NCBI GenBank assembly: GCA_020859985.1
Contig: JAJBVD010000068.1
Location: forward strand, 1 to 64,000
Source of the DNA: Clostridiales bacterium
GTDB lineage: Bacteria; Bacillota; Clostridia; Lachnospirales; Lachnospiraceae
Direction: 5' to 3'
DNA length: 64,000 bases
The position numbers and the translations under genes were made by a program. Below the pieces are notes generated by a model, which was not told where the DNA came from, did not search any database, and worked only from the letters and a program-made list of their open reading frames with translations. This document shows, piece after piece, positions 1-64,000 of the stretch (position 1 is its first letter; each line of letters starts with the position of its first letter).

Positions 1-104
1 TTGAAGTGAAGTCCTCAATCGGAGCAAGGGCTGATCTGGGGAGACCGACTACAACGGCGAGGGAAAATAAAGAGAGATTTATGGAGTATTTATGTTTAGA
101 ATAA
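1..104 (+). CDS. Phosphonopyruvate decarboxylase, C-terminal end (partial)
   Basis: An open frame runs in from the left edge in frame 3 and stops at the TAA at 102-104, leaving 33 codons. The last residues include DLGRPTTT followed by a basic residue, ENKE and FMEYL. I recognise this as the C-terminal signature of phosphonopyruvate decarboxylases, thiamine diphosphate enzymes that make phosphonoacetaldehyde for 2-aminoethylphosphonate. The stop is 27 nt before the flippase ATG, so the two are probably co-transcribed. The call rests on a short tail, so another thiamine-diphosphate decarboxylase of the same superfamily is possible. Confidence 0.62.
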   Translation, partial: EVKSSIGARADLGRPTTTARENKERFMEYLCLE

Positions 105-131
105 AAGCGCTGAAAGGATGATGTATGCCAA

Positions 132-1601
132 ATGGGGAGACAAAAATCACTTGTAAATAACGTCATATTTAATTTCGCTAAAACCTTGTCTTCGCTCATT
201 TTCCCGGTTATTACATTTGCATATTGCTCCCGCATATTAGGCGCGGATGGGATCGGAAAAGCGAATTTCGCAAAGTCAGTGATTTCTTATTTTACAATGG
301 TTGCCATGCTGGGCATGAATTATTATGGTACCAGAGAGGCCGCAAAGGTACGCGATGACAGGGAGAAACTGAGCCATTTTGCACAGGAAATGCTGGTTAT
401 CAATGGCTGCTCTACTGTGGTTGCGTATCTTGCTTTCGTGGTATCGTTATTTTTAGTAAAAAAGTTTCAGGATTATACGCTTCTTCTGCTGGTCAACAGC
501 GCATCGATCGTACTGATGGGGCTGGGAATGGAATGGCTTTATCAGGCGGTGGAGGAATACCGCTATATTGCCCTGAGGTCCATGCTCTTTCAGGTAGTTG
601 CACTGGTGATTATGTTTATTACGGTAAGGGATGCGGATGATGTGGTAAGCTATGCATTTGTGACTATGCTGGCATCCTCTGGTTCTTATGTGTTGAATTT
701 TATTAACAGCAGGAAGTATATTGATTTTCGAAAGCACGGAAAATGGCATTTCCGTGGGCATTTAAAACCCATTTTCTGGCTTTTTGCCATGGCGGTATCG
801 ATCGAACTTTATACGGTCTTGGATTCTACGATGTTGGGATTCATTAAGGATGATACGGCTGTTGGCATTTATACGGCGGCAGTTAAGATTAATAAGATTG
901 TAAACAGCCTGATTACCTCTCTGGGTGTCGTGCTGATTCCGCGGCTTTCCTATTACGTCGGCAGCGGAGAAGAAACAAAAATGAAGGAGCTGATAAAAAA
1001 GGCGTATCAGTATGTGTTTTTGTTTTCGGTTCCTGCCTGTCTCGGATTATTTATGCTGAGTGATGAGATTGTGCTGCTGTTCAGTGGAAGCGGGTTCGAA
1101 TCGGCCGGATTTACAATGAGACTGTTGACACCGATTGTTCTGGTGATACCGTTCAGTGTGGTCACAAATCAGCAGACTTTTGTGCCGATGGGAAAGGAAA
1201 AACTGATTATCATTTCGACTTGCACAGGAGCCATTGTAAATCTTACGTTGAATTCCATACTGATTCCGCGGTATGCGGAAAATGGTGCTGCGATTGCTAC
1301 AGTGGTAGCAGAATCAGCGGTGGCTGTGGTCTGTTATATCAATGCAAGACGGACTCTGGGCATCCGTGAGATTTTTTCGGGATATTATCAATATTGGATT
1401 GCGGCAATCCCGATTCTTGTGATTGGCGGGATTCTGGAACAGGTACAAATGAATTACGTACTGCGCATGGTTCTTGTTATGGGTATTTCTGCGACTGCTT
1501 ATTTTGGGATTTTGTATTTGTTTAAAAATGCATACTTTATTGAAGCTTTGAAAATTGTGAAAGAAAAAATTTTTAATCAATGTAATGATAAATGTGTATA
1601 A
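132..1601 (+). CDS. Polysaccharide flippase (Wzx/MATE-like, polysaccharide biosynthesis family)
   Basis: The 489-residue protein is almost entirely hydrophobic, with about 12-14 predicted membrane segments. The opening SLVNNVIFNFAKTLSS and the early GxxGIGKANFA-type segment are typical of polysaccharide biosynthesis flippases, which move undecaprenyl-linked repeat units across the membrane. The length matches the family. The ATG at 132 follows an AAAGG-like site about 12 nt upstream. It lies between a phosphonate gene and licD, so it probably exports the glycan made by this locus. Confidence 0.9.
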   Translation: MGRQKSLVNNVIFNFAKTLSSLIFPVITFAYCSRILGADGIGKANFAKSVISYFTMVAMLGMNYYGTREAAKVRDDREKLSHFAQEMLVINGCSTVVAYLAFVVSLFLVKKFQDYTLLLLVNSASIVLMGLGMEWLYQAVEEYRYIALRSMLFQVVALVIMFITVRDADDVVSYAFVTMLASSGSYVLNFINSRKYIDFRKHGKWHFRGHLKPIFWLFAMAVSIELYTVLDSTMLGFIKDDTAVGIYTAAVKINKIVNSLITSLGVVLIPRLSYYVGSGEETKMKELIKKAYQYVFLFSVPACLGLFMLSDEIVLLFSGSGFESAGFTMRLLTPIVLVIPFSVVTNQQTFVPMGKEKLIIISTCTGAIVNLTLNSILIPRYAENGAAIATVVAESAVAVVCYINARRTLGIREIFSGYYQYWIAAIPILVIGGILEQVQMNYVLRMVLVMGISATAYFGILYLFKNAYFIEALKIVKEKIFNQCNDKCV

Positions 1602-1624
1602 AGATGAAATGAGGGAATCAGATA

Positions 1625-2428
1625 ATGAAGGAAATAACTCAGCTTGAAGAACTTAAACAAATTGAACTTGAAATCATGAAGAAAATACATAAATTTTGCG
1701 TGGATAATAACATTACATATTTTCTTTCTTATGGAACATTAATTGGTGCAATTCGCCACCAAGGCTTTATACCATGGGACGATGATATAGATATTGAAAT
1801 GTTTAGAGAAGATTATAATAAATTCTGTGCTTTATTTCCAAATGTGGAATCAGAATTAGGGTTAGAACTCGTTAATCACAAAACCAAAAGATATTTAGGG
1901 AGACCAATGTCTAAGGTTATAGATATAAGGACGGAATTAATTGAACTTGGATTTTCCGGTGATGATAAATTAGGTGTATTTATTGATATTTGGCCTATAG
2001 ATGGAGTAAGGAAAAACAAGTATCGTCAACTTTTCTTTACGATTAGATATGGTTTTTTGAAAAAACTTTTATATGCAAATATTTCAATTCCGCCAGACAA
2101 ACAAAATCTTAATGCATTCATAAAGCAATGTTTAAAACCATTTTCCCGTTGGCCATCGAATAAAAAGAAAGTTGAAATTATGGATAAAATTGCTTCTAAC
2201 ATAGATATAAATGAATCAGATGAAGTGGCCTGTTATGCTGTTTCGAGTAAAATAATTTATAAAAAAGATGATTATTATTCGGCTGTTTTAGTTCATTTTG
2301 AGGATGCGGATTTTTTTGCCCCTATAGGTTATGATAAAATTCTGCGAAAATATTATGGTAATTATATGGAATTGCCTCCAGTGGATGAGCAAGTTCCGCA
2401 TCATATCTGTGGTATTTATTGGAAATAA
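1625..2428 (+). CDS. LicD-family phosphotransferase
   Basis: The 267-residue protein has the LicD signature near the N-terminus (SYGTLIGAIRHQGFIPWDDD at about residues 35-54), followed by an acidic metal-binding stretch. LicD proteins transfer phosphocholine or related phospho-substituents from a CDP-activated donor to surface sugars. The gene is clearly more AT-rich than its neighbours and uses many AAA, AAT and ATA codons, which suggests separate acquisition. It starts 23 nt after the flippase stop. With a phosphonopyruvate decarboxylase tail upstream, transfer of an aminoethylphosphonate-type group is plausible, but that is inference. Confidence 0.85.
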   Translation: MKEITQLEELKQIELEIMKKIHKFCVDNNITYFLSYGTLIGAIRHQGFIPWDDDIDIEMFREDYNKFCALFPNVESELGLELVNHKTKRYLGRPMSKVIDIRTELIELGFSGDDKLGVFIDIWPIDGVRKNKYRQLFFTIRYGFLKKLLYANISIPPDKQNLNAFIKQCLKPFSRWPSNKKKVEIMDKIASNIDINESDEVACYAVSSKIIYKKDDYYSAVLVHFEDADFFAPIGYDKILRKYYGNYMELPPVDEQVPHHICGIYWK

Positions 2429-2783
2429 GAATACGACTATATAATGTTTGATTTCCAACTTAATTATAAAACGGAAAAATCACCCACGAAAATGGGAGAT
2501 TCAGGTTTTGAAATATTGCCAATATTGTATTGAAATAAATTTGATATTGGTAATGGGAGAAATTCTGGAATGAGTGTATATGTATCATGCGTTATGGAAG
2601 GTTCTCGTCATAGGGAGTTCTATGATGAATTAAATTGGATTTTTATATATTTGTAAAAAAAGTCATACTTTCTAGAGGCGCCAGATATCGAAAAAGCTAA
2701 GATTCCACATAAAGACAGTGCCGATAATGCAGGAATAAAATAGCTGACATGGATAAAACAGGAACAAAAACAATTGAAGGATT
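2429..2783. other. AT-rich intergenic stretch, probably decayed coding DNA
   Basis: These 355 bases contain no convincing gene. A 28-codon open frame starts at about 2571 and a short open run at about 2677-2743 ends in TAG, but neither resembles a family I know. The base composition continues that of licD, so this may be the remains of a further transferred gene. Confidence 0.4.
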
Positions 2784-3752
2784 ATGAGAACAACATTAGT
2801 GATCATGGCGGCCGGTCTCGGCAGCCGATACCAATCAAATAAGAACATATCTGCTATTAAACAGCTGGAGCCGATTGGGCTGCATGGCGAGCTTATGATT
2901 GATTTTTCAATTCATGATGCGATTGAAGCGGGATTTAAGCGCATTATTTTTGTTATCCGTCCGGACATCAAGGCAGATTTTAAAGAGAGAATTGGAGAAC
3001 GGATTGAGAAGATTGGCGCACGGTTTGGTGTGGAGGTTGATTATTGCTTTCAGAGAGCGGAGAATTTGCCAGTCGTTGATGAAAGTCCTATACAGGTTCC
3101 GGATGGAAGAGTGAAACCATGGGGGACAGGGCAGGCTGTTCTCGCGGCAAAAGATTTGATTTATGGGCCATTTGCTGTTATTAATGCGGATGACTATTAT
3201 GGTAAGGAAGCGTTTCGGAAGATCCATGACTGGCTGGTTCTTGAGCATGCAGAAAATGCGATTGCTATGGCAGGATTCAATTTAAAGAATACACTGTCGG
3301 ATCATGGAGGTGTGACGAGGGGGCTATGTAAAGTGGCTGTCGGTCATACTCATGTGTTGGATGTTGTTGAAACAAGTGGGATTGTGAAGATGGCGGATGG
3401 TGGCGCTTCAGCGGATGGAATAGCATTGGATCCGGATGGTTTTGTTTCTATGAATTTCTGGGGCTTTGCCGCGAAAGAGAATCAAAAGCCATGGTATATG
3501 GAAATGCTGGAAAAAGGTTTTGTTGATTTTTTTAGAACGGAAGTTTCATCCAATCCACTTAAGGCAGAATACCTTCTTCCTACTCATATTGGGGCGCTGC
3601 TTCGGGCGGGCAAAGTTACGGTAAAACTGTTGGAGACGGCGGATATGTGGTTTGGGGTTACATATCCGGAAGATAAGGCGGCTGTGGTTGAGAGTATTCG
3701 TGGACTGATTGATAGTGGTGTATATGAAGAAGAATTGTATTCAGATTTGTAA
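2784..3752 (+). CDS. Sugar-phosphate nucleotidyltransferase
   Basis: The 322-residue protein opens with the nucleotidyltransferase signature (VIMAAGLGSRY at residues 6-16). It has the GTGQAVLAAKD substrate loop near residue 113 and the metal-binding NADDYYGKEAF near 133-143. Such enzymes join a sugar 1-phosphate to an NTP to form an activated sugar. This long subfamily is often found in capsule and choline/phospho-modification loci. It precedes the heptose genes and is probably in the same transcript. The sugar and nucleotide cannot be read from the sequence. Confidence 0.85.
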   Translation: MRTTLVIMAAGLGSRYQSNKNISAIKQLEPIGLHGELMIDFSIHDAIEAGFKRIIFVIRPDIKADFKERIGERIEKIGARFGVEVDYCFQRAENLPVVDESPIQVPDGRVKPWGTGQAVLAAKDLIYGPFAVINADDYYGKEAFRKIHDWLVLEHAENAIAMAGFNLKNTLSDHGGVTRGLCKVAVGHTHVLDVVETSGIVKMADGGASADGIALDPDGFVSMNFWGFAAKENQKPWYMEMLEKGFVDFFRTEVSSNPLKAEYLLPTHIGALLRAGKVTVKLLETADMWFGVTYPEDKAAVVESIRGLIDSGVYEEELYSDL

Positions 3753-3954
3753 TTCATATAGGTTTTTTAGGAAATTCTGAAGGAAGATTTGGCATACTGA
3801 AACAGCAGTTGTTCGATTTGCGTTACAGCAGGGTTCGAAGATGCTGCAGAAGTAAATCGTTCGACTAATTACGAGTATATGTGATTAAAGATAAGATTCT
3901 CAATGCAGGCTCTTATTTTGTGGGAAAAGGAATTGCTTTGTAAGGAGCAGGTAG

Positions 3955-4638
3955 ATGCGAACAATACAGAAGAATTTTGATGATTGCCTTAACTCAAAAC
4001 AACAGCATCATGTAGATAATTTGCTTTCCCGTTATCCGGCATTATGCTCATGTGAAGAGGATATTGTAAAGGCATATCTTATCATGGAGCATTCTTACAC
4101 AGATGGAGGCAAGCTGCTGATTGCTGGTAATGGTGGTTCTGCTGCTGATTCTGAGCATATTGCGGGTGAACTGATGAAGCGGTTTAAATCACCGCGCCCG
4201 GTTTCGGCGGAATTTGCTGAAAAGCTGATTGCAGCTGATTCAGTGCGTGGGGCAACGCTTGCGAAGAATCTGGAGTGTGGTCTGATGGCGATTCCGTTAG
4301 TTGCACATGAGGCTTTGACAACAGCCTATATTAACGATGTGGATGGACTGGGAGTGTTTGCGCAGCAGCTGTTTGGCTATGGACGTGCGGGCGATGTTTT
4401 TCTTGGAATCTCAACGTCCGGAAACAGTAAAAATATCATGAATGCGGCTGTGGTAGCGCGTGCTTCCGGAATTAAAGTAATCGGTCTGACCGGAGCCGAT
4501 GGCGGTGAACTTGCTGAATTTGCTGATGTGGCAGTGAAAGTACCGGAGCAGGAGACTTATATGGTGCAGGAATTACATCTTCCCGTATACCATTGCTGGT
4601 GCTTGATGCTGGAGGAGCATTTTTTCGGGCAGGCATAA
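3955..4638 (+). CDS. gmhA: Phosphoheptose isomerase-like SIS-domain protein
   Basis: The 227-residue SIS-domain protein has the phosphosugar-binding motif AGNGGSAADSEHIAGEL at about residues 57-73 and GISTSGNSKN near 146-155. GmhA converts sedoheptulose 7-phosphate to D-glycero-D-manno-heptose 7-phosphate. The family is usually about 190-200 residues, so this one is slightly long. The start follows GGAGCAGGTAG. The stop is next to the fused HddC/GmhB gene, which supports a heptose role. Confidence 0.87.
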   Translation: MRTIQKNFDDCLNSKQQHHVDNLLSRYPALCSCEEDIVKAYLIMEHSYTDGGKLLIAGNGGSAADSEHIAGELMKRFKSPRPVSAEFAEKLIAADSVRGATLAKNLECGLMAIPLVAHEALTTAYINDVDGLGVFAQQLFGYGRAGDVFLGISTSGNSKNIMNAAVVARASGIKVIGLTGADGGELAEFADVAVKVPEQETYMVQELHLPVYHCWCLMLEEHFFGQA

Positions 4639-4662
4639 TTGGAAAGACAGGAAAAAGTATTT

Positions 4663-5979
4663 ATGAAAACTGTAATTATGGCGGGAGGCAAGGGAACAAG
4701 GATTTCTTATGTTGCATCGGACATTCCCAAACCGATGATTAAAATTGATGGGATGCCTGTGTTAGAAAGGGAGCTTATTAACCTTCGTGATCAAGGCTTT
4801 AAGGATATTATCATTACGGTTAGCCATCTTGGAAATATTATTATGGATTATTTTGGAGATGGAAGCGGGAAATCGCCAATTACAGGGGAAGGGTTTGGCG
4901 TAAAAATCCAATATTTTGTCGAGGAAGTACCTCTGGGGAACGCTGGGGCACTGTTTCAACTGAAGGACGAACTCAATGAGGATTTTCTGCTGCTGAACGC
5001 GGATGCAGTTTTCGATATTGATTTTAATCGGATGGTAAAATTTCATAAGGAAAAAGGTGCTCTGGTAACGCTTTTTACCCATCCAAATTCCCATCCGTAT
5101 GACAGCGGACTGATTATTGCAGGGGAAAATGGGAACGTGAAGCAATGGCTGACGAAGGAAGACGAACGTCCACAATACTATAGGAACAGGGTGAATGCCG
5201 GGCTTCATGTGATTAATCCGAAAGTATTGGACATAGAAATCAAAACTCCGAAGATTGATCTGGATCGTCAGATTCTGAAACCCTTGGCTGGAACAGGACA
5301 GATGTTTTGTTATGACAGTCCGGAGTATGTGAAAGACATGGGGACCCCGGAGCGATATTATTCTGTGATGGAGGATTTTAGGGCCGGACGGGTGACAGCC
5401 AGAAATCTTCGTAATAAGCAAAAAGCGGTGTTTCTGGATCGTGATGGCACGATAAACAAGTACGTTGGTTTTTTAAGGGATATAGATGATTTTGAATTGA
5501 TTCCGGATGTCGCAAAGGCTGTCAAAATGATAAATGAAAGTGGTTATCTTGCTATTGTAGTGACGAATCAGCCTGTTCTGGCCAGAGGTGAAGTGACATT
5601 TGACCAGCTGCAGCAGATTCATAATAAAATGGAGACCTTACTTGGCCTTGAGGGAGCCTGGCTGGATGGTATTTATTTTTGCCCGCATCATCCGCACAGT
5701 GGCTATGCTGGTGAAGTCCCGGAGCTGAAAATGAATTGCGAATGCAGAAAACCAAAGCCGGGGATGCTGTTGCAGGCAGCGGAAGATTTTAATATTGATT
5801 TGTCCAAATCCTGGATGGTTGGTGATGGTGAGAATGATATAGCTGCTGGAAAAAACGCGGGCTGTCACGCGGCGCTTCTTATTGGTGATGGTACGGATTG
5901 TAAAAAAGGATATGACTTTGGACAGACAACAACGTGTGATACGTTAGTAGAGTTTGTGAAGGAAAGAATCGTAGACTGA
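4663..5979 (+). CDS. Fusion: heptose-1-phosphate nucleotidyltransferase plus heptose bisphosphate phosphatase
   Basis: From the ATG at 4663 the protein is 438 residues. Residues 1-235 form an HddC/RmlA-type nucleotidyltransferase (MAGGKGTRI near the start, then a LLNADAVFDID metal site). Residues 248-438 form a HAD phosphatase of the GmhB type (VFLDRDGTINKYVG, a Cys/His zinc-like cluster including CPHHPHS and CECRKPKPG, and GDGENDIAAG). In the heptose pathway these are steps three and four, flanking no kinase here. A TTG at 4639 is in frame, but 4663 has AGGAAA upstream and begins at the conserved fold. The HddA-type kinase is not in the window. Confidence 0.87.
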   Translation: MKTVIMAGGKGTRISYVASDIPKPMIKIDGMPVLERELINLRDQGFKDIIITVSHLGNIIMDYFGDGSGKSPITGEGFGVKIQYFVEEVPLGNAGALFQLKDELNEDFLLLNADAVFDIDFNRMVKFHKEKGALVTLFTHPNSHPYDSGLIIAGENGNVKQWLTKEDERPQYYRNRVNAGLHVINPKVLDIEIKTPKIDLDRQILKPLAGTGQMFCYDSPEYVKDMGTPERYYSVMEDFRAGRVTARNLRNKQKAVFLDRDGTINKYVGFLRDIDDFELIPDVAKAVKMINESGYLAIVVTNQPVLARGEVTFDQLQQIHNKMETLLGLEGAWLDGIYFCPHHPHSGYAGEVPELKMNCECRKPKPGMLLQAAEDFNIDLSKSWMVGDGENDIAAGKNAGCHAALLIGDGTDCKKGYDFGQTTTCDTLVEFVKERIVD

Positions 5980-6001
5980 GAAAAAAGCGATAATGCCACG
6001 A

Positions 6002-6040
6002 TTTGTGTCATTGCTTTTATAAAAAGCTCGTCACAAATTT
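6002..6040 (+). other. Conserved nested hairpin before rpn copy 1
   Basis: ATTTGTG pairs with CACAAAT around an inner perfect stem, GCTTTT/AAAAGC with an ATA loop. A second inverted repeat (CGTTTCTATA against TATAGAGACG, one mismatch) lies at 6051-6086. Both structures recur before copy 2. They lie upstream of the promoter and may be the terminator of the preceding gene or a regulatory or recombination site. Confidence 0.5.
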
Positions 6041-6095
6041 TTGCCTGAAACGTTTCTATATATAGGATGAACTTTTATAGAGACGAGATCGGCAC

Positions 6096-6124
6096 TTGCA
6101 GGGCATTGTATTTTGGCCTATAAT
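6096..6124 (+). promoter_or_regulatory. Promoter of rpn copy 1
   Basis: A TTGCAG -35 and a perfect TATAAT -10 are separated by 17 bases. They lie 76 bases before the ATG at 6200. Confidence 0.65.
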
Positions 6125-6199
6125 AAATCAGTACAGTACCGAAAGTAAACTATGGGAGGGATTCCGAAGAGTCTATCAATAGTTTACGGAGGTGCAAGG

Positions 6200-7150
6200 A
6201 TGCAGAAGAAAAAGAAAGAAGTTGCGTTGCCTGAAGGTGCGGGAAGCGGAGGAACCACCGGGGCGGTGAAACACAAGGCCAAGGACAGCGTGTTTACGGA
6301 TCTGTTCAGGGATAGGAGGTACCTGCTTCAACTCTATCAGGCGCTTCACCCGGAAGACAAGATGGTGACTGAGGATTCCCTGACAGACATTACGATTAAT
6401 AATGTGCTTGTCAATGGGCAGTACAATGATCTTGGTTTCATGGTTAATGGGAAGCTGATGATTTTGGTCGAAGCGCAGTCTACGTGGACAATGAATATTA
6501 TTGTGAGAGCGTTGCTATATTATGCACAGTCGCTGCAGGAACATCTGGACAGGGAGGGTGCAGACTTATATGGCAGCCGGAAAGTGAATTTGCCGGAATC
6601 AGAGTTGTATGTGATTTATACCGGGGAACGGGTGAACCGTCCGCAAGAGATTTCTCTTATGGAAGAGTTTTTTAAGGGCAGAAGCTCGGCGGTTGACGTG
6701 AAAGTGAATATGCTTTATGGTACAGTGAATCCGCAGCAGACAGACGGCGAGGATATTATCGGTCAGTATGTCATTTTTACGAAAGTGTTCAATGAACAGA
6801 TACGATTGCATGGCAGGATATTGGAAGCTGTATCGGAGACGATCCGAATTTGCAAAGATCAGAATGTTTTGAAAGCGTATCTGGCTTCACGGGAGAAGGA
6901 GGTAACTACAATGATGATGGATTTATATGATCAGGACCGTATTTTGGAGATTCATATTGCAAGTGAGAAGAAGATAGCGGCAGAGGAAGAGAAGAAGAAA
7001 GCAGAAAAGGAAGCATTGGAAAAAGAGGAAGCAGATATATGGCGGCTGTTGAAACTAGGGAAATTGTCAGTTGAGGAGATTGCGGACTGCAAGGCAGTTT
7101 CTGTGCAAAGGGTACGTGAAATTGAAGCCGGTATGCTTCAGGAAGCGTAA
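6200..7150 (+). CDS. Rpn-family PD-(D/E)XK nuclease / putative transposase, copy 1
   Basis: 316 residues from the ATG at 6200, chosen because ACGGAGGTGCAAGG lies just upstream. An in-frame ATG at 6152 has a poorer context. The N-terminal two thirds carry the Rpn/PDDEXK_2 pattern: KDSVFTDLFRD, then an acidic residue in ITINNVLVNGQYNDLGF, then ILVEAQSTWTMN, which supplies the catalytic (D/E)xQ/K strand. Rpn proteins are DNA endonucleases first described as recombination-promoting and later linked to phage defence. A Lys/Glu-rich coiled coil (about 250-280) and a small HTH-like end (VEEIADCKAVSVQRVREIE) finish the protein. It is the first of two tandem copies. Confidence 0.85.
   Translation: MQKKKKEVALPEGAGSGGTTGAVKHKAKDSVFTDLFRDRRYLLQLYQALHPEDKMVTEDSLTDITINNVLVNGQYNDLGFMVNGKLMILVEAQSTWTMNIIVRALLYYAQSLQEHLDREGADLYGSRKVNLPESELYVIYTGERVNRPQEISLMEEFFKGRSSAVDVKVNMLYGTVNPQQTDGEDIIGQYVIFTKVFNEQIRLHGRILEAVSETIRICKDQNVLKAYLASREKEVTTMMMDLYDQDRILEIHIASEKKIAAEEEKKKAEKEALEKEEADIWRLLKLGKLSVEEIADCKAVSVQRVREIEAGMLQEA
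6911..7150 (+). CDS. Candidate internal in-frame small protein, RpnS-like (copy 1)
   Basis: Inside the rpn frame a perfect AAGGAGGT (6896-6903) stands 7 bases before an in-frame ATG at 6911, which is followed by two more ATG codons. Translation from here gives a 79-residue protein with the coiled coil and HTH-like end but without the nuclease domain. In described Rpn systems an intragenic small protein made from the 3' end blocks the full-length toxin. The site is seen directly; the antitoxin role is inferred. Confidence 0.6.
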   Translation: MMMDLYDQDRILEIHIASEKKIAAEEEKKKAEKEALEKEEADIWRLLKLGKLSVEEIADCKAVSVQRVREIEAGMLQEA

Positions 7151-7342
7151 ATATTTGTGATGTGTTTTTCACACCATATAATACTAAGGATTTTCTGTTT
7201 AGCGACTTCATTGTAGTGATTATGTTCTTCATTTTCCAAATGCCACGATTTGTGTCATTGCTTTTATAAAAAGCTCGTCACAAATCCTTGCCAGAAACGT
7301 TTCTATATATAGGATGAACTTCTATAGAGACGGGATCGGCAC

Positions 7343-7371
7343 TTGCAGGGCATTGTGTTTTGACCTATAAT
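7343..7371 (+). promoter_or_regulatory. Promoter of rpn copy 2
   Basis: The same TTGCAG-N17-TATAAT arrangement as in copy 1. Each copy therefore has its own promoter. Confidence 0.65.
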
Positions 7372-7441
7372 ACAGCTGTACCGAAAGTAAACTATGGGAG
7401 GAATTCCGAAGAGTCTATCAATAGTTTACGGAGGTGCAAGG

Positions 7442-8392
7442 ATGCAGAAGAAAAAGAAAGAAGTTGCGTTGCCTGAAGGTGCGGGAAGCGGAGGAACCAC
7501 TGGGCTTGTGAAGCACAAGGCCAAGGACAGCGTGTTTACGGATCTGTTCAGGGATAAGAAGTACCTGCTTCAACTCTATCAGGCGCTTCATCCGGAAGAC
7601 AAGACGGCGACTGAGGATTCCCTGACAGACATTACGATTAACAATGTGCTTGTCAATGGGCAGTACAATGACCTTGGTTTCATGGTCAATGGGAAGCTGA
7701 TGATTCTGGTCGAAGCGCAGTCTACGTGGACGATGAACATTATTGTGAGAGCGTTGCTATATTATGCACAGTCACTGCAGGAACATCTGGACAGGGAGGG
7801 TGCAGACTTATATGGCAGCCGGAAAGTGAATTTGCCGGAATCAGAGTTGTATGTGATTTATACCGGGGAACGGGTGAACCGTCCGCAAGAGATTTCTCTT
7901 ATGGAAGAGTTTTTTAAGGGCAGAAGCTCGGCGGTTGACGTGAAAGTGAATATGCTTTATGGTACAGTGAATCCGCAGCAGACAGACGGCGAGGATATTA
8001 TCGGTCAGTATGTCATTTTTACGAAAGTGTTCAATGAACAGATACGATTGCATGGCAGGATATTGGAAGCTGTATCGGAGACGATCCGAATTTGCAAAGA
8101 TCAGAATGTTTTGAAAGCGTATCTGGCTTCACGGGAGAAGGAGGTAACTACAATGATGATGGATTTATATGATCAGGATCGTATTTTGGAGATTCATATT
8201 GCGAGCGAGAAGAAGATAGCGGCAGAGGAAGAGAAGAAGAAAGCAGAAAAAGCAGCGGAAAAAGAGAAAAAAACAGTTATTGAAAGATTGCTGCGCGATG
8301 GAACATTTTCTGTTGATAAAATAGCTTCTATTGTAGGGGTATCATTACAAAGGGTACGTGAGATTGAAGCGGGTATGCTTCAGGAAGCGTAA
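7442..8392 (+). CDS. Rpn-family PD-(D/E)XK nuclease / putative transposase, copy 2
   Basis: 316 residues from the ATG at 7442, again behind ACGGAGGTGCAAGG. It is almost identical to copy 1 through the nuclease domain (a few changes such as V/T near the N-terminus), and the catalytic-type residues are the same. Codons from 8251 to 8347 are entirely different: the coiled-coil end and HTH-like segment read KTVIERLLRDGTFSVDKIAS instead of the copy 1 version. Identity then resumes for the last RVREIEAGMLQEA. The replacement is the same length. A strong terminator follows at 8415. Confidence 0.85.
   Translation: MQKKKKEVALPEGAGSGGTTGLVKHKAKDSVFTDLFRDKKYLLQLYQALHPEDKTATEDSLTDITINNVLVNGQYNDLGFMVNGKLMILVEAQSTWTMNIIVRALLYYAQSLQEHLDREGADLYGSRKVNLPESELYVIYTGERVNRPQEISLMEEFFKGRSSAVDVKVNMLYGTVNPQQTDGEDIIGQYVIFTKVFNEQIRLHGRILEAVSETIRICKDQNVLKAYLASREKEVTTMMMDLYDQDRILEIHIASEKKIAAEEEKKKAEKAAEKEKKTVIERLLRDGTFSVDKIASIVGVSLQRVREIEAGMLQEA
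8153..8392 (+). CDS. Candidate internal in-frame small protein, RpnS-like (copy 2)
   Basis: Same internal AAGGAGGT with 7-base spacing and triple ATG as in copy 1. The predicted 79-residue product carries the divergent 32-residue segment. The two small proteins would therefore differ just where a partner-specific contact might lie. Confidence 0.6.
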   Translation: MMMDLYDQDRILEIHIASEKKIAAEEEKKKAEKAAEKEKKTVIERLLRDGTFSVDKIASIVGVSLQRVREIEAGMLQEA

Positions 8393-8414
8393 AATTAAAT
8401 ATTCAGTTGATGAA

Positions 8415-8442
8415 AAAAGAGCCTCATTTGGGGCTCTTTTTT
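8415..8442 (+). terminator. Intrinsic terminator after rpn copy 2
   Basis: AAAAGAGCC pairs with GGCTCTTTT across a short loop, followed by a T run. It separates the rpn unit from the membrane protein gene at 8461. Confidence 0.85.
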
Positions 8443-8460
8443 GAAAGGATGTGAAGCGGT

Positions 8461-9774
8461 ATGACCAGAAAAAATAAGAATGTGTTGTACTATCTGGATA
8501 CGATTTCGGATGCGTGTATTTTGTTTGCCTCGTATGTGATTTCGATGTACATTCGATATTATATTATGGATAGTGAGCCGGGGCTGCCGATCCTGTCGAC
8601 ACCGTATCTGCTGGTGGCCGCGGTGTACAGTGTGATCATGGCGAGCGTGTTTTCCTATGTGCAGTCCGGGAAGGAAAACTGGATTGATAAGGACATGCGG
8701 CTCTATTCCAAGCTGAATGGGGGCAGTGGACATAAGATCCTTGCGGTCAATATGATCGGCTGTCTTTTTTTGATGTCGTTTTTCTTCGTTGTGGGTGTCG
8801 TTCACTTTTCAAGGTGGGCGTTAGTCCTTTTGTGGGGAATCTCAAGTATGGGGATTATCATCAAGGAAGGGATTGTCCAGATCTGCCTGTCGAGAGAGAA
8901 TGTCAGAGTGCAGCATGGTGTTCGCACACTGGTCGTCGGTGATGGGGAGCTTGCAAAGGAATATCTCCGGTCGGCGTGCGGCTATCCGCTCCTGGGAAGA
9001 TATGTTGTAGGCGTTGTAGGAACTCATGAGGCTGGAGCGGGCAAGGCCGGTGCCGGTATCAATGTGAAAAGAGATGTCTGGGAGGATATGTCTGGCCGGT
9101 TTGGAGCGGGAAAGGATGATTTGCCGCAGGATGCGCCGCCCTATCTGGGGAGCCTGAAGGAGCTGGGAACGATCCTGGAAAGCAGCGAAGTGGACGAAGT
9201 GATCCTGGCGATGGAGGACCTCAAAAGGGAGGAGGCGGAGCGGATTGCGCGGAATGTGACGGCCAGAGGGATGGAGCTGGGGATGGTTCCGCCCTACAGC
9301 AATCTGATTCCGGCGAAAGCGCCGGTGCATGAATTTGGCGATACGAGGGTGATCAGCCTTGGCAGAGGCGGAGACAGAAGGAGTCAGGACACTCTGTGGC
9401 TTGGGTTGGTTCTGGCGGCGGCTCTTTTGATGATCTTACTGGTGATCAACCTGTTTGGAATTGGCGAGCTGCGAAGCTTTGCGGTGTATGAGGATTATAA
9501 ATGTATTATCTTTGGAATTGCGGGAGTGTTTCTGTATTCGTATCTGATGTACTATTTTAAGGGCCGGCCCTGGGCGAATACGAAACGGGCAGTGACCGCC
9601 TGCGCGTTCTGCGTGGCTGCATCGCTGATCTACGAGATGCTCTACACGTCCGGCGTTCGCTACGTAGAGCAGATTTTAGCGGATATGAAGCTGATTTTTA
9701 TAAGCGTCGCGATCTGCTGGTGCGTGACGGGACTGATCCGCCGGATTGAAAAGGATTTTCCGATATCGATTTAA
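8461..9774 (+). CDS. Membrane protein resembling the N-terminal half of a polyprenyl glycosylphosphotransferase
   Basis: 437 residues. Four N-terminal membrane segments (about 10-150) lead into a Rossmann-like CoA/nucleotide-sugar-binding region (TLVVGDGELAKEYLRS near 158, then VDEVILAMEDLKREEAERI). WbaP/CapD-type enzymes share this layout. The cytoplasmic phosphotransferase domain that normally follows is absent. Instead there are four more membrane segments (about 310-430) of a type I do not recognise. Start chosen at 8461 behind AAAGGATGTGAAG. It may be a regulator or a non-catalytic relative in polysaccharide synthesis. Confidence 0.6.
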   Translation: MTRKNKNVLYYLDTISDACILFASYVISMYIRYYIMDSEPGLPILSTPYLLVAAVYSVIMASVFSYVQSGKENWIDKDMRLYSKLNGGSGHKILAVNMIGCLFLMSFFFVVGVVHFSRWALVLLWGISSMGIIIKEGIVQICLSRENVRVQHGVRTLVVGDGELAKEYLRSACGYPLLGRYVVGVVGTHEAGAGKAGAGINVKRDVWEDMSGRFGAGKDDLPQDAPPYLGSLKELGTILESSEVDEVILAMEDLKREEAERIARNVTARGMELGMVPPYSNLIPAKAPVHEFGDTRVISLGRGGDRRSQDTLWLGLVLAAALLMILLVINLFGIGELRSFAVYEDYKCIIFGIAGVFLYSYLMYYFKGRPWANTKRAVTACAFCVAASLIYEMLYTSGVRYVEQILADMKLIFISVAICWCVTGLIRRIEKDFPISI

Positions 9775-9991
9775 GAAGACGAGGGCGCGGGCATTCACAG
9801 TGGCTGTCTGTTTGCTTCTGATCGAAGCGATTATTTGGATGTAAAAAGTGTAGCTGTCAGAGGGAATGAACTTTGGCAGCTGCACTTGTTTTTATTTTAC
9901 AGGAAACGTTGTTCCTGAAAAACTAAATTTTTGCGGTTAATGCTGCGCTGATCCGGATGGACGTGCAGGCTGGTGACGGTATGGGCGGGGA

Positions 9992-10573
9992 ATGAATATG
10001 AGCAATGTCTACGGATATGTGAAGGATTCGGACAATCAGAGCGTGGATACGCAAATACAGGCAATGCGGGACTACGGCGTTGAGAATTCCTGTATCTATA
10101 AGGATGAGCGGAATGATTTTTCTGCCTGGCAGCTTCTTCTCGGTAAGGTTCGGCCCGGCGATACGGTTGTTCTTAAGAGTCTTGATCAGTTAGGCGACAG
10201 CTATGAAGCAATCATCGGTGAATGGGAGAAGCTTACGAAAGAGCATGATGCGGCAGCCGTGGTTCTGGATATGCCGCTCCCGGATACGGCGAAAGCGCTG
10301 AGCGGGCAGTTCGTTTCTGAGCTTGTGCTGGACGTCCTGAATTATGTCGAGCAGAACAGAAAGGTACTTCGCCGCCGGAAACAGAAGGCAGCGATCAGGG
10401 CAGCACAGGAAAAAGGCGTAAAATTCGGTTCTCCTTCTAAGATAATTCCGGAAGAATTTGAGAAGGTGAAAGCAGAGTATGAACGCGGCGATTTGACGGT
10501 TACTGCCGCAGCGAAACAGCTGGATATCAGCAGGGCTACATTTCGGAGATGGGTGAAGAAGGAGGGGATGTGA
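9992..10573 (+). CDS. Serine recombinase homologue with altered active site
   Basis: 193 residues in the resolvase/invertase layout: catalytic domain (1-125), long helix with YVEQNRKVLRRRKQKAA, and a C-terminal HTH (LTVTAAAKQLDISRATFRRW). The serine equivalent to the nucleophile is present (Ser13 in YGYVKDSD). However, the usual Arg of YVRVS is Lys, and the DRLGR motif reads DQLGD, so both arginines that position the DNA phosphate are lost. This predicts a DNA-binding protein with weak or no recombinase activity. It is joined directly to the antiterminator gene. ATG at 9998 is an alternative start. Confidence 0.78.
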   Translation: MNMSNVYGYVKDSDNQSVDTQIQAMRDYGVENSCIYKDERNDFSAWQLLLGKVRPGDTVVLKSLDQLGDSYEAIIGEWEKLTKEHDAAAVVLDMPLPDTAKALSGQFVSELVLDVLNYVEQNRKVLRRRKQKAAIRAAQEKGVKFGSPSKIIPEEFEKVKAEYERGDLTVTAAAKQLDISRATFRRWVKKEGM

Positions 10574-11053
10574 GTGTTATATGCATTGTATCATCCGCAG
10601 GAGGCTGAAAGCACAACGGAGTCTGAGCCGTTTTCCATATGCGATACGTATCAATATACCGTTGAGCGGATGCGGCATTATCAGGACGAATGGCATTCGG
10701 TGACGGCGACGATTTTTCCGAACTTTTTCTTTCTGGACTGTGAAGAGGAGGAAGCGGAAAAATTAAAGGAAAAAAATCTGCCGCTGATCTCCATTCCGGA
10801 GGAGCTGTCGGAGCTTTTGAATGAGCTCAGCGACAAGCATCATCATATTCCGATGTCGAAAGGAGTTATTAAAAATGGTCTGGCACATGTGACGGAAGGG
10901 CCGCTGACCGGGCACGATAGCCGCATTGTGCGTATCGACCGGCACAAACGACTGGCGTGGCTGAAGGTTTCTGAAGATGCCCCCAGAAATTTTGCGAAAG
11001 ACAGCACGAGTGTGCTGATTGCCGGACTGGAGATTACAGAGAGATTGTCATAG
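10574..11053 (+). CDS. NusG/LoaP-like transcription antitermination protein
   Basis: 159 residues with a GTG start, directly after the recombinase TGA and behind AAGGAGGGG. The N-terminal half fits an NGN domain (opening strand MLYALYHPQE, then ATIFPNFFFLD in the place of the usual FPGYVFV). The C-terminal half fits a KOW domain (HVTEGPLTGHDSRIVRIDRHKRLAWLKV split over two strands). Specialised NusG paralogues of this size (LoaP, RfaH-like) keep polymerase elongating through long polysaccharide operons. The coupled recombinase homologue suggests joint control of surface glycan genes. Confidence 0.75.
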   Translation: MLYALYHPQEAESTTESEPFSICDTYQYTVERMRHYQDEWHSVTATIFPNFFFLDCEEEEAEKLKEKNLPLISIPEELSELLNELSDKHHHIPMSKGVIKNGLAHVTEGPLTGHDSRIVRIDRHKRLAWLKVSEDAPRNFAKDSTSVLIAGLEITERLS

Positions 11054-11065
11054 AAAAGAAGCGGG

Positions 11066-11093
11066 AACCTGTCACGAAAGTGGCAGGTTTTTT
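11066..11093 (+). terminator. Intrinsic terminator after the NusG-like gene
   Basis: AACCTGTCAC pairs with GTGGCAGGTT (one G-T pair) around GAAA, followed by TTTTT. It marks the end of the polysaccharide-associated block. Confidence 0.9.
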
Positions 11094-11149
11094 GCGTTAT
11101 AGGAGTGTTTTGCGCGGCGTAGGCTTTTTTACAGCTGCGGAGGTTGGGC

Positions 11150-11178
11150 TTGCAGGAGCAAAAAAAGGAATGTATAAT
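11150..11178 (+). promoter_or_regulatory. Promoter for pth-mfd
   Basis: TTGCAG-N17-TATAAT lies about 95 bases before the pth ATG. Confidence 0.65.
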
Positions 11179-11272
11179 ACTGCGGGTAAGAAGAGATTTG
11201 CGGCGGGGGGAGCATATGATCGGACAGTGGTTCAGGGAGAAATTTCGGAGCAGAAAAGAAGAGGAAAATATT

Positions 11273-11845
11273 ATGTATATTATCGCGGGCCTCGGCAACC
11301 CGGGGCAAAAGTACGCGCACACGAGGCATAATGCCGGATATGAGGCGATTGACCGTCTGGCGGAGAAGTATGGGATCCGGATTGAGACGGAAAAGTTCCG
11401 GGCGCTCACGGGCACCGGTTATATAGAAGGGCAGAAGGTGCTGCTTTTGAAGCCGCTTACCTTTATGAATCTGAGCGGCGAGAGTATTCGCGCCGCGTGT
11501 GATTTTTACAAGATTGATCTCCAGGAAGGATTTTGTGTGCTCTACGATGACATCAGCCTGCCGCCGGGACAGCTGCGCGTTCGCGGAAAGGGCAGCGCGG
11601 GCGGTCATAATGGGATTAAGAATATTATCGCGCAGCTTGGCACGCAGGAGTTTGCCCGCGTGAAGATTGGTGTTGGCGAGAAGCCGAAGGAGTATGATCT
11701 GGTGGATTATGTGCTGGGGCATTTTTCAGAGGAAGAGTGGGCGACGATGACGGATGCGTTTTCGCGCGCGGCGGACGCGGCGGCAATGCTGGTAAATGAG
11801 GACGTGCAGGCGGTAATGAACCGATATAATGAAAAAAAGAAATGA
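11273..11845 (+). CDS. pth: Peptidyl-tRNA hydrolase
   Basis: 190 residues from the ATG at 11273, beginning MYIIAGLGNPG, the normal Pth N-terminus. The catalytic His is in TRHNAGYEAID, and LLLKPLTFMNLSGES and GSAGGHNGIKNI are also standard. The enzyme releases tRNA from peptidyl-tRNAs lost by ribosomes. An upstream in-frame ATG at 11216 has a good GGGGGAG site and would add 19 charged residues. It could be a real extension or a short leader peptide. The 3' end overlaps or adjoins mfd. Confidence 0.95.
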   Translation: MYIIAGLGNPGQKYAHTRHNAGYEAIDRLAEKYGIRIETEKFRALTGTGYIEGQKVLLLKPLTFMNLSGESIRAACDFYKIDLQEGFCVLYDDISLPPGQLRVRGKGSAGGHNGIKNIIAQLGTQEFARVKIGVGEKPKEYDLVDYVLGHFSEEEWATMTDAFSRAADAAAMLVNEDVQAVMNRYNEKKK

Positions 11846-11858
11846 AACGGGAGTGTTT

Positions 11859-14800
11859 ATGAGAGCGTTTACAGCCCCCATGCGTGAGCTGGGAGAATTT
11901 GAGGAGATCAGTCAAAAGACCGCGAAGAATCGCGGTCTGCTTCAGGTGACGGGATGCATTGATTCGCAGAAGTCCCATTTTGTCTACTGTCTGGCGGAAG
12001 CGTTTGGACAGAAGCGGCTGTCAGCGAATAAGGATACGGCTGCATCAGCGGCATCCGCAGGGGAAATGGGGGCCGGTGCGCGGCCGATCACACTGATCAT
12101 CACTTACAATGATCTCCGCGCGAAGGAGATGTATGAGAATTACCGGTTCTTTGACCGGAACGTGCTGTATTTTCCGGCAAAGGATCTGATCTTTTTTCAG
12201 GCGGATATTCAGGGAAATCTGCTGGAACAGCAGCGGATTCAGGTGCTGAAGGTGCTGGCGGAATTTTGCAGGCCGATTGCAACATATTCAGGTGAGGAGG
12301 AAACGGTTCGGGAGAATGATCCGGCAGCAGGAAAAGGAAATCAGAATTTCGCACAGCAGCCTCTCACGATCATTACGACGATGGCAGCCTGCATGAACCG
12401 GATGGTGCCCTTTGCAGACTGGATGGAGCATATAATAGAAATTGGAAATTCCTCTGAGCTTGACACGGAAGCCTTGAAAAAACAGCTGCTGCAGATGGGA
12501 TATGAGCGCACCGGACAGGTCGAGGGACCGGGGCAGTTTGCGGTGCGCGGCGGGATTATTGATATTTTTCCGCTGACGGAGGTGAATCCGATCCGCATTG
12601 AGCTCTGGGGCGAGGAGGTTGACTCGATCCGCAGCTTCGATGTGGAAAGCCAGCGCTCGATCGAGAATCTGGAGTCGGTGCGCATTTATCCGGCGGCAGA
12701 GCTGATCCCGGATGCGGCGGCGCGGAAAAAGGCGCTGAAACGGATTGAGAAAGAGGCGGATGCGGCCGAGAAGAAGTTTCGGGAGATGGGGACGGCGCCG
12801 TCCTCCGGAAAGAAACCAGGAAATGTACAGGACAATGGCCGGATCGATGCGGCGGCACAGGCATCGGATATTGCATCGAGGGAAACTGCAGCAAAAGAGA
12901 ACCTGATGAGCAGCACGGGCAGCTGGCAGGAATCTGTCAAAAGAGTCCGTAATCTTTTGCAGGACTGCCGCGATGAGCTGGAGGAGCTGCAGGAGCCGCT
13001 CTCGATGGAGGGCTTTATTGATTATTTTGTGAATGAGCGAATCAGTTTTCTGGATTATTTTGATCCGGAGCAGACTCTTGTTTTTCTGGATGAACCGAAC
13101 CGGATGACGGAGGCCGGCGACGCAGTGGAGTTGGAGTTTTCCGAGAGCATGAAGAGCCGTCTTGAGAAAGGCTATGTGCTGCCGGGGCAGACAAAGCTGC
13201 TGTTTTCCGCGCAGGAGACGGCGTCGGCCATCTGCCGGCGAAATGCGGTGGGGCTCTGCACGCTGGAGAACGCGAAGGCGCCCTGGGTGGCCTCTGGCAA
13301 ATACAGCCTGACCGTGCGCTCGGTCAATCCTTATAACAACAGCTTTGAGTATCTGGTCAAGGATTTAAAAAGCTGGAAAAAAAGCGGCTACCGGGTGATC
13401 CTGCTCGCGGCCTCGCGTACGAGGGGGAACCGTCTGGCGGGCGACCTGACCGATGAGGGACTGGCGGCTTTTTATACGGAGGACGCCGCGCGCGAGGTGC
13501 AGCCGGGGGAGATCCTGATCACCTACGGGAACGCGAAGCGCGGATATGAGTATCCGCTGATCAAATTTGTCGTGATTACGGAGAGCGACATTTTCGGGCA
13601 GGAGAAGAAGAAACGGAAAAAACAGAAGCGCTATGAGGGCAGGCGGATCAGCAGCTTTTCGGAGCTGTCGGTCGGCGATTTTGTCGTGCATGAAAATCAC
13701 GGCCTCGGCATCTACAGGGGAATCGAGAAGGTCGAGGTCGACCATGTCACGAAAGATTATATGAAGATCGAGTATGCCGGCGGAAGCAATCTTTATGTTC
13801 CGGCGACGCAGCTCGATGTGATCCAGAAATACGCGGAGGGCGATGCGAAGGCGCCGAAGCTGAACAAGCTCGGTACGCAGGAGTGGAACCGCACGAAATC
13901 GAAGGTGCGCACGGCGGTCCGCGAGATTGCGCAGGATTTGGTGAAGCTGTATGCCGAACGGCAGCGCAAGGACGGTTTTACCTACAGCGAGGATACTGTC
14001 TGGCAGCGGGAGTTTGAGGAGATGTTTCCGTTCGAGGAGACTGAGGATCAGCTCGCCGCGATCGAGGACGTCAAGCGGGATATGCAGAGCACGAAGATCA
14101 TGGACCGGCTGATTTGCGGCGACGTGGGTTACGGCAAGACGGAGATCGCGATCCGCGCCGCGTTCAAGGCGGTGCAGGACGGCAAGCAGGTGGCGTATCT
14201 GGTGCCGACGACGATCCTGGCGCAGCAGCATTATAACACATTCATGCAGCGGATGAAGGAGTTCCCGGTGCGTGTGGATTTGCTTTGCCGCTTCCGCACG
14301 CCGGCGGAGCAGAAAAAGACTCTGAAGGATTTAAAGAGCGGTCTGGTGGATATCGTGATCGGCACCCACCGCCTGCTCTCGAAGGATGTGCAGTATAAGG
14401 ATCTGGGGCTGCTGGTTATTGATGAGGAGCAGCGCTTTGGCGTGACGCATAAGGAAAAGATCAAGCAGCTCAAGACAGACATTGACGTGATGACCCTGAC
14501 CGCGACGCCGATTCCGCGGACGCTTCATATGAGCCTGGTCGGCATCCGCGATATGAGTGTGCTGGAGGAAGCGCCGCTGGAGCGCGTCCCGATTCAGACC
14601 TATGTCATGGAATACAGTGAGGAAATGGTGCGTGAGGCGATCAGCCGCGAGCTGAGCCGCGGCGGGCAGGTGTATTATGTGTACAACCGTGTCAACACCA
14701 TTGTGGAGCTTACCAACAAAATTGCCGCGCTCGTGCCGCAGGCCAGGGTGGCGTTCGCGCACGGGCAGATGAAGGAGCATGAGCTGGAGAAGATCATGTA

Positions 14801-15782
14801 TGATTTTATCAACGGCGACATCGATGTGCTGGTGACGACGACGATCATCGAGACGGGACTGGATATTTCCAATGTAAATACCATGATCATTCATGACGCG
14901 GACACGATGGGGCTTTCTCAGCTCTATCAGCTGCGCGGACGCGTCGGGCGCTCCAACCGTACGGCGTACGCGTTTCTTCTCTATCGCCGCAACAAAATGC
15001 TCAAAGAGGTGGCGGAAAAACGCCTTTCTGCCATTCGCGAATTTACGGAGCTCGGCAGCGGTATCCGCATTGCCATGCGCGACCTGGAGATCCGCGGCGC
15101 GGGTAACCTTTTAGGCAGTGAGCAGTCCGGTCACATGGAGGCCGTTGGCTACGACCTGTACTGCAAGCTTTTGAATGAATCTGTGAAAGAACTGCAGGGC
15201 GAGACACCGCCGCAGGATGAGTTTGAGACGACGATCGATCTTGACATCGACGCGTTTATTCCGGAGCGCTATATCCGGAGTGAGGCGCAGAAGCTTGATG
15301 TTTATAAGCGTATTGCTGCCATCCGCACCGAGGAGGAGCAGGAGGATATGCTCGAAGAGCTGATCGACCGCTTCGGCGAGCCGCCGCGCTCCGTGCAGAA
15401 CCTTCTGGCGATCGCCCGCCTGCGAGCACAGGCGCATGACGCCTGGATTGTGGAGCTTGCACAGAAAGAAAACGAGATACGCATCCGGATGTACGAGCGG
15501 GCGCAGATCGACGTGAGCAAAATTGATTCCCTGTTAAAGGATTATAAAGGACGGCTGAAGTTTGTCTTCAGCCCCGCGCAGGCGAGCATCGGCGGTAGCC
15601 GCGTCACAGCCGGGAAGCGGGCGGACGGGGCACATGCTGCAAGCACCGGCGATGCCGCGAAAAACGCTGCCGCAGCGGCTCCGCAGTTCATCTACCAGCG
15701 CGCCCGTGTGAATGGAAAAGAGGACAGAGATACCCTGCCGCTTGCTAAGGAGCTGGTGGCGGCAATCGGGAAGCTCGCGTAA
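11859..15782 (+). CDS. mfd: Transcription-repair coupling factor
   Basis: About 1307 residues from the ATG at 11859, behind GGGAG; an ATG at 11829 inside pth lacks such a site. Domains in order: UvrB-homology region (with [13 protein letters not shown] and [14 protein letters not shown]), RNA polymerase interaction domain ([15 protein letters not shown]), and helicase motor with Walker [10 protein letters not shown] and DEEQ box. TATPIPRTL, the RGRVGRS motif and a TRCF C-terminal domain follow. Mfd removes stalled polymerase and recruits UvrA. It exceeds the usual ~1150 residues through Ala/Ser/Gly-rich insertions near residues 55-70, 145-160, 310-360 and 1255-1285. Confidence 0.96.
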
Positions 15783-15837
15783 ATTTCAATTTTCTAGACA
15801 AGATTTCTTTTGATTCGGGTTTCCTTTCAACGACGGG

Positions 15838-15921
15838 CGATGGGCCGCCGTTGAGCGCTGTGACAGCATCGGTCTCAAGACCGCTGCTGTCACGATAATA
15901 GACGATTTTACTATCAATCTT
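15838..15921 (-). pseudogene. Remnant of a DUF4143-type ATPase, C-terminal fragment
   Basis: On the minus strand about 28 codons read KIVYYRDSSGLETDAVTALN and onward. This resembles the end of DUF4143 ATPases, where a YYRD..G.E.DAV strand precedes the restriction-enzyme-like core. The frame has no upstream body and runs into the 23-bp repeats. A full relative is at 42844. Confidence 0.45.
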
Positions 15922-15967
15922 AAATCCTCCTGAATGATTTTTCTCCATACTGCTTATCGGACTTCCC

Positions 15968-16138
15968 AAAATATCAACATTTCACTTCTGAAAATATCGA
16001 TGTTTCACTTCCGAAAATATCGAAATTTTGCTTCACTAAATATCTTCATTTTGGTTCCGAAAATAATAATAATGATCTGACATGGCATGACTTCCTTTTT
16101 ACGGACAATTTACGTTCTGTGATTTTGGAATTTACGTT
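15968..16138. repeat. Two adjoining tandem-repeat blocks resembling transposon ends
   Basis: Five degenerate units begin at 15968, 15991, 16014, 16037 and 16060, each starting near AAAATATC and containing TTTCACTTC or a variant; the period is exactly 23. A second pair, AATTTACGTT at 16107 and 16129, has period 22. Closely spaced repeats of this kind are typical of multi-site transposase-binding ends such as those of IS21-family elements. No transposase is present. The alkaline phosphatase gene starts 180 bases further on. Confidence 0.6.
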
Positions 16139-16319
16139 TCCTGTCTATAATTACCCCTGTGATTAACGTTGATCTTAAAAGGATACAGTTGCGGGGTGGC
16201 CGCAGTAAAATCGGCGATCCCGGAATATAGCGATGATCCAAGCCATGCTCTTATCGAATGGGGGCGGCAGCGTTCCGGATTTATTATACGGAACGGGACA
16301 GAAAATGGAGGATATTTTT

Positions 16320-17840
16320 ATGAAAATGAAGAAATTGACGGCACTTCTTCTGGCAGCCGGCATGACAGCTTCTCTGGCGGCACCGTGTGTGCAGGCGGAA
16401 GAGGCGACGACAACACCGAAATATGTGTTCCTGTTTATCGGCGATGGTATGACATACTCACAGTTCCAGCTCGCGTCTTCTTATCTTGGCGCGATGGAAG
16501 ATGACACGGATGATGATATTCTGGACGGCAATGTGGCTCTGAACTTCATGGAATTTGATTACACGGGAAGTGCTACGACCTATGATTCCAGCTCGTTCTG
16601 CCCGGATTCCGCATCTACAGCGACTTCAATTGCGTCCGGATTTAAGACATACAGCGGCATTATCAACATGGACGAGTCGACCACGACCAGCTATACCACC
16701 GTTGCGGAGCAGTTAAGAGATGAGCTCGGATACAAGATCGGCGTGATCAGCTCCGTAAATCTGAACCATGCGACTCCGGCAGCATTTTATGCGCATCAGG
16801 CAAGCCGCAACAATTACTATGAGATCGGTCTGGAGCTGATCGACAGCGGTTATGACTATTTCGCAGGCGGCGGACTTCTGAAGCCGACCGGTTCAGACGG
16901 AGATCAGGCAGATCTGTATGAGCTGGCAGCGGAAGCAGGCTACAATGTGGTTCGCACGCAGGCTGAGGCAGAGGAAGTGACCGCAGAAGACGGCAAAACT
17001 CTTATCGTGACGGAAAATCTGGCTGACAGTGATTCACTGAGCTATGAAATTGATCGTGCGGATGATGAGTGGGCTCTGGCGGATTATGCGTCAAAGGGAA
17101 TTGAAGTCCTGAACAATGACAATGGCTTCTTTATGATGTGTGAGGGCGGCAAGATTGACTGGGCATGCCATGCAAATGACGCGGCGACGGTTATCAATGA
17201 TGTGCTGGCACTCGCGGATGCAGTACAGGTAGCAATTGATTTTGCGGAAGAGCATCCGGATGAGACGCTGATCCTGGTGACTGGCGACCATGAGACCGGT
17301 GGTCTGTCCATCGGTTTTGCCGGGACGGATTATGCTACCTATCTTGATAACGCACAGAATCAGGGCATTTCCTTTGCGAAATATGATTCAGACTATGTAG
17401 AAGGCTATCTGGAGAACGGCACTTCTTTTGAGGATGCGATGTCGGATGTGCAGGAACTGTTCGGCCTGATCCTTCCGGAGAACGCAACAGAGGAAGAAAA
17501 CGAGAATTCTACTCTGGTGCTGACGGATTATGAGGTGGAAGAGCTTCAGGAAGCTTATCAGCTGACACTTGACGGCTATGCAACGGATACCGAAGGCAAC
17601 GAGGTACAGACGCAGGGCGAGTACATCAGCTACGGTACCTACACTCCGTTCTCTGTCACGGTAACGCATCTGGTAAACAATAAATCCGGTATCTGCTTTA
17701 CTTCTTACGCGCACACCGGACTTCCGGCAGCAGTATTTGCGCAGGGTGTTGGCGCAGAGAACTTTGGCGGATCGTATGACAATACGGATATCCATGACAA
17801 GCTGATCAGCATTCTGGGACTGACCGATCTGACGGTATAA
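16320..17840 (+). CDS. Alkaline phosphatase, exported
   Basis: 506 residues from the ATG at 16320, preceded by GGAGG; an earlier in-frame ATG at 16233 would block the signal peptide. A signal peptide spans about 1-26 (MKMKKLTALLL to VQA). Metal and catalytic motifs of the PhoA family are present: FIGDGM with Asp42, the phospho-acceptor motif DSASTAT with Ser97, GGKIDWACHANDA, and TGDHETGG. It hydrolyses phosphomonoesters outside the membrane. It is a single gene with its own spacing, next to decayed transposon ends. Confidence 0.93.
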   Translation: MKMKKLTALLLAAGMTASLAAPCVQAEEATTTPKYVFLFIGDGMTYSQFQLASSYLGAMEDDTDDDILDGNVALNFMEFDYTGSATTYDSSSFCPDSASTATSIASGFKTYSGIINMDESTTTSYTTVAEQLRDELGYKIGVISSVNLNHATPAAFYAHQASRNNYYEIGLELIDSGYDYFAGGGLLKPTGSDGDQADLYELAAEAGYNVVRTQAEAEEVTAEDGKTLIVTENLADSDSLSYEIDRADDEWALADYASKGIEVLNNDNGFFMMCEGGKIDWACHANDAATVINDVLALADAVQVAIDFAEEHPDETLILVTGDHETGGLSIGFAGTDYATYLDNAQNQGISFAKYDSDYVEGYLENGTSFEDAMSDVQELFGLILPENATEEENENSTLVLTDYEVEELQEAYQLTLDGYATDTEGNEVQTQGEYISYGTYTPFSVTVTHLVNNKSGICFTSYAHTGLPAAVFAQGVGAENFGGSYDNTDIHDKLISILGLTDLTV

Positions 17841-17914
17841 AAAACGGTTGATTCCCTGTCTGAATCGGGACGTACCATTTGGGATCGCTGACTCGACAGG
17901 TAATGAAATGATAT

Positions 17915-17942
17915 CAGGGGCTGCGCTATCTTGCGGCCCCTG
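17915..17942 (+). other. Hairpin between phosphatase and YibE/F genes
   Basis: CAGGGGC pairs with GCCCCTG. The tail is not T-rich (TTGCC), so termination here would be weak. Confidence 0.4.
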
Positions 17943-18052
17943 TTGCCATGTAAAAGCTGTTATCTTTCTGAGCGGAGCAGGGCTGAAAATCAGGGATTGG
18001 CAGCCCGGGGCAGGAAATGGATGATCGGATGACAGCAGAGAGGATATACATT

Positions 18053-19267
18053 ATGAAAGCAATCAATAGTAAAAAGACATGGGCGTCCATCGCCGTCTGT
18101 ATCATTCTGATTATCGTGTTTATTCTGATTCCCACCGGATTTGAGGAGGCAGGAGCCGCCTATAAAGATGGTGGGGAGCGTGTAAGGGCAAAGGTCATCA
18201 GCGTAGACAATTCGACCGTCATCAATACCGGACTGGTTCAGTCCGGCGAGCAGGCCTGCGAGGTTACGCTGCTGGCAGGAAGCCACAAGGGAGAGACATA
18301 CTGGGCTGCTAATAAATTAAGCGGATCGCTGGAATCGGACAAAATCTATGAGGAGGGCGACCGCGCGCTGGTGCTCGTCAGCTTTAATGACGATGAGGTT
18401 TCTTCTGTCAGTATGATCGACCATTATCGGCTGGATCTGGAAATCATTCTGCTGGCAGCATTCTTTCTGTTCCTGATCCTGTTTGCCAGAGGTACCGGGC
18501 TACGGGCAATCCTGTCGTTCGTCCTGTCTGTACTGGCAATCTGGAAGGTGCTTGTACCGTGTTGCCTGAAAGGAATGGATCCCATTCTGATTGGCGGAGT
18601 GATCACAGCGCTTCTGACAGTAATGATCATCGCGCTGGTATTCGGCTTTGACCGCCGCTGCCTGGCGGCGTCGACCGGCGCGCTTTCCGGACTGGCGCTG
18701 ACCTGCATCCTCGGTATTGTCTGCACTTCGACCTTCAAGTTGCAGGGCGCGGTGATGTCTTTTTCTGAGACGCTGCTTTACAGCGGATATGAGAATCTGA
18801 ATCTGACGCGTATTTTTATGGCAAGCATCTTTGTCGGCTCTTCCGGAGCGATGATGGATCTGACTGTGGATATTGCGGCCGCAGTGAATGAGGTCGTGCA
18901 GAAAAGACCGGATCTTTCCCGATGGGAGGCCGCCGTCTCCGGTATGCATGTCGGACAGGCCGCGATGGGAACGATGACGACCACGCTTCTTCTTGCGTAC
19001 TCCGGCGGTTACATTGCCCTGCTGATGGTGTTTATGGCGCAGGGGACGCCGATCATCAACATCCTGAATTATAAGTATGTGACTTCGGAGATCATCCACA
19101 CACTGGTCGGCTCGTTCGGGTTGGTGCTTGCCGCTCCTCTGACCGCGCTGACATCCGGGTGGGTGCTGGCCGGAAGAGACGTGCAGGCAGAGACAGGAGC
19201 AACGGAACAGGACAGCCGGTTGGATGCGTCGGCTGCGGAGGAGTCTGAAAAGAGGGAGACGGAGTAA
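18053..19267 (+). CDS. YibE/F-family membrane protein
   Basis: 404 residues from the ATG at 18053, behind GAGAGGA; an ATG at 18017 has too short a spacing. One N-terminal membrane anchor is followed by an extracytoplasmic beta-rich segment (about 45-135) with RVRAKVISVDNS. About seven membrane helices carry the family's GSSGAMMDLTVDIAAAVNEV stretch near 260 and GMHVGQAAMGTMTTTLLLAY. The function of YibE/F proteins is unknown. The last 30 residues are charged and low in complexity. Confidence 0.88.
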   Translation: MKAINSKKTWASIAVCIILIIVFILIPTGFEEAGAAYKDGGERVRAKVISVDNSTVINTGLVQSGEQACEVTLLAGSHKGETYWAANKLSGSLESDKIYEEGDRALVLVSFNDDEVSSVSMIDHYRLDLEIILLAAFFLFLILFARGTGLRAILSFVLSVLAIWKVLVPCCLKGMDPILIGGVITALLTVMIIALVFGFDRRCLAASTGALSGLALTCILGIVCTSTFKLQGAVMSFSETLLYSGYENLNLTRIFMASIFVGSSGAMMDLTVDIAAAVNEVVQKRPDLSRWEAAVSGMHVGQAAMGTMTTTLLLAYSGGYIALLMVFMAQGTPIINILNYKYVTSEIIHTLVGSFGLVLAAPLTALTSGWVLAGRDVQAETGATEQDSRLDASAAEESEKRETE

Positions 19268-19278
19268 GAAAGATACAC

Positions 19279-19318
19279 CGCAAAAGTGTCCGGCAAAAAG
19301 GCGCAAAAGTGTCCGGCA
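19279..19318. repeat. 17-bp direct repeat, period 23
   Basis: CGCAAAAGTGTCCGGCA occurs at 19279-19295 and again at 19302-19318. The 23-base offset equals the period of the array at 15968, and like it this looks like a relic transposon end. It sits between two convergent genes. Confidence 0.75.
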
Positions 19319-19344
19319 CTCTTGCGGAGTCGGAAGATACCTGA

Positions 19345-21027
19345 TCACCCGATCAGTACCTGCTTTCCACGAAAGGCAAATCCGTAATTCCGGATATTTT
19401 GTGCCGGGATTCCTTTTGCGGTCAGTGCGGCCGCATACTTTTTCTCTTCAATCTGCTGCAGGGCTCTCTGTACCGTGTCGGTCAGAGAGCTTTCTTCATC
19501 GGGCTCAAACACCTTAAATTCTATGAGAAAGGCAGGACTGCTCACATCTTTTGGCTCCAGAACCACATCATAGCGTCCGAGGCCGCTTTCCCGGTTTGAC
19601 CAGATGGCGTAGCGGTCTGCCAGGTCTACGATCAGTCCAAGCACGAATCCGTGATAAAAACGTTCCGGCTCGCTTTCTTCAGATGGTTTATTTCCTGTAT
19701 CAAAAAAACTGAAAGTATTTAGCGCTACCCGGTTTATATAGACATTCATCGCCTTTTTATCATTTTGCAGCATGGCTTTGACAAAGTCGTTATAGTTGCT
19801 GTCGTAATCAGCAAACCAGCCGTGGATCAGGTCTTCGAACATGATCCGAACCTCACGGTTTGTCAGTGACAGCTCATAAATGGTACGGCCTGTATTCGGA
19901 TCGAACTCCTTTTTGACTACTTTCAGATAGCCGCTGGCGAGAAAAAGACTCCAGATGGAGCTTTCCTTTTCGGACAGCTGGCTGTAGATGATCTGCTCGT
20001 CAATCCGTGTTTGTATCGTATTTCCGTGCAGCAAAGCTTCAAATGCCATTTTAATATCTTTGCTGCCGGTACGGATCAGTGAGTTTGCCAGCGTATTGGA
20101 ACTGGTATTTGCCCAATAGGGCTCCAGTCTTCCGGTGTCCAGAAAGTTGAGGATGGACCAGGGGTTGTATATGCCGTTCCTGCTTCCAAATGAAAACCCG
20201 TCATACCAGTCTCTGACCTCCTGTTTCTTGTCCGAAAATCCGTAATCGTCCAGAGCAGCAAAGACCTCGGACTCTGTGAAACCGAAGCAATCCGCATATT
20301 CCTCAGAGGTTGTAGTCACTACTTTCAGGGTGTTCAGATCGGAAAAGATGGATTCCTTGCTGATCCTTGTGATACCTGTAAGGATTGCCCGCTCCATATA
20401 GGGATTGTTTTTGAAAGTCGCGTTAAAGAGGCTTCTGATAAAGGAAGTCAGAGCATCCCAGTATCCGCCTGTATAAGCTTCCAGCATGGGCGTATCGTAT
20501 TCATCCAGCAGGAGAATGACTTTCTGATGATAGTATTTATACAGGTATCCGGACAGACGGCGCAGAGAGATGGAAATTTCCGAATCTTCCATTTTTGAGG
20601 ATACCTTGTTGAAATATTCCTTTTCCCGCTCGTTCAGCAGGTCTCCCTCTGTCAGAAAATCATACCGATTGTATAAGTCCACAATACTCTCACAGATTTT
20701 ATTGCGCACCTGAGGGTAAGAATTCTCTTTGATATCAGAAAAACTGAGAGATATGACAGGGTAGCATCCCTGAAGTCTCCGCATTTCTTCATAATCCCAG
20801 ATTTTTAAATCCTTAAACAGACCGCTTTCCGCGCAATCAACCGAGAAGAACTGCTCTACCATGCTCATGGTCAGCGTTTTGCCGAAACGCCGCGGCCTTG
20901 TGATCAGGGTAACATCGTCATTTGATTGCCACCAGTCGGCGAGAAAGCGCGTTTTATCTATATAAAAAGCATTGAGCCGCCGGATTTTTTCGAAATCCTG
21001 CAGACCGATGGCGACTGATTTTGCCAT
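19345..21027 (-). CDS. AAA-ATPase_like protein with PDDEXK_9-type C-terminus
   Basis: 560 residues. The N-terminal ATPase has FYIDKTRFLADWW, P-loop-like TRPRRFGKTLTMSM at about 43-56, Walker B VILLLDEYDTP near 170, and the family hallmark WYDGFSFG near 275. The C-terminal 200 residues carry the nuclease-like pattern (GLGRYDVVLEP, then FLIEFKVFEPDEE, and a late GFAFRGKQVLIG). The family is multicopy in gut Clostridia and Bacteroidetes, and its function is not established. Start chosen behind GGAGGGG. The flanking transposon-end repeats suggest mobility. Confidence 0.9.
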   Translation of the reverse strand: MAKSVAIGLQDFEKIRRLNAFYIDKTRFLADWWQSNDDVTLITRPRRFGKTLTMSMVEQFFSVDCAESGLFKDLKIWDYEEMRRLQGCYPVISLSFSDIKENSYPQVRNKICESIVDLYNRYDFLTEGDLLNEREKEYFNKVSSKMEDSEISISLRRLSGYLYKYYHQKVILLLDEYDTPMLEAYTGGYWDALTSFIRSLFNATFKNNPYMERAILTGITRISKESIFSDLNTLKVVTTTSEEYADCFGFTESEVFAALDDYGFSDKKQEVRDWYDGFSFGSRNGIYNPWSILNFLDTGRLEPYWANTSSNTLANSLIRTGSKDIKMAFEALLHGNTIQTRIDEQIIYSQLSEKESSIWSLFLASGYLKVVKKEFDPNTGRTIYELSLTNREVRIMFEDLIHGWFADYDSNYNDFVKAMLQNDKKAMNVYINRVALNTFSFFDTGNKPSEESEPERFYHGFVLGLIVDLADRYAIWSNRESGLGRYDVVLEPKDVSSPAFLIEFKVFEPDEESSLTDTVQRALQQIEEKKYAAALTAKGIPAQNIRNYGFAFRGKQVLIG

Positions 21028-21140
21028 GAGATTCCCCTCCGTAACCTTTATTTGCAGCTTTCAATAGTTGCTTTTTTCTCCTGAATTCTTACACGTCCAT
21101 TATAGGGCAAATATATCCCCCCTGCAAGCGCTGATTTATT

Positions 21141-21167
21141 GTAACTGTTCAGTTCCTTCACAGTTAC
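21141..21167 (-). repeat. 27-bp palindromic dispersed element (reverse copy)
   Basis: Reads GTAACTGTTCAG then TTCC then TTCACAGTTAC, the reverse complement of the element at 37409. It lies upstream of the AAA-ATPase gene in that gene's orientation. Confidence 0.8.
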
Positions 21168-21288
21168 GATCTATTTTCACAATGGTTCTTCTACTATGTA
21201 TAAACGACTCAGCGGAAGATTTGAGACAGGATTATCAGAAAATGATGACACGAATTGTGGCATATCTGATGAAAAAAATATTTTCATG

Positions 21289-21317
21289 TTGCGATATGCG
21301 CTGAAAAAGATTATAAT
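21289..21317 (+). promoter_or_regulatory. Promoter for the acidic lipoprotein gene
   Basis: TTGCGA-N17-TATAAT. It leaves a leader of about 230 bases that contains a CCCGCAT/ATGCGGG hairpin at 21409-21431. Confidence 0.65.
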
Positions 21318-21552
21318 AGTCCAATGAGCGCCGCTGTGAAGACGAGAAGCGGCTGGCGTACCGTTCCGGTTATATTATGCTGTATGGATGCGATATGAAC
21401 GGAACAGCCCCGCATTCGGAGCTGATGCGGGTAAACATAAGTGCGGGAAGTCATAGCATAACAGAACGCCAGCATGGAAAGCCAGGGCGGCGGCAGAGCT
21501 GTGATGCCGGAAGCGGCATTTTTGCACGAGGGAAAACGGAGGACTATTTATA

Positions 21553-23103
21553 ATGAATACGGGAATGAAAAGAGCGGGTATGACGTTGCTGAGCGCGAGT
21601 CTGGTGATGACTTCGCTGGCAGGCTGCTCGAAGAATGAGGAATCGTCATTTGATGCGGATGCAGCTGTCCTGACTGTGAATGAGGAGACGGTCACCGCCG
21701 GGCTGGTGAGCTTTGCGGTGCATTATTCGCAGGCACAGACGCAGGAGATGTATGAGTATTATTTCGGGGACAATCCTTATTCCTATGAGTACAGCGATGA
21801 TTATACGATCGGAGATATGGTGATCGAAGGCTGTATTTCCACGCTTCAGGAGATGGTTCTGGCGAGACAGCACATGGATGAGTATGAGGTGTCGCTGACG
21901 GAGGACGAGGAGACTGCGATCTCTGAGGCTGCGGCTGCTTTTATCGAGGCGAACGACGAGGAGACGCTGGAAGCGATGTCCGCGACACAGGAGATCGTGG
22001 AGGAGTACTTAGAGCTGATCACGATCCAGACGAAGATGGAGGTTGCGATGTGCGCGGACGTGGATACCGAAGTATCCGATGAGGAAGCGGCACAGCGCCG
22101 TGTCGAGTATGTCTATGTTGCGATGGAGACAGAGGGCGAGACAGAAGAAGAGATCGACACCGAGGAAGCGGAGAGCGAGAGCGCCGCGGAGGATGAGACG
22201 GCTGATGAGACCGAAGCGGAGGCTGCTGATACTGAAGAAGAGACTGCAGCGGATACTGAGGAAGAAACTGCTGTTGACGAGGAGTCTGAGACTGCGCTTT
22301 TGACCGGCAATACCGCATCGAAGACGACCTCCTCGGATGAGACCGAGACGGAAGCCGCTGATACGGATGCGGCGGACGAGGATGCATCGGAGGCAGAAGA
22401 GGATACAGACGCAGAGGAAGCTTCAGAAACGGAAGCTGTTTCTGAGGTGGATACTGAGGAAGAGACAGAAACAGAGACTGAGACGGAGGATCCGGAAGTC
22501 GTAGCGGCTATGGAAGAAGCATACGAGAAGGCAGAGCAGATCCTGGCGCTGATTCAGGATGAAGGACTGAGTCTGGCGGATGCGGCAGCGCAGATTGATG
22601 AGGATCTTACTTCGAATGAGATTACATTTGGTGCAGACAGTACATCCGTTGTAGAAGGACTGATCACATCTACGGAAGGCCTTGAAGATGATACGTTGGT
22701 AGAGTATCCGGTAGAGGCTTCCAGCGGCTACTATGTGGTACGTCTTGTCAGCGCACTTGATGAGGAAGCGACGGAGGAAGAAAAGGAGAACATCGTCGAG
22801 GAGCGGAAAGAGGAAGCAATCGAGGCTCTGTACGATGAATGGGCAGAGGACAGCGATATTTCTGAGGATTCGGATGTCCTTGCGACAGTTACATTTGACT
22901 TTAATCTGGAGCTGTACGTAGAGGAGACTGAGACCGAAACGGAAGCGGAATCTGAGACCGGAACCGAAGATGAATCTGAGACTGAAGCAGAATCTGAGAG
23001 CGGAGCGGAGGATGAGTCTGAGACCGAAGCGGAATCCGAATCCGGAGCGGAAGAAGAAACTGAGGCGGATGTAGAGGAAATGGAATCCGAGACTGAAGAA
23101 TAA
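21553..23103 (+). CDS. Acidic lipoprotein, foldase/peptidyl-prolyl isomerase-like
   Basis: 516 residues with a lipoprotein signal (SLAGC, Cys25). Residues 35-185 resemble the SurA/PrsA N-terminal helical domain (VNEETVTAGLVSFAVHY). Residues 320-430 resemble a parvulin-like domain (GLSLADAAAQ, SGYYVVRLVSALDEEATEEE). Between them (about 195-320) and at the C-terminus (about 460-516) are long tracts of Glu, Thr, Asp, Ala and Ser. Such proteins would assist folding or capture of secreted proteins outside the membrane. Parvulin active-site residues cannot be confirmed by eye. ATG at 21565 is an alternative start. Confidence 0.75.
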   Translation: MNTGMKRAGMTLLSASLVMTSLAGCSKNEESSFDADAAVLTVNEETVTAGLVSFAVHYSQAQTQEMYEYYFGDNPYSYEYSDDYTIGDMVIEGCISTLQEMVLARQHMDEYEVSLTEDEETAISEAAAAFIEANDEETLEAMSATQEIVEEYLELITIQTKMEVAMCADVDTEVSDEEAAQRRVEYVYVAMETEGETEEEIDTEEAESESAAEDETADETEAEAADTEEETAADTEEETAVDEESETALLTGNTASKTTSSDETETEAADTDAADEDASEAEEDTDAEEASETEAVSEVDTEEETETETETEDPEVVAAMEEAYEKAEQILALIQDEGLSLADAAAQIDEDLTSNEITFGADSTSVVEGLITSTEGLEDDTLVEYPVEASSGYYVVRLVSALDEEATEEEKENIVEERKEEAIEALYDEWAEDSDISEDSDVLATVTFDFNLELYVEETETETEAESETGTEDESETEAESESGAEDESETEAESESGAEEETEADVEEMESETEE

Positions 23104-23125
23104 AGAAAAGAAACAGGTGATAAAG

Positions 23126-23167
23126 TCTGCCGTGTCGGTGTATAAGGCCGGGACGGCAGATTTGTTT
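23126..23167 (+). terminator. Intrinsic terminator after the lipoprotein gene
   Basis: TCTGCCGT pairs with ACGGCAGA, then TTTGTTT. Confidence 0.7.
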
Positions 23168-23211
23168 AAAAATATCTTTTATCTGATTACAGGATGATAA
23201 GGAGAAAAATT

Positions 23212-24057
23212 ATGAAATATGAGACGATTGATATAAAAAATAAGGATTCTATGGAGTATGCGGCACTGCATCTGTTTCTTTTTGAAGATTCGCCGGAGAT
23301 TCCGATCAAGACGCGCCCGATTGTGATCATCTGTCCGGGCGGCGGCTACGAGATGACGTCTGACCGGGAGGCGGATATCATAGCGGTGCAGTACCTGTCG
23401 ATGGGATATCATGCGGCTGTGCTGCGGTATTCTGTGGCTCCGGCCGTATATCCGACTGCTCTTCTGGAGCTTGCGCGTGCAGTGGCGGTGATCCGTGAAA
23501 ATGCGGATGAATGGCATGTGGATAAGGAGAAGATCGTCGTTTCCGGCTTTTCCGCGGGCGGACATCTGGCAGCAAACTACGCTATGTTCTGGAACCGCAG
23601 TTTTCTGCCGGAAGCATTGTCGGAGATTCCAAATATGAAAAAAGATATCTCTGCAGCAGATCTTCAGCCGAACGCGCTGATCCTGTGTTATCCGGTGATC
23701 ACGTCCGGGGAGTTTGCGCATGAAGGCTCATTCCGCAGCCTGCTCGGGAAAGACTATGAGGTGAAAAAAGAAGAGCTTTCGCTGGAATTTTGTGTCGGAG
23801 AGCAGGTGCCGCGCACATTTATCTGGCATACATACGAGGATGATTGCGTACCGGTGCAGAACACGCTGCTTTTGGCAAACGCGCTGGTGCGGCACCATAT
23901 TCCGACAGAGATTCATATTTTTGAAAAAGGCGGACACGGCCTTTCACTCGGGACACGTCTGACCAGTTCGGCAGATGGCGGCTGGACCCAGAGCGAGGTC
24001 GCAGTATGGCCGCAGCTTGTACACACCTGGATGGAGAGCTGGGTGGCTGGTAACTGA
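23212..24057 (+). CDS. Alpha/beta hydrolase, acetyl-esterase type
   Basis: 281 residues from the ATG at 23212, behind AAGGAG. The oxyanion-hole motif CPGGGYEM is near residue 45, the nucleophile elbow GFSAGGHLA near 108-116, the acid in YEDDCVPV, and the His in GGHGLSLG. This is the layout of acetyl-xylan-esterase-like and BD-FAE-type hydrolases that deacetylate sugars. There is no signal peptide, so it acts in the cytoplasm. It has no sugar-degradation neighbours to fix the substrate. Confidence 0.85.
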   Translation: MKYETIDIKNKDSMEYAALHLFLFEDSPEIPIKTRPIVIICPGGGYEMTSDREADIIAVQYLSMGYHAAVLRYSVAPAVYPTALLELARAVAVIRENADEWHVDKEKIVVSGFSAGGHLAANYAMFWNRSFLPEALSEIPNMKKDISAADLQPNALILCYPVITSGEFAHEGSFRSLLGKDYEVKKEELSLEFCVGEQVPRTFIWHTYEDDCVPVQNTLLLANALVRHHIPTEIHIFEKGGHGLSLGTRLTSSADGGWTQSEVAVWPQLVHTWMESWVAGN

Positions 24058-24146
24058 TAATGGATTTTCAGCTGTTCCGAGTGCTTTGCGTCCGGCCATG
24101 GAAGCGCACTTCACAGTGAAAGGCGCCGTTATGTCTGAGATAACAA
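24058..24146. terminator. Hairpin between convergent esterase and aroK genes
   Basis: GCGC-ACTTCAC and GTGAAAG-GCGC form a stem around 24104-24126. It lacks a clear T run, so it is a weak bidirectional terminator candidate. Confidence 0.35.
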
Positions 24147-24650
24147 TCACATATACGCGAAAATCTCCTGACAAATCTGCAGTGTGGATGTGCCATCCGT
24201 TTCAACAGTAAGATCGGCGGCTTCCAGATATTTTGGAAGCCGCTTTTTCATCATGGCCTCAATGTATTCTACATTCATATTTCCTTCAAGCAGAGGGCGG
24301 TTGTGAGTATGCCGAACCCGCTCATAGATTGTTTCAGGTGCGGCGCTAAGATATACAATCCGGCCGCAGGCACGCATTGCCGCAACATTTTCCGTGCGCA
24401 TTGCTACACCGCCGCCGCAGGAGACAACGGTGTTTTTTTCATTTGCGAGATCGACCAGCAGCCTTGTCTCCAGAGAACGAAAATAATCTTCCCCGTCCTC
24501 GGCGAAAATCTGTGAGATCGTACGCCCCTCCTGTGACTCAATCTGCTCATCCATCTCAATCAGGCGCATCCCATATTCATCGCGCAGCGTACGTGCAATC
24601 GTTGATTTTCCGGCACCCATAAATCCGATTAAAAAAATATTTTTGCTCAT
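24147..24650 (-). CDS. aroK: Shikimate kinase
   Basis: 167 residues with the P-loop GFMGAGKST at the N-terminus, Asp-containing LIEMDEQIE, FRSLETRLL (substrate Arg), CGGGVAMR and RPLLEG (lid). It phosphorylates shikimate in aromatic amino acid synthesis. A second in-frame ATG at 24662 would add four residues. The ribosome binding site is weak for both. The gene stands apart from other aro genes. Confidence 0.94.
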   Translation of the reverse strand: MSKNIFLIGFMGAGKSTIARTLRDEYGMRLIEMDEQIESQEGRTISQIFAEDGEDYFRSLETRLLVDLANEKNTVVSCGGGVAMRTENVAAMRACGRIVYLSAAPETIYERVRHTHNRPLLEGNMNVEYIEAMMKKRLPKYLEAADLTVETDGTSTLQICQEIFAYM

Positions 24651-24942
24651 AATATATACCATATTCTTTCATTCATTGTTTCAGATAAACATTGTCAGCC
24701 GCGAATCTGGCGATATTTTTAATACTCTATCATAAATTGTCAGATGATGCAATACAGTCAGACCACACTTTAGACACACTCTTATCCCGAAATAGACACA
24801 ATCTTTCCATACAATTTAATGATACAAGGGACAAAAGGTCAGGAATGAAACGCTTGCGTTCCTATTCATGACATTGGGGACCGTGGTATCATATCGAATT
24901 ATCTGATGAAATAACCGAATAAACAGAACGGGAGGGACTATT

Positions 24943-26136
24943 TTGATCGAAGTAACCCATCTTACGAAGCATTACGGCTCCAATGCCGCAGTGGACGACT
25001 TATCCTTTACCGTAGAAAAAGGACAGATCTACGGTTTCCTCGGGCCAAATGGTGCCGGAAAATCTACGACGATGAACATTCTCACCGGATATATTGCGCC
25101 GACCTCCGGCGAAGTGGTGATTGACGGGCACAACATTCTGGAAGAGCCGGAGGAAGCCAGAAAATGCATCGGATATCTGCCGGAGATTCCGCCGGTATAC
25201 CCGGATATGACGGTGCTGGAATACCTGCAGTTTGCAGCAGAGCTGAAAAAGATCTCGAAAAGCGAACGGGAGGCGATGATTCTTGAGGTGATGCAGACGA
25301 CCGGTTTGATGGAAATGCAGGGGCGGCTGATCCGCAACCTTTCCAAAGGCTATCGTCAGAGAACCGGTCTGGCGCAGGCGGTGCTCGGATATCCGGATAT
25401 TATTATTCTGGATGAGCCGATGGTAGGTCTTGATCCGAAACAGATCATTGAGATCCGCGAGCTGATCAAAAGCCTTGGTCAAAAGCACACGGTCATCTTA
25501 AGTTCTCATATCCTTTCTGAGATCAGCGCGATCTGTGATCATATCATGATCATCGCGCACGGGAAGCTGGTAGCGAGCGATACACCGGAGAATCTGATGA
25601 ATCTGATGAGAGGCTCCGGTTCTTTGGAACTGACGATACGTGCAAAAGAAGCAGATGCGAGGAGAATGTTGAGCTCTCTGCCCGGCGTTCAGTCACTTGA
25701 TGTGAAGGATTCCGCCGAGGCCGGCTCCTGTGATGTGTTGATCAAGACAGAGGCAGACAATGACCTGCGGGAAATGATTTTCTATATGTGCGCGCAGGAG
25801 AAGAAAGCGATCCTGCGTATGCAGCATACGCATGTATCCCTTGAGGATATCTTCCTTGAACTGACTGAGGACCACCCGGCTGAGCAGAAGCCGAAGAAAA
25901 AACGGCGTTTCGGGTTTGGCGGAAAAACGGCGAAACAGGATGTGGACGACGGAGAGTTTTCTGCAGACAGCAATGAAAACATGGATGAGACTGCCGGCAA
26001 ATGGAACGGCGATGCGGACGACGGAGCCGGGGCAGATGGTTCAGGGAATGCAGCGGGCGGCGGATACGGCACAGAAGGGACTCCGGAGCTGAAGAATCAT
26101 TCCGGAGCCGCAGACCCGCAGGAAGGAGAGGAATGA
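24943..26136 (+). CDS. ABC transporter ATP-binding protein, GldA-like
   Basis: 397 residues with a TTG start behind GGGAGGG. Walker A GPNGAGKST (about 34-42), Q-loop region, signature LSKGYRQR and Walker B IIILDEPMVGLDP are standard. Residues 225-305 are the usual C-terminal extension of ABC-2 exporters. The final ~85 residues are an unusual basic patch (KPKKKRRFGFGGK) followed by a Gly/Asp/Glu/Asn-rich tail. It begins a four-gene exporter operon and pairs with the permease one base after its stop. Confidence 0.93.
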   Translation: MIEVTHLTKHYGSNAAVDDLSFTVEKGQIYGFLGPNGAGKSTTMNILTGYIAPTSGEVVIDGHNILEEPEEARKCIGYLPEIPPVYPDMTVLEYLQFAAELKKISKSEREAMILEVMQTTGLMEMQGRLIRNLSKGYRQRTGLAQAVLGYPDIIILDEPMVGLDPKQIIEIRELIKSLGQKHTVILSSHILSEISAICDHIMIIAHGKLVASDTPENLMNLMRGSGSLELTIRAKEADARRMLSSLPGVQSLDVKDSAEAGSCDVLIKTEADNDLREMIFYMCAQEKKAILRMQHTHVSLEDIFLELTEDHPAEQKPKKKRRFGFGGKTAKQDVDDGEFSADSNENMDETAGKWNGDADDGAGADGSGNAAGGGYGTEGTPELKNHSGAADPQEGEE

Positions 26137-26137
26137 C

Positions 26138-27001
26138 ATGATAGCGATATATAAAAAGGAAGTCAAAGGTTTTCTGAATTCCATGGTCGGTTTTGTCTTT
26201 ATGGCGCTTTTTCTTCTGGTGACCGGTATTTATTTTACTGCGTACAACCTGCAGTCGGCCTACCCGAAATTCGCCTATACCCTTTCTGCCGTATTGATCG
26301 TGCTGCTGGTTGCGGTGCCGATTCTGACGATGCGTGTGCTGGCTGAGGAGCAGAAGCAGAAGACAGATCAGCTTTTGCTGACCGCGCCGGTGACGGTGAC
26401 GGAGATTGTAGTAGGCAAATATCTGGCGCTGATGACCATTTTTCTGATTCCGATGCTGATCCTGGCGCTTTATCCGCTGATCCTCTCGCAGTTCGGGACG
26501 ATTTATTTCGCAGAGACCTACACGGCAATGTTCGGATTTTTCCTGATGGGCTGCAGCTTTCTGGCGATCGGCCTTTTTATTTCATCCGTGACGGAGAGCC
26601 AGATCATCGCCGCAGTGCTGACATTTCTGGTTTTGTTTGTATTCTACGTGATAGACGGCATCGCCGGATTCTTTCCGGAGACAGCTTCCGGATCGTTCTA
26701 TGTGATGCTCGTGATTGTTCTGATCGCGGCGCTGGTGATTTATTCGACGATCAAAAATGCTCTCATTGCAGCCATCTGCGGCATCGTGGGGGAGGCTGCG
26801 CTGATCATCGTCTATGTGACGAATGCCAGCGTGTACGAGGGGCTGATTCAGAACATCTTAAGCGTGTTCAGCCTGTCGGATCATTTTTCTGAATTTTACA
26901 GCGGCATATTTGACATCACAGGTATTGTGTATTATGTATCTGTGATTGTAATTGCACTGTTTCTGACCGTTGAGACGATCCAGAAACGACGCTGGGGCTG
27001 A
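26138..27001 (+). CDS. ABC-2 permease, GldF-like
   Basis: 287 residues with six predicted membrane helices and the opening IAIYKKEVKGFLNSMVGFVF typical of GldF. It supplies the membrane channel for the ATPase encoded just upstream and the GldG-like subunit downstream. It starts behind GGAGAGG. In Bacteroidetes GldAFG supports gliding and secretion. In Clostridia the cargo is not known. Confidence 0.9.
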   Translation: MIAIYKKEVKGFLNSMVGFVFMALFLLVTGIYFTAYNLQSAYPKFAYTLSAVLIVLLVAVPILTMRVLAEEQKQKTDQLLLTAPVTVTEIVVGKYLALMTIFLIPMLILALYPLILSQFGTIYFAETYTAMFGFFLMGCSFLAIGLFISSVTESQIIAAVLTFLVLFVFYVIDGIAGFFPETASGSFYVMLVIVLIAALVIYSTIKNALIAAICGIVGEAALIIVYVTNASVYEGLIQNILSVFSLSDHFSEFYSGIFDITGIVYYVSVIVIALFLTVETIQKRRWG

Positions 27002-27049
27002 GAATGTGTTCTGTACGGAACAACGGCGCATGATGGAGGTATAAAGTTG

Positions 27050-28780
27050 ATGAAGCCAAATAATGAAGAATCAAATCAGAAAGAAATAAAGCAGAAGAAG
27101 GGGCGTCCGCGCCTGAAAAAAAATCTCCGCCAGCTGCGGCACGGCTCCTACAGCATTGCACTGACTGTGATCGTCGTGGTGGCGGTGCTGATCGTAAATC
27201 TGATCGCGGGACAGATTCCGTCGCAGTATACACAGATTGATTTAAGCGGACAGCAGCTCTCTGTGCTGACGGATACGACAAAGGAGCTTGTAGAAGGGCT
27301 GACAGAGGACGTTACTATTTATTATATTCTGGAGGACAGCAATCGGGACGAGACAGTATCCAGACTTCTGGACCGTTATAATGATCTTTCCTCCCATCTG
27401 ACGGTGGTGGAAAAAGACCCTGTACTTTACCCGCAGTTTACCTCACAGTACACGGATGAGACGCTTACAGATAACAGCGTGATCATCGTGTGCGGGGACA
27501 ACAGCAAGGTGATTTCCTACGATGATATGTATGAATATGAGTTCAGCTATACGTATTATTCGTATACGACCAGCGGCTTCGACGCGGAGGGGCAGATCAC
27601 CAGTGCGATTGCAGCGCTGACCAGCGACGACCTTCCGAAGCTGTATACGCTGACCGGACACAATGAGCTGGAGCTGACGGATACACTGACCACCTCGATT
27701 GAAAAAGAAAATATCGAGGTGGAAGAACTGAATCTGGTGACTTCTGACGCGGTACCGGATGACGCGGACTGCCTGCTGATCTGTTCGCCGACATCGGATA
27801 TCTCGGAAGCAGAAGCGCAGAAGATCATCAATTATCTGCGGCGCGGCGGCAGTGCGATCATCATTACCGATTATGTCACGACGGAGCTGACAAACCTGAA
27901 CACCGTTCTGGATTATTACGGAACCGAGCTGGTGGACGGCATTGTCATCGAAGGCAACAGCAATTATTATGTGCAGGTGCCGTATTATCTGGTGCCGGAC
28001 ATCAACAGTACGGATGTGTCGTCTGATCTTTCCGGCGGCAGCGCGTATGTACTGCTCACAGCCGCGCAGGGCATTGTGACCACAGACGACGCACGAGATA
28101 CTCTGTCCATCAGCAGTGTTCTCACAACATCTGACAACTCTTATTCAAAGGTTGACGTACAGAACATGACGACCTATGAGGAAGAAGACGACGACATCGA
28201 CGGACCGTTTGACATCGGTGTGCTGATCACAGAAACGGTCGAGCTGACAGATGAGCTTTTGGAAGAGACCTCTTCCGTGGATGAAGACGTTGACCTGGTA
28301 AGCTGGCTGGATGAACTGGAAGTCGAGGAAGAAACGGAGACCGAAACTGAGGCCGCAGACGAGGAAGCGGAAGACGAGACCGAAGCTGCGGAAGACGGTA
28401 CAGAAGCGGAGGAGACGACAGAAACAGAGGATGCTGCGGAAGACGCGGCCGAAACAGAGGAAGAATCCGAATCTGAGACGGAAGCGGAAGAAACGACAGA
28501 AGCCGAGACGAAGATTGCGGTATTTACCTCTTCCACACTGGTGAATGATTCTGCGAATTCCATGGTACCCGGCGGCAATTACCAGCTCTTTGTGAATACT
28601 TTAAGCTGGGCCTGCGATCAGGAAAGCTCAGTATCTGTACCGTCCAAGAGCGTGAGTGTCGAATATCTGACATTGACATCCGCGTCCATCAGCTTCTGGA
28701 GCATCATAGCGATCGCTATCATTCCGGGCGGCCTTCTGATCATTGGCCTGGGCATCTGGCTGAGCCGGAGAAAACGATAA
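27050..28780 (+). CDS. GldG-like ABC auxiliary subunit
   Basis: About 576 residues. A TTG at 27047 and an ATG at 27050 share the GGAGGT site; I take the ATG. After a basic N-terminus there is one membrane helix (about 45-65), then the large extracytoplasmic GldG domain (TDLSGQQLSVLTD-like opening, LPKLYTLTGHNELEL, CLLICSPTSDISEAEAQKI, GGSAIIITDY). A Glu/Thr/Ala tract covers about 420-485. A C-terminal helix (ISFWSIIAIAIIPGGLLIIG) ends in SRRKR. It forms part of the exporter with its two upstream neighbours. Confidence 0.87.
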   Translation: MKPNNEESNQKEIKQKKGRPRLKKNLRQLRHGSYSIALTVIVVVAVLIVNLIAGQIPSQYTQIDLSGQQLSVLTDTTKELVEGLTEDVTIYYILEDSNRDETVSRLLDRYNDLSSHLTVVEKDPVLYPQFTSQYTDETLTDNSVIIVCGDNSKVISYDDMYEYEFSYTYYSYTTSGFDAEGQITSAIAALTSDDLPKLYTLTGHNELELTDTLTTSIEKENIEVEELNLVTSDAVPDDADCLLICSPTSDISEAEAQKIINYLRRGGSAIIITDYVTTELTNLNTVLDYYGTELVDGIVIEGNSNYYVQVPYYLVPDINSTDVSSDLSGGSAYVLLTAAQGIVTTDDARDTLSISSVLTTSDNSYSKVDVQNMTTYEEEDDDIDGPFDIGVLITETVELTDELLEETSSVDEDVDLVSWLDELEVEEETETETEAADEEAEDETEAAEDGTEAEETTETEDAAEDAAETEEESESETEAEETTEAETKIAVFTSSTLVNDSANSMVPGGNYQLFVNTLSWACDQESSVSVPSKSVSVEYLTLTSASISFWSIIAIAIIPGGLLIIGLGIWLSRRKR

Positions 28781-28804
28781 TATAAGCGCGGGATCAGAGG
28801 TGAA

Positions 28805-28871
28805 CCACGCCCAATGAATGCGTTTCGCGCAGGGCGTGGTCTGCGTCCCGCATAAAAGGCGATGCGGGACA
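28805..28871 (+). repeat. Two-hairpin element, copy A
   Basis: CCACGCCC/GGGCGTGG (28805-28839) encloses AATGAATGCG...CGCA. It is followed by CTGCGTCCCGCAT/ATGCGGGACA (28841-28871, 9-bp perfect stem). The layout matches copies at 45641, 49876 and partly 61603. It lies inside the exporter operon just before the DUF4340 ribosome binding site. Confidence 0.65.
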
Positions 28872-28893
28872 TGTCAGGAAAGGATTCGGTACT

Positions 28894-30087
28894 ATGAAAA
28901 ATAATAAAAGCTTTAAATTAATAGCAGGAGTCGTAGTGATTGCGGTCCTTGGCGGTGTATATTACGGACTGACCGTTTATAACAAAAAGACAGAAGAGGC
29001 GGAGGAGGAAGCGGCTGCCGGAGAGACGATATTGGAGGTGGACACCTCTGCGCTTACAGCTGTGACCTATACGATTGACGGGGAGCAGGTCTCTTTTTCC
29101 CTGCAGGACGACGGCACATGGCAGAAGGATGATGACGAGACGTTTCCGGTTGATTCGTCCGCACTGCTGGCACCGCTCGATGAGGCTTCTGCACTGAAAT
29201 CCGTGCGGACGCTGACGGAAGTGGAAGACATCTCGGAATATGGTCTTGATGAGCCGCAGAATACAATCACACTTACGGATGAGGACGGCACGGAGACAGT
29301 CATTACGATCGGCGATAACAATGCTTCCACCGGGAATGATTATCTGATGCTGAACGAGGATGAGACGACCATTTACACGGTATCGACAGATTTAAGCAGC
29401 GCGTTTTCGGATGACCTGTATGATTATGCCGAGAGCGAAGAGCTTCCGACGCTGCAGGCATCCACGATCGTCGGCGTCAGTCTGGAGCAGGCGGACGGGG
29501 AAAGCTATGATCTGTATCTGGAGAACGCAATCTGGATGGTGAGCGGAACCGATACGGACGGCGCAGAGGCCGATGCGGATATCGCCGACACCCTGACCAG
29601 TACGCTCGCGGGGCTTTCTTATACGGATTATCTGGATCATAACTGCACAGATCTCTCGGAATATGGCCTTGATGAACCGGCGGCCACCCTGACGATCACT
29701 TATGAGGAAGAGGTGGAGACTGAGGAAGAGACCGAATTGGAAGAGGCTGCGGATGAAACAGATGCAGAAAGTGAGACCGAATCCGCAGAGGAAGCAGAAA
29801 CAGAGACGGAGACCGAAACGGAATCTGGAGTGGAAACGATTGAACTGACCGTCACTTTCCTGATTGGCGATACAGACGACAGCGGCAATTATTATGTGCA
29901 GATGGAAGGCTCTACCGAGGTGCACACCATTTCCAGTTCAGTGCTGTCGACCATCTTTGGCTATACGGCGTCGGAGATGATTGCTCCGGAGGAAGAGGAG
30001 ACGGAGACAGAGACTGAAGAAGGAGAGGAAGCTGAAACGGAAGTGGAAAGCGAGACCGAGGAGGAAACAGAGGAAGCGACGGAATGA
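28894..30087 (+). CDS. DUF4340-domain membrane-anchored protein
   Basis: 397 residues. An N-terminal helix (LIAGVVVIAVLGGVYYGL) anchors an extracytoplasmic region with two DUF4340-type repeats. Each contains SEYGLDEPxxTxTxT (about residues 110-125 and 250-265). Glu/Thr-rich tracts occur at about 270-312 and 363-397. DUF4340 proteins commonly follow GldG-like genes, and this one is the last gene of the exporter operon before a strong terminator. The function is unknown; a periplasm-like sensor or cargo-binding subunit is one possibility. Confidence 0.85.
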   Translation: MKNNKSFKLIAGVVVIAVLGGVYYGLTVYNKKTEEAEEEAAAGETILEVDTSALTAVTYTIDGEQVSFSLQDDGTWQKDDDETFPVDSSALLAPLDEASALKSVRTLTEVEDISEYGLDEPQNTITLTDEDGTETVITIGDNNASTGNDYLMLNEDETTIYTVSTDLSSAFSDDLYDYAESEELPTLQASTIVGVSLEQADGESYDLYLENAIWMVSGTDTDGAEADADIADTLTSTLAGLSYTDYLDHNCTDLSEYGLDEPAATLTITYEEEVETEEETELEEAADETDAESETESAEEAETETETETESGVETIELTVTFLIGDTDDSGNYYVQMEGSTEVHTISSSVLSTIFGYTASEMIAPEEEETETETEEGEEAETEVESETEEETEEATE

Positions 30088-30122
30088 AGGCTGTCATGAA
30101 CAAAATACTGGAATAAAACGGG

Positions 30123-30153
30123 AACCGGAAGCATGTGTGTGCTTCCGGTTTTT
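30123..30153 (+). terminator. Intrinsic terminator of the exporter operon
   Basis: AACCGGAAGC and GCTTCCGGTT pair perfectly over 10 bases, followed by a T run. Confidence 0.93.
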
Positions 30154-30167
30154 GCAGAAAAACAGAG

Positions 30168-30196
30168 TTGTATGGCGATGTTGGTTGTGCTATTAT
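30168..30196 (+). promoter_or_regulatory. Promoter of the D-2-hydroxyacid dehydrogenase gene
   Basis: TTGTAT-N17-TATTAT, 36 bases before the ATG at 30232. Confidence 0.6.
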
Positions 30197-30231
30197 ATTT
30201 CTTAGTAATCGTTCAGGGAGGAACGCTTAAG

Positions 30232-31212
30232 ATGAGATTATATGTGTACAGTATGCGGGAGTTCGATGAGTTGCCGTGTTTTGAAAAATTCTGCAAAAAA
30301 TATGGGGTTGAGTACGACTACACTACGGAGACTCCGTGTCTTGCGAATCTGGATTACTGCAGAGGATATGAAGTAGTCGATATCATCACAACGGTGATCG
30401 ACCGGCCGATGCTGGACCGCTTCCATGAGATGGGGGTAAGATGCCTGGCAACACGGACGATCGGTTATGACCATATCGATACGGCCTACGCGAAGCAGCT
30501 GGGCATCGGCGTGATTCATGTTAGTTATTCGCCGAACAGCGTGGCAGACTATACGATTATGATGATGCTGATGGGCTGTCGGAAACTGCCGCATATCATG
30601 GAGCGTGCCGCGGTGCAGGATTACACGCTGAAGGGAAAACTTGGCCGGGAGATTCAGGACTGCACGGTGGGAATCATCGGTACCGGGCGGATCGGAAAAA
30701 CGGTCATCCGTCATCTTTCCGGTTTCGGCTGCAGGATGCTCGCTTATGATATTTATGAAAGTGATGAGGTCAGGGAGTACGCGCAGTATGTGGATTTGGA
30801 CACCATTTACCGGGAGTGTGACATTATCACGCTGCACGCTCCGGCTACAGACGACAATTACCATATGATCAACGCGCAGGCGATTGAGAAGATGAAGCAG
30901 GATGTGATCCTGATCAACTGCGCGAGGGGCGCGCTGGTGGACACGGACGCGCTGATCGACGGCATTGAGAGCGGGAAGATCGGCTTCGCCGGCCTGGACG
31001 TCGTCGAGCACGAAAGCGGACTCTATTATTTCAATCGCATGGGAGAGCCGCTGCACAACCCGAAGCTGGCGATTCTGCGCTCGTACTCAAATGTCCTTGT
31101 GAGCCCTCACACCGCTTTTTACACGGACGAGGCAGTAGCCAATATGGCGGAAAACTCGATCCTCGGCGCCATGAAGTTTATGAACGGGGAGGAGACGCCG
31201 TTTCTTGTGTAG
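30232..31212 (+). CDS. D-lactate dehydrogenase / D-2-hydroxyacid dehydrogenase
   Basis: 326 residues from the ATG at 30232, behind AGGGAGG; the open frame extends upstream, but through the promoter. NAD site GIIGTGRIGKT is near 147-157, catalytic Arg in NCARGALVD, Glu in the VVEHES segment, and His in SPHTAFYTDEA. D-LDH and VanH belong to this family, and the TRTIGYDHID segment is typical of them. It reduces pyruvate or a related 2-oxoacid with NADH in fermentation. No vanA/vanX genes lie nearby, so a resistance role is unsupported. Confidence 0.88.
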   Translation: MRLYVYSMREFDELPCFEKFCKKYGVEYDYTTETPCLANLDYCRGYEVVDIITTVIDRPMLDRFHEMGVRCLATRTIGYDHIDTAYAKQLGIGVIHVSYSPNSVADYTIMMMLMGCRKLPHIMERAAVQDYTLKGKLGREIQDCTVGIIGTGRIGKTVIRHLSGFGCRMLAYDIYESDEVREYAQYVDLDTIYRECDIITLHAPATDDNYHMINAQAIEKMKQDVILINCARGALVDTDALIDGIESGKIGFAGLDVVEHESGLYYFNRMGEPLHNPKLAILRSYSNVLVSPHTAFYTDEAVANMAENSILGAMKFMNGEETPFLV

Positions 31213-31217
31213 ACGCC

Positions 31218-32585
31218 TTACCGGTTCTCCAGCGGTACATACGGCACATGGTGGCCAACATACTTGTAAGCCGGGCGGATAATCTTGCCGCCGTTGACCA
31301 GCTCCTCCATGCGGTGAGCACACCAACCTGCCATACGGGAGATTGCAAAGATCGGCGTGAACATTTCCTGCGGGATGCCCAGCATGGAGTACACGAAGCC
31401 GCTGTAGAAGTCGACGTTGCAGCAGATTGGCTTGTGCAGATGTTTTTCGTGCGTCAGGACGTCGCGCGCTATGCGCTCGACATTTTCATAAAGAGTATAT
31501 TCACGCGTCAGACCCTTCTCCTCGGAGAGTGATCTGGCGTATTCTTTTAAGATGACCGCACGCGGGTCGGAACAGGTATAGACCGCGTGGCCCATGCCGT
31601 AAATCAGGCCGCGGCCGTCAAATGCTTCTTTGTTGATGATCTTTTTCAGATAATCCGCAATCTGACCTTCATTTTCCCAATCGGATACATGCTCGCGGAT
31701 GTCGGCAAACATCTGCTCGACCTTCAGGTTCGCGCCGCCGTGCTTTGGGCCTTTGAGCGATCCTAAGGATGCGGAAATCGCGGAATAGGTATCAGTCTCC
31801 GTCGAGGAGACAACGTGAGTAGTGAAGGTGGAGTTGTTGCCGCCGCCGTGCTCTGCGTGGATGACAAGCGCAATGTCGAGAACCCGCGCTTCCAGCTCGG
31901 TATACTGTCCGTCCTCCCGCAGCGTCCGCAGGATATTTTCCGCTGTGGAAAGCTTTGGATCCGGATAGCGGATGACAAGACTTTCATCGTCGTGATAATG
32001 TTTGTGCGCGTGGTACGCGTACACGGAGATCAGCGGCAGCGACGCAATCAGGGAGAGACTCTGACGCAGGACATTCGGGATTGAGATATCGTCCGGATTC
32101 TCATCGTAGGAGTAGAGCGTCAGTACACTTCTCTGCAGAGCGTTCATAAGATTGCTGCTCGGTGCTTTCATGATGACATCGCGCACAAATTTATTCGGGA
32201 GCTCGCGGTACTGTGCGAGAATCTCCAGAAACGAGTCCAGCTGCGCGCGGTTCGGCAGCGCGCCGAAGAGGAGCAGGTACACGATTTCCTCGTAATTGAA
32301 GCGGCGGTCCGCAAAGCCATTTTTCAGATCCATGATGTTGTAGCCCTGAAAATAGAGCTGGCCGTCATCCGGTATTTTTTTGCCGTTTTCCGTGCGGAAG
32401 GCTACTACATCTGAAATCTCGGTCAGACCGGTCAGGACGCCTTTACCATCGGATTCGCGGAGCCCCCGTTTCACGTCATATTCTGTATACAGGTTCAGGT
32501 CAAACTGGCTGGAGCTTAAGCAGTATTTTGCAAGCTCCTCCAACCGGATGTCCCGGATTTTTTTTTCTGTTTCGCTGATAGCCAT
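31218..32585 (-). CDS. Citrate synthase
   Basis: 455 residues with the catalytic residues of the family: His in VIHAEHGGGNNSTF, His in GPKHGGANLKVE and GMGHAVYTCSDPRA, and Asp in CCNVDFYSGFVYSM. It condenses oxaloacetate and acetyl-CoA. In fermenting Clostridia it feeds glutamate synthesis. The length is typical for the type found in Lachnospiraceae. Convergent with the dehydrogenase gene, 5 bases between stops. The leader can fold AGAACAGC/GCTGTTCT at 32616-32659. Confidence 0.93.
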   Translation of the reverse strand: MAISETEKKIRDIRLEELAKYCLSSSQFDLNLYTEYDVKRGLRESDGKGVLTGLTEISDVVAFRTENGKKIPDDGQLYFQGYNIMDLKNGFADRRFNYEEIVYLLLFGALPNRAQLDSFLEILAQYRELPNKFVRDVIMKAPSSNLMNALQRSVLTLYSYDENPDDISIPNVLRQSLSLIASLPLISVYAYHAHKHYHDDESLVIRYPDPKLSTAENILRTLREDGQYTELEARVLDIALVIHAEHGGGNNSTFTTHVVSSTETDTYSAISASLGSLKGPKHGGANLKVEQMFADIREHVSDWENEGQIADYLKKIINKEAFDGRGLIYGMGHAVYTCSDPRAVILKEYARSLSEEKGLTREYTLYENVERIARDVLTHEKHLHKPICCNVDFYSGFVYSMLGIPQEMFTPIFAISRMAGWCAHRMEELVNGGKIIRPAYKYVGHHVPYVPLENR

Positions 32586-32670
32586 AGGTGACTCCTTTCG
32601 ATGCTAAGCCTATTTAGAACAGCAGGTTACAGCATGCCTTTTCCTTTCGTTGCTGTTCTGGACTGTTAAC

Positions 32671-32720
32671 AAAAAAGATGGCACGACACCCACGTGTCTC
32701 CACGCTGGAAGCCCGCCATC
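32671..32720 (-). terminator. Intrinsic terminator upstream of citrate synthase
   Basis: Read on the minus strand, GATGGC pairs with GCCATC followed by TTTTTT. It probably ends the small membrane protein transcript, but it lies in the citrate synthase leader region and could also act as an attenuator. Confidence 0.7.
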
Positions 32721-32809
32721 CTCGCCGGTAACAACAGTCTGCGTAACTATTCAGTAACTTCGCAGCAAGCGCGAAGTACTGTCCTTAATCATTACCAGTC
32801 TACCACACT

Positions 32810-32977
32810 TTACAGGAAAAAGTAAAGCACAAGAATTCCACTTAGCGCCGCAGCAAGCAGCACTGCCAGAATAATCAGGAAAATCTGCGCGGGCGTAAAG
32901 CCGTTGCCGCGGTTTTCGTCGGAACGCTCCCAGGAATCCTCCCAGTTGCTTTTCAGTTCGCGTTCATTTCTGTTCAT
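32810..32977 (-). CDS. Small single-pass membrane protein (55 residues)
   Basis: A short frame starts with ATG at 32977 behind AGAGGT and ends with TAA at 32810. The first 30 residues are hydrophilic and charged (NWEDSWERSDENRGNG). The last 24 are one hydrophobic helix (IFLIILAVLLAAALSGILVL). I do not recognise the family. Its own terminator follows, and a small tail-anchored membrane protein is the best description. Confidence 0.6.
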   Translation of the reverse strand: MNRNERELKSNWEDSWERSDENRGNGFTPAQIFLIILAVLLAAALSGILVLYFFL

Positions 32978-33231
32978 GTGTCTATACCTCTGCTGCTATT
33001 TTTACGTGGATGATCCGGTATTTCGAATTGGTGAAAAAAGGTTTCTGATCCGTCTCACAGCATATCATAAAAATTGCCGTTTGAAAAGGAAAAATCAGGG
33101 CACTCAGGGATGAATGAGCGTATGTGTATGTTTTTTCTGGTTGATTTAAGGGATGCGTTCGGATATACTTTGACTTAACCGGACAGGTATCTGTGAGGAA
33201 TGCAGGCTTTTCGGGAAATATCAGAATGCTG

Positions 33232-33258
33232 GTAACTGTGAAGGTACGGAACAGTTAT
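33232..33258 (+). repeat. 27-bp palindromic dispersed element
   Basis: GTAACTGTGAAGG, TACG, then GAACAGTTAT, before the MazG-like gene. Confidence 0.8.
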
Positions 33259-33298
33259 GAATGAAAAGTCAGGGCTATCAGAATGGAGGAGCAGTCAC

Positions 33299-33633
33299 AT
33301 GACGATTAACGAATATCAGAATATGGCGATGAGGACGTTGAATCCGAAACTGGAAAAAAGGATATCCTGCTCAACGGGGTTATGGGGCTGTGCGGTGAGT
33401 CCGGAGAGGTGATTGATATCGTTAAAAAACATCTGGCGCAGGGGCATGAACTCGATACGGAGCACCTGGCCATGGAACTGGGGGATGTGGCCTGGTATCT
33501 GGCGGAGACGGCCATGGCGATCGGCTATCCGCTGGAGGACATCCTGAAAATGAATATTGACAAATTAAACGCGCGGTATCCGGACGGGTTTGAGGTGGAA
33601 AAATCCGTGAACAGAGAATGCCGGTCAGTATAA
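33299..33633 (+). pseudogene. MazG-like nucleotide pyrophosphohydrolase, frameshifted
   Basis: The gene starts at the ATG at 33299 behind GGAGG (MTINEYQNMAMRTLNPKLEK), but its frame closes soon after a run of six A at 33354-33359. One extra A would join it to the downstream frame (DILLNGVMGLCGESGEVIDI, then MELGDVAWYLAE), giving a normal ~111-residue MazG-like protein with the EExxE/ExxD metal motifs. MazG-like enzymes hydrolyse abnormal NTPs. The cause may be a real indel, a homopolymer sequencing error, or frameshifting. ATG at 33382 could start a truncated form. Confidence 0.75.
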
Positions 33634-33659
33634 AACGATAATTATTTAGAGGTGAGATT

Positions 33660-34553
33660 ATGATCAAAACGGTTGGAATCGTGGGTCTGGGCGCGCTGGG
33701 CGTGCTCTATGGGAGCCTGCTTCTGGAGAAGATGGACAGGGAAGATCTGCTGATCATTGCGGATGAGGAACGTATCCGCCGCTATCAGGCGGAAGGGGTA
33801 TATGCAAACGGAAAGAAATGTAATTTTCGCTACGTGACGCCGGAAGAAGGCGAAGAGGTGGACCTGCTTATTTTTGCGGTCAAATATATGGCACTGGAAG
33901 AAGCAGTGGAGATGGCGCGGCCTTTTTGCGGTGAGCGGACGATCGTGATGTCGTTTTTAAACGGGGTGTCTTCGGAACAGATGATTGAAAATATCCTGAA
34001 GCCTAAGCGGCTGCTGTACTCCTGTGTACAGGGGATGGACGCGACCAGAGTGGACAGGAAGGTCTTTTACAGCAAGGTGGGTTATATCGCGTTCGGCGAA
34101 AAGGATTCCTCGCGAAGCGGGGCTGTCTGCGAGGCAGAGGAATTTTTTGATCGGACTGGTCTGGAATATAAGGTACCGGAAGACATCCGCCATCAGCTTT
34201 ACAGCAAATGGATGCTGAATGTGGGAGTGAACCAGACCTGCGCAGTCTTTGGCGTGGATTATGGAGGAGTGCAGAAGCCGGGAAAATACAGGAACATCAT
34301 GGTGACTGCGATGAAGGAAGCCAGAAGTGTTGCCGCGGCGGAAGGCATTCAGCTGACAGAAGAAGACCTGCAGGGATGGCTGAACATCATCGACGGACTC
34401 GCGTCCAACGGCCAGCCGTCGATGCGGCAGGACGCTCTGGCAGGACGTCAGACGGAGGTCGAGCTGTTTGCCGGGACGGTGTGCGCCCTGGGGCGCAGAC
34501 ACGGCATTCCGGTTCCGCAGAATGAGGAATTTTACCGGCTGCTGACAAGATAA
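33660..34553 (+). CDS. panE: 2-dehydropantoate 2-reductase family protein
   Basis: 297 residues with an N-terminal Rossmann motif (VGIVGLGALGVLYGSLL) and the ketopantoate reductase C-terminal domain. The catalytic Lys is in YSKWMLNVGVNQTCAVFG near 180, and PSMRQDALAGRQTEVE with the substrate-binding residues is near 260. It reduces 2-dehydropantoate to pantoate with NADPH. No other pan genes lie nearby, so another 2-oxoacid substrate is possible. Confidence 0.85.
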   Translation: MIKTVGIVGLGALGVLYGSLLLEKMDREDLLIIADEERIRRYQAEGVYANGKKCNFRYVTPEEGEEVDLLIFAVKYMALEEAVEMARPFCGERTIVMSFLNGVSSEQMIENILKPKRLLYSCVQGMDATRVDRKVFYSKVGYIAFGEKDSSRSGAVCEAEEFFDRTGLEYKVPEDIRHQLYSKWMLNVGVNQTCAVFGVDYGGVQKPGKYRNIMVTAMKEARSVAAAEGIQLTEEDLQGWLNIIDGLASNGQPSMRQDALAGRQTEVELFAGTVCALGRRHGIPVPQNEEFYRLLTR

Positions 34554-34597
34554 TAACCCCGGTATGGGTGTGGTGCCAGATGATATGAGAGGAAACT

Positions 34598-35509
34598 ATG
34601 GAAAAAATAAATTATATATCTGAGAAAGCTCAGGCTGAAACAGAAGCGAAAAACCCCGGCCACCTCTACCTCTGTGCGACCCCCATCGGCAATCTGGAGG
34701 ACATCACGATGCGTGTTATCCGTACGCTGAAAGAGGTGGATTTGATCGCAGCCGAGGATACACGAGGCAGTATTAAGCTGCTGAATCATTTTGACATTCA
34801 CACGCCGATGACGAGTTATCACGAGTACAACCGCATTGAAAAGGCGCATGTCCTGATCGCAAAAATGCTCTCTGGCAGCAGTGTAGCCCTGATCACGGAT
34901 GCCGGGACGCCGGGTATCTCCGATCCGGGCGAAGACCTGGTGCGGCTCAGTATGGAGGCGGGGATAGAGGTGACCTCGCTGCCGGGAGCCTGCGCCTGCG
35001 TGACGGCGCTCACACTCTCCGGACTTTCGACGCGGCGCTTTTGCTTTGAGGCGTTTCTTCCTGCGGACAAAAAAGAACGCCGGCAGATTCTGGAAGAACT
35101 GAAGACTGAGACGCGAACGACGATTCTCTACGAAGCGCCGCACCGTCTCGTTCGTACACTGGAGGAACTGGTCGAGGCGCTCGGTGACCGCCGCGCGACG
35201 ATCTGCCGCGAGCTGACGAAAAAGCATGAAACGGTTTTTGCAACGACACTTGAAAATGCCCTTGCCTGGTATCGGGAAAACGAGCCGCGCGGGGAGTGCG
35301 TGATCGTGATGGAAGGGCGCAGCCGGAAGGAGCTGGAACGCGAGGATCAGAAGCAATGGGAAGAAATGAGCGTTTCCGGGCATGTGGCGCTGTACGAGTC
35401 GCAGGGCATGGACCGAAAGGCGGCGATGAAGCAGGCCGCGAAAGACCGCGGACTGTCGAAGCGGGAGGTGTATGCGGCGCTGCTTGAAGAGAGCGACGAC
35501 TCCTTGTGA
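34598..35509 (+). CDS. rsmI: 16S rRNA (cytidine(1402)-2'-O)-methyltransferase
   Basis: 303 residues with the RsmI signatures: LYLCATPIGNLEDITMRV (about 24-41), AAEDTRGSIKLLNHF, ITDAGTPGISDPGEDLV and LPGACACVTAL, all in the SAM-binding tetrapyrrole-methylase fold. LYEAPHRLVRTLEEL and GECVIVMEG follow. It methylates the ribose of C1402 in the decoding centre. The first 20 residues are a hydrophilic extension. It starts behind GAGAGGAAAC. Confidence 0.95.
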   Translation: MEKINYISEKAQAETEAKNPGHLYLCATPIGNLEDITMRVIRTLKEVDLIAAEDTRGSIKLLNHFDIHTPMTSYHEYNRIEKAHVLIAKMLSGSSVALITDAGTPGISDPGEDLVRLSMEAGIEVTSLPGACACVTALTLSGLSTRRFCFEAFLPADKKERRQILEELKTETRTTILYEAPHRLVRTLEELVEALGDRRATICRELTKKHETVFATTLENALAWYRENEPRGECVIVMEGRSRKELEREDQKQWEEMSVSGHVALYESQGMDRKAAMKQAAKDRGLSKREVYAALLEESDDSL

Positions 35510-35632
35510 TGCAGGCTTTCGGAGAAAAAGTCAGGAAACGTCTAATGTCGTTTCCTATGTAATAATTAATCTGAGAGAATGTCGGGAAATTAATTTCTTG
35601 ACAAAAAGCAGAATGCCTTATATAGTAGCAGA

Positions 35633-35659
35633 GTAACTGTGAAGGTACTGAACAGTTAC
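35633..35659 (+). repeat. 27-bp palindromic dispersed element
   Basis: GTAACTGTGAAGG, TACT, GAACAGTTAC; the clearest copy, with an 8-bp stem. It sits before the HTH gene. Confidence 0.85.
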
Positions 35660-35686
35660 GTAGCAGATAGATATAGAGGAAGGCTG

Positions 35687-35713
35687 GTAGCTTTGAGGGT
35701 ACAGAACGGTTAC
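35687..35713 (+). repeat. 27-bp dispersed element, degenerate copy
   Basis: Shares GAGGGTAC-GAACGGTTAC spacing with the copy 54 bases upstream, but its left arm is mutated. Confidence 0.5.
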
Positions 35714-35743
35714 GAAGGCTGGATCATTACAGAAAGGGGCGCC

Positions 35744-36361
35744 ATGTACAAGTCAGAAAGCTATGGAAATCCACGCCGTGCGGGGCGTAGGAAATCCCTT
35801 TCAGATGAGCAGCTGGAGCAGATTCGCCAGGCGCATTCTGAAGGACAGACAATTACCGCACTTGCAAAGGAATATGGGATTTCCCGCCAGACACTCTCAG
35901 GGTATCTGAACGCGGATAGAGACGAGGGTCTGGTCTGCCGTTCGCTTCGAAAATGGGAGAAGCTGAATCAGGATTTTACGAATATCCCTGTCAAAGAGTA
36001 TACGATGCGTATGGAATATATGTCCGGAGATGAGCTGTGCTCGGTTGTTCTAATTGATTTTAAAGAACAGAAAATTGCCGTAAAAAATTACACGATGGAA
36101 GTGCTTCATCGTGCGTTTGGAATTAAGGCAAAGCCTGACTGGATGGATTTTGAGAGCTTTTTGGAGGATCGCTGCTTTCCTAAAACCAGAGATCATCTGA
36201 AGCTGGTACTTTCGGATCTTGGGCTGGATTTTTACGATCCACTTGCGATTATAGAAAAGACGCAGGGGCGAATGGCAGAGGACTCGCAGTGGATTCAGAT
36301 CTGGTATTTTCGTCCGGAGTCTGCATATGAGCGGATAGATTCAGTCGACAATCAGAAATGA
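35744..36361 (+). CDS. HTH protein paired with a HipA-like kinase
   Basis: 205 residues from the ATG at 35744, with GAAAGGGG upstream; the open frame reaches back to 35639, but through a dispersed repeat. Residues 12-65 form a resolvase-like HTH (SDEQLEQIRQAHSEGQTITA, then KEYGISRQTLSGYL). The C-terminal 120 residues have no family I recognise (KNYTMEVLHRAFGIKAKPDW, FLEDRCFPKTRDH). Proteins of this size with an HTH directly before a HipA-like gene usually act as its repressor or antitoxin. That role is inferred from context. Confidence 0.65.
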   Translation: MYKSESYGNPRRAGRRKSLSDEQLEQIRQAHSEGQTITALAKEYGISRQTLSGYLNADRDEGLVCRSLRKWEKLNQDFTNIPVKEYTMRMEYMSGDELCSVVLIDFKEQKIAVKNYTMEVLHRAFGIKAKPDWMDFESFLEDRCFPKTRDHLKLVLSDLGLDFYDPLAIIEKTQGRMAEDSQWIQIWYFRPESAYERIDSVDNQK

Positions 36362-36530
36362 GACTCGCCGGGTAGTCAATATGACGGGAGTTGGGATTGC
36401 GGTTATGTGGATTGCGGCATGTTCTGAACAAAACGGCATTGGAGACGGAAACATAGAGTAATTCGAGGAATCATGGTTTTGTCGCTAACGCCGTTGTACA
36501 GACAGAAGAAGCAAAGGCGGGAGAAATAGC

Positions 36531-37349
36531 ATGCAGACGATCGAGATTTTGGAAGAAGCTGTGCAGACCGGAATCGGCCATTCTTCGAAAGGAAACCAGC
36601 TGAAATGGCAGCAGGATGGCTGGTGGTATAAAGCGGATGCGTTTGGGTTTGAAAGCCTTGCAGAGACTGTAGTGTCTGAATTGATGGCGTTTTCCTCGGT
36701 GTCCGATTTTGTTCGCTATGAACCTGTGAACATACAATATAAAGGAAAAGAATACCGCGGCTGCCGAAGCAGAGACTTTCTTGACGCAGCATGGGAACTG
36801 GTGCCGCTGGAACGTCTGTCGCGTATCCATACCGGTCTGGGTCTTGCACAGGAGCTGGCAAGAATGGCGGATGCCAGGCAGCGTATTCTCTATACGGAAG
36901 AAATGGTGCGCAGTGTGACCGGCATCAGAAGCTTTGGAGAGTATCTCGTGAAAATGATGGAAATCGATGCGTTTTTCCTGAATGAGGATCGCCATACAAA
37001 CAATATCGCGGTACTTTATGATAAAGAGATCGGGGAGTATTCTCTTTGCCCGTTTTATGATATGGGTCTTTCTCTGTTGTCGGATACGAAAGAAGAGTAT
37101 CCGCTGGAGCTGAGTTTTGCCGAATGCAGGGAAAAAATCAGGGCAAAGCCTTTTGCAGTGGATTTTGACGAACAGCTGGATGCTGCAGAGGAATTGTATG
37201 GTACTTTCCTGAAATTTCAGTTCCCCGCGCGGGAAATTGCAAAATATTGTTTCATGAATTCATATACGGGATATGCCCCGGAAGAATTGCAGCGCGTGGA
37301 AGCAGTGCTGCGGTATCAGGCGGGGAAATATCAATATATGTTTCCGTAG
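36531..37349 (+). CDS. Compact HipA-like Ser/Thr kinase
   Basis: 272 residues with the HipA kinase core: ATP-binding Lys34 in WWYKADAFG with Glu45 in the next helix, catalytic loop NEDRHTNNIAVL (Asp153, Asn157/158), and metal-binding YDMGLSL (Asp177). The N-terminal domain of classical HipA is absent, so it is shorter than the ~440-residue toxin. HipA toxins phosphorylate glutamyl-tRNA synthetase. Shorter relatives have other or unknown targets. Starts 170 bases after the HTH gene and has GGGAG upstream. Confidence 0.75.
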   Translation: MQTIEILEEAVQTGIGHSSKGNQLKWQQDGWWYKADAFGFESLAETVVSELMAFSSVSDFVRYEPVNIQYKGKEYRGCRSRDFLDAAWELVPLERLSRIHTGLGLAQELARMADARQRILYTEEMVRSVTGIRSFGEYLVKMMEIDAFFLNEDRHTNNIAVLYDKEIGEYSLCPFYDMGLSLLSDTKEEYPLELSFAECREKIRAKPFAVDFDEQLDAAEELYGTFLKFQFPAREIAKYCFMNSYTGYAPEELQRVEAVLRYQAGKYQYMFP

Positions 37350-37408
37350 GGATCATACGGAACCACAATGAACAGCCGTATATAGCAACAATATAATAGA
37401 GAATCGTT

Positions 37409-37435
37409 GTAACTGTGAAGGAACTGAACAGTTAT
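37409..37435 (+). repeat. 27-bp palindromic dispersed element
   Basis: GTAACTGTGAAGG, AACT, GAACAGTTAT. The final ATG of the element is an in-frame alternative start of the following gene. Confidence 0.85.
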
Positions 37436-37457
37436 GAATCGTTCAAAGAGGAACAAT

Positions 37458-38228
37458 ATGAAAGAGGATATCGAACATGTACTTGACTTTGCGCTCCGGC
37501 TCGGGGAAAGTCTGATCCTGTGCGGAGCAAATATCGAGCGGGTCAGAGATACCGTGTACCGGGTCTGTGACAGCTATGAGTGCCGGGATGTCCAGTTTTT
37601 TGCGCTGGACTGTTTTTTGTCGCTGAGCCTTGAAGGAAAATACGGAGAGAAGGTGTCTGCGCAGCGCTGCGTCCGGGGAGGACTTCATATTCATCTCGGA
37701 CGTTTAAGTCAGCTCAACCAGCTTTCCCGAAAGGTGTGTGCGGAAACGCCGCCGCCGGAAGAACTGAAAGGAATGCTGGAAGAAGCGCTGGATGTGAACG
37801 AATACCCAACGTGGGCGGTGCTTCTGTTTTCCATGATGTCCGCGATTTGTCTGAACGGCATTTATGACGGGAGTCTGCGGGATCTGTCGATCATCCTGCT
37901 GAATACAGTGCTGGTCTTCTTATCCGGGATTTACCTGCGGAATCTGATCTTTAATAAGATCATCTACAATATTGTGAGCGCCTTTATCGTGGGAACGGTT
38001 GCTATTTTCTTTGATAAAATCGGCTATCTGGACGGCTATTCCACGGTGATGATCGTCAACAGCCTGAAGCTGATACCAGGCATTCCGATGGTCAATTCAT
38101 TCCGAAACCTGCTGTCCGGAAATGAAATTAACGGAATCATCGAGCTGCTCAAGCTGATTCTGGAGACGATTGCGATTGCAGGAGGGTTTCTCGCGAGTAT
38201 TATGCTGCTGATGGGTGGATTAACATAG
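37458..38228 (+). CDS. Threonine/serine exporter, N-terminal type subunit (ThrE family)
   Basis: 256 residues from the ATG at 37458 behind AGAGGA; an ATG at 37434 belongs to the dispersed repeat. The cytoplasmic N-terminal domain (GESLILCGANIERVRDTVYR, and a Cys/Phe-rich strand) is followed by five membrane helices from about 120, with NSLKLIPGIPMVNSFRNLLSGN near the end. ThrE-type proteins export threonine and serine. This half works with the ThrE_2-type subunit encoded next. Confidence 0.88.
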   Translation: MKEDIEHVLDFALRLGESLILCGANIERVRDTVYRVCDSYECRDVQFFALDCFLSLSLEGKYGEKVSAQRCVRGGLHIHLGRLSQLNQLSRKVCAETPPPEELKGMLEEALDVNEYPTWAVLLFSMMSAICLNGIYDGSLRDLSIILLNTVLVFLSGIYLRNLIFNKIIYNIVSAFIVGTVAIFFDKIGYLDGYSTVMIVNSLKLIPGIPMVNSFRNLLSGNEINGIIELLKLILETIAIAGGFLASIMLLMGGLT

Positions 38229-38317
38229 CGACGTTTATTCCGGTATGTATACCATTGTGACTGTTTGCTGCATAATATAGCCGTTTGATTTTATGGAAGC
38301 GGCGGAATGGAGATTGT

Positions 38318-38806
38318 ATGGGAGAAGCGATAAAACTGATCATCTGCTCGTTCGGATCGGCGCTGTGTATTGGCGCGGTCTATCAGATCCGGCGGGAATA
38401 TCTGATCTTTGCGGGACTCGGCGGCGCGGTGACCCGGGTGGTCTGGCTGCTGGTGCGGGAATGCACGGCGGAGAGCTTTATCTATTACTTTTTTGCTGCG
38501 CTGGCAGCGGGGCTGTATGCGGAATATCTGGCGGTGCGCACAAAAAATCCGTCCACGGTGTTCCTTTATCCATCCATCATCCCGCTGACGCCGGGGCGGT
38601 CGTTCTATTTTTCAATGATCGGGCTGATCTTAAAGGATTCAGCGCTGCTTAGCGAGCATCTTGAAGTCTGTATTCATTCTCTGGTGGGGCTGGGCATCGG
38701 CTTCGCGATCGTCTCAATCGTCATGCATTATCAGAGGCGGTATCACTGGATAAAGAAAAAACAGATGCAGCGAATGATGGAGGAGGAAAAGTATGGGAGA
38801 GTATGA
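38318..38806 (+). CDS. Threonine/serine exporter, small subunit (ThrE_2 type)
   Basis: 162 residues, nearly all in five membrane helices, with the family's PSTVFLYPSIIPLTPGRSFY stretch near 95. Start at 38318 behind GGAG, about 90 bases after the larger subunit. Its last 14 bases overlap the fucosidase gene. Split exporters of this kind are common in Firmicutes. Confidence 0.87.
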   Translation: MGEAIKLIICSFGSALCIGAVYQIRREYLIFAGLGGAVTRVVWLLVRECTAESFIYYFFAALAAGLYAEYLAVRTKNPSTVFLYPSIIPLTPGRSFYFSMIGLILKDSALLSEHLEVCIHSLVGLGIGFAIVSIVMHYQRRYHWIKKKQMQRMMEEEKYGRV

Positions 38807-40106
38807 ATTTGACCGGGAAGCATACGAAAAGCGGATGCAGTGGTTTCAGGAAGCGCGGTTCGGTATGTTCCTGCACTGGGGGCTCTATTCGATTCCGGCG
38901 CGGGGCGAGTGGGTGCGCAGTCAGGAGCGGATGCCGGAAGAGACTTATATGCAGTATTTCCGCGAATTTGATCCGGTGGACTATGATCCGTGTGCGTGGG
39001 CGCGGGCCGCGAAGCGGGCAGGCATGAAGTACATGGTACTGACTGCGAAGCATCACGACGGGTTCTGTCTGTTTGACAGCCAGTATACGGATTTTAAATC
39101 GACGAATACAAAATGCGGCCGGGACCTGGTCGGAGAGTTCGTGGAGGCGGTGCGCGCGGAAGGACTGAAGGTCGGCCTGTATTATTCGCTTCTGGACTGG
39201 CATCATGAAGACTACCCGCACTGCAGTGATCCGATTCACCCGATGCGGGAAAATCCGGCTTACAGCGATGAGGGACGTGATTTTGACCGTTATCTGACGT
39301 ACATGCACAATCAGGTGCGCGAGCTCTGCACGAATTACGGGAAGCTGGACATCCTTTGGTTTGATTTTTCTTACAATGAATTGCGCGGCGAGGCGTGGAA
39401 AGCGACTGAGCTGGTGCAGATGGTGCGTTCTCTGCAGCCGGATGTCATCATCGATAATCGCCTGGAGGTGAGCGGCGAGGGCTTTGGCTCTCTGGCGGAG
39501 GGGCATCCGACGCCCTATCACGGGGATTTTGTCAGTCCGGAACAGATCATCCCCCCGCAGGGGATGCAGGATGTGAACGGCAATGATCTTGTCTGGGAAG
39601 CCTGCTTTACCATGAACAACAACTGGGGCTACCATGCGACCGATCACTTTTACAAGCCTGCGTCGATGCTGATCCGCAAGCTGGTGGAGTGTGTCTCGAA
39701 GGGCGGCAACATGCTCTTAAATGTTGGGCCGGACGCGCGCGGCAATTTCCCGCCGGAAGCGATGGAGCGGCTGGAGGAGATCGGAAAGTGGATGGATAAA
39801 AACGGCCGCAGCATCTATGGATGCGGCAGGGCAACGGTGGACAAGCCGGACTACGGTCGCGTGACCGCCGGAGATCATCACCTTTATTACCATGTATTTG
39901 AAAATACGGTGGGCGCGGTGCCGCTCATCGGTGTGAAGCGCGAGGAGGTCGAGGCGATCCGTTATCTGGCGACCGGCGCGGAGATCCCGGTCGTCAGCGA
40001 CTGGGTCTACAGCAATTACCCGGATATCGTATTCGCGAATCTGGGCGGCGATCCGGTGCTGCCGGATCCGGTGGATACAGTGATTGAAGTGATTTTGAAT
40101 AAGTAA
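38793..40106 (+). CDS. Alpha-L-fucosidase, GH29
   Basis: 437 residues with GH29 landmarks: FGMFLHWGLYSIPARGEW (about 23-40), AKHHDGFCLFDS (85-96), and the nucleophile Asp191 in LDILWFDFSY. Later VSKGGNMLLNVGPDARG is typical. There is no signal peptide, so it acts on imported fucosides. It is shorter than fucosidases with extra C-terminal domains. The start lies inside the exporter gene behind GGAGGAAAAG, which indicates translational coupling with an apparently unrelated gene. Confidence 0.93.
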   Translation: MGEYEFDREAYEKRMQWFQEARFGMFLHWGLYSIPARGEWVRSQERMPEETYMQYFREFDPVDYDPCAWARAAKRAGMKYMVLTAKHHDGFCLFDSQYTDFKSTNTKCGRDLVGEFVEAVRAEGLKVGLYYSLLDWHHEDYPHCSDPIHPMRENPAYSDEGRDFDRYLTYMHNQVRELCTNYGKLDILWFDFSYNELRGEAWKATELVQMVRSLQPDVIIDNRLEVSGEGFGSLAEGHPTPYHGDFVSPEQIIPPQGMQDVNGNDLVWEACFTMNNNWGYHATDHFYKPASMLIRKLVECVSKGGNMLLNVGPDARGNFPPEAMERLEEIGKWMDKNGRSIYGCGRATVDKPDYGRVTAGDHHLYYHVFENTVGAVPLIGVKREEVEAIRYLATGAEIPVVSDWVYSNYPDIVFANLGGDPVLPDPVDTVIEVILNK

Positions 40107-40167
40107 AGTCTGAATCAACATACCTATCTCGCCGCGAATGCGGGATGCTGTCCTGCATAGAAACGAA

Positions 40168-40213
40168 AAACACACCCCGGAAATTTCATCTGGAAACTCC
40201 GGGGCGTGTTTGC
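40168..40213. terminator. Bidirectional terminator between fucosidase and serA
   Basis: AAACACACCCCGGA pairs with TCCGGGGCGTGTTT with one mismatch. T-rich sequence lies on both sides. Confidence 0.9.
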
Positions 40214-40285
40214 TTTTTAGGTAACAGTTTGGGCCTTTTACGTTTACAAGGGCTCCTACATTCTCTGGTTTATATGAGCTGCGTT

Positions 40286-41452
40286 TTAATAATAGATAAC
40301 CCGCACTTTTTTTACACCGTCGATCGCACGGATTTTCTCGATAACAGACGCATCCGGCAGGGTATCGCAGTCAATCAGCGTGTAGGCTGCTTCACCGCGG
40401 CTCTTGTTGGTCATGTTCGGGATGTTGATGCCCGCCTGCGAGAGCAGGGAGGAAAAACTCACGATCATGTTCGGCCGGTTCACATTCATAATGCAGATGC
40501 GGCACGCGCATTTTTCCGGCGGGAGCGTGCAGCTCGGATAGTTGACCGAATTGCGGATGCGGCCGGTCTCGATAAAGTCGCGCAGCTCGTCGACAGCCAT
40601 CACCGCGCAGTTGTCTTCGGACTCGGCGGTCGAAGCGCCCAGATGCGGCGTGGCGATGACGTTCTTCATATGGCAGGTCTTCGGTGTCGGGAAATCCGTC
40701 ATATAGCGGCGGATGCGTCCTGACTTAAGCCCCTCCGCAATGTCGTCGTCGCAGACCAGCAGGTCGCGCGCGTAGTTCAGGATCACGGTGCCGTCGCGCA
40801 TCATGGAGATGGCGTCCTTATTGATCATCTCACGTGTGCTGTCGAGAAGCGGCACATGCAGAGTGATGTAGTCGCAGTTCGCGTAGATGGCGCCCGGCGT
40901 CTCCACGATCTTCACCTGACGGGAGAGACGCAGTGCTCCGCTTACGGAAAGGTACGGGTCATAGCCGATGACATGCATGCCGAGCGCGTCCGCCGCGTTC
41001 GCTACTTCGATACCGATCGCGCCAAGGCCAATTACGCCGAGCGTCTTGCCTTTCAGTTCGTTGCCGGCAAACTGCTTTTTTGCCTTTTCCATGTCTTTGG
41101 AAATCGTCTCATCCTCGCGGTTCTCTTCCACCCAGCGGATACCGCCGTCGATATCCCGCGCGGCGAGCAGCATTCCGGCCAGCACCAGCTCCTTTACGCC
41201 GTTTGCGTTTGCTCCTGGCGTATTGAAGACCACGATGCCTTCTTCCGTACAGCGGTCCAGCGGGATGTTATTGACACCGGCACCGGCACGCGCGATGGCG
41301 ACCAGGTTTTCCGGATATTCCAGCGAGTGCATGTCCGCGCTGCGTACCAGCACGGCGTCCGCCTCGTTCAGATTCTGTGTCAGTTCATAGTCTTTGGTCA
41401 GATTGTTTGTCCCCATCTCGGAGATGGGGTTCAGGCAGCAGATTTTTGTCAT
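40286..41452 (-). CDS. serA: D-3-phosphoglycerate dehydrogenase
   Basis: 388 residues: substrate domain with GAGVNNIPLDRC, NAD-binding GVIGLGAIGIEVANAA near 145, catalytic Arg in ILNYARDLLV, His in IATPHLGASTAESEDNC, and a C-terminal ACT domain (about 320-388) that often senses serine. The usual ARG is ARD, and the DVFxxEP segment reads DFPTP, a variant I associate with this short ACT-containing subgroup. It starts the serine pathway. Convergent with the fucosidase. Confidence 0.93.
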   Translation of the reverse strand: MTKICCLNPISEMGTNNLTKDYELTQNLNEADAVLVRSADMHSLEYPENLVAIARAGAGVNNIPLDRCTEEGIVVFNTPGANANGVKELVLAGMLLAARDIDGGIRWVEENREDETISKDMEKAKKQFAGNELKGKTLGVIGLGAIGIEVANAADALGMHVIGYDPYLSVSGALRLSRQVKIVETPGAIYANCDYITLHVPLLDSTREMINKDAISMMRDGTVILNYARDLLVCDDDIAEGLKSGRIRRYMTDFPTPKTCHMKNVIATPHLGASTAESEDNCAVMAVDELRDFIETGRIRNSVNYPSCTLPPEKCACRICIMNVNRPNMIVSFSSLLSQAGINIPNMTNKSRGEAAYTLIDCDTLPDASVIEKIRAIDGVKKVRVIYY

Positions 41453-41532
41453 AATGGTTCTCCTCAGATTCTTGCATTACATGATATTGTTACGATTACG
41501 ATGTGCGCATGGCACAGCCACAACAATTTATT

Positions 41533-41561
41533 AGTGTAGCATAGTGCGAAACTGCGCGCAA
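41533..41561 (-). promoter_or_regulatory. Promoter of serA
   Basis: On the minus strand TTGCGC-N17-TACACT, about 80 bases before the ATG. Confidence 0.6.
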
Positions 41562-41573
41562 GTGCAATTTTCT

Positions 41574-42503
41574 TCAAAATAATTTCTGCAGGATCGTCAG
41601 CTGTTTCTCACAGACCGGCGCTCTGTACGCATTCAGCGTTCCGAGGGCGATCGTTTTGCGTGTTCCGTGATAGTCGCTGCCGCCGCTGATCAGCAAATCA
41701 TGCTTTTCGGCCTGTTCGCGCAGGAATAATACCTGCTCTTCATTGTAGCGGGAATAATGGCATTCCAGTCCGCCAAGGCCCTGCCGGATCAGGTATTGAA
41801 GCTGTTCCTCAAATTCGTGCTCTGTCAGCAGCCGTTCCCCCTCACCGCCTAAGGGATGCGCCCATACGGGAATGCCGCCCGCGTGCAGAATGCCGGAAAT
41901 GGCGGTATGGGCCGCGATCCGGTCACAGTCCTTTTGATGGCTTTCTTCGATCATACGATCCGGGCTGCTGTCGGTGTAGTTGCTGCCAAATCTGTCAGGG
42001 CTGATCTTTTTAGTGCAATCGACATCAGCCCCGCGGAAATAATTTCTTATGATATCGTCACGGCTTTTTCCAATGCCCCGTTTTAAGAGCAGGTCCGCCA
42101 GATGCGGCTTGCCGGGGCTTTTCTGACTGTGCAGCCAGGCGAGCTCCTCATCGGTAAATTCGACATGATATGTCTCGCGCAAAAATGCCAGCCTCCGCTC
42201 CAGCTTGGCCAGCCGGAGGTCATTGCCCTCGCGGATGGCTGATAAAAACACCGGATCGTTCGCGTCGTAACGGTAGCCGAGCAGATGGCATTTGCGCAGC
42301 GGCGAAATACAGGAAAATTCGATGCCTTTTATATAGTGAAGATTCAGTGCCCGGGTGGCCGTCTCCATCTCCACCGCGCCGTCTATCGTGTCATGGTCAG
42401 TTACAGCGAAAGTGTCAATGTCCGCTTTTTGCAGATTGGTAAGCAGTTCGGGGATGGAATCCGAGCCGTCGGACGCGCTGCTGTGGATATGAAGATCAAC
42501 CAT
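41574..42503 (-). CDS. PHP-domain phosphoesterase
   Basis: 309 residues with the PHP metal-binding signature DLHIHSSASDGS at the N-terminus, VTDHDTIDG near 34, GIEFSC, WAHPLGG near 220, and GSDYHG near 280. Proteins of this length and layout include the RNase AM / 3',5'-nucleoside bisphosphate phosphatase group (YciV/TrpH). These recycle pAp or trim RNA 5' ends. An insertion of about 25 residues lies near 165-190. Start behind AAGGAG on the minus strand. Confidence 0.87.
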   Translation of the reverse strand: MVDLHIHSSASDGSDSIPELLTNLQKADIDTFAVTDHDTIDGAVEMETATRALNLHYIKGIEFSCISPLRKCHLLGYRYDANDPVFLSAIREGNDLRLAKLERRLAFLRETYHVEFTDEELAWLHSQKSPGKPHLADLLLKRGIGKSRDDIIRNYFRGADVDCTKKISPDRFGSNYTDSSPDRMIEESHQKDCDRIAAHTAISGILHAGGIPVWAHPLGGEGERLLTEHEFEEQLQYLIRQGLGGLECHYSRYNEEQVLFLREQAEKHDLLISGGSDYHGTRKTIALGTLNAYRAPVCEKQLTILQKLF

Positions 42504-42618
42504 GGTGGGCTCCTTTCTTCCTTAATATGATTCAGGCGACAAAATGGTATGGTATTATGGATTCCCGAAGGTGCCGGATGGACCTCCCGTATCCGCTTCC
42601 GAACGGTAACGATCCCTC

Positions 42619-42645
42619 GTAACTGAGAAGGGACTGAACAGTTAC
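42619..42645 (+). repeat. 27-bp palindromic dispersed element
   Basis: GTAACTGAGAAGG, GACT, GAACAGTTAC. A second partial match (GTACGGAATGGTTAAC) follows at 42650. Confidence 0.8.
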
Positions 42646-42769
42646 AAAAGTACGGAATGGTTAACCAGATTTTACATCACCTGCGCGAAGAAAACAAGAA
42701 AGGACAAATGCTAATATGATCGAACGAAAATTAAAATTTATAAAGATAGTTCGATTGCAATGGACTATC

Positions 42770-42798
42770 TTTACAAAAAGAACGGGAAATGATAAAAT
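42770..42798 (+). promoter_or_regulatory. Promoter of the DUF4143 ATPase gene
   Basis: TTTACA-N17-TAAAAT. The -35 overlaps the 3' arm of the hairpin at 42742-42772. Confidence 0.5.
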
Positions 42799-42843
42799 AA
42801 ACAGGAAAGAATCTCCGTTTAATGGGAAATCGTGAGGTGGGAA

Positions 42844-44043
42844 ATGATTAAAAGAGAGCATTATCTGTCAAAAATCCGGGATTTTTACCATTTAGATCTG
42901 ATTAAGGTAATCACGGGGATACGCAGATGCGGAAAATCCGTGCTGCTGACTCAGATCATGGACGAATTACGGGAGCAGGGGATTGCAAAAGAGCAGATTT
43001 TTTATTTAAATTTTGAAGATTACGATTATTCTTTTATCCGCTCGGGGGAAGATCTGCATGGATATATAAAGGGGAAGATTGTGACAGAGAAAAAATATTA
43101 CCTTTTCTTTGACGAGATCCAGACCGTGCCGGAATTTGAGCGCGTGATCAATTCAATCCGGATGAAATATGACACCAGCATTTTTATTACCGGATCAAAC
43201 GGAAAATTATTGTCCGGAGAACTGGCGACTTATCTTTCCGGCAGAACGGTGAGCTTTCGCATGTATCCATTCTCTTTCTCGGAAGTCTGTGAGATCAGGA
43301 ATCTTGAGAAGGAATCGGTTACGGATGAGATTTTGCTGGATTATATGAACTGGGGCGGGATGCCTCAGCGTTTTCAGATGGAGACGGAGGAGCAGACGAA
43401 GACGTTTCTGCGCGACCTGTTTGACACGATTGTCCTGCGGGATATCGTGCAGCGAGGCGGAATCAAAGATATTGATTTGTTTAACCGGCTTGTGGAATAT
43501 CTTGTTTGCAATCCTTCTCAGAGTTTTTCCGTTCAGTCTGTGACGGATTATTTTCTGAGCGAGAATCGAAAGGTGTCCAAAGAGACGATTTATAATTATC
43601 TGGAATATATTACATCTTCTCTCATCATGGAGCGCGCCAGCCGTTATGACATCCGCGGGAAACGGATTTTGACAAAAATGGATAAATATTATCTGACAGA
43701 TATGGGGCTTGGAAGAATCCGCAATTCCGGATTTAAGCTGGAAATGGGTGCCATGCTGGAAAATGTGGTTTACAATGAACTTCTGGTGCGAGGGTATGAT
43801 GTTTATGTGGGAAAGACAAGGAAAGGTGAGGTTGACTTTGTCGCTGTAAAAGGACAGCAGAAGGAATATTATCAGGTTGCTTATTATCTTTATGATCAGA
43901 AAGTGATTGATCGTGAATTTCAGGCGTTTCTGGAAATTCCTGACAACTATCCCAAGTACGTCATCTCTTTCGACAAAATGGATTTTTCGAGGGAGGGAAT
44001 CATTCATAAAAACGCAATCCGCTTTTTGCTGGAGCAGACATGA
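42844..44043 (+). CDS. AAA_14 / DUF4143 ATPase
   Basis: 399 residues from the ATG at 42844; the GTG at 42832 is in frame, but GAGGTGGG fits the later ATG. P-loop GIRRCGKSVLLTQ near 26-38, Walker B YLFFDEIQ near 85, and sensor region FITGSNGKLLSGELATYLSG are present. The C-terminal DUF4143 half has a nuclease-like TRKGEVDFVAVKGQQKEYYQ. These orphan ATPases are abundant in gut anaerobes and Archaea and their role is not established. A decayed relative is at 15838. Confidence 0.9.
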   Translation: MIKREHYLSKIRDFYHLDLIKVITGIRRCGKSVLLTQIMDELREQGIAKEQIFYLNFEDYDYSFIRSGEDLHGYIKGKIVTEKKYYLFFDEIQTVPEFERVINSIRMKYDTSIFITGSNGKLLSGELATYLSGRTVSFRMYPFSFSEVCEIRNLEKESVTDEILLDYMNWGGMPQRFQMETEEQTKTFLRDLFDTIVLRDIVQRGGIKDIDLFNRLVEYLVCNPSQSFSVQSVTDYFLSENRKVSKETIYNYLEYITSSLIMERASRYDIRGKRILTKMDKYYLTDMGLGRIRNSGFKLEMGAMLENVVYNELLVRGYDVYVGKTRKGEVDFVAVKGQQKEYYQVAYYLYDQKVIDREFQAFLEIPDNYPKYVISFDKMDFSREGIIHKNAIRFLLEQT

Positions 44044-44108
44044 ACGGTTACCAGTTTTTAATATGCGCAGGGCTGCGTAGGGGACAAATTTCCCTACTCG
44101 ATTAACAG

Positions 44109-44137
44109 TTGACAAATTGCGTTCGAATTATTAGTAT
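44109..44137 (+). promoter_or_regulatory. Promoter of proS
   Basis: TTGACA-N17-TAGTAT, 62 bases before the ATG. I see no T-box leader between them. Confidence 0.7.
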
Positions 44138-44199
44138 AGACAAAGGCTTAAAAGGTGCAGAGGAAGATATATATTAGGAAAGAAACCAGGAGGGATATC

Positions 44200-45639
44200 A
44201 TGGCAAAGGAAAAGAAGCTGGTGGAGTCCATTACCTCGATGGAGGAGGATTTCGCGCAGTGGTACACGGATGTAGTGAAGAAGGCGGAGCTTGCGGGTTA
44301 CACAAGCGTAAAAGGCTGCATGGTGATCAAGCCGGCGGGCTACGCGATCTGGGAGAATATCCAGAAAGAGCTGGATAAACGGTTTAAGGAGACCGGGGTG
44401 GAGAATGTCTATCTGCCGATGTTCATTCCGGAGAGCCTGCTGCAGAAGGAAAAGGATCATGTTGAGGGCTTTGCGCCGGAGGTGGCGTGGGTGACGTACG
44501 GCGGGCTGGAGCCGCTGCAGGAGCGCATGTGTGTGCGGCCAACCTCGGAGACACTGTTCTGTGACTTTTATAAGAATGACATTCAGTCGTACCGCGACCT
44601 GCCGAAAGTGTACAACCAGTGGTGCTCTGTGGTGCGCTGGGAGAAGACGACCCGTCCGTTTTTGCGTTCGCGGGAATTCCTGTGGCAGGAAGGCCATACG
44701 GCGCACGCGACTGCCGAGGAGGCTGAGGCGCGCACGATTCAGATGCTGAATGTATATGCCGACTTCTGCGAGGAAGTGCTGGCAATCCCGGTGATCAAAG
44801 GCCGCAAGACGGATAAAGAGAAATTTGCGGGTGCGGAAGCGACCTACACGATTGAATCTCTGATGCATGACGGCAAGGCGCTGCAGTCCGGCACAAGCCA
44901 CAACTTCGGCGACGGATTTGCGAAGGCGTTTGAGATTCAGTTCGCGGACAAGGACAATACATTGAAATATGTACATCAGACTTCATGGGGTATGACGACG
45001 CGTATGATCGGCGCGATCATCATGGTGCATGGGGACAACAGCGGCCTGAAGCTGCCGCCGCGCATCGCGCCGACGCAGGTGATGGTCATCCCGATCCGTC
45101 AGCAGCAGGAAGGCGTGCTGGAGAAGGCGAATGAGGTAAAAGAGGCGCTGGCCGCGAGCGGTCTGCGCGTGAAGCTGGACGATTCCGAGAAGAGCCCGGG
45201 TTGGAAATTTTCCGAGCAGGAGATGCGCGGCATTCCGGTGCGTGTGGAGCTGGGACCGAAAGACATTGAAGCAGGCAACGCCGTGATTGTCCGCCGCGAT
45301 ACGCGGGAGAAGATCACTGCCGCCATCGCCGAGCTGCCGGAGAAGGTAGCCGAGGTGCTGGATACGATCCAGAAGGATATGCTGGAGCGCGCGAGAGAGC
45401 ACCGCGATGCCCACACCTACACTGCGGCGACGAAGGAAGAGTTTAAGCAGATCGCGGATGAGAAGCCGGGCTTTATCAAGGCGATGTGGTGCGGCTGCCA
45501 GGAGTGCGAGGACGCGATCAAGGAAGAGATCGGCGTGACAAGCCGCTGCATGCCCTTTGAGCAGGAAAAGATCGGCGATACCTGCATCTGGTGCGGGAAG
45601 CCGGCGAAGCACATGGTGTACTGGGGGAAGGCGTACTAA
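44200..45639 (+). CDS. proS: Prolyl-tRNA synthetase, archaeal/eukaryotic-like short type
   Basis: 479 residues from the ATG at 44200 behind CCAGGAGGG. Class II motifs are clear: motif 1 region [27 protein letters not shown], motif 2 [23 protein letters not shown], and motif 3 [16 protein letters not shown]. The anticodon-binding domain and the zinc-binding-like C-terminal domain ([14 protein letters not shown]) end in the usual Tyr. It lacks the editing insertion of the longer bacterial type. Confidence 0.96.
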
Positions 45640-45640
45640 A

Positions 45641-45716
45641 TGTCATACATTTGCGCAGCAAATGCATGACGCAGGCCGCGCTATTGCGCTCTGCGCAATT
45701 TTGCATAGCGCGGCTC
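45641..45716 (-). repeat. Two-hairpin element, copy D (reverse orientation)
   Basis: Read on the minus strand: CCGCGCTAT/ATAGCGCGG enclosing an inner TGCGC/GCGCA hairpin, then CCTGCGTC with a 13-bp stem (one mismatch) ending GTATGACA. The order and joining sequence match copies at 49876 and 28805 in reverse. On the plus strand it lies just after proS, where it may terminate transcription. Confidence 0.65.
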
Positions 45717-45771
45717 TCCCGTGGTATCCGCCCTACACGGACAAATGTATTCAGAAAAAACGCAAATTTCC

Positions 45772-45800
45772 TTGACAAATACTTTTAATGTGGTTATAGT
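45772..45800 (+). promoter_or_regulatory. Promoter of the liv operon
   Basis: Consensus TTGACA-N17-TATAGT, 66 bases before livK. Confidence 0.85.
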
Positions 45801-45865
45801 TCAGTGTATCGGGAATTTCACGAATTCGCGCGAACTTCCGAAAAATATTAGAGGAGGACAATATT

Positions 45866-47017
45866 ATGAAATTCAAAAAGGCACTTAGCGTAGCTCTCTG
45901 TGCGTCTATGGTAGCAGGCTGCTTCGCAACAGTAGCATCTGCTGATGAGGATCTGACCTGGAAGATCGGTGGTATCGGACCGATCACCGGCGCAGCTTCC
46001 GCATACGGTTCCGCAGCGATGAATGGCGCGCAGATCGCGGTTGACGAGATCAACGCAGCCGGCGGCATCAATGGTTATCAGATCGAGTTTCAGGCTGAGG
46101 ATGACGAGCATGACGCAGAGAAGTCTGTCAATGCTTACAATACTCTGAAGGACTGGGGTATGCAGGTTCTGGTTGGTACGGTTACGACAGCTCCGTGCCT
46201 GTCTGTAGCTCCGCTGGCAGCTGAGGACAATATGTTCATGATCACACCGTCCGCATCCGCTGAGGAGTGCATCTCCTACGGTACGAATGAATTCCGTATG
46301 TGCTTCACAGACCCGGCACAGGGTACTGCTTCCGCACAGTACATCGGCGAGAATCTGGATGTGACCAGTGTTGGCGTTATCTATGACAGCTCTGATGTAT
46401 ATTCATCCGGTATCTACGCGACGTTCCGTACCGAGGCTGAGAATCAGGACTTTGAGATCGTAGCGGCAGAGGCGTTTACTTCTGACAGTAAGACCGATTT
46501 CTCCGCACAGATCCAGGCGATGATCGATGCCGGCGCTGAGCTGGTATTCCTTCCGTTCTATTACAATGAGGCTTCTATCGTATTCACACAGGCTTCTTCC
46601 ATGGAGTACAGCCCGCTGTGGTTTGGTGTAGACGGTATGGACGGTATCCTTTCTGTAGAAGGTTTTGACACCTCTCTGGCTGAGGGCGTTATGCTCCTTA
46701 CCCCGTTCTCCGCTGATGCTGAGGACGAGATGACCCAGACCTTTGTAGCGACCTACATGGATCTCTATGGTGAGACCCCGAACCAGTTCGCTGCAGACGG
46801 TTATGACTGCGTATATGCGATCGCTACCGCTCTTGCGACGACAGAGCTTGACCCGAGCGCAGATGCATCTACGATCAGCGACGCACTGCAGGCAGCGATG
46901 CTTGAGATCTCCATGGATGGACTTACCGGCAGCGGTATGACCTGGGATGAAGAAGGCGAAGTTTCCAAGAGCCCGAAGGCTGTTGTGATCGAGGACGGCG
47001 CTTACGTAGGACTTTAA
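45866..47017 (+). CDS. livK: Branched-chain amino acid ABC transporter, substrate-binding protein
   Basis: 383 residues. Signal sequence with a lipobox-like MVAGC (Cys19). The periplasmic-binding fold type I follows (KIGGIGPITGAASAYGSAAM, then AVDEINAAGGINGYQIEF). It captures leucine/isoleucine/valine or related ligands outside the membrane for the permease encoded downstream. First gene of the operon; starts behind GAGGAGG. A terminator-like hairpin after the gene probably makes it the most abundant product. Confidence 0.93.
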   Translation: MKFKKALSVALCASMVAGCFATVASADEDLTWKIGGIGPITGAASAYGSAAMNGAQIAVDEINAAGGINGYQIEFQAEDDEHDAEKSVNAYNTLKDWGMQVLVGTVTTAPCLSVAPLAAEDNMFMITPSASAEECISYGTNEFRMCFTDPAQGTASAQYIGENLDVTSVGVIYDSSDVYSSGIYATFRTEAENQDFEIVAAEAFTSDSKTDFSAQIQAMIDAGAELVFLPFYYNEASIVFTQASSMEYSPLWFGVDGMDGILSVEGFDTSLAEGVMLLTPFSADAEDEMTQTFVATYMDLYGETPNQFAADGYDCVYAIATALATTELDPSADASTISDALQAAMLEISMDGLTGSGMTWDEEGEVSKSPKAVVIEDGAYVGL

Positions 47018-47042
47018 TCCTTTGACGAACTGAAAAGGACCC

Positions 47043-47076
47043 AACAGGGGGTTGCAAAGGGCAGCCCCCCTGTTTT
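47043..47076 (+). terminator. Hairpin between livK and livH
   Basis: AACAGGGGG pairs with CCCCCTGTT, followed by TT. Within the operon it would act as a partial terminator or an mRNA stabiliser. Confidence 0.75.
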
Positions 47077-47143
47077 CTGGTCTTACACGGCCGGGTTTTT
47101 CTTTTTGGTGCTGTTCTGAATTATTACTAAAAAGAGGTATCTT

Positions 47144-48028
47144 ATGAGCTTTATTTCTTATTTAATCAATGGTATCAGCCTCGGCAGTGTATATGCCATA
47201 ATCGCACTTGGCTATACCATGGTGTATGGTATTGCGAAAATGCTGAACTTTGCGCACGGGGACGTGATCATGGTCGGCGGTTATGCCGCGTTTTCGATGA
47301 TGATGTACTACGGCGGCAATCCGGTGACTGCGGTTCTTGTGGCGATTGTGGTATGCACAGTGCTGGGTATTACGATTGAGACCATCGCGTACCGGCCTCT
47401 TCTTGAGGCGGCTTCGCCGCTGGCTGTGCTGATCACGGCAATCGGCGTCAGTTATTTTCTGCAGAACGCGGTGCTCCTGATTTTTGGCTCTACGCCGAAA
47501 AGCTTCCAGTCTGTGGTAAACCTGCCGAGCCTGAAGCTTGCCGGAGGTGCGCTGACGATTTCGGGAACGACGATGGTGACAATCGCCAGCTGTATCGTGA
47601 TTATGGTAGCGCTGACACTCTTTATCAATAAATCGAAGCCGGGACAGGCGATGCTTGCGGTTTCTGAGGATAAGGGTGCGGCGCAGCTGATGGGTATCAA
47701 TGTCAACGGGACGATTGCGTTGACATTTGCGATCGGCTCCGGACTGGCGGCGATTGCCGGCGTGCTCCTTTGCTCCGCTTATCCGTCCCTGACTCCGTAT
47801 ACCGGTTCCATGCCGGGTATCAAGGCGTTTGTGGCGGCAGTTTTCGGCGGCATCGGCTCCGTCCCCGGAGCTATGGTCGGCGGCATTCTGCTCGGCGTAA
47901 TTGAGATTCTGGGAAAAGCATATATTTCATCACAGCTTGCGGACGCGATCGTGTTCGGAGTGCTGATCATTGTGCTTCTTGTAAAGCCTACCGGCCTGTT
48001 CGGTAAGCACATTCAAGAGAAAGTGTAA
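47144..48028 (+). CDS. livH: Branched-chain amino acid ABC transporter, permease LivH
   Basis: 294 residues with eight predicted helices and family motifs NGISLGSVYAIIALGYTMVY (N-terminus), MLNFAHGDVIMVGGYAA (about 40-56), and FVAAVFGGIGSVPGAMVGG near 230. It forms the membrane channel with LivM. Start behind AGAGGTAT. Confidence 0.95.
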   Translation: MSFISYLINGISLGSVYAIIALGYTMVYGIAKMLNFAHGDVIMVGGYAAFSMMMYYGGNPVTAVLVAIVVCTVLGITIETIAYRPLLEAASPLAVLITAIGVSYFLQNAVLLIFGSTPKSFQSVVNLPSLKLAGGALTISGTTMVTIASCIVIMVALTLFINKSKPGQAMLAVSEDKGAAQLMGINVNGTIALTFAIGSGLAAIAGVLLCSAYPSLTPYTGSMPGIKAFVAAVFGGIGSVPGAMVGGILLGVIEILGKAYISSQLADAIVFGVLIIVLLVKPTGLFGKHIQEKV

Positions 48029-48037
48029 GGTGCGCTC

Positions 48038-49105
48038 ATGGAAAAAGTCGAAAAAATGAAACAGAAAAATTTCAGGAGCAACCTGATCACATACGCGATC
48101 GTAATTCTTGCGTTTGCCATTATGGAAGCCTGGCAGGCATCCGGCAATCTGTCGAGTCTTCTCTCCGGACTGCTGGTTCCAATCTGCGTTTATGTGATTC
48201 TCGCTATTTCTTTGAACCTGGTGGTCGGGATTTCCGGTGAATTAAGCCTTGGCCATGCCGGATTCATGTGCGTCGGCGCCTTTGCCAGCGCGTTCTTTTC
48301 CAAATGTACAGTGGAAGTGATCACGTTGGTGCCGCTGCGCTTTTTCCTCGCAATCCTGATCGGAGCGGCAGTATCTGCGGTTTTCGGACTGCTGATCGGC
48401 ATCCCGGTGCTGCGCCTGCGCGGCGATTATCTGGCAATCGTGACGCTGGCTTTCGGCGAGATCATTAAGAACGTCATCAATATTTTCTATATTGGGCTGG
48501 ATGGCAATGGATTCCACGTTTCCACGCAGGATCAGTTTTCCCTGAATATGGAAGCAGACGGGCAGATAATCTTAGGCGGACCGCAGGGCATTACGAGCAT
48601 CGCGAAATGCTCTACGTTTCTGGCTGGTGTGATCCTGATCCTGATTTCTCTGTTTGTTGTATTGAATCTGATCAACTCGCGTGACGGCCGTTCGATCATG
48701 GCGATCCGTGACAACCGGATTGCCGCGGAGTCGATTGGTATCAACGTTACGAAATATAAGCTGATGGCATTTACCATATCGGCGGCGCTGGCCGGAGCGG
48801 CAGGCGCGCTCTACTCGCACAACCTTTCCACGCTGCAGGCGTCCAAGTTCAATTTCAATACCTCCATTCTGGTGCTGGTATTTGTCGTGCTGGGCGGGAT
48901 CGGCAATATGCGCGGCTCGATCATCGCAGCCGTCATACTGACGGTGCTTCCGGAGATGCTGCGTTTCCTGTCGGATTACCGTATGCTGATCTACGCAATC
49001 GTGCTGATCGTGATGATGCTGGTCAACTGGTCGCCGAAAGCACTGGAGATGCGGGAACGCCTTATGAGCCGCTTTTTCCATAAATCCGCGAAGGAGGGCG
49101 AGTGA
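48038..49105 (+). CDS. livM: Branched-chain amino acid ABC transporter, permease LivM
   Basis: 355 residues, about nine helices, with NLVVGISGELSLGHAGFMCVG split across helix 2-3, LRLRGDYLAIVTLAFGEI, and SIGINVTKYKLMAFTISAAL. It starts 9 bases after livH behind AAGGTG; an ATG five codons in is an alternative. The C-terminus extends past the last helix with a basic segment. Confidence 0.95.
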   Translation: MEKVEKMKQKNFRSNLITYAIVILAFAIMEAWQASGNLSSLLSGLLVPICVYVILAISLNLVVGISGELSLGHAGFMCVGAFASAFFSKCTVEVITLVPLRFFLAILIGAAVSAVFGLLIGIPVLRLRGDYLAIVTLAFGEIIKNVINIFYIGLDGNGFHVSTQDQFSLNMEADGQIILGGPQGITSIAKCSTFLAGVILILISLFVVLNLINSRDGRSIMAIRDNRIAAESIGINVTKYKLMAFTISAALAGAAGALYSHNLSTLQASKFNFNTSILVLVFVVLGGIGNMRGSIIAAVILTVLPEMLRFLSDYRMLIYAIVLIVMMLVNWSPKALEMRERLMSRFFHKSAKEGE

Positions 49106-49106
49106 T

Positions 49107-49868
49107 ATGTCTGCAATGTTAGAGGTAAAAAATCTCGGTATTTCCTTCGGCGGTCTCCGCGCAGTTAACGCGCTCGACCTGACGGTGGAAAAGGGAGCGC
49201 TCTACGGCCTGATCGGACCGAACGGCGCGGGCAAGACGACGGTATTCAATCTGCTGACCGGCGTATATAAGCCGAGCGAGGGTACGGTGCTTCTGGATGG
49301 TGAGAGCATTGTCGGAAAGAGCACGGTGGAGATCTGTAAATGCGGCATTGCCCGTACTTTCCAGAATATCCGCCTGTTTAAGGATCTTCCGGTGTTGGAT
49401 AATGTAAAGGCGGCGCTTCAGAATGAGTATAAGTATTCGCTTTTCTCCAGCATTTTCCATACGCCGAAGTATCGCAAGGTAGAGCAAGAGATGGATGAAA
49501 AGGCGCTGGAGCTTCTGAAGGTCTTTGATCTGGACGGTGTAGCCGATTATAAGGCTTCGAACCTTCCTTACGGCAGACAGCGTAAGCTGGAGATCGCGAG
49601 AGCGCTTGCCACAGATCCGAAGCTGCTGCTTCTGGATGAGCCGGCTGCCGGTATGAACCCGAATGAGACGAAAGAGCTGATGGATACCATTCATTTTGTG
49701 CGGGATCATTTCGGAGTAACGATTCTTCTGATCGAGCATGACATGAAGCTGGTGGCGGGCATCTGCGAGGAGCTTACCGTGCTGAATTTCGGAGAGGTTC
49801 TTGCACAGGGAAAGACCGCGGCGGTGCTGCGTGACCCGCAGGTGATCACGGCTTACCTTGGAGAGTAA
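49107..49868 (+). CDS. livG: Branched-chain amino acid ABC transporter, ATP-binding LivG
   Basis: 253 residues with Walker A GPNGAGKTT, LPYGRQRKLEIARAL signature (the usual LSGGQ is LPYGR, as in LivG), Walker B LLLLDEPAAGMNP, and H-loop LLIEHDMKLV. It starts one base after livM behind GGAGGG. It powers transport together with LivF. Confidence 0.96.
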   Translation: MSAMLEVKNLGISFGGLRAVNALDLTVEKGALYGLIGPNGAGKTTVFNLLTGVYKPSEGTVLLDGESIVGKSTVEICKCGIARTFQNIRLFKDLPVLDNVKAALQNEYKYSLFSSIFHTPKYRKVEQEMDEKALELLKVFDLDGVADYKASNLPYGRQRKLEIARALATDPKLLLLDEPAAGMNPNETKELMDTIHFVRDHFGVTILLIEHDMKLVAGICEELTVLNFGEVLAQGKTAAVLRDPQVITAYLGE

Positions 49869-49875
49869 TTGAGGA

Positions 49876-49982
49876 GAGCCGCGCAATGTAATCGCGAAGA
49901 ACGCGAGGCGCGGTACCGTTCTCGATTTTCTGCGAAAATCGGAACATAGCCTGCGTCCACCATCGAAAAACGATGATGGACA
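49876..49982 (+). repeat. Two-hairpin element, copy B (with an extra hairpin)
   Basis: CCGCGC/GCGCGG (49879-49913) encloses AATGTAA and a TCGCG/CGCGA hairpin. An 8-bp CGATTTTC/GAAAATCG hairpin (49923-49941) follows, then CCTGCGTCC with GTCCACCATCG/CGATGATGGAC (49955-49981). It separates livG from livF and ends 6 bases before the livF ribosome binding site. Confidence 0.7.
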
Positions 49983-49999
49983 ATATAAGGAGAAATATT

Positions 50000-50710
50000 A
50001 TGGCAATGCTGGAAGTAAAAGATCTGGAAGTCTACTACGGCGTGATTCGGGCCATCAAAGGGATTTCTTTCGAGGTCAACGAGGGAGAGATCATCGCGCT
50101 GATCGGGGCAAACGGCGCCGGGAAGACGACGATTCTGCATACGGTGACAGGCCTGATCAAGCCGAAGGCAGGTCAGGTGATTTTTGAAGGGCAGGATATT
50201 ACGAAAACGCCCGCCCACAAAATTGTAAAACTGGGGATGGCGCATGTGCCGGAAGGCCGCAGAGTGTTTTCCCAGCTGACAGTTTACCAGAATCTGAAGA
50301 TGGGCGCTTATTCCAGATCGGACAAGGATGAGATTGAAGACAGCCTCCAGAAAGTATATAAGCGTTTCCCGCGTCTGGAGGAACGCAAAAATCAGGTAGC
50401 CGGAACACTTTCCGGCGGCGAACAGCAGATGCTTGCCATGGGGCGTGCGCTGATGTCGAGTCCGCGCATCATCCTGATGGATGAGCCGTCGATGGGCCTG
50501 TCGCCGATTCTGGTCAATGAGATTTTTGATATCATTCAGAGCGTGAGTGCGGGCGGTACGACCGTGCTTCTCGTGGAGCAGAATGCAAAGAAGGCGCTTG
50601 GTATCGCGGATCGTGCATACGTGCTGGAGACTGGCAATATCGTGCAGGAAGGCCGTGCGGCAGACTTGATGGACGATGAGTCGATCAAGAAAGCGTATCT
50701 GGGCGAATGA
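50000..50710 (+). CDS. livF: Branched-chain amino acid ABC transporter, ATP-binding LivF
   Basis: 236 residues from the ATG at 50000 behind AAGGAG; an earlier in-frame ATG at 49973 lies in the repeat element. Walker A GANGAGKTT, signature LSGGEQQMLAMGRAL, Walker B IILMDEPSMGLSP, and H-loop VLLVEQNAKKAL are complete. Last gene of the operon. Confidence 0.96.
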   Translation: MAMLEVKDLEVYYGVIRAIKGISFEVNEGEIIALIGANGAGKTTILHTVTGLIKPKAGQVIFEGQDITKTPAHKIVKLGMAHVPEGRRVFSQLTVYQNLKMGAYSRSDKDEIEDSLQKVYKRFPRLEERKNQVAGTLSGGEQQMLAMGRALMSSPRIILMDEPSMGLSPILVNEIFDIIQSVSAGGTTVLLVEQNAKKALGIADRAYVLETGNIVQEGRAADLMDDESIKKAYLGE

Positions 50711-50745
50711 TTCTGTAAGACTTTAAATTGGAATTTTAGTGATGG

Positions 50746-50793
50746 AAAAAGAGGAGAATACGAAAACGGGTGTTTTCATATCTTCTCTTTTTT
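50746..50793 (+). terminator. Terminator of the liv operon
   Basis: Nested stems AAAAGAG-GAGA / CTTCTCTTTT and GAAAAC/GTTTTC, then TTTTT. Confidence 0.85.
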
Positions 50794-50864
50794 GTGTGCG
50801 GATAAACGAGTTAATTACAAAAATTCTGCAAAAAAACATTATCTGAGTAAATTTTAAAAATAAC

Positions 50865-50893
50865 TTGCCAGAAATGAAAGAAACTGTTACACT
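50865..50893 (+). promoter_or_regulatory. Promoter of the cytidylate kinase-like gene
   Basis: TTGCCA-N17-TACACT. The leader carries a CGCCTGTT/AACAGGCG hairpin at 50936-50963, 27 bases before the ATG. Confidence 0.6.
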
Positions 50894-50990
50894 AATAACA
50901 CAAAAAGTCCAAAAAGTTAAAACAAGATAACAAAGCGCCTGTTCAAAAGGGTGAAAACAGGCGTATTAAAAAGGAACAGGGGGTGTCAGT

Positions 50991-51629
50991 ATGGAGCAAA
51001 ACATTGTTATCACCATTGCGCGCCAGTTTGGCAGCGGAGGAAAGACCGTGGGGCAGATGCTGGCAAAGGATCTGGGGATCAAATGCTACGACAAAGAGGT
51101 GCTTCGGATGGCCTCGGAAGAGAGCGGTATTAATGAGGCGTTGTTTCATGAAAAAGATGAGAAGCTGAAGCGCACCCCGTTATTTGAGAAGACGAAGGGC
51201 GAATATAAGGGGCGTCTGATCTCGCCGTCGAGCGAAGAATTTGTCAGCGATCATAATCTGTTTAACTATCAGGCAAAGATTATCCGTGACCTTTCGGAAA
51301 GAGAGTCCTGCGTGGTGATTGGCCGGGCCGCGGATTACGTACTCAAGGATTTTCCGGGGCTAGTCAGTGTGTTTGTGCATGCGCCGAAAGCGTATTGCAC
51401 CCGTCAGGCGATTGAGCGGTACGCCTGCCGTCCGAACGAGGCGGAGAAGTTTGTGGAGAAGACGGATAAGGCCCGCAGCGATTTTTATAATTATTACACC
51501 GGGAATAAATGGAATGATGCGAGGAACTATGACCTCTGTCTGAACAGTCAGCGGCTGGGGTTTGACGGTGTGCTGGAGGCCATCGAGGCTTATATCCGGA
51601 TTCGTTTTGGAAAGCTGCCGAATGAGTAA
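50991..51629 (+). CDS. Cytidylate kinase-like family protein
   Basis: 212 residues. P-loop variant ARQFGSGGKTVGQMLA near 10-25, YDKEVLRMASEESG, SCVVIGRAADYVL near 105-117, and KARSDFYNYYTGNKW near 160 define the cytidylate kinase-like family of Firmicutes. True Cmk activity is not assured, because many Lachnospiraceae carry several paralogues beside a standard cmk. It has its own promoter. Start behind CAGGGGGTGTC. Confidence 0.85.
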   Translation: MEQNIVITIARQFGSGGKTVGQMLAKDLGIKCYDKEVLRMASEESGINEALFHEKDEKLKRTPLFEKTKGEYKGRLISPSSEEFVSDHNLFNYQAKIIRDLSERESCVVIGRAADYVLKDFPGLVSVFVHAPKAYCTRQAIERYACRPNEAEKFVEKTDKARSDFYNYYTGNKWNDARNYDLCLNSQRLGFDGVLEAIEAYIRIRFGKLPNE

Positions 51630-51742
51630 ATAAGCAGACCGAAAAGGTCAGCAAATCGTAAGAAGCAGCATAACAGTGAAGGTAGCAAACAGCTAAGAAG
51701 CAGCAAAACATAAACAGAATAAAGGAAAAACGAAAAAGTATA

Positions 51743-51771
51743 TTGACATTTTAACTGCGATAAGATACCAT
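51743..51771 (+). promoter_or_regulatory. Promoter of the 137-residue protein gene
   Basis: Consensus TTGACA-N17-TACCAT, 73 bases before the ATG. Confidence 0.75.
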
Positions 51772-51843
51772 AGCATTGTGTTTATGTGAATCCGCATAGA
51801 GAGTTATATTGATCTTCATTTATCGGAAAATGAAAAGAGAGAT

Positions 51844-52257
51844 ATGGCTGTTGAATGGAAAAAATTAAAGTTGGAACGGGGCATAAAACGCCCCGAAAGC
51901 GGTTATCTTGTTGCGTGTGAAGAGAGCGGTCTGATGGAATACCAGAAGCAGCTTCTTTATGATGTACTCGGCCCCATCTTTTTTGGAAAAAAGCAGGCTG
52001 GAAGCCGCGAAGAGCTGGCTGCTCTTTTCTGGACAAAATATGGTATAGATGTGCAGAAGGATTTCTGCGAGGGCGACGAGCACTACGATGAGTATCGGGA
52101 AGCGCAGCAGGCCATTGCTGAAGGCATGAGTATTTACGGAGGGCAGATTGCGTTTGGAGATAGTGTATTAGCGGAGCTCGCCGGGACAATCTGGGAGAAT
52201 ATGGAGCAGCATGAGACGCATAAGTTCCGCCGTATCAATACGATGCTGGAGGAATAG
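51844..52257 (+). CDS. Hypothetical protein, 137 residues
   Basis: I do not recognise this family. The protein is soluble and mixed in charge, without signal or membrane segments, and predicted mostly helical (QQAIAEGMSIYGGQIAFGDS; LAELAGTIWENMEQHETHKF). It starts behind AAAAGAGAG, has a consensus promoter, and is closed by a strong terminator, so it is an independent transcription unit. Confidence 0.75.
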   Translation: MAVEWKKLKLERGIKRPESGYLVACEESGLMEYQKQLLYDVLGPIFFGKKQAGSREELAALFWTKYGIDVQKDFCEGDEHYDEYREAQQAIAEGMSIYGGQIAFGDSVLAELAGTIWENMEQHETHKFRRINTMLEE

Positions 52258-52266
52258 AAGCGGATG

Positions 52267-52309
52267 AACAGCCCCGAAAGTCAGGAATTTTGGCTTTCGG
52301 GGCTGTTTT
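52267..52309. terminator. Bidirectional terminator
   Basis: AACAGCCCCGAAAG pairs perfectly with CTTTCGGGGCTGTT, followed by TT, between convergent genes. Confidence 0.92.
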
Positions 52310-52324
52310 GTCCGGTCATATTCA

Positions 52325-53431
52325 TCACGATGTTTCCGCTGTGGAGCTGTAGAAATTCAGGCAGCCTTTTATATATCGTCTGACAGTCTCATCATCTGAG
52401 CGAAAAATTTCATGCTTTGCGCCCGGGATACGGACGAGGCGGGCAGACAGTTTTCGTACAAACAGCTCCTGCTGCTCTTTAGAGACGACAGTTTCCTCCA
52501 TCGCCTGAACCAGTAAAACGGGGACGGTGATCTGCTTCCATGCGTCCTGAATAAGAAAGCGGTTTAGGCGGACGGCTTCACGCAGCCATCCGTAGGAGGC
52601 GGCATACGTCTGATAAAGCGGTTCTGCGTCTGTCTTTGCTTTGTACCAGGCCCATCGGGCGCGTGATGTGGCGAAGCTCTCCTCGAACGTCTCTTTGCCA
52701 TCATAGGAATGCTGCCCGATGACATAGCTTTTATTTTTGCCAAATGCGCACATGGCAGAGACGATGAGTTTGGCCGCCGGCCAGGGCACACCGCCTGTGC
52801 AGGGGCGGATCATTGGTGAGGAGAGGAGAACCTTGTGAAACAGGTGTGGCTCCTTAGCGGTGAGCGCTGCGCCGATTCCACCGCCCATAGAATGAGCGAA
52901 GAGAAAAAGTGGCAGCTTATTTTTCTGCTCCCAGTAATCCTTTGCTGCTTTTGCGACAAAGCCTAAGTCATCCACATACCGCTGCCAGCTGTCGGTATAT
53001 ACGAGAGAGAGGTCCTCTCCTGCAAGACGGTAGGAGCGTCCGTGCCCGCAGTGCTCCGGAATGCAGACGTGATAGCCTGCTTTTAAAAAGTAGTAGATGA
53101 CTTCGAAGTATTTGTCCGCTGTCTCGGTGAAACCGTGCGAAATGAGGATAATGCCTCGTACATTTCCGGAATCGTGATCAGCACCGGTGCTGGTGCTGTG
53201 TTCGTTTGTGTCTGGGTCAGAGGAAGCGCCGTCCGCAGTGAAAAACGCACAGTAAATTTGCTGCCCGACTTTCCGTGAGAGGTAACGCTCCTCCCGGCGG
53301 GGCAGTATGTAGGGGAGCACAGATTCCTCCATGAACTGATTATAATTCTCTTCCGGTCTGAACGTATTTGCCTTCTTATTATTTGTATGTTTATCATTTG
53401 TCTTCATAGTATTCTCCATAACGGTATTCAT
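52325..53431 (-). CDS. Alpha/beta hydrolase, lysophospholipase/monoacylglycerol lipase type
   Basis: About 368 residues from the ATG at 53431, 4 bases after the symporter stop; a later ATG at 53407 has GGAG upstream and is also possible. Motifs: oxyanion strand ILISHGFTETADKY, HGRSYR, nucleophile elbow FAHSMGGGIGAAL, LVQAMEETVVSKEQ, and the His in PGAKHEIFRSDD. No signal peptide. Such enzymes hydrolyse monoacylglycerols or lysophospholipids. Co-transcription with a sugar symporter is unusual and suggests an esterified glycoside substrate, which is inference. Confidence 0.83.
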   Translation of the reverse strand: MNTVMENTMKTNDKHTNNKKANTFRPEENYNQFMEESVLPYILPRREERYLSRKVGQQIYCAFFTADGASSDPDTNEHSTSTGADHDSGNVRGIILISHGFTETADKYFEVIYYFLKAGYHVCIPEHCGHGRSYRLAGEDLSLVYTDSWQRYVDDLGFVAKAAKDYWEQKNKLPLFLFAHSMGGGIGAALTAKEPHLFHKVLLSSPMIRPCTGGVPWPAAKLIVSAMCAFGKNKSYVIGQHSYDGKETFEESFATSRARWAWYKAKTDAEPLYQTYAASYGWLREAVRLNRFLIQDAWKQITVPVLLVQAMEETVVSKEQQELFVRKLSARLVRIPGAKHEIFRSDDETVRRYIKGCLNFYSSTAETS

Positions 53432-53435
53432 CTGC

Positions 53436-54806
53436 CTATTTTCTTTTCCGGATCTCAGCCGCAAGCGCTTCTACTTTTTCGTCCGTCAGCACATAGTTCT
53501 TATGGAACAGCCATACCGCGATCAGAAGCCCGGCAATCGGAAAGAGCGTCATGGTCATGCGAAGGCCGGCTACCGAAGACGCGGCTGCTGCAGTGGCGGA
53601 TACAGCATCGGTATCGGAGCTCAAATTGCACACAGAGAGACAGACAGAGGCAACCAGCGCAGCGATGCCGGAGGCAAGCTTCACGACGAAGGTCTGCATG
53701 GAAAAGATGACACTCTCGTCGCGGCGGTTATTTTTGACCTCGCCATAATCCACTGTGTTTGCCAGGAAGATCGTTGTGAGCACCGTCAGCATACCGCTTG
53801 CTGCGAAGATCAGAAAGCCTGGGATAAACAGCAGAAACACGTTTGACATGCTCGTGAAAGCCAGCACGAGCAGGACGATATAGCCAATAACCGCCATGCA
53901 GAAGCTGATATAGAAAATACGGATCGTGTTGAAAAACTTGCGCAGCAGTGGGAAAAACAGCATCATGGAGAGAATCTGCGTTGCACCTCCAAACGTGTTG
54001 AACAGCGTGTAGGAGCTGTACCAGGAATCCCCGCCAAAATCATATTTAAAGAAATAGATCACAAGGTTTGATGTGATATAGACTGCACAGTTGATAAGCA
54101 CAATCGTGATCACGACCGTCATGGCCTGATCGTTCTGGAACAGCGCCCGGAACATCTGACCGACGGATGGTGATTCTACATCTACGGTGGATTTTTCTTT
54201 AATGTTCAGGCAGGTACAGCCGATAAACAGCACGAAAAGGATTGCAATGATCAGTGCGAACCATTTAAAACCGGCGCGCTCATTGCCTCTGCCTAAAGCC
54301 ATCACGCTCATCATCGTGATGACCGTGATCAGTGCGGAGCCGACGCCTGCCGAGCTTCTGGCGAGCGTCGTCAGGTTTTCACGCTCTTTACCGCCCTCTG
54401 TAAACGCCGGAATCATGGACCAGTAAGGGATATCCATGATCGTATAGGTCATGCCCCAGAGAATGTAGGTAATGGCGGCATAAGCTACGAGACCGGAACC
54501 GTTGAGAGCCGGAGGCGCGGAAAACATCAGAACCAGAATGACCGCATTCAGCAGGGTGCCAATCAGAAGCCACGGGCGAAATTTCCCGAATCTTGTTTTT
54601 GTCTTGGCCACAATTACGCCCATGATCGGATCGTTGAATGCGTCGAATACGCGGGCGGCCATCAGGATAATCCCCATGGCGATCGCGTTCACGCCGCAGA
54701 TATCCTGATAATAATAAAGAACATAGCTGGCTGAGAGCATATACACCATGTCCTTTCCTACAGCGCCAAGGCCATAGGACACTTTTTCCTTTTTAGAAAG
54801 CTTCAT
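53436..54806 (-). CDS. GPH-family sugar:cation symporter (MFS)
   Basis: 456 residues from the ATG at 54806 behind GAGGAGGT; the longer frame lacks a site. Twelve predicted helices. Family marks are SYGLGAVGKDMVYMLSASYV at the N-terminus, RVFDAFNDPIMGVIVAKTKT near 50 (the GPH D..NDP motif), and FGKFRPWLLIG. It imports a glycoside, pentoside or hexuronide with Na+ or H+. It is followed at once by a lipase-like gene. Confidence 0.92.
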   Translation of the reverse strand: MKLSKKEKVSYGLGAVGKDMVYMLSASYVLYYYQDICGVNAIAMGIILMAARVFDAFNDPIMGVIVAKTKTRFGKFRPWLLIGTLLNAVILVLMFSAPPALNGSGLVAYAAITYILWGMTYTIMDIPYWSMIPAFTEGGKERENLTTLARSSAGVGSALITVITMMSVMALGRGNERAGFKWFALIIAILFVLFIGCTCLNIKEKSTVDVESPSVGQMFRALFQNDQAMTVVITIVLINCAVYITSNLVIYFFKYDFGGDSWYSSYTLFNTFGGATQILSMMLFFPLLRKFFNTIRIFYISFCMAVIGYIVLLVLAFTSMSNVFLLFIPGFLIFAASGMLTVLTTIFLANTVDYGEVKNNRRDESVIFSMQTFVVKLASGIAALVASVCLSVCNLSSDTDAVSATAAAASSVAGLRMTMTLFPIAGLLIAVWLFHKNYVLTDEKVEALAAEIRKRK

Positions 54807-54915
54807 TACAAAAATACCTCCTCGAAATAAAATCCCCGTAACAAGATTGCTCTTACAGGAAAGTATATCAGCTTTATTGGATTTGAACAAGGACAATTCT
54901 GCTCTATCTGCAACA

Positions 54916-55800
54916 TCAGAAGAGAACTGAAAAGCGCTCTTTCAGCGAATCAATGAGTTTTTCTGCAATCGGTGTAAAAACCTGATATTTTTTCCAGATG
55001 ATATACATTTTGGTCTCCAGCTTAGGAGAAAGAGGCCGAAAGCACAGTCCGCTCTCCGGGCTGACATCGGCCAGCCGGTCAAATACCAGCAGACATCCCA
55101 GCCCTTCCCTGACAAAAACGGAACCATTATAAAACAGGTTGATGGTTCCGACAATGTTCAGATGATCGACAGCTTCCCCGCACCATCTCGGAAGGTCTGC
55201 ACGGATAGACTGGGGCGAAGTAATGAGCGGTACGCCCTGCAAATCCTCCGGACAGATCACTGTTTTCTGCGCCAAAGGATTGTCCGTCCGCATCAAAAGC
55301 CCCCAGACGTCTCCATCAGGGAGGGAAAGATAATTGTATTTTGACAGATCAGGCGGCTCCACAATAACAGCGAAATCCGACAGCCCCTGTTCGAGATCAT
55401 TCACTACGACACGGGTATCCCCGCTGGTGATGTGAAACCGAAGTCCTGGATATTGCAGGCGGAAATCTTTGATGGCGCTGGCCAGATAATGGATCAGATA
55501 AGATTCCGCACAGCCGATCCGTATGTCCCCGCCGGTGATATCATTAAGAGATTGAAATTCTTCCAGGGTCTTATCTGTCATCTCAAGAATATCCTCTGCG
55601 CGTTTGCGCAGCAAAATTCCTTCCTCAGTCAGATGTACATTATAGTTGCCGCGGGTAAACAGTTTGCATCCAAGTTCTGCTTCCAGTTCCTTGAGCTGCT
55701 TCGATAAAGTGGGCTGGGAAATATGAAGTGATCTGGCCGCCCCTGTAATGCTGCCTTCTCTTGCTACTTCTATAAAATACCGCAAAACACGTAGTTCCAT
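54916..55800 (-). CDS. LysR-family transcriptional regulator
   Basis: 294 residues with the N-terminal LysR HTH (ELRVLRYFIEVAREGSITGA, then LHISQPTLSKQLKELEAELG) and a periplasmic-binding-like effector domain. It is divergent from the acetyltransferase/flavodoxin-AKR genes at 56000, and its intergenic region holds 9-bp repeats, so it probably controls that cluster and itself. Confidence 0.95.
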   Translation of the reverse strand: MELRVLRYFIEVAREGSITGAARSLHISQPTLSKQLKELEAELGCKLFTRGNYNVHLTEEGILLRKRAEDILEMTDKTLEEFQSLNDITGGDIRIGCAESYLIHYLASAIKDFRLQYPGLRFHITSGDTRVVVNDLEQGLSDFAVIVEPPDLSKYNYLSLPDGDVWGLLMRTDNPLAQKTVICPEDLQGVPLITSPQSIRADLPRWCGEAVDHLNIVGTINLFYNGSVFVREGLGCLLVFDRLADVSPESGLCFRPLSPKLETKMYIIWKKYQVFTPIAEKLIDSLKERFSVLF

Positions 55801-55854
55801 AAAAATCCTCCGTTTCTCGTGCTTTATTGGTTGTATATGCTTCTATGGGTTCTG

Positions 55855-55890
55855 TTGGTTATATTGGTTATATTGATTATATTGGTTATA
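55855..55890. repeat. Four tandem 9-bp units in the LysR-acetyltransferase spacer
   Basis: TTGGTTATA occurs three times and TTGATTATA once, head to tail, with weaker relatives upstream from 55826. They lie between the divergent starts. A multi-site operator or a simple repeat prone to length change are the two readings. Confidence 0.8.
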
Positions 55891-55943
55891 TTAACAAATA
55901 TAGATATTCTCTGCAAGAATAACCAGAAATAGAAATTAAGTAT

Positions 55944-55972
55944 TTGCCATCCTATTTGCTTAACTATAAAAT
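55944..55972 (+). promoter_or_regulatory. Promoter for the acetyltransferase/flavodoxin-AKR operon
   Basis: TTGCCA-N17-TAAAAT, 27 bases before the TTG start at 56000. Confidence 0.5.
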
Positions 55973-55999
55973 AGAAGCATCAGAGGAGGTGTCACAGGT

Positions 56000-56575
56000 T
56001 TGACGGTTGAAGACATTATTGCTTATTATTATGATGAAGTGAAAGAAAGTGCCGAATATGATGCTTACGCTGAAACGCTTTATCAGGAAGCACAACGTAT
56101 CAGTATGGAATTGAATAACCAGTATCACACGCCGGAAGAAATACGGGAGATCATGAGCCGGCTGACCGGACGGCGGATAGACGATTCTTTCCGGCTGTTT
56201 CCGCCATTTTATACGGATTTTGGGAAAAACATTCATTTTGGGAAAGACGTTTTTATCAACTCAGGGTGTCACTTTCAGGATCAGGGCGGCATTGAAATCG
56301 GGGATGGAGCTATGATCGGCCACAACGTGGTACTGGCAACCATCAACCATGATCTGGATCCGGCGCAGAATCGAAAAAATCATTATGCGCCTGTCAGGAT
56401 TGGCGCTCATGTGTGGATTGGTTCTAACGCAACCATTCTTCCCGGTGTAGCCATCGGCGAGTGGTCCGTCGTGGCGGCGGGAGCTGTCGTGACAAAGGAG
56501 GTGCCGCCTTATACGGTCGCAGGCGGCGTTCCGGCAAAGACAATCAGAAAAATTGAGGCAGGAGGGGTAGCGTGA
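56000..56575 (+). CDS. Hexapeptide-repeat acetyltransferase, maltose/galactoside O-acetyltransferase type
   Basis: 191 residues with a TTG start behind GAGGAGGT. The N-terminal Mac-like helices are followed by a left-handed beta helix: GKNIHFGKDVFINSGCHFQD, catalytic His in ATINHDLDP, and VRIGAHVWIGSNATILPGVA with VGG-type end AGGVPAKTIRKI. It transfers acetyl from acetyl-CoA to a sugar or similar acceptor. The stop overlaps the next gene's GTG start by four bases. Confidence 0.92.
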   Translation: MTVEDIIAYYYDEVKESAEYDAYAETLYQEAQRISMELNNQYHTPEEIREIMSRLTGRRIDDSFRLFPPFYTDFGKNIHFGKDVFINSGCHFQDQGGIEIGDGAMIGHNVVLATINHDLDPAQNRKNHYAPVRIGAHVWIGSNATILPGVAIGEWSVVAAGAVVTKEVPPYTVAGGVPAKTIRKIEAGGVA

Positions 56576-57999
56576 AACGATACATTATCTTATTTCTTTT
56601 GGTATGTATGGCAACTGTGTTTGCGGCTTGCAGTGCTGAAGGCGCAGATGCACCGGCTGATTCTGAGAACAGTGATGTTATGGATACGGACGGCAGTATT
56701 CTGGTCGCTTATTTTTCCTGCACCGGAACAACAGAGCAGATTGCCGGGTGGATTGCCGAAGAAACCGGCGCAGACAGTTACGAAATTGTACCGGAAGACC
56801 CTTATACAGAAGAGGAGCTGGCATATTATACTGGAGGCCGCGCTGACCAGGAACAGGCGGATGATTCCGCCCGTCCGGCGATTGCCGGAAGCGTAGAGAA
56901 TATAGACCAATATAGCGTGATTTTCCTCGGCTATCCCATCTGGCACGGGCAGGCGCCGCGAATCATCAGCACCTTTTTGGAGAGTTATGATTTGTCTGAT
57001 GTAACGATTATTCCTTTCTGTACTTCCCACAGCAGCGGCATTGGCTCCAGTGCTGAAAATCTGCATGATCTTTGTTCCGACACGGTTACATGGATGGAGG
57101 GACGGCGGTTCTCCGGGGATGCAACGGAAAGTGACGTGGTTGAATGGATAGACAGTCTGGAATTACCGGAAAGTGAGGTGCGTAACGTGGGTGAATTTGA
57201 TTTTGAAACGAAGACTGTACTGCTGAACAGCGGCTATGAAATGCCCATCATGGGGCTTGGCACATACAGCCTGACGGATGAGGAATGTGCCGTTTCCATT
57301 GCGGCGCTGCTGGAAGCGGGCGGCAGACTGATTGATACCGCGTATATGTACGGTAATGAGGCGGCTGTAGGACAGGCTATCCGGGATTCGGATGTGCCGC
57401 GGGAAGAAATTTTTGTGATTACAAAGCTTTATCCCAGCCAGTTCGACCATGCAGCAGAAGCCATTGACGAAGCATTGGAAAAAATGGGTTTGGACTATAT
57501 CGATATGATCCTCCTGCATCATCCGGGAGATGGTGATGTGGATGCATATCTGGCATTGGAGCAGGCAGTCGCAGACGGCAAGGTGCATTCCATTGGCCTG
57601 TCCAACTGGTATGTGGAGGAACTGGAGGAATTTTTGCCTCAGGTGAACATCACTCCGGCACTGGTGCAGAACGAAATCCATCCCTATTATCAGGAAAATG
57701 ATGTGATCCCTTATATCCAATCCCTTGGAATAGTCGTACAGGGCTGGTATCCCCTTGGAGGCCGCGGACATACATCGGAGCTGCTGAATGATGAAACTAT
57801 CACCGCCATCGCGGAAGCTCATGGCGTTTCTGCTGCACAGGTGATCCTGCGGTGGAATCTTCAGAAGGGTGTTGTAGTGATCCCCGGCTCCAGTGATCCG
57901 GAACATATCCGGGAGAATCTTGATCTGTTTGGCTTTGAATTAAGCGACGGGGAGATGGAGCAGATCAATGCTTTAGACCGAAATGAAAAGCACGACTAG
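56572..57999 (+). CDS. Exported lipoprotein: flavodoxin fused to aldo-keto reductase
   Basis: 475 residues, GTG start, translationally coupled to the upstream gene. Signal sequence with lipobox FAAC (Cys20). Residues 42-195 form a flavodoxin (ILVAYFSCTGTTEQIA phosphate-binding loop, GYPIWHGQAPRIISTFLE). Residues 205-475 form an aldo-keto reductase with the full tetrad: Asp and Tyr in IDTAYMYGNE, Lys in VITKLYP, His in LLHHPG; IPGSSDPEHIRENL at the end matches the NADPH site. Both domains are normally cytoplasmic, so membrane anchoring outside the cell is odd. Confidence 0.88.
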   Translation: MKRYIILFLLVCMATVFAACSAEGADAPADSENSDVMDTDGSILVAYFSCTGTTEQIAGWIAEETGADSYEIVPEDPYTEEELAYYTGGRADQEQADDSARPAIAGSVENIDQYSVIFLGYPIWHGQAPRIISTFLESYDLSDVTIIPFCTSHSSGIGSSAENLHDLCSDTVTWMEGRRFSGDATESDVVEWIDSLELPESEVRNVGEFDFETKTVLLNSGYEMPIMGLGTYSLTDEECAVSIAALLEAGGRLIDTAYMYGNEAAVGQAIRDSDVPREEIFVITKLYPSQFDHAAEAIDEALEKMGLDYIDMILLHHPGDGDVDAYLALEQAVADGKVHSIGLSNWYVEELEEFLPQVNITPALVQNEIHPYYQENDVIPYIQSLGIVVQGWYPLGGRGHTSELLNDETITAIAEAHGVSAAQVILRWNLQKGVVVIPGSSDPEHIRENLDLFGFELSDGEMEQINALDRNEKHD

Positions 58000-58088
58000 T
58001 ATTAGAAATATGATCCAGACATTAAAAATACAGGAAACTATGCCTGCTTTGCAGACATCAAAATATAATTATGAAAGGACGAAACATT

Positions 58089-59066
58089 ATGAATGAACAG
58101 CTTGCTTTAACACAGGAATGGGATAAGACGTTCCCAAAGAGCGACAAGGTAAATCACAGAAAGGAGACGTTCCACAATCGCTACGGCATCACTCTGGCGG
58201 CTGATCTCTATGAGCCCCAAAATGCAAAAGGACAACTTCCTGCTATCGCAGTATGCGGCCCCTTCGGTGCGGTTAAGGAACAATCTTCCGGTCTGTATGC
58301 ACAGACGATGGCGGAGCGCGGCTTTCTGACGATCGCATTTGATCCGTCTTACACCGGTGAGAGCGGCGGACAGCCCCGTTATATGGCTTCTCCGGACATC
58401 AACACCGAAGATTTTATGGCAGCAGTGGATTTCCTGTCCGTGCAGGATGAGGTGGATCCGGAGCGTATCGGTATCATTGGCATCTGCGGCTGGGGTGGTA
58501 TGGCACTGAACACGGCAGCATTGGACACCCGCATCAAAGCTACAGTGGCATCCACCATGTATGACATGTCCCGCGTGAATGCCAACGGGTATTTTGACAG
58601 TGAGGACAGTGAGGAAGCCCGTTACGAGAAGCGCAAGGCTCTCTGCGCACAGCGTATTGCTGATTACAAAAGCGGCAGTTATGCCCTGGGCGGCGGTGTG
58701 GTTGATCCGCTTCCGGAGGATGCACCGTTCTTTGTAAAGGATTATTATGATTACTACAAGACCGAACGCGGCTATCATCCGCGCTCCTTAAATTCCAACG
58801 GCGGCTGGAATGTGACCGGCTGTCAGTCGTTTCTGAATATGCCGATTTTGCAGTATAGTCAGGAAATCCGAAATGCCGTGCTTGTCATTCATGGGGAAAA
58901 AGCTCATTCCTGCTATTTCAGCAGAGACGCATTTAAGAAGCTGACCGGTGATAACAAAGAACTTCTGATCATTCCGGGTGCAGTCCACACGGATCTGTAT
59001 GACCGGATGGATGTGATCCCATTTGATAAAATGGAATCTTTCTTTGGAACGTATCTGAAATCATGA
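58089..59066 (+). CDS. Alpha/beta hydrolase with a cysteine nucleophile elbow
   Basis: 325 residues from the ATG at 58089 behind AAAGGA. The fold includes ETFHNRYGITLAADLYEP and a nucleophile elbow reading GICGWGG, in which Cys replaces the usual Ser, as in dienelactone hydrolases. DPSYTGESGG and the His in PGAVHTDLYD are also present. Close relatives are often annotated as hydrolases near redox genes and AraC regulators. The substrate is unknown. It follows the flavodoxin-AKR gene by 90 bases. Confidence 0.85.
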   Translation: MNEQLALTQEWDKTFPKSDKVNHRKETFHNRYGITLAADLYEPQNAKGQLPAIAVCGPFGAVKEQSSGLYAQTMAERGFLTIAFDPSYTGESGGQPRYMASPDINTEDFMAAVDFLSVQDEVDPERIGIIGICGWGGMALNTAALDTRIKATVASTMYDMSRVNANGYFDSEDSEEARYEKRKALCAQRIADYKSGSYALGGGVVDPLPEDAPFFVKDYYDYYKTERGYHPRSLNSNGGWNVTGCQSFLNMPILQYSQEIRNAVLVIHGEKAHSCYFSRDAFKKLTGDNKELLIIPGAVHTDLYDRMDVIPFDKMESFFGTYLKS

Positions 59067-59103
59067 GGATAAAACCGGAAGTCCAAAAAGAGGGGTATCT
59101 GTT

Positions 59104-59331
59104 ATGGGATACAGTGAAGAAGCAATCATTCAGAATATGAAGGATGCCGGCTGTGACGATGCCTGTATTCAGGAATTTCTTCTTGAATACAGGCAGGGAG
59201 AGAAAAAGAAGTGCGATATGCTCTTAAGCCGTCACCGGCGGGGGCTGTTGGAACGGCTGCATCAGGAACAAAAGAAAATTGACTGCCTGGACTATCTTAG
59301 CTACCAGATGAAAAGACAGGAAAGAAAATGA
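59104..59331 (+). CDS. Small conserved-type protein, 75 residues
   Basis: Starts behind AAAGAGGGG, 37 bases after the hydrolase. It is helical and strongly charged, with three cysteines (DAGCDDACIQEF and KKIDCLDYL) and a basic C-terminus. I cannot name a function. The position suggests membership in the same operon. Confidence 0.7.
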   Translation: MGYSEEAIIQNMKDAGCDDACIQEFLLEYRQGEKKKCDMLLSRHRRGLLERLHQEQKKIDCLDYLSYQMKRQERK

Positions 59332-59507
59332 CAGGGAGATTTCGTTCCGAATTGCACGGCACGGACACTGGTGTGGAGATAAGGATTTTCGATGTGTGCC
59401 AGAAGGGATGCACAATCTAATGCTCTGGGAATATCAATGTTGAAGTACGACAGGAGCAATTTTTTGCCGAGATTGAGAACCTAAATGGATCATGTGGAGG
59501 TGACATT

Positions 59508-60224
59508 GTGACAGAATGCTTCTTTCAATACGACAGGCTGTATCTGAATGCGGCTTACCATGAACCGGAAAAACACAGACACTTACTGTCGCATATCATA
59601 ATCGGAGTTTCCCATAAAATCAGGTGCTGTGTGAACCAGTATGAATTTGAAGCTGAGGGAGTATGCATCGATTCTGACGTTCTTCATACAGCCTGCGCGG
59701 AAAAGGGGGAGCTGCTCATCTGCCTGTTCGATAAAACTTCTTTATTTGCCAATGAACTTTCCCGTCGTTATCTGAAGGGGCAGAACTATGCTGTCCTGGA
59801 CAGTGAGACTGTACAGAAAATAAGAAATGTATGGCTTGATACTCGTTCGCTTCCAGCTGTGGACGAGGTGATCACCAATATGCTGGGGATAGGAGATTTC
59901 TCATTTTCCATGGACGAGCGAATACAGAATGCCCTTGAGACTCTCAAAAGCCATGAGAGTGTTGAAGCTGATACGATAAGCAAGCTGGCGGCGGAAGCCG
60001 GAGTTTCAGTCAGCCGTTTTTCCCATCTGTTTAAGGAAAATGTGGGAATCGCCCTGCGCCGATATCTGGCACTGGAAAAAATAAGGAAGAGCTATATTCA
60101 TCTGTTGAAATCGGGGAATATTACGGATGCCGCAATGATGGCAGGTTTCGACTCCCCGTCCCATCTGGCGGCGACCTGTAAGAGAATGTTCGGAATCTCC
60201 CTGAGCGATTTTATGAAAAGTTAG
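59508..60224 (+). CDS. AraC-family transcriptional regulator
   Basis: 238 residues with a GTG start behind GGAGGTG. The N-terminal cupin-like region (YHEPEKHRHLLSHIIIGVSH) may bind an effector. The C-terminal 95 residues are the double HTH (ISKLAAEAGVSVSRFSHLFK, and NITDAAMMAGFDSPSHLAAT). It probably controls the neighbouring hydrolase cluster. Confidence 0.92.
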   Translation: MTECFFQYDRLYLNAAYHEPEKHRHLLSHIIIGVSHKIRCCVNQYEFEAEGVCIDSDVLHTACAEKGELLICLFDKTSLFANELSRRYLKGQNYAVLDSETVQKIRNVWLDTRSLPAVDEVITNMLGIGDFSFSMDERIQNALETLKSHESVEADTISKLAAEAGVSVSRFSHLFKENVGIALRRYLALEKIRKSYIHLLKSGNITDAAMMAGFDSPSHLAATCKRMFGISLSDFMKS

Positions 60225-60373
60225 TGCGGCTATTCAGAATAGCAGGTCGCTGGTCCGTGCTGTTCTGAACCGTTTCATGAAAAGTTGGCGTGACTAATCG
60301 ACACAGGTCTTTGCGTTTGCTGCGAAGGCAGTATGAAAATATATAGCGTGTTAGCGTGTAATTGAAAGCGGAG

Positions 60374-60412
60374 AGCTTCCTTGTATGATAAAACGATATC
60401 AACAAGGAGGCT
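60374..60412 (+). promoter_or_regulatory. Hairpin covering the ribosome binding site of the next gene
   Basis: AGCTTCCTTGT pairs with ACAAGGAGGCT over 11 positions (one G-T pair). The 3' arm contains the AAGGAGG of the hydrolase gene and is followed by TTTTATTT, so it can act as a translation block or as a terminator. Confidence 0.65.
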
Positions 60413-60419
60413 TTTATTT

Positions 60420-61601
60420 ATGAAAAAATATGACATTTCGCAGCCGATAGCTCTGAAAAAAGGCGTGTATAAGCTAAATGGCGAGGCAAACTTTAATTAT
60501 CAGCTTAACCGCGTTATCAATTGGGACGGCGGGCGTCTGGAGGATATTCAGAAAATTGGCGGGAAAATAAAAAGCAGCGCCGACTGGAAGCGTGAGCTGA
60601 TCGCGCTCGGAGATGAGGCGATGGAAGAGGAACGGATCGACAACGCTATCGCTTACTACCGTATGAGCGAATTCTTTATGTACGACGGCGATCCCGACAA
60701 GAAAAAGTACTACGAGAAAGCCACTGCTCTTTTTTACGAGTATTATGCGGATTATTTCGAAGGAGAAAATCCACGTATCAGGAGGCTTGAAGTGCCGTAT
60801 GAGGGAGTGAAGCTGCCCGTTATGCATGTGGAGCCGGAAGGGGAAAGCAGAGGGATACTGCTCCTTCACGGCGGAAATGACAGCTATTTTGAGGAATTTT
60901 TGTTCTCCCTGCTGTATTTGCAGGAAAAGGGCTTCGAAGTCTATTTGTTTGAGGGGCCGGGGCAGGGCGGTGTGATCCGCACACAGGGAATGCACTTTAC
61001 ACATGAATGGGAAAAGCCTGTGAAAGCGGTACTCGATTTTTTCCATCTCTCCGATGTGACGATCATCGGCGTATCGTTGGGCGGCTATCTTGCGCCGAGG
61101 GCAGCCGCGTTTGACAAACGTATCACAAAGGTGGTGGCATGGTCCGTGTTTCCGTCATTTTTGGATGTCATTATCGGCGGACAGCCGCCGGCTCTGCGGA
61201 AGATTTTTTATTTGCTTATGAGACTTCACGCAAAGGGACCGGTCAATTTGATTTTTAATGCGAAAGCAAAAAAGGAGCCAATGATCGACTGGGGCTTAAA
61301 GCACGGGATGTATGCTTATGAAGCGGACAGCGCTTATGGATATGCAAAAAAGCTGGCAGATTACAGCCTGAAGCCGATCGCGGATAAGGTCACTCAGGAT
61401 CTTTTGATACTTGGAGCGAGCAGGGATCATTTTATCGACTACCACATGATCGGCAGGGAAATTGATATGTTTACGAATGTGAGAAGCCTTACCTTCCGCC
61501 TTTTTACGGAAAAAGAAGAAGCAGAAAACCACTGCAATGTGGGTAACGGAAAGCTGGCTCTTGATACGATCTGCGGCTGGGTGGAGAGCCTGCCCATTTA
61601 A
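60420..61601 (+). CDS. Alpha/beta hydrolase with N-terminal helical domain
   Basis: 393 residues from the ATG at 60420 behind AAGGAGG. The N-terminal 130 residues are helical (ALGDEAMEEERIDNAIAYYR). The hydrolase core follows, with ILLLHGGNDSYFEEF, nucleophile elbow GVSLGGYLAPRAA near 215, an Asp in GASRDHFIDY and a late His in ENHCNVGN. The arrangement resembles FrsA/2,6-dihydropseudooxynicotine hydrolase relatives. The substrate is unknown. Confidence 0.83.
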   Translation: MKKYDISQPIALKKGVYKLNGEANFNYQLNRVINWDGGRLEDIQKIGGKIKSSADWKRELIALGDEAMEEERIDNAIAYYRMSEFFMYDGDPDKKKYYEKATALFYEYYADYFEGENPRIRRLEVPYEGVKLPVMHVEPEGESRGILLLHGGNDSYFEEFLFSLLYLQEKGFEVYLFEGPGQGGVIRTQGMHFTHEWEKPVKAVLDFFHLSDVTIIGVSLGGYLAPRAAAFDKRITKVVAWSVFPSFLDVIIGGQPPALRKIFYLLMRLHAKGPVNLIFNAKAKKEPMIDWGLKHGMYAYEADSAYGYAKKLADYSLKPIADKVTQDLLILGASRDHFIDYHMIGREIDMFTNVRSLTFRLFTEKEEAENHCNVGNGKLALDTICGWVESLPI

Positions 61602-61602
61602 A

Positions 61603-61652
61603 ATGGCCTTCGGCCATGGGGCAGGCCTGCGTCCCAAGCAGAGCTCGGGACA
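61603..61652 (+). repeat. Two-hairpin element, copy C (partial)
   Basis: ATGGCC/GGCCAT hairpin, then GGCCTGCGTCCC...GGGACA with a 5-bp stem. The second half matches copies A and B, while the first hairpin is shorter. It ends about 10 bases before GGAGG of the next gene. Confidence 0.5.
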
Positions 61653-61673
61653 ATTGTTGGAGGGGCTGGCACA

Positions 61674-62321
61674 ATGATGAAGTTTATTTATTACCTGACG
61701 ATGGCAAGAAGCAGGAAAATGATGATACAGATGTATGGAAAGGATTTTTACATACAATTTAAAAACAGGTCGGATTCCTGGTTCAGGAGAGTCCTTAAAG
61801 AAACTCCCGATATCGGGGAAAGCATATTTTCCTTCAATTACGCTTATGCGCCTTCTTATGTTGTCTGGTACAAGGCGATGATGGAATTGGGAATGAACCA
61901 GAAGCAGTCGGATGAGCTTATGTGGCATATGAATGAGAAAATGCTGCTGACCGTTCCGAAGCCGCTGCTGCATATGGTCGGTAAGACGTATCTGAACAGT
62001 TTCAGGAAAAAAGCGAAGCAGCACATGCTCCGGCAGGAAAGCGGAAAGCTGCATCCTTTTGACTGGGAAATCGAATACAGGGATATCAACGAGAATGAAT
62101 TCATGATCAATATCAGGAAATGCGGATTCATTGCCTATGCTGAGAAGTTTGACGCAAAGGGCATCCTGCCGGGAATCTGTGCGGTAGATTACATCGTTGC
62201 TTATTACATGAAAAATGGGTTCCGCCGGACGAAAACGTTAGGATACGGAGATGATTGTTGTGACTGCCGGTATGCGTTAAACGGAAGCTGTTCTCTGAAA
62301 CCCGGAAAGGGACAGAAATAG
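61674..62321 (+). CDS. L-2-amino-thiazoline-4-carboxylic acid hydrolase-like protein
   Basis: 215 residues from the first of two adjacent ATGs, behind GGAGGGG. The C-terminal half carries the family features: a GFIAYAEKFDAKGILPGICAV-type stretch (about 150-170), and the Cys-rich GYGDDCCDCRYALNGSC. Named after an enzyme in Pseudomonas cysteine synthesis from ATC, the family is widespread in Clostridia with unproven activity. It follows the hydrolase gene by 72 bases, so the two may be co-transcribed. Confidence 0.75.
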   Translation: MMKFIYYLTMARSRKMMIQMYGKDFYIQFKNRSDSWFRRVLKETPDIGESIFSFNYAYAPSYVVWYKAMMELGMNQKQSDELMWHMNEKMLLTVPKPLLHMVGKTYLNSFRKKAKQHMLRQESGKLHPFDWEIEYRDINENEFMINIRKCGFIAYAEKFDAKGILPGICAVDYIVAYYMKNGFRRTKTLGYGDDCCDCRYALNGSCSLKPGKGQK

Positions 62322-62370
62322 TGTTGTTATCTTTATATCCAGACTGCGGAAAAAATCTTATATTTTTCTC

Positions 62371-62399
62371 TTGCACTTCCTGTTAGCATCTGCTACAAT
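62371..62399 (+). promoter_or_regulatory. Promoter of eno
   Basis: TTGCAC-N17-TACAAT. Confidence 0.7.
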
Positions 62400-62405
62400 A
62401 CAGAC

Positions 62406-63810
<1,405 letters not shown>

Positions 63811-63830
63811 AAATACAGGAGCATATTAGT

Positions 63831-63864
63831 CGGCCGGGGGTTCTATGGTACTTCCGGCCGTTCT
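63831..63864 (+). terminator. Hairpin after eno
   Basis: CGGCCGG pairs with CCGGCCG across a 16-base loop, then TTCTC. Moderate terminator. Confidence 0.6.
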
Positions 63865-63939
63865 CATGCGCAGTGCCGGGCAAGGAGGCTGCATTTCGGC
63901 TGATGTATTGAAAAAAATGCATATGTCTGTACAGAAATG

Positions 63940-63974
63940 TGATACAATGCTAACCATAGTTAGAAACAACTAAT
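63940..63974 (+). promoter_or_regulatory. Promoter and operator of the gene beyond the right edge
   Basis: An extended -10 (TGATACAAT, 63940-63948) is followed by TTAG-AAACAA-CTAA (63960-63973). CTAACC also precedes it, forming overlapping half-sites. An AAGGAGG at 63989-63995 shows that a gene starts just outside the window. Confidence 0.55.
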
Positions 63975-64000
63975 TCTGCGAATTTTATAAGGAGGATTTC

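What the first reader, a model, noticed from the sequence alone, without database searches (positions are those of the whole stretch)
6896..8392. Both Rpn genes carry a perfect internal start site for a 79-residue C-terminal protein
AAGGAGGT sits exactly 7 bases before in-frame ATG-ATG-ATG at 6911 and 8153. This is a stronger site than most gene starts here. It matches the known logic of Rpn systems, in which a small protein from the 3' end of the toxin gene neutralises the nuclease.
Basis: partly seen in the sequence, partly recalled or inferred. Interest (0 to 1): 0.82.

Follow-up and report, generated by a model that had tools for sequence, protein, structure and literature searches.

The report
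Nested antitoxin in tandem nuclease genes
Two neighbouring copies of a nuclease gene in a gut bacterium carry, inside their last quarter, a strongly conserved second start site for a small protein that probably holds the nuclease in check, an arrangement already known from E. coli.

Summary
In detail: AAGGAGGT, 7 bases, then ATG-ATG-ATG, in frame, opening a 79-residue C-terminal protein in both genes. The two sites are not independent, because the genes are a tandem duplicate. Across relatives the site is under selection at the DNA level. The Glu codon is GAG in 75 of 75 aligned same-genus homologues (32 expected), the base before it is G in 71 of 75 (28 expected), and Val at the start column is always GTG (10 of 10). 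The N-domain is a diverged PD-(D/E)XK nuclease, related by profile comparison to E. coli RpnA/B/C/E. The tail has variable four-residue repeats and a helix-turn-helix. Relatives carry stand-alone copies of the tail. These are published hallmarks of RpnL/RpnS gene-within-gene toxin-antitoxin systems (Zhong et al. 2023), so the mechanism is known. What is new is modest: genes below the cut-offs of Pfam and NCBIfam, and a mosaic duplication in which the nuclease parts are 98% identical but 40 tail residues differ at 20. One tail resembles a tail borne by a different nuclease family, suggesting exchangeable specificity cassettes. Translation and neutralisation are inferred, not shown.

The parts
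6096..6124 (+). promoter-like TTGCAG-N17-TATAAT of copy 1 (-10 is consensus, -35 matches 3 of 6)
   Evidence: TTGCNN-N17-TATAAT upstream of 17 of 17 sequences examined: the window pair, 13 relatives and 2 stand-alone or broken copies
6136..6195 (+). leader hairpin in front of the full-length start, pairing part of its SD
   Evidence: RNA fold z = -3.44; no covariation support; function unproven
6188..6194 (+). SD (GGAGGTG) of full-length copy 1
   Evidence: -13.2 kcal/mol
6200..7150 (+). rpnL copy 1, 316 aa, diverged PD-(D/E)XK nuclease plus tail
6428..6478 (+). proposed catalytic motif D77...E91-x-Q93 (NDLGF...EAQ)
   Evidence: invariant in 35 of 35 aligned homologues; aligned by hhalign with D63...E82-x-Q84 of E. 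coli RpnA
6896..6903 (+). internal SD AAGGAGGT, copy 1
   Evidence: conserved at synonymous sites
6911..7150 (+). rpnS copy 1, 79 aa from ATG-ATG-ATG: long helix with 4-residue repeats, then HTH
6986..7105 (+). variable segment of rpnS copy 1 (codons 26-65)
   Evidence: 52 of 120 nt and 20 of 40 aa differ from copy 2; flanks nearly identical
7343..7371 (+). promoter-like TTGCAG-N17-TATAAT of copy 2
7430..7436 (+). SD (GGAGGTG) of full-length copy 2
7442..8392 (+). rpnL copy 2, 316 aa
   Evidence: 92% identical to copy 1
8138..8145 (+). internal SD AAGGAGGT, copy 2
8153..8392 (+). rpnS copy 2, 79 aa
8228..8347 (+). variable segment of rpnS copy 2 (codons 26-65)

Best explanation
Each gene is an RpnL/RpnS-type gene-within-a-gene toxin-antitoxin unit. 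The full-length protein (RpnL) has an N-terminal PD-(D/E)XK nuclease (residues about 28-187), a helical connector, and a C-terminal tail (a long helix carrying four-residue repeats, then a helix-turn-helix). Ribosomes also start inside the gene, at ATG 6911 or 8153 behind a near-perfect Shine-Dalgarno, and make the tail alone (RpnS, 79 aa). Since the tail is the oligomerisation module of both proteins, free RpnS pairs with the tail of RpnL and blocks the nuclease until a trigger, such as a phage, shifts the balance. The two tandem copies share a nuclease part but differ in the tail, so they are probably two pairs with different specificity. Shown here: the site, its DNA-level conservation, nuclease homology, tail architecture, repeats, stand-alone tail copies in relatives, mosaic duplication. 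Inferred: translation of RpnS, binding, inhibition, phage defence, orthogonality of the pairs.
For: Synonymous conservation in 75 same-genus homologues (78 aligned, 3 without the site column dropped): GAG 75/75 (32.0 expected), G before it 71/75 (28.2 expected). With one sequence per 40%-identity cluster it is still 7/7 and 6/7, P under 1e-3 each. GGAGG plus start at the column in 29 of 39 representatives against a mean of 4.6 (max 10) in 200 synonymous shuffles; no other column exceeds 2. In the named-genome set, GAG 77/78 (24.4 expected) and G 74/78 (33.8 expected). The two SD columns rank 1 and 2 of 96 and of 152 columns, with 9 different residues at the first in one set. Val at the start column is GTG 10/10 (background 35%). 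Profile match to E. coli Rpn: 94.7% probability, E 5.8e-8, catalytic motif aligned. Spacer lengths in 21 tails of the close subfamily fall only in classes 1 and 2 modulo 4. The tail fits HTH proteins. Stand-alone tails: L053, L091, L209, L210, L219, L230. The E. coli control returns the published RpnA start (PMC10327210).
Confidence: 0.85

Rival explanations
1. The internal site is real and makes the small protein, but that protein is a structural subunit or DNA-binding autoregulator of the nuclease complex rather than an inhibitor (like Cas11d inside cas10d, or an HTH antitoxin that represses its own promoter).
Against: In the nearest studied relatives (E. coli RpnA, RpnB, RpnP2) RpnS blocks growth inhibition or DNA damage (PMC10327210). 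The one operator-like element seen by eye, the palindrome at 6001-6038, is absent from several of the 17 upstream regions aligned.
Confidence: 0.1
2. The GGAGG motif is kept for a translational pause between the nuclease domain and the tail, not for initiation.
For: SD-like sequences inside genes have been proposed to slow ribosomes (recalled, from no call); the site sits at the start of the long tail helix.
Against: A pause needs no start codon at fixed spacing, yet the start column is ATG or GTG (Val always GTG, 10/10), or Ile followed by ATG. Stand-alone tail genes exist. The corresponding E. coli site initiates translation (PMC10327210).
Confidence: 0.03
3. The site is a by-product of a conserved protein motif (K/A-E-V-x-x-M) plus codon bias.
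For: Glu is invariant and the following Val nearly so in 35 aligned homologues, so part of GGAGGT is forced.
Against: Other columns with Glu in 85% or more of rows are 10-64% GAG (1 such column in one set, 9 in the other) while this one is 100% and 99%. The preceding residue is of nine types in one set yet its codon ends in G in 95%. Synonymous shuffles do not reproduce the site.
Confidence: 0.01

Closest known systems
E. coli RpnA-E RpnL/RpnS systems (Zhong et al. 2023, PMC10327210)
   Same: PD-(D/E)XK nuclease with D...ExQ motif; internal AAGGAG at a K-E-x-x-M site (rpnA, rpnB, rpnE); C-terminal small protein of helices, HTH-like, with variable four-residue repeats; stand-alone rpnS copies downstream in some genomes; tandem duplications
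   Different: Window genes are below the cut-offs of Pfam and NCBIfam; tail 79 aa against 49-60 aa in the four E. coli genes; site is K-E-V-T-T-M (one codon longer between Glu and Met); tandem copies with near-identical nuclease but different tail
C. difficile rpn gene tested by Zhong et al. (PMC10327210)
   Same: Clostridial rpn gene with predicted RBS and internal start shown to make RpnS in E. coli
   Different: Its sequence was not compared here; different organism
PDDEXK_2 nuclease (PF12784) of the same genus, L093
   Same: PD-(D/E)XK N-domain and a tail 82% identical to that of window copy 1
   Different: Different nuclease family; only a weaker internal site (-10.4) 127 codons before the end
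cas10d/cas11d nested genes (cited in PMC10327210)
   Same: small C-terminal subunit made from inside the larger gene
   Different: subunit is needed for activity, not an inhibitor; unrelated proteins

Membership tests
RpnL/RpnS gene-within-gene toxin-antitoxin systems | N-terminal PD-(D/E)XK nuclease homologous to known Rpn proteins | tested here: met
RpnL/RpnS gene-within-gene toxin-antitoxin systems | in-frame internal RBS and start giving the C-terminal domain alone | tested here: met
   sequence and conservation; translation itself not shown
RpnL/RpnS gene-within-gene toxin-antitoxin systems | four-residue repeats of variable number in the first helix of RpnS | tested here: met
   21 of 21 tails examined have spacers of 10, 14, 18, 22 or 21, 25, 29, 33 residues (close subfamily only, Ile-type tails and the incomplete L090 left out); the two window copies have equal length
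RpnL/RpnS gene-within-gene toxin-antitoxin systems | RpnS fold: helical bundle, HTH-like, dimerising by the long helix | tested here: inconclusive
   helix 232-286 plus HTH in the model; dimer not modelled; 7TH0 not among the listed matches, which does not exclude it
RpnL/RpnS gene-within-gene toxin-antitoxin systems | RpnS made and blocks RpnL; RpnL cleaves DNA; phage defence | not testable with these tools
   bench work needed
NCBIfam TIGR01784 (Rpn family model) and Pfam PF04754/PF12784 as drawn | score above curated cut-off | tested here: not met
   copy 2 only 19.6 bits against 52.1 for TIGR01784, over the tail; no Rpn model for copy 1; so a homologue outside these models, not a member as drawn
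PADLOC defence families | match to a known or candidate defence model | tested here: not met
   copy 1 none; copy 2 best PDC-S70 E 0.012

The most novel reading that the evidence does not exclude
The 3' end of these genes is an exchangeable specificity cassette. Because the antitoxin is the toxin's own C-terminus, one recombination event replaces the recognition surface of both partners at once and creates a new, orthogonal toxin-antitoxin pair in a single step. The two window copies would be such a pair (nuclease parts 98% identical, tail residues 26-65 50% identical, flanks of the segment again near-identical), and the same cassettes travel between different PD-(D/E)XK nuclease families.
Probability: 0.45. 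Interest if true: 0.65.

Novelty: new member of a known kind. Interest (0 to 1): 0.42.

Why it matters
It extends RpnL/RpnS systems to Lachnospiraceae genes that the curated libraries tried here do not flag. It gives evolutionary evidence, independent of any one experiment, that the internal start is a conserved functional element. It also offers a natural pair of near-identical genes in which mainly the tail differs, a ready-made test of whether the tail sets toxin-antitoxin specificity.

Tried and rejected
Chance or codon-bias origin of the site: rejected. A conserved leader RNA switch masking the full-length start: the hairpin folds better than shuffles (z -3.44) and part of the SD is paired, but the pair counts on 13 leaders show no covariation (84.0% of cells paired against 83.4% in shuffles, one pair with changes on both sides), so it stays unproven; two further leaders (L008, L010) lack the CACC element and were left out of that count. 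'Internal start more open than full-length start': not supported (more open in 34 of 77, 8 of 11 and 27 of 53). Internal SD stronger than that of the full-length start: 62 of 77, 6 of 11, 41 of 53, a modest trend. Internal promoter for RpnS: only a 9-of-12 match at 6693-6721, in a region with 10 matches against 4.7 expected. No solved structure by sequence for the nuclease family. The VIA list did not contain 7TH0; that is no evidence. Literature: full-text searches (15 of 237 listed); PMC10327210 is the only one listed whose title or abstract treats the system; PMC12707154 holds the word Rpn twice and was not opened; of PMC10327210 text parts 1-3 of 4 and found passages were read; no paper in the library holds both 'recombination-promoting nuclease' and Lachnospiraceae. 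The same-genus set is part of the matches listed: 30 loci came with that search and 60 regions were picked from its list. A structure job for RpnS alone and Foldseek searches never found a free machine.

Full report
WHAT IS THERE. The two genes read from ATG 6200 and ATG 7442 (316 aa each). Inside each, AAGGAGGT is followed after 7 bases by three in-frame ATG codons at 6911 and 8153, opening a 79-codon C-terminal frame. The site scores -14.1 kcal/mol against the 16S anti-SD, stronger than 46 of 51 predicted ORF starts in the window. Of 985 in-frame internal start codons, 4 are as strong, two of them these sites.

IS IT SELECTED? I gathered homologues from 47 same-genus genomes (own included), 37 of which have a match: 30 loci from that search and 60 regions picked from its list. 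Of 101 distinct matching frames, 78 were long enough to align; 75 have the site column and 3 do not (L016 and two frames of L042). The Glu codon of the motif is GAG in 75 of 75 (32.0 expected from the same genes' codon use). The preceding codon ends in G in 71 of 75 (28.2 expected), although it encodes nine different residues. Where the start column is Val it is GTG in 10 of 10 (35% background). With one sequence per 40%-identity cluster the excess remains: 7 of 7 and 6 of 7, P under 1e-3 each. In 39 representatives under 70% identity, GGAGG plus a start codon at proper spacing occurs at this column in 29, against a mean of 4.6 and a maximum of 10 in 200 synonymous shuffles. No other column of the alignment has more than 2. 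The two SD columns rank first and second for third-base G of 96 and of 152 columns; other conserved Glu columns are 10-64% GAG. In this second set 58 of 77 scored genes have Ile (51 ATT) at the column with ATG one codon on, so their exact start is less sure.

POSITIVE CONTROL. The same scoring applied to E. coli K-12 rpnA, rpnB, rpnC and rpnE gives as strongest site from codon 150 on M244, M244, M241 and M244 (in rpnA only just, -8.3 against -8.0). M244 with K240 and E241 is the published RpnA internal start (PMC10327210). E. coli uses AAG GAG NNN NNN ATG (rpnA, B, E); the window genes use AAG GAG GTA ACT ACA ATG.

STAND-ALONE TAILS AND OTHER RPN GENES. In G009 what looks like a deletion derivative carries the promoter and half of the leader joined to an intact 72-codon tail, 1.8 kb from a full-length gene with the same tail but two more repeats; its SD is weaker (-6.9). 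G004 has a separate tail gene with the AAGGAGGT site 3.9 kb downstream of a full copy. Other rpn-like families of the genus have tail copies behind the full gene: L210, L209 (two), L219, and L230 in the window's own genome; their SD strengths range from -13.8 to -7.4. Of 8 further TIGR01784 matches in the window's genome (3 above cut-off), 5 were read as genes, and all 5 have an internal site of -12.4 or stronger in their last 100 codons; for L226 the script took a wrong frame, and L228 and L229 are partial. The window family's broken copy on contig C62 still carries the internal site.

MOSAIC PAIR. Between the two window copies differences are 12 of 237, 5 of 237 and 0 of 237 nt in the three thirds of the part before the site, 3 of 75 in RpnS codons 1-25, 52 of 120 in codons 26-65 and 2 of 42 in codons 66-79. 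The tail of copy 1 is most like those of L093 (82% aa; a PF12784 nuclease) and L078 (79%; similar N-domain by eye, not scanned). The tail of copy 2 is most like those of G010 (L047 79%, L095 71%). The two window tails are 66% identical to each other. This fits exchange of a tail cassette. Because toxin and antitoxin share the tail, such an exchange changes both together. Against a simple story, L093 and L078 have only a weaker internal site (-10.4), 127 and 102 codons from the end.

MECHANISM. Best reading: an RpnL/RpnS toxin-antitoxin gene. Steps shown here: site, conservation, homology, tail architecture. Steps taken from E. coli experiments (PMC10327210): separate translation, RpnS binding and blocking RpnL, DNA cleavage, phage defence. 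Own inference: the two copies are two pairs of different specificity. The full-length start lies behind a TTGCNN-N17-TATAAT promoter found in 17 of 17 upstream regions examined (the -35 matches 3 of 6 of the consensus) and a leader hairpin that pairs part of its SD (z -3.44). That could keep RpnL below RpnS, but covariation does not support it and openness does not differ consistently.

VERDICT. Real, selected and, as far as sequence can tell, correctly interpreted, and of a published kind. New: genes outside the curated models, codon-level evidence for the internal start, and a natural tail-swap pair.

Noticed in passing
window 132-11050: The rpn pair sits inside an exopolysaccharide locus (flippase PF01943, LicD, nucleotidyltransferases, SIS-domain isomerase, WcaJ-like transferase) next to a resolvase-like gene (9992) and a LoaP-like antiterminator (10574; 61.5 bits, below cut-off 125).
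   Followed up: partly
L176 (G009), L178 (own contig C36): In G009 similar polysaccharide genes and a LoaP-like gene flank a full rpn copy and a stand-alone tail; the own-genome remnant on C36 also lies near a gene resembling the window's LoaP-like one (by eye). rpn copies may be tied to polysaccharide loci.
   Followed up: partly
window 6136-6195 and 7377-7438: Leader hairpin GUAAAC...GUUUAC next to the full-length SD, with (C/U)ACC paired to GGUG; GTTTACGGAGGTG invariant in 13 leaders aligned, but no covariation.
   Followed up: partly
window 6001-6038 and 7248-7285: Imperfect palindrome ATTTGTGTC...GTCACAAAT upstream of both promoters, repeated with the duplicated unit; seen in some close relatives only.
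   Followed up: no
window 7155-7182: A 10-of-12 promoter-like site (TTGTGA-N16-TATAAT) just behind copy 1, apart from the promoter of copy 2 at 7343.
   Followed up: no
L095-L174: A subfamily has ATT far more often than ATC/ATA at the internal start column (51 of 58 Ile) with ATG next; ATT as a real start codon is possible but untested.
   Followed up: no
L230 (own contig C31) 1291-2274 and just downstream: Another Rpn-like gene (below the TIGR01784 cut-off) with an internal AAAGGAGGGGTCAAA-ATG site and a separate tail copy right behind it, differing in the number of EGRL-like repeats.
   Followed up: partly
L175 (G004) 2295-5290: Between a full rpn gene and a stand-alone tail lies an AAA-ATPase-like gene with two further ORFs, by eye like a defence operon (not searched).
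   Followed up: no
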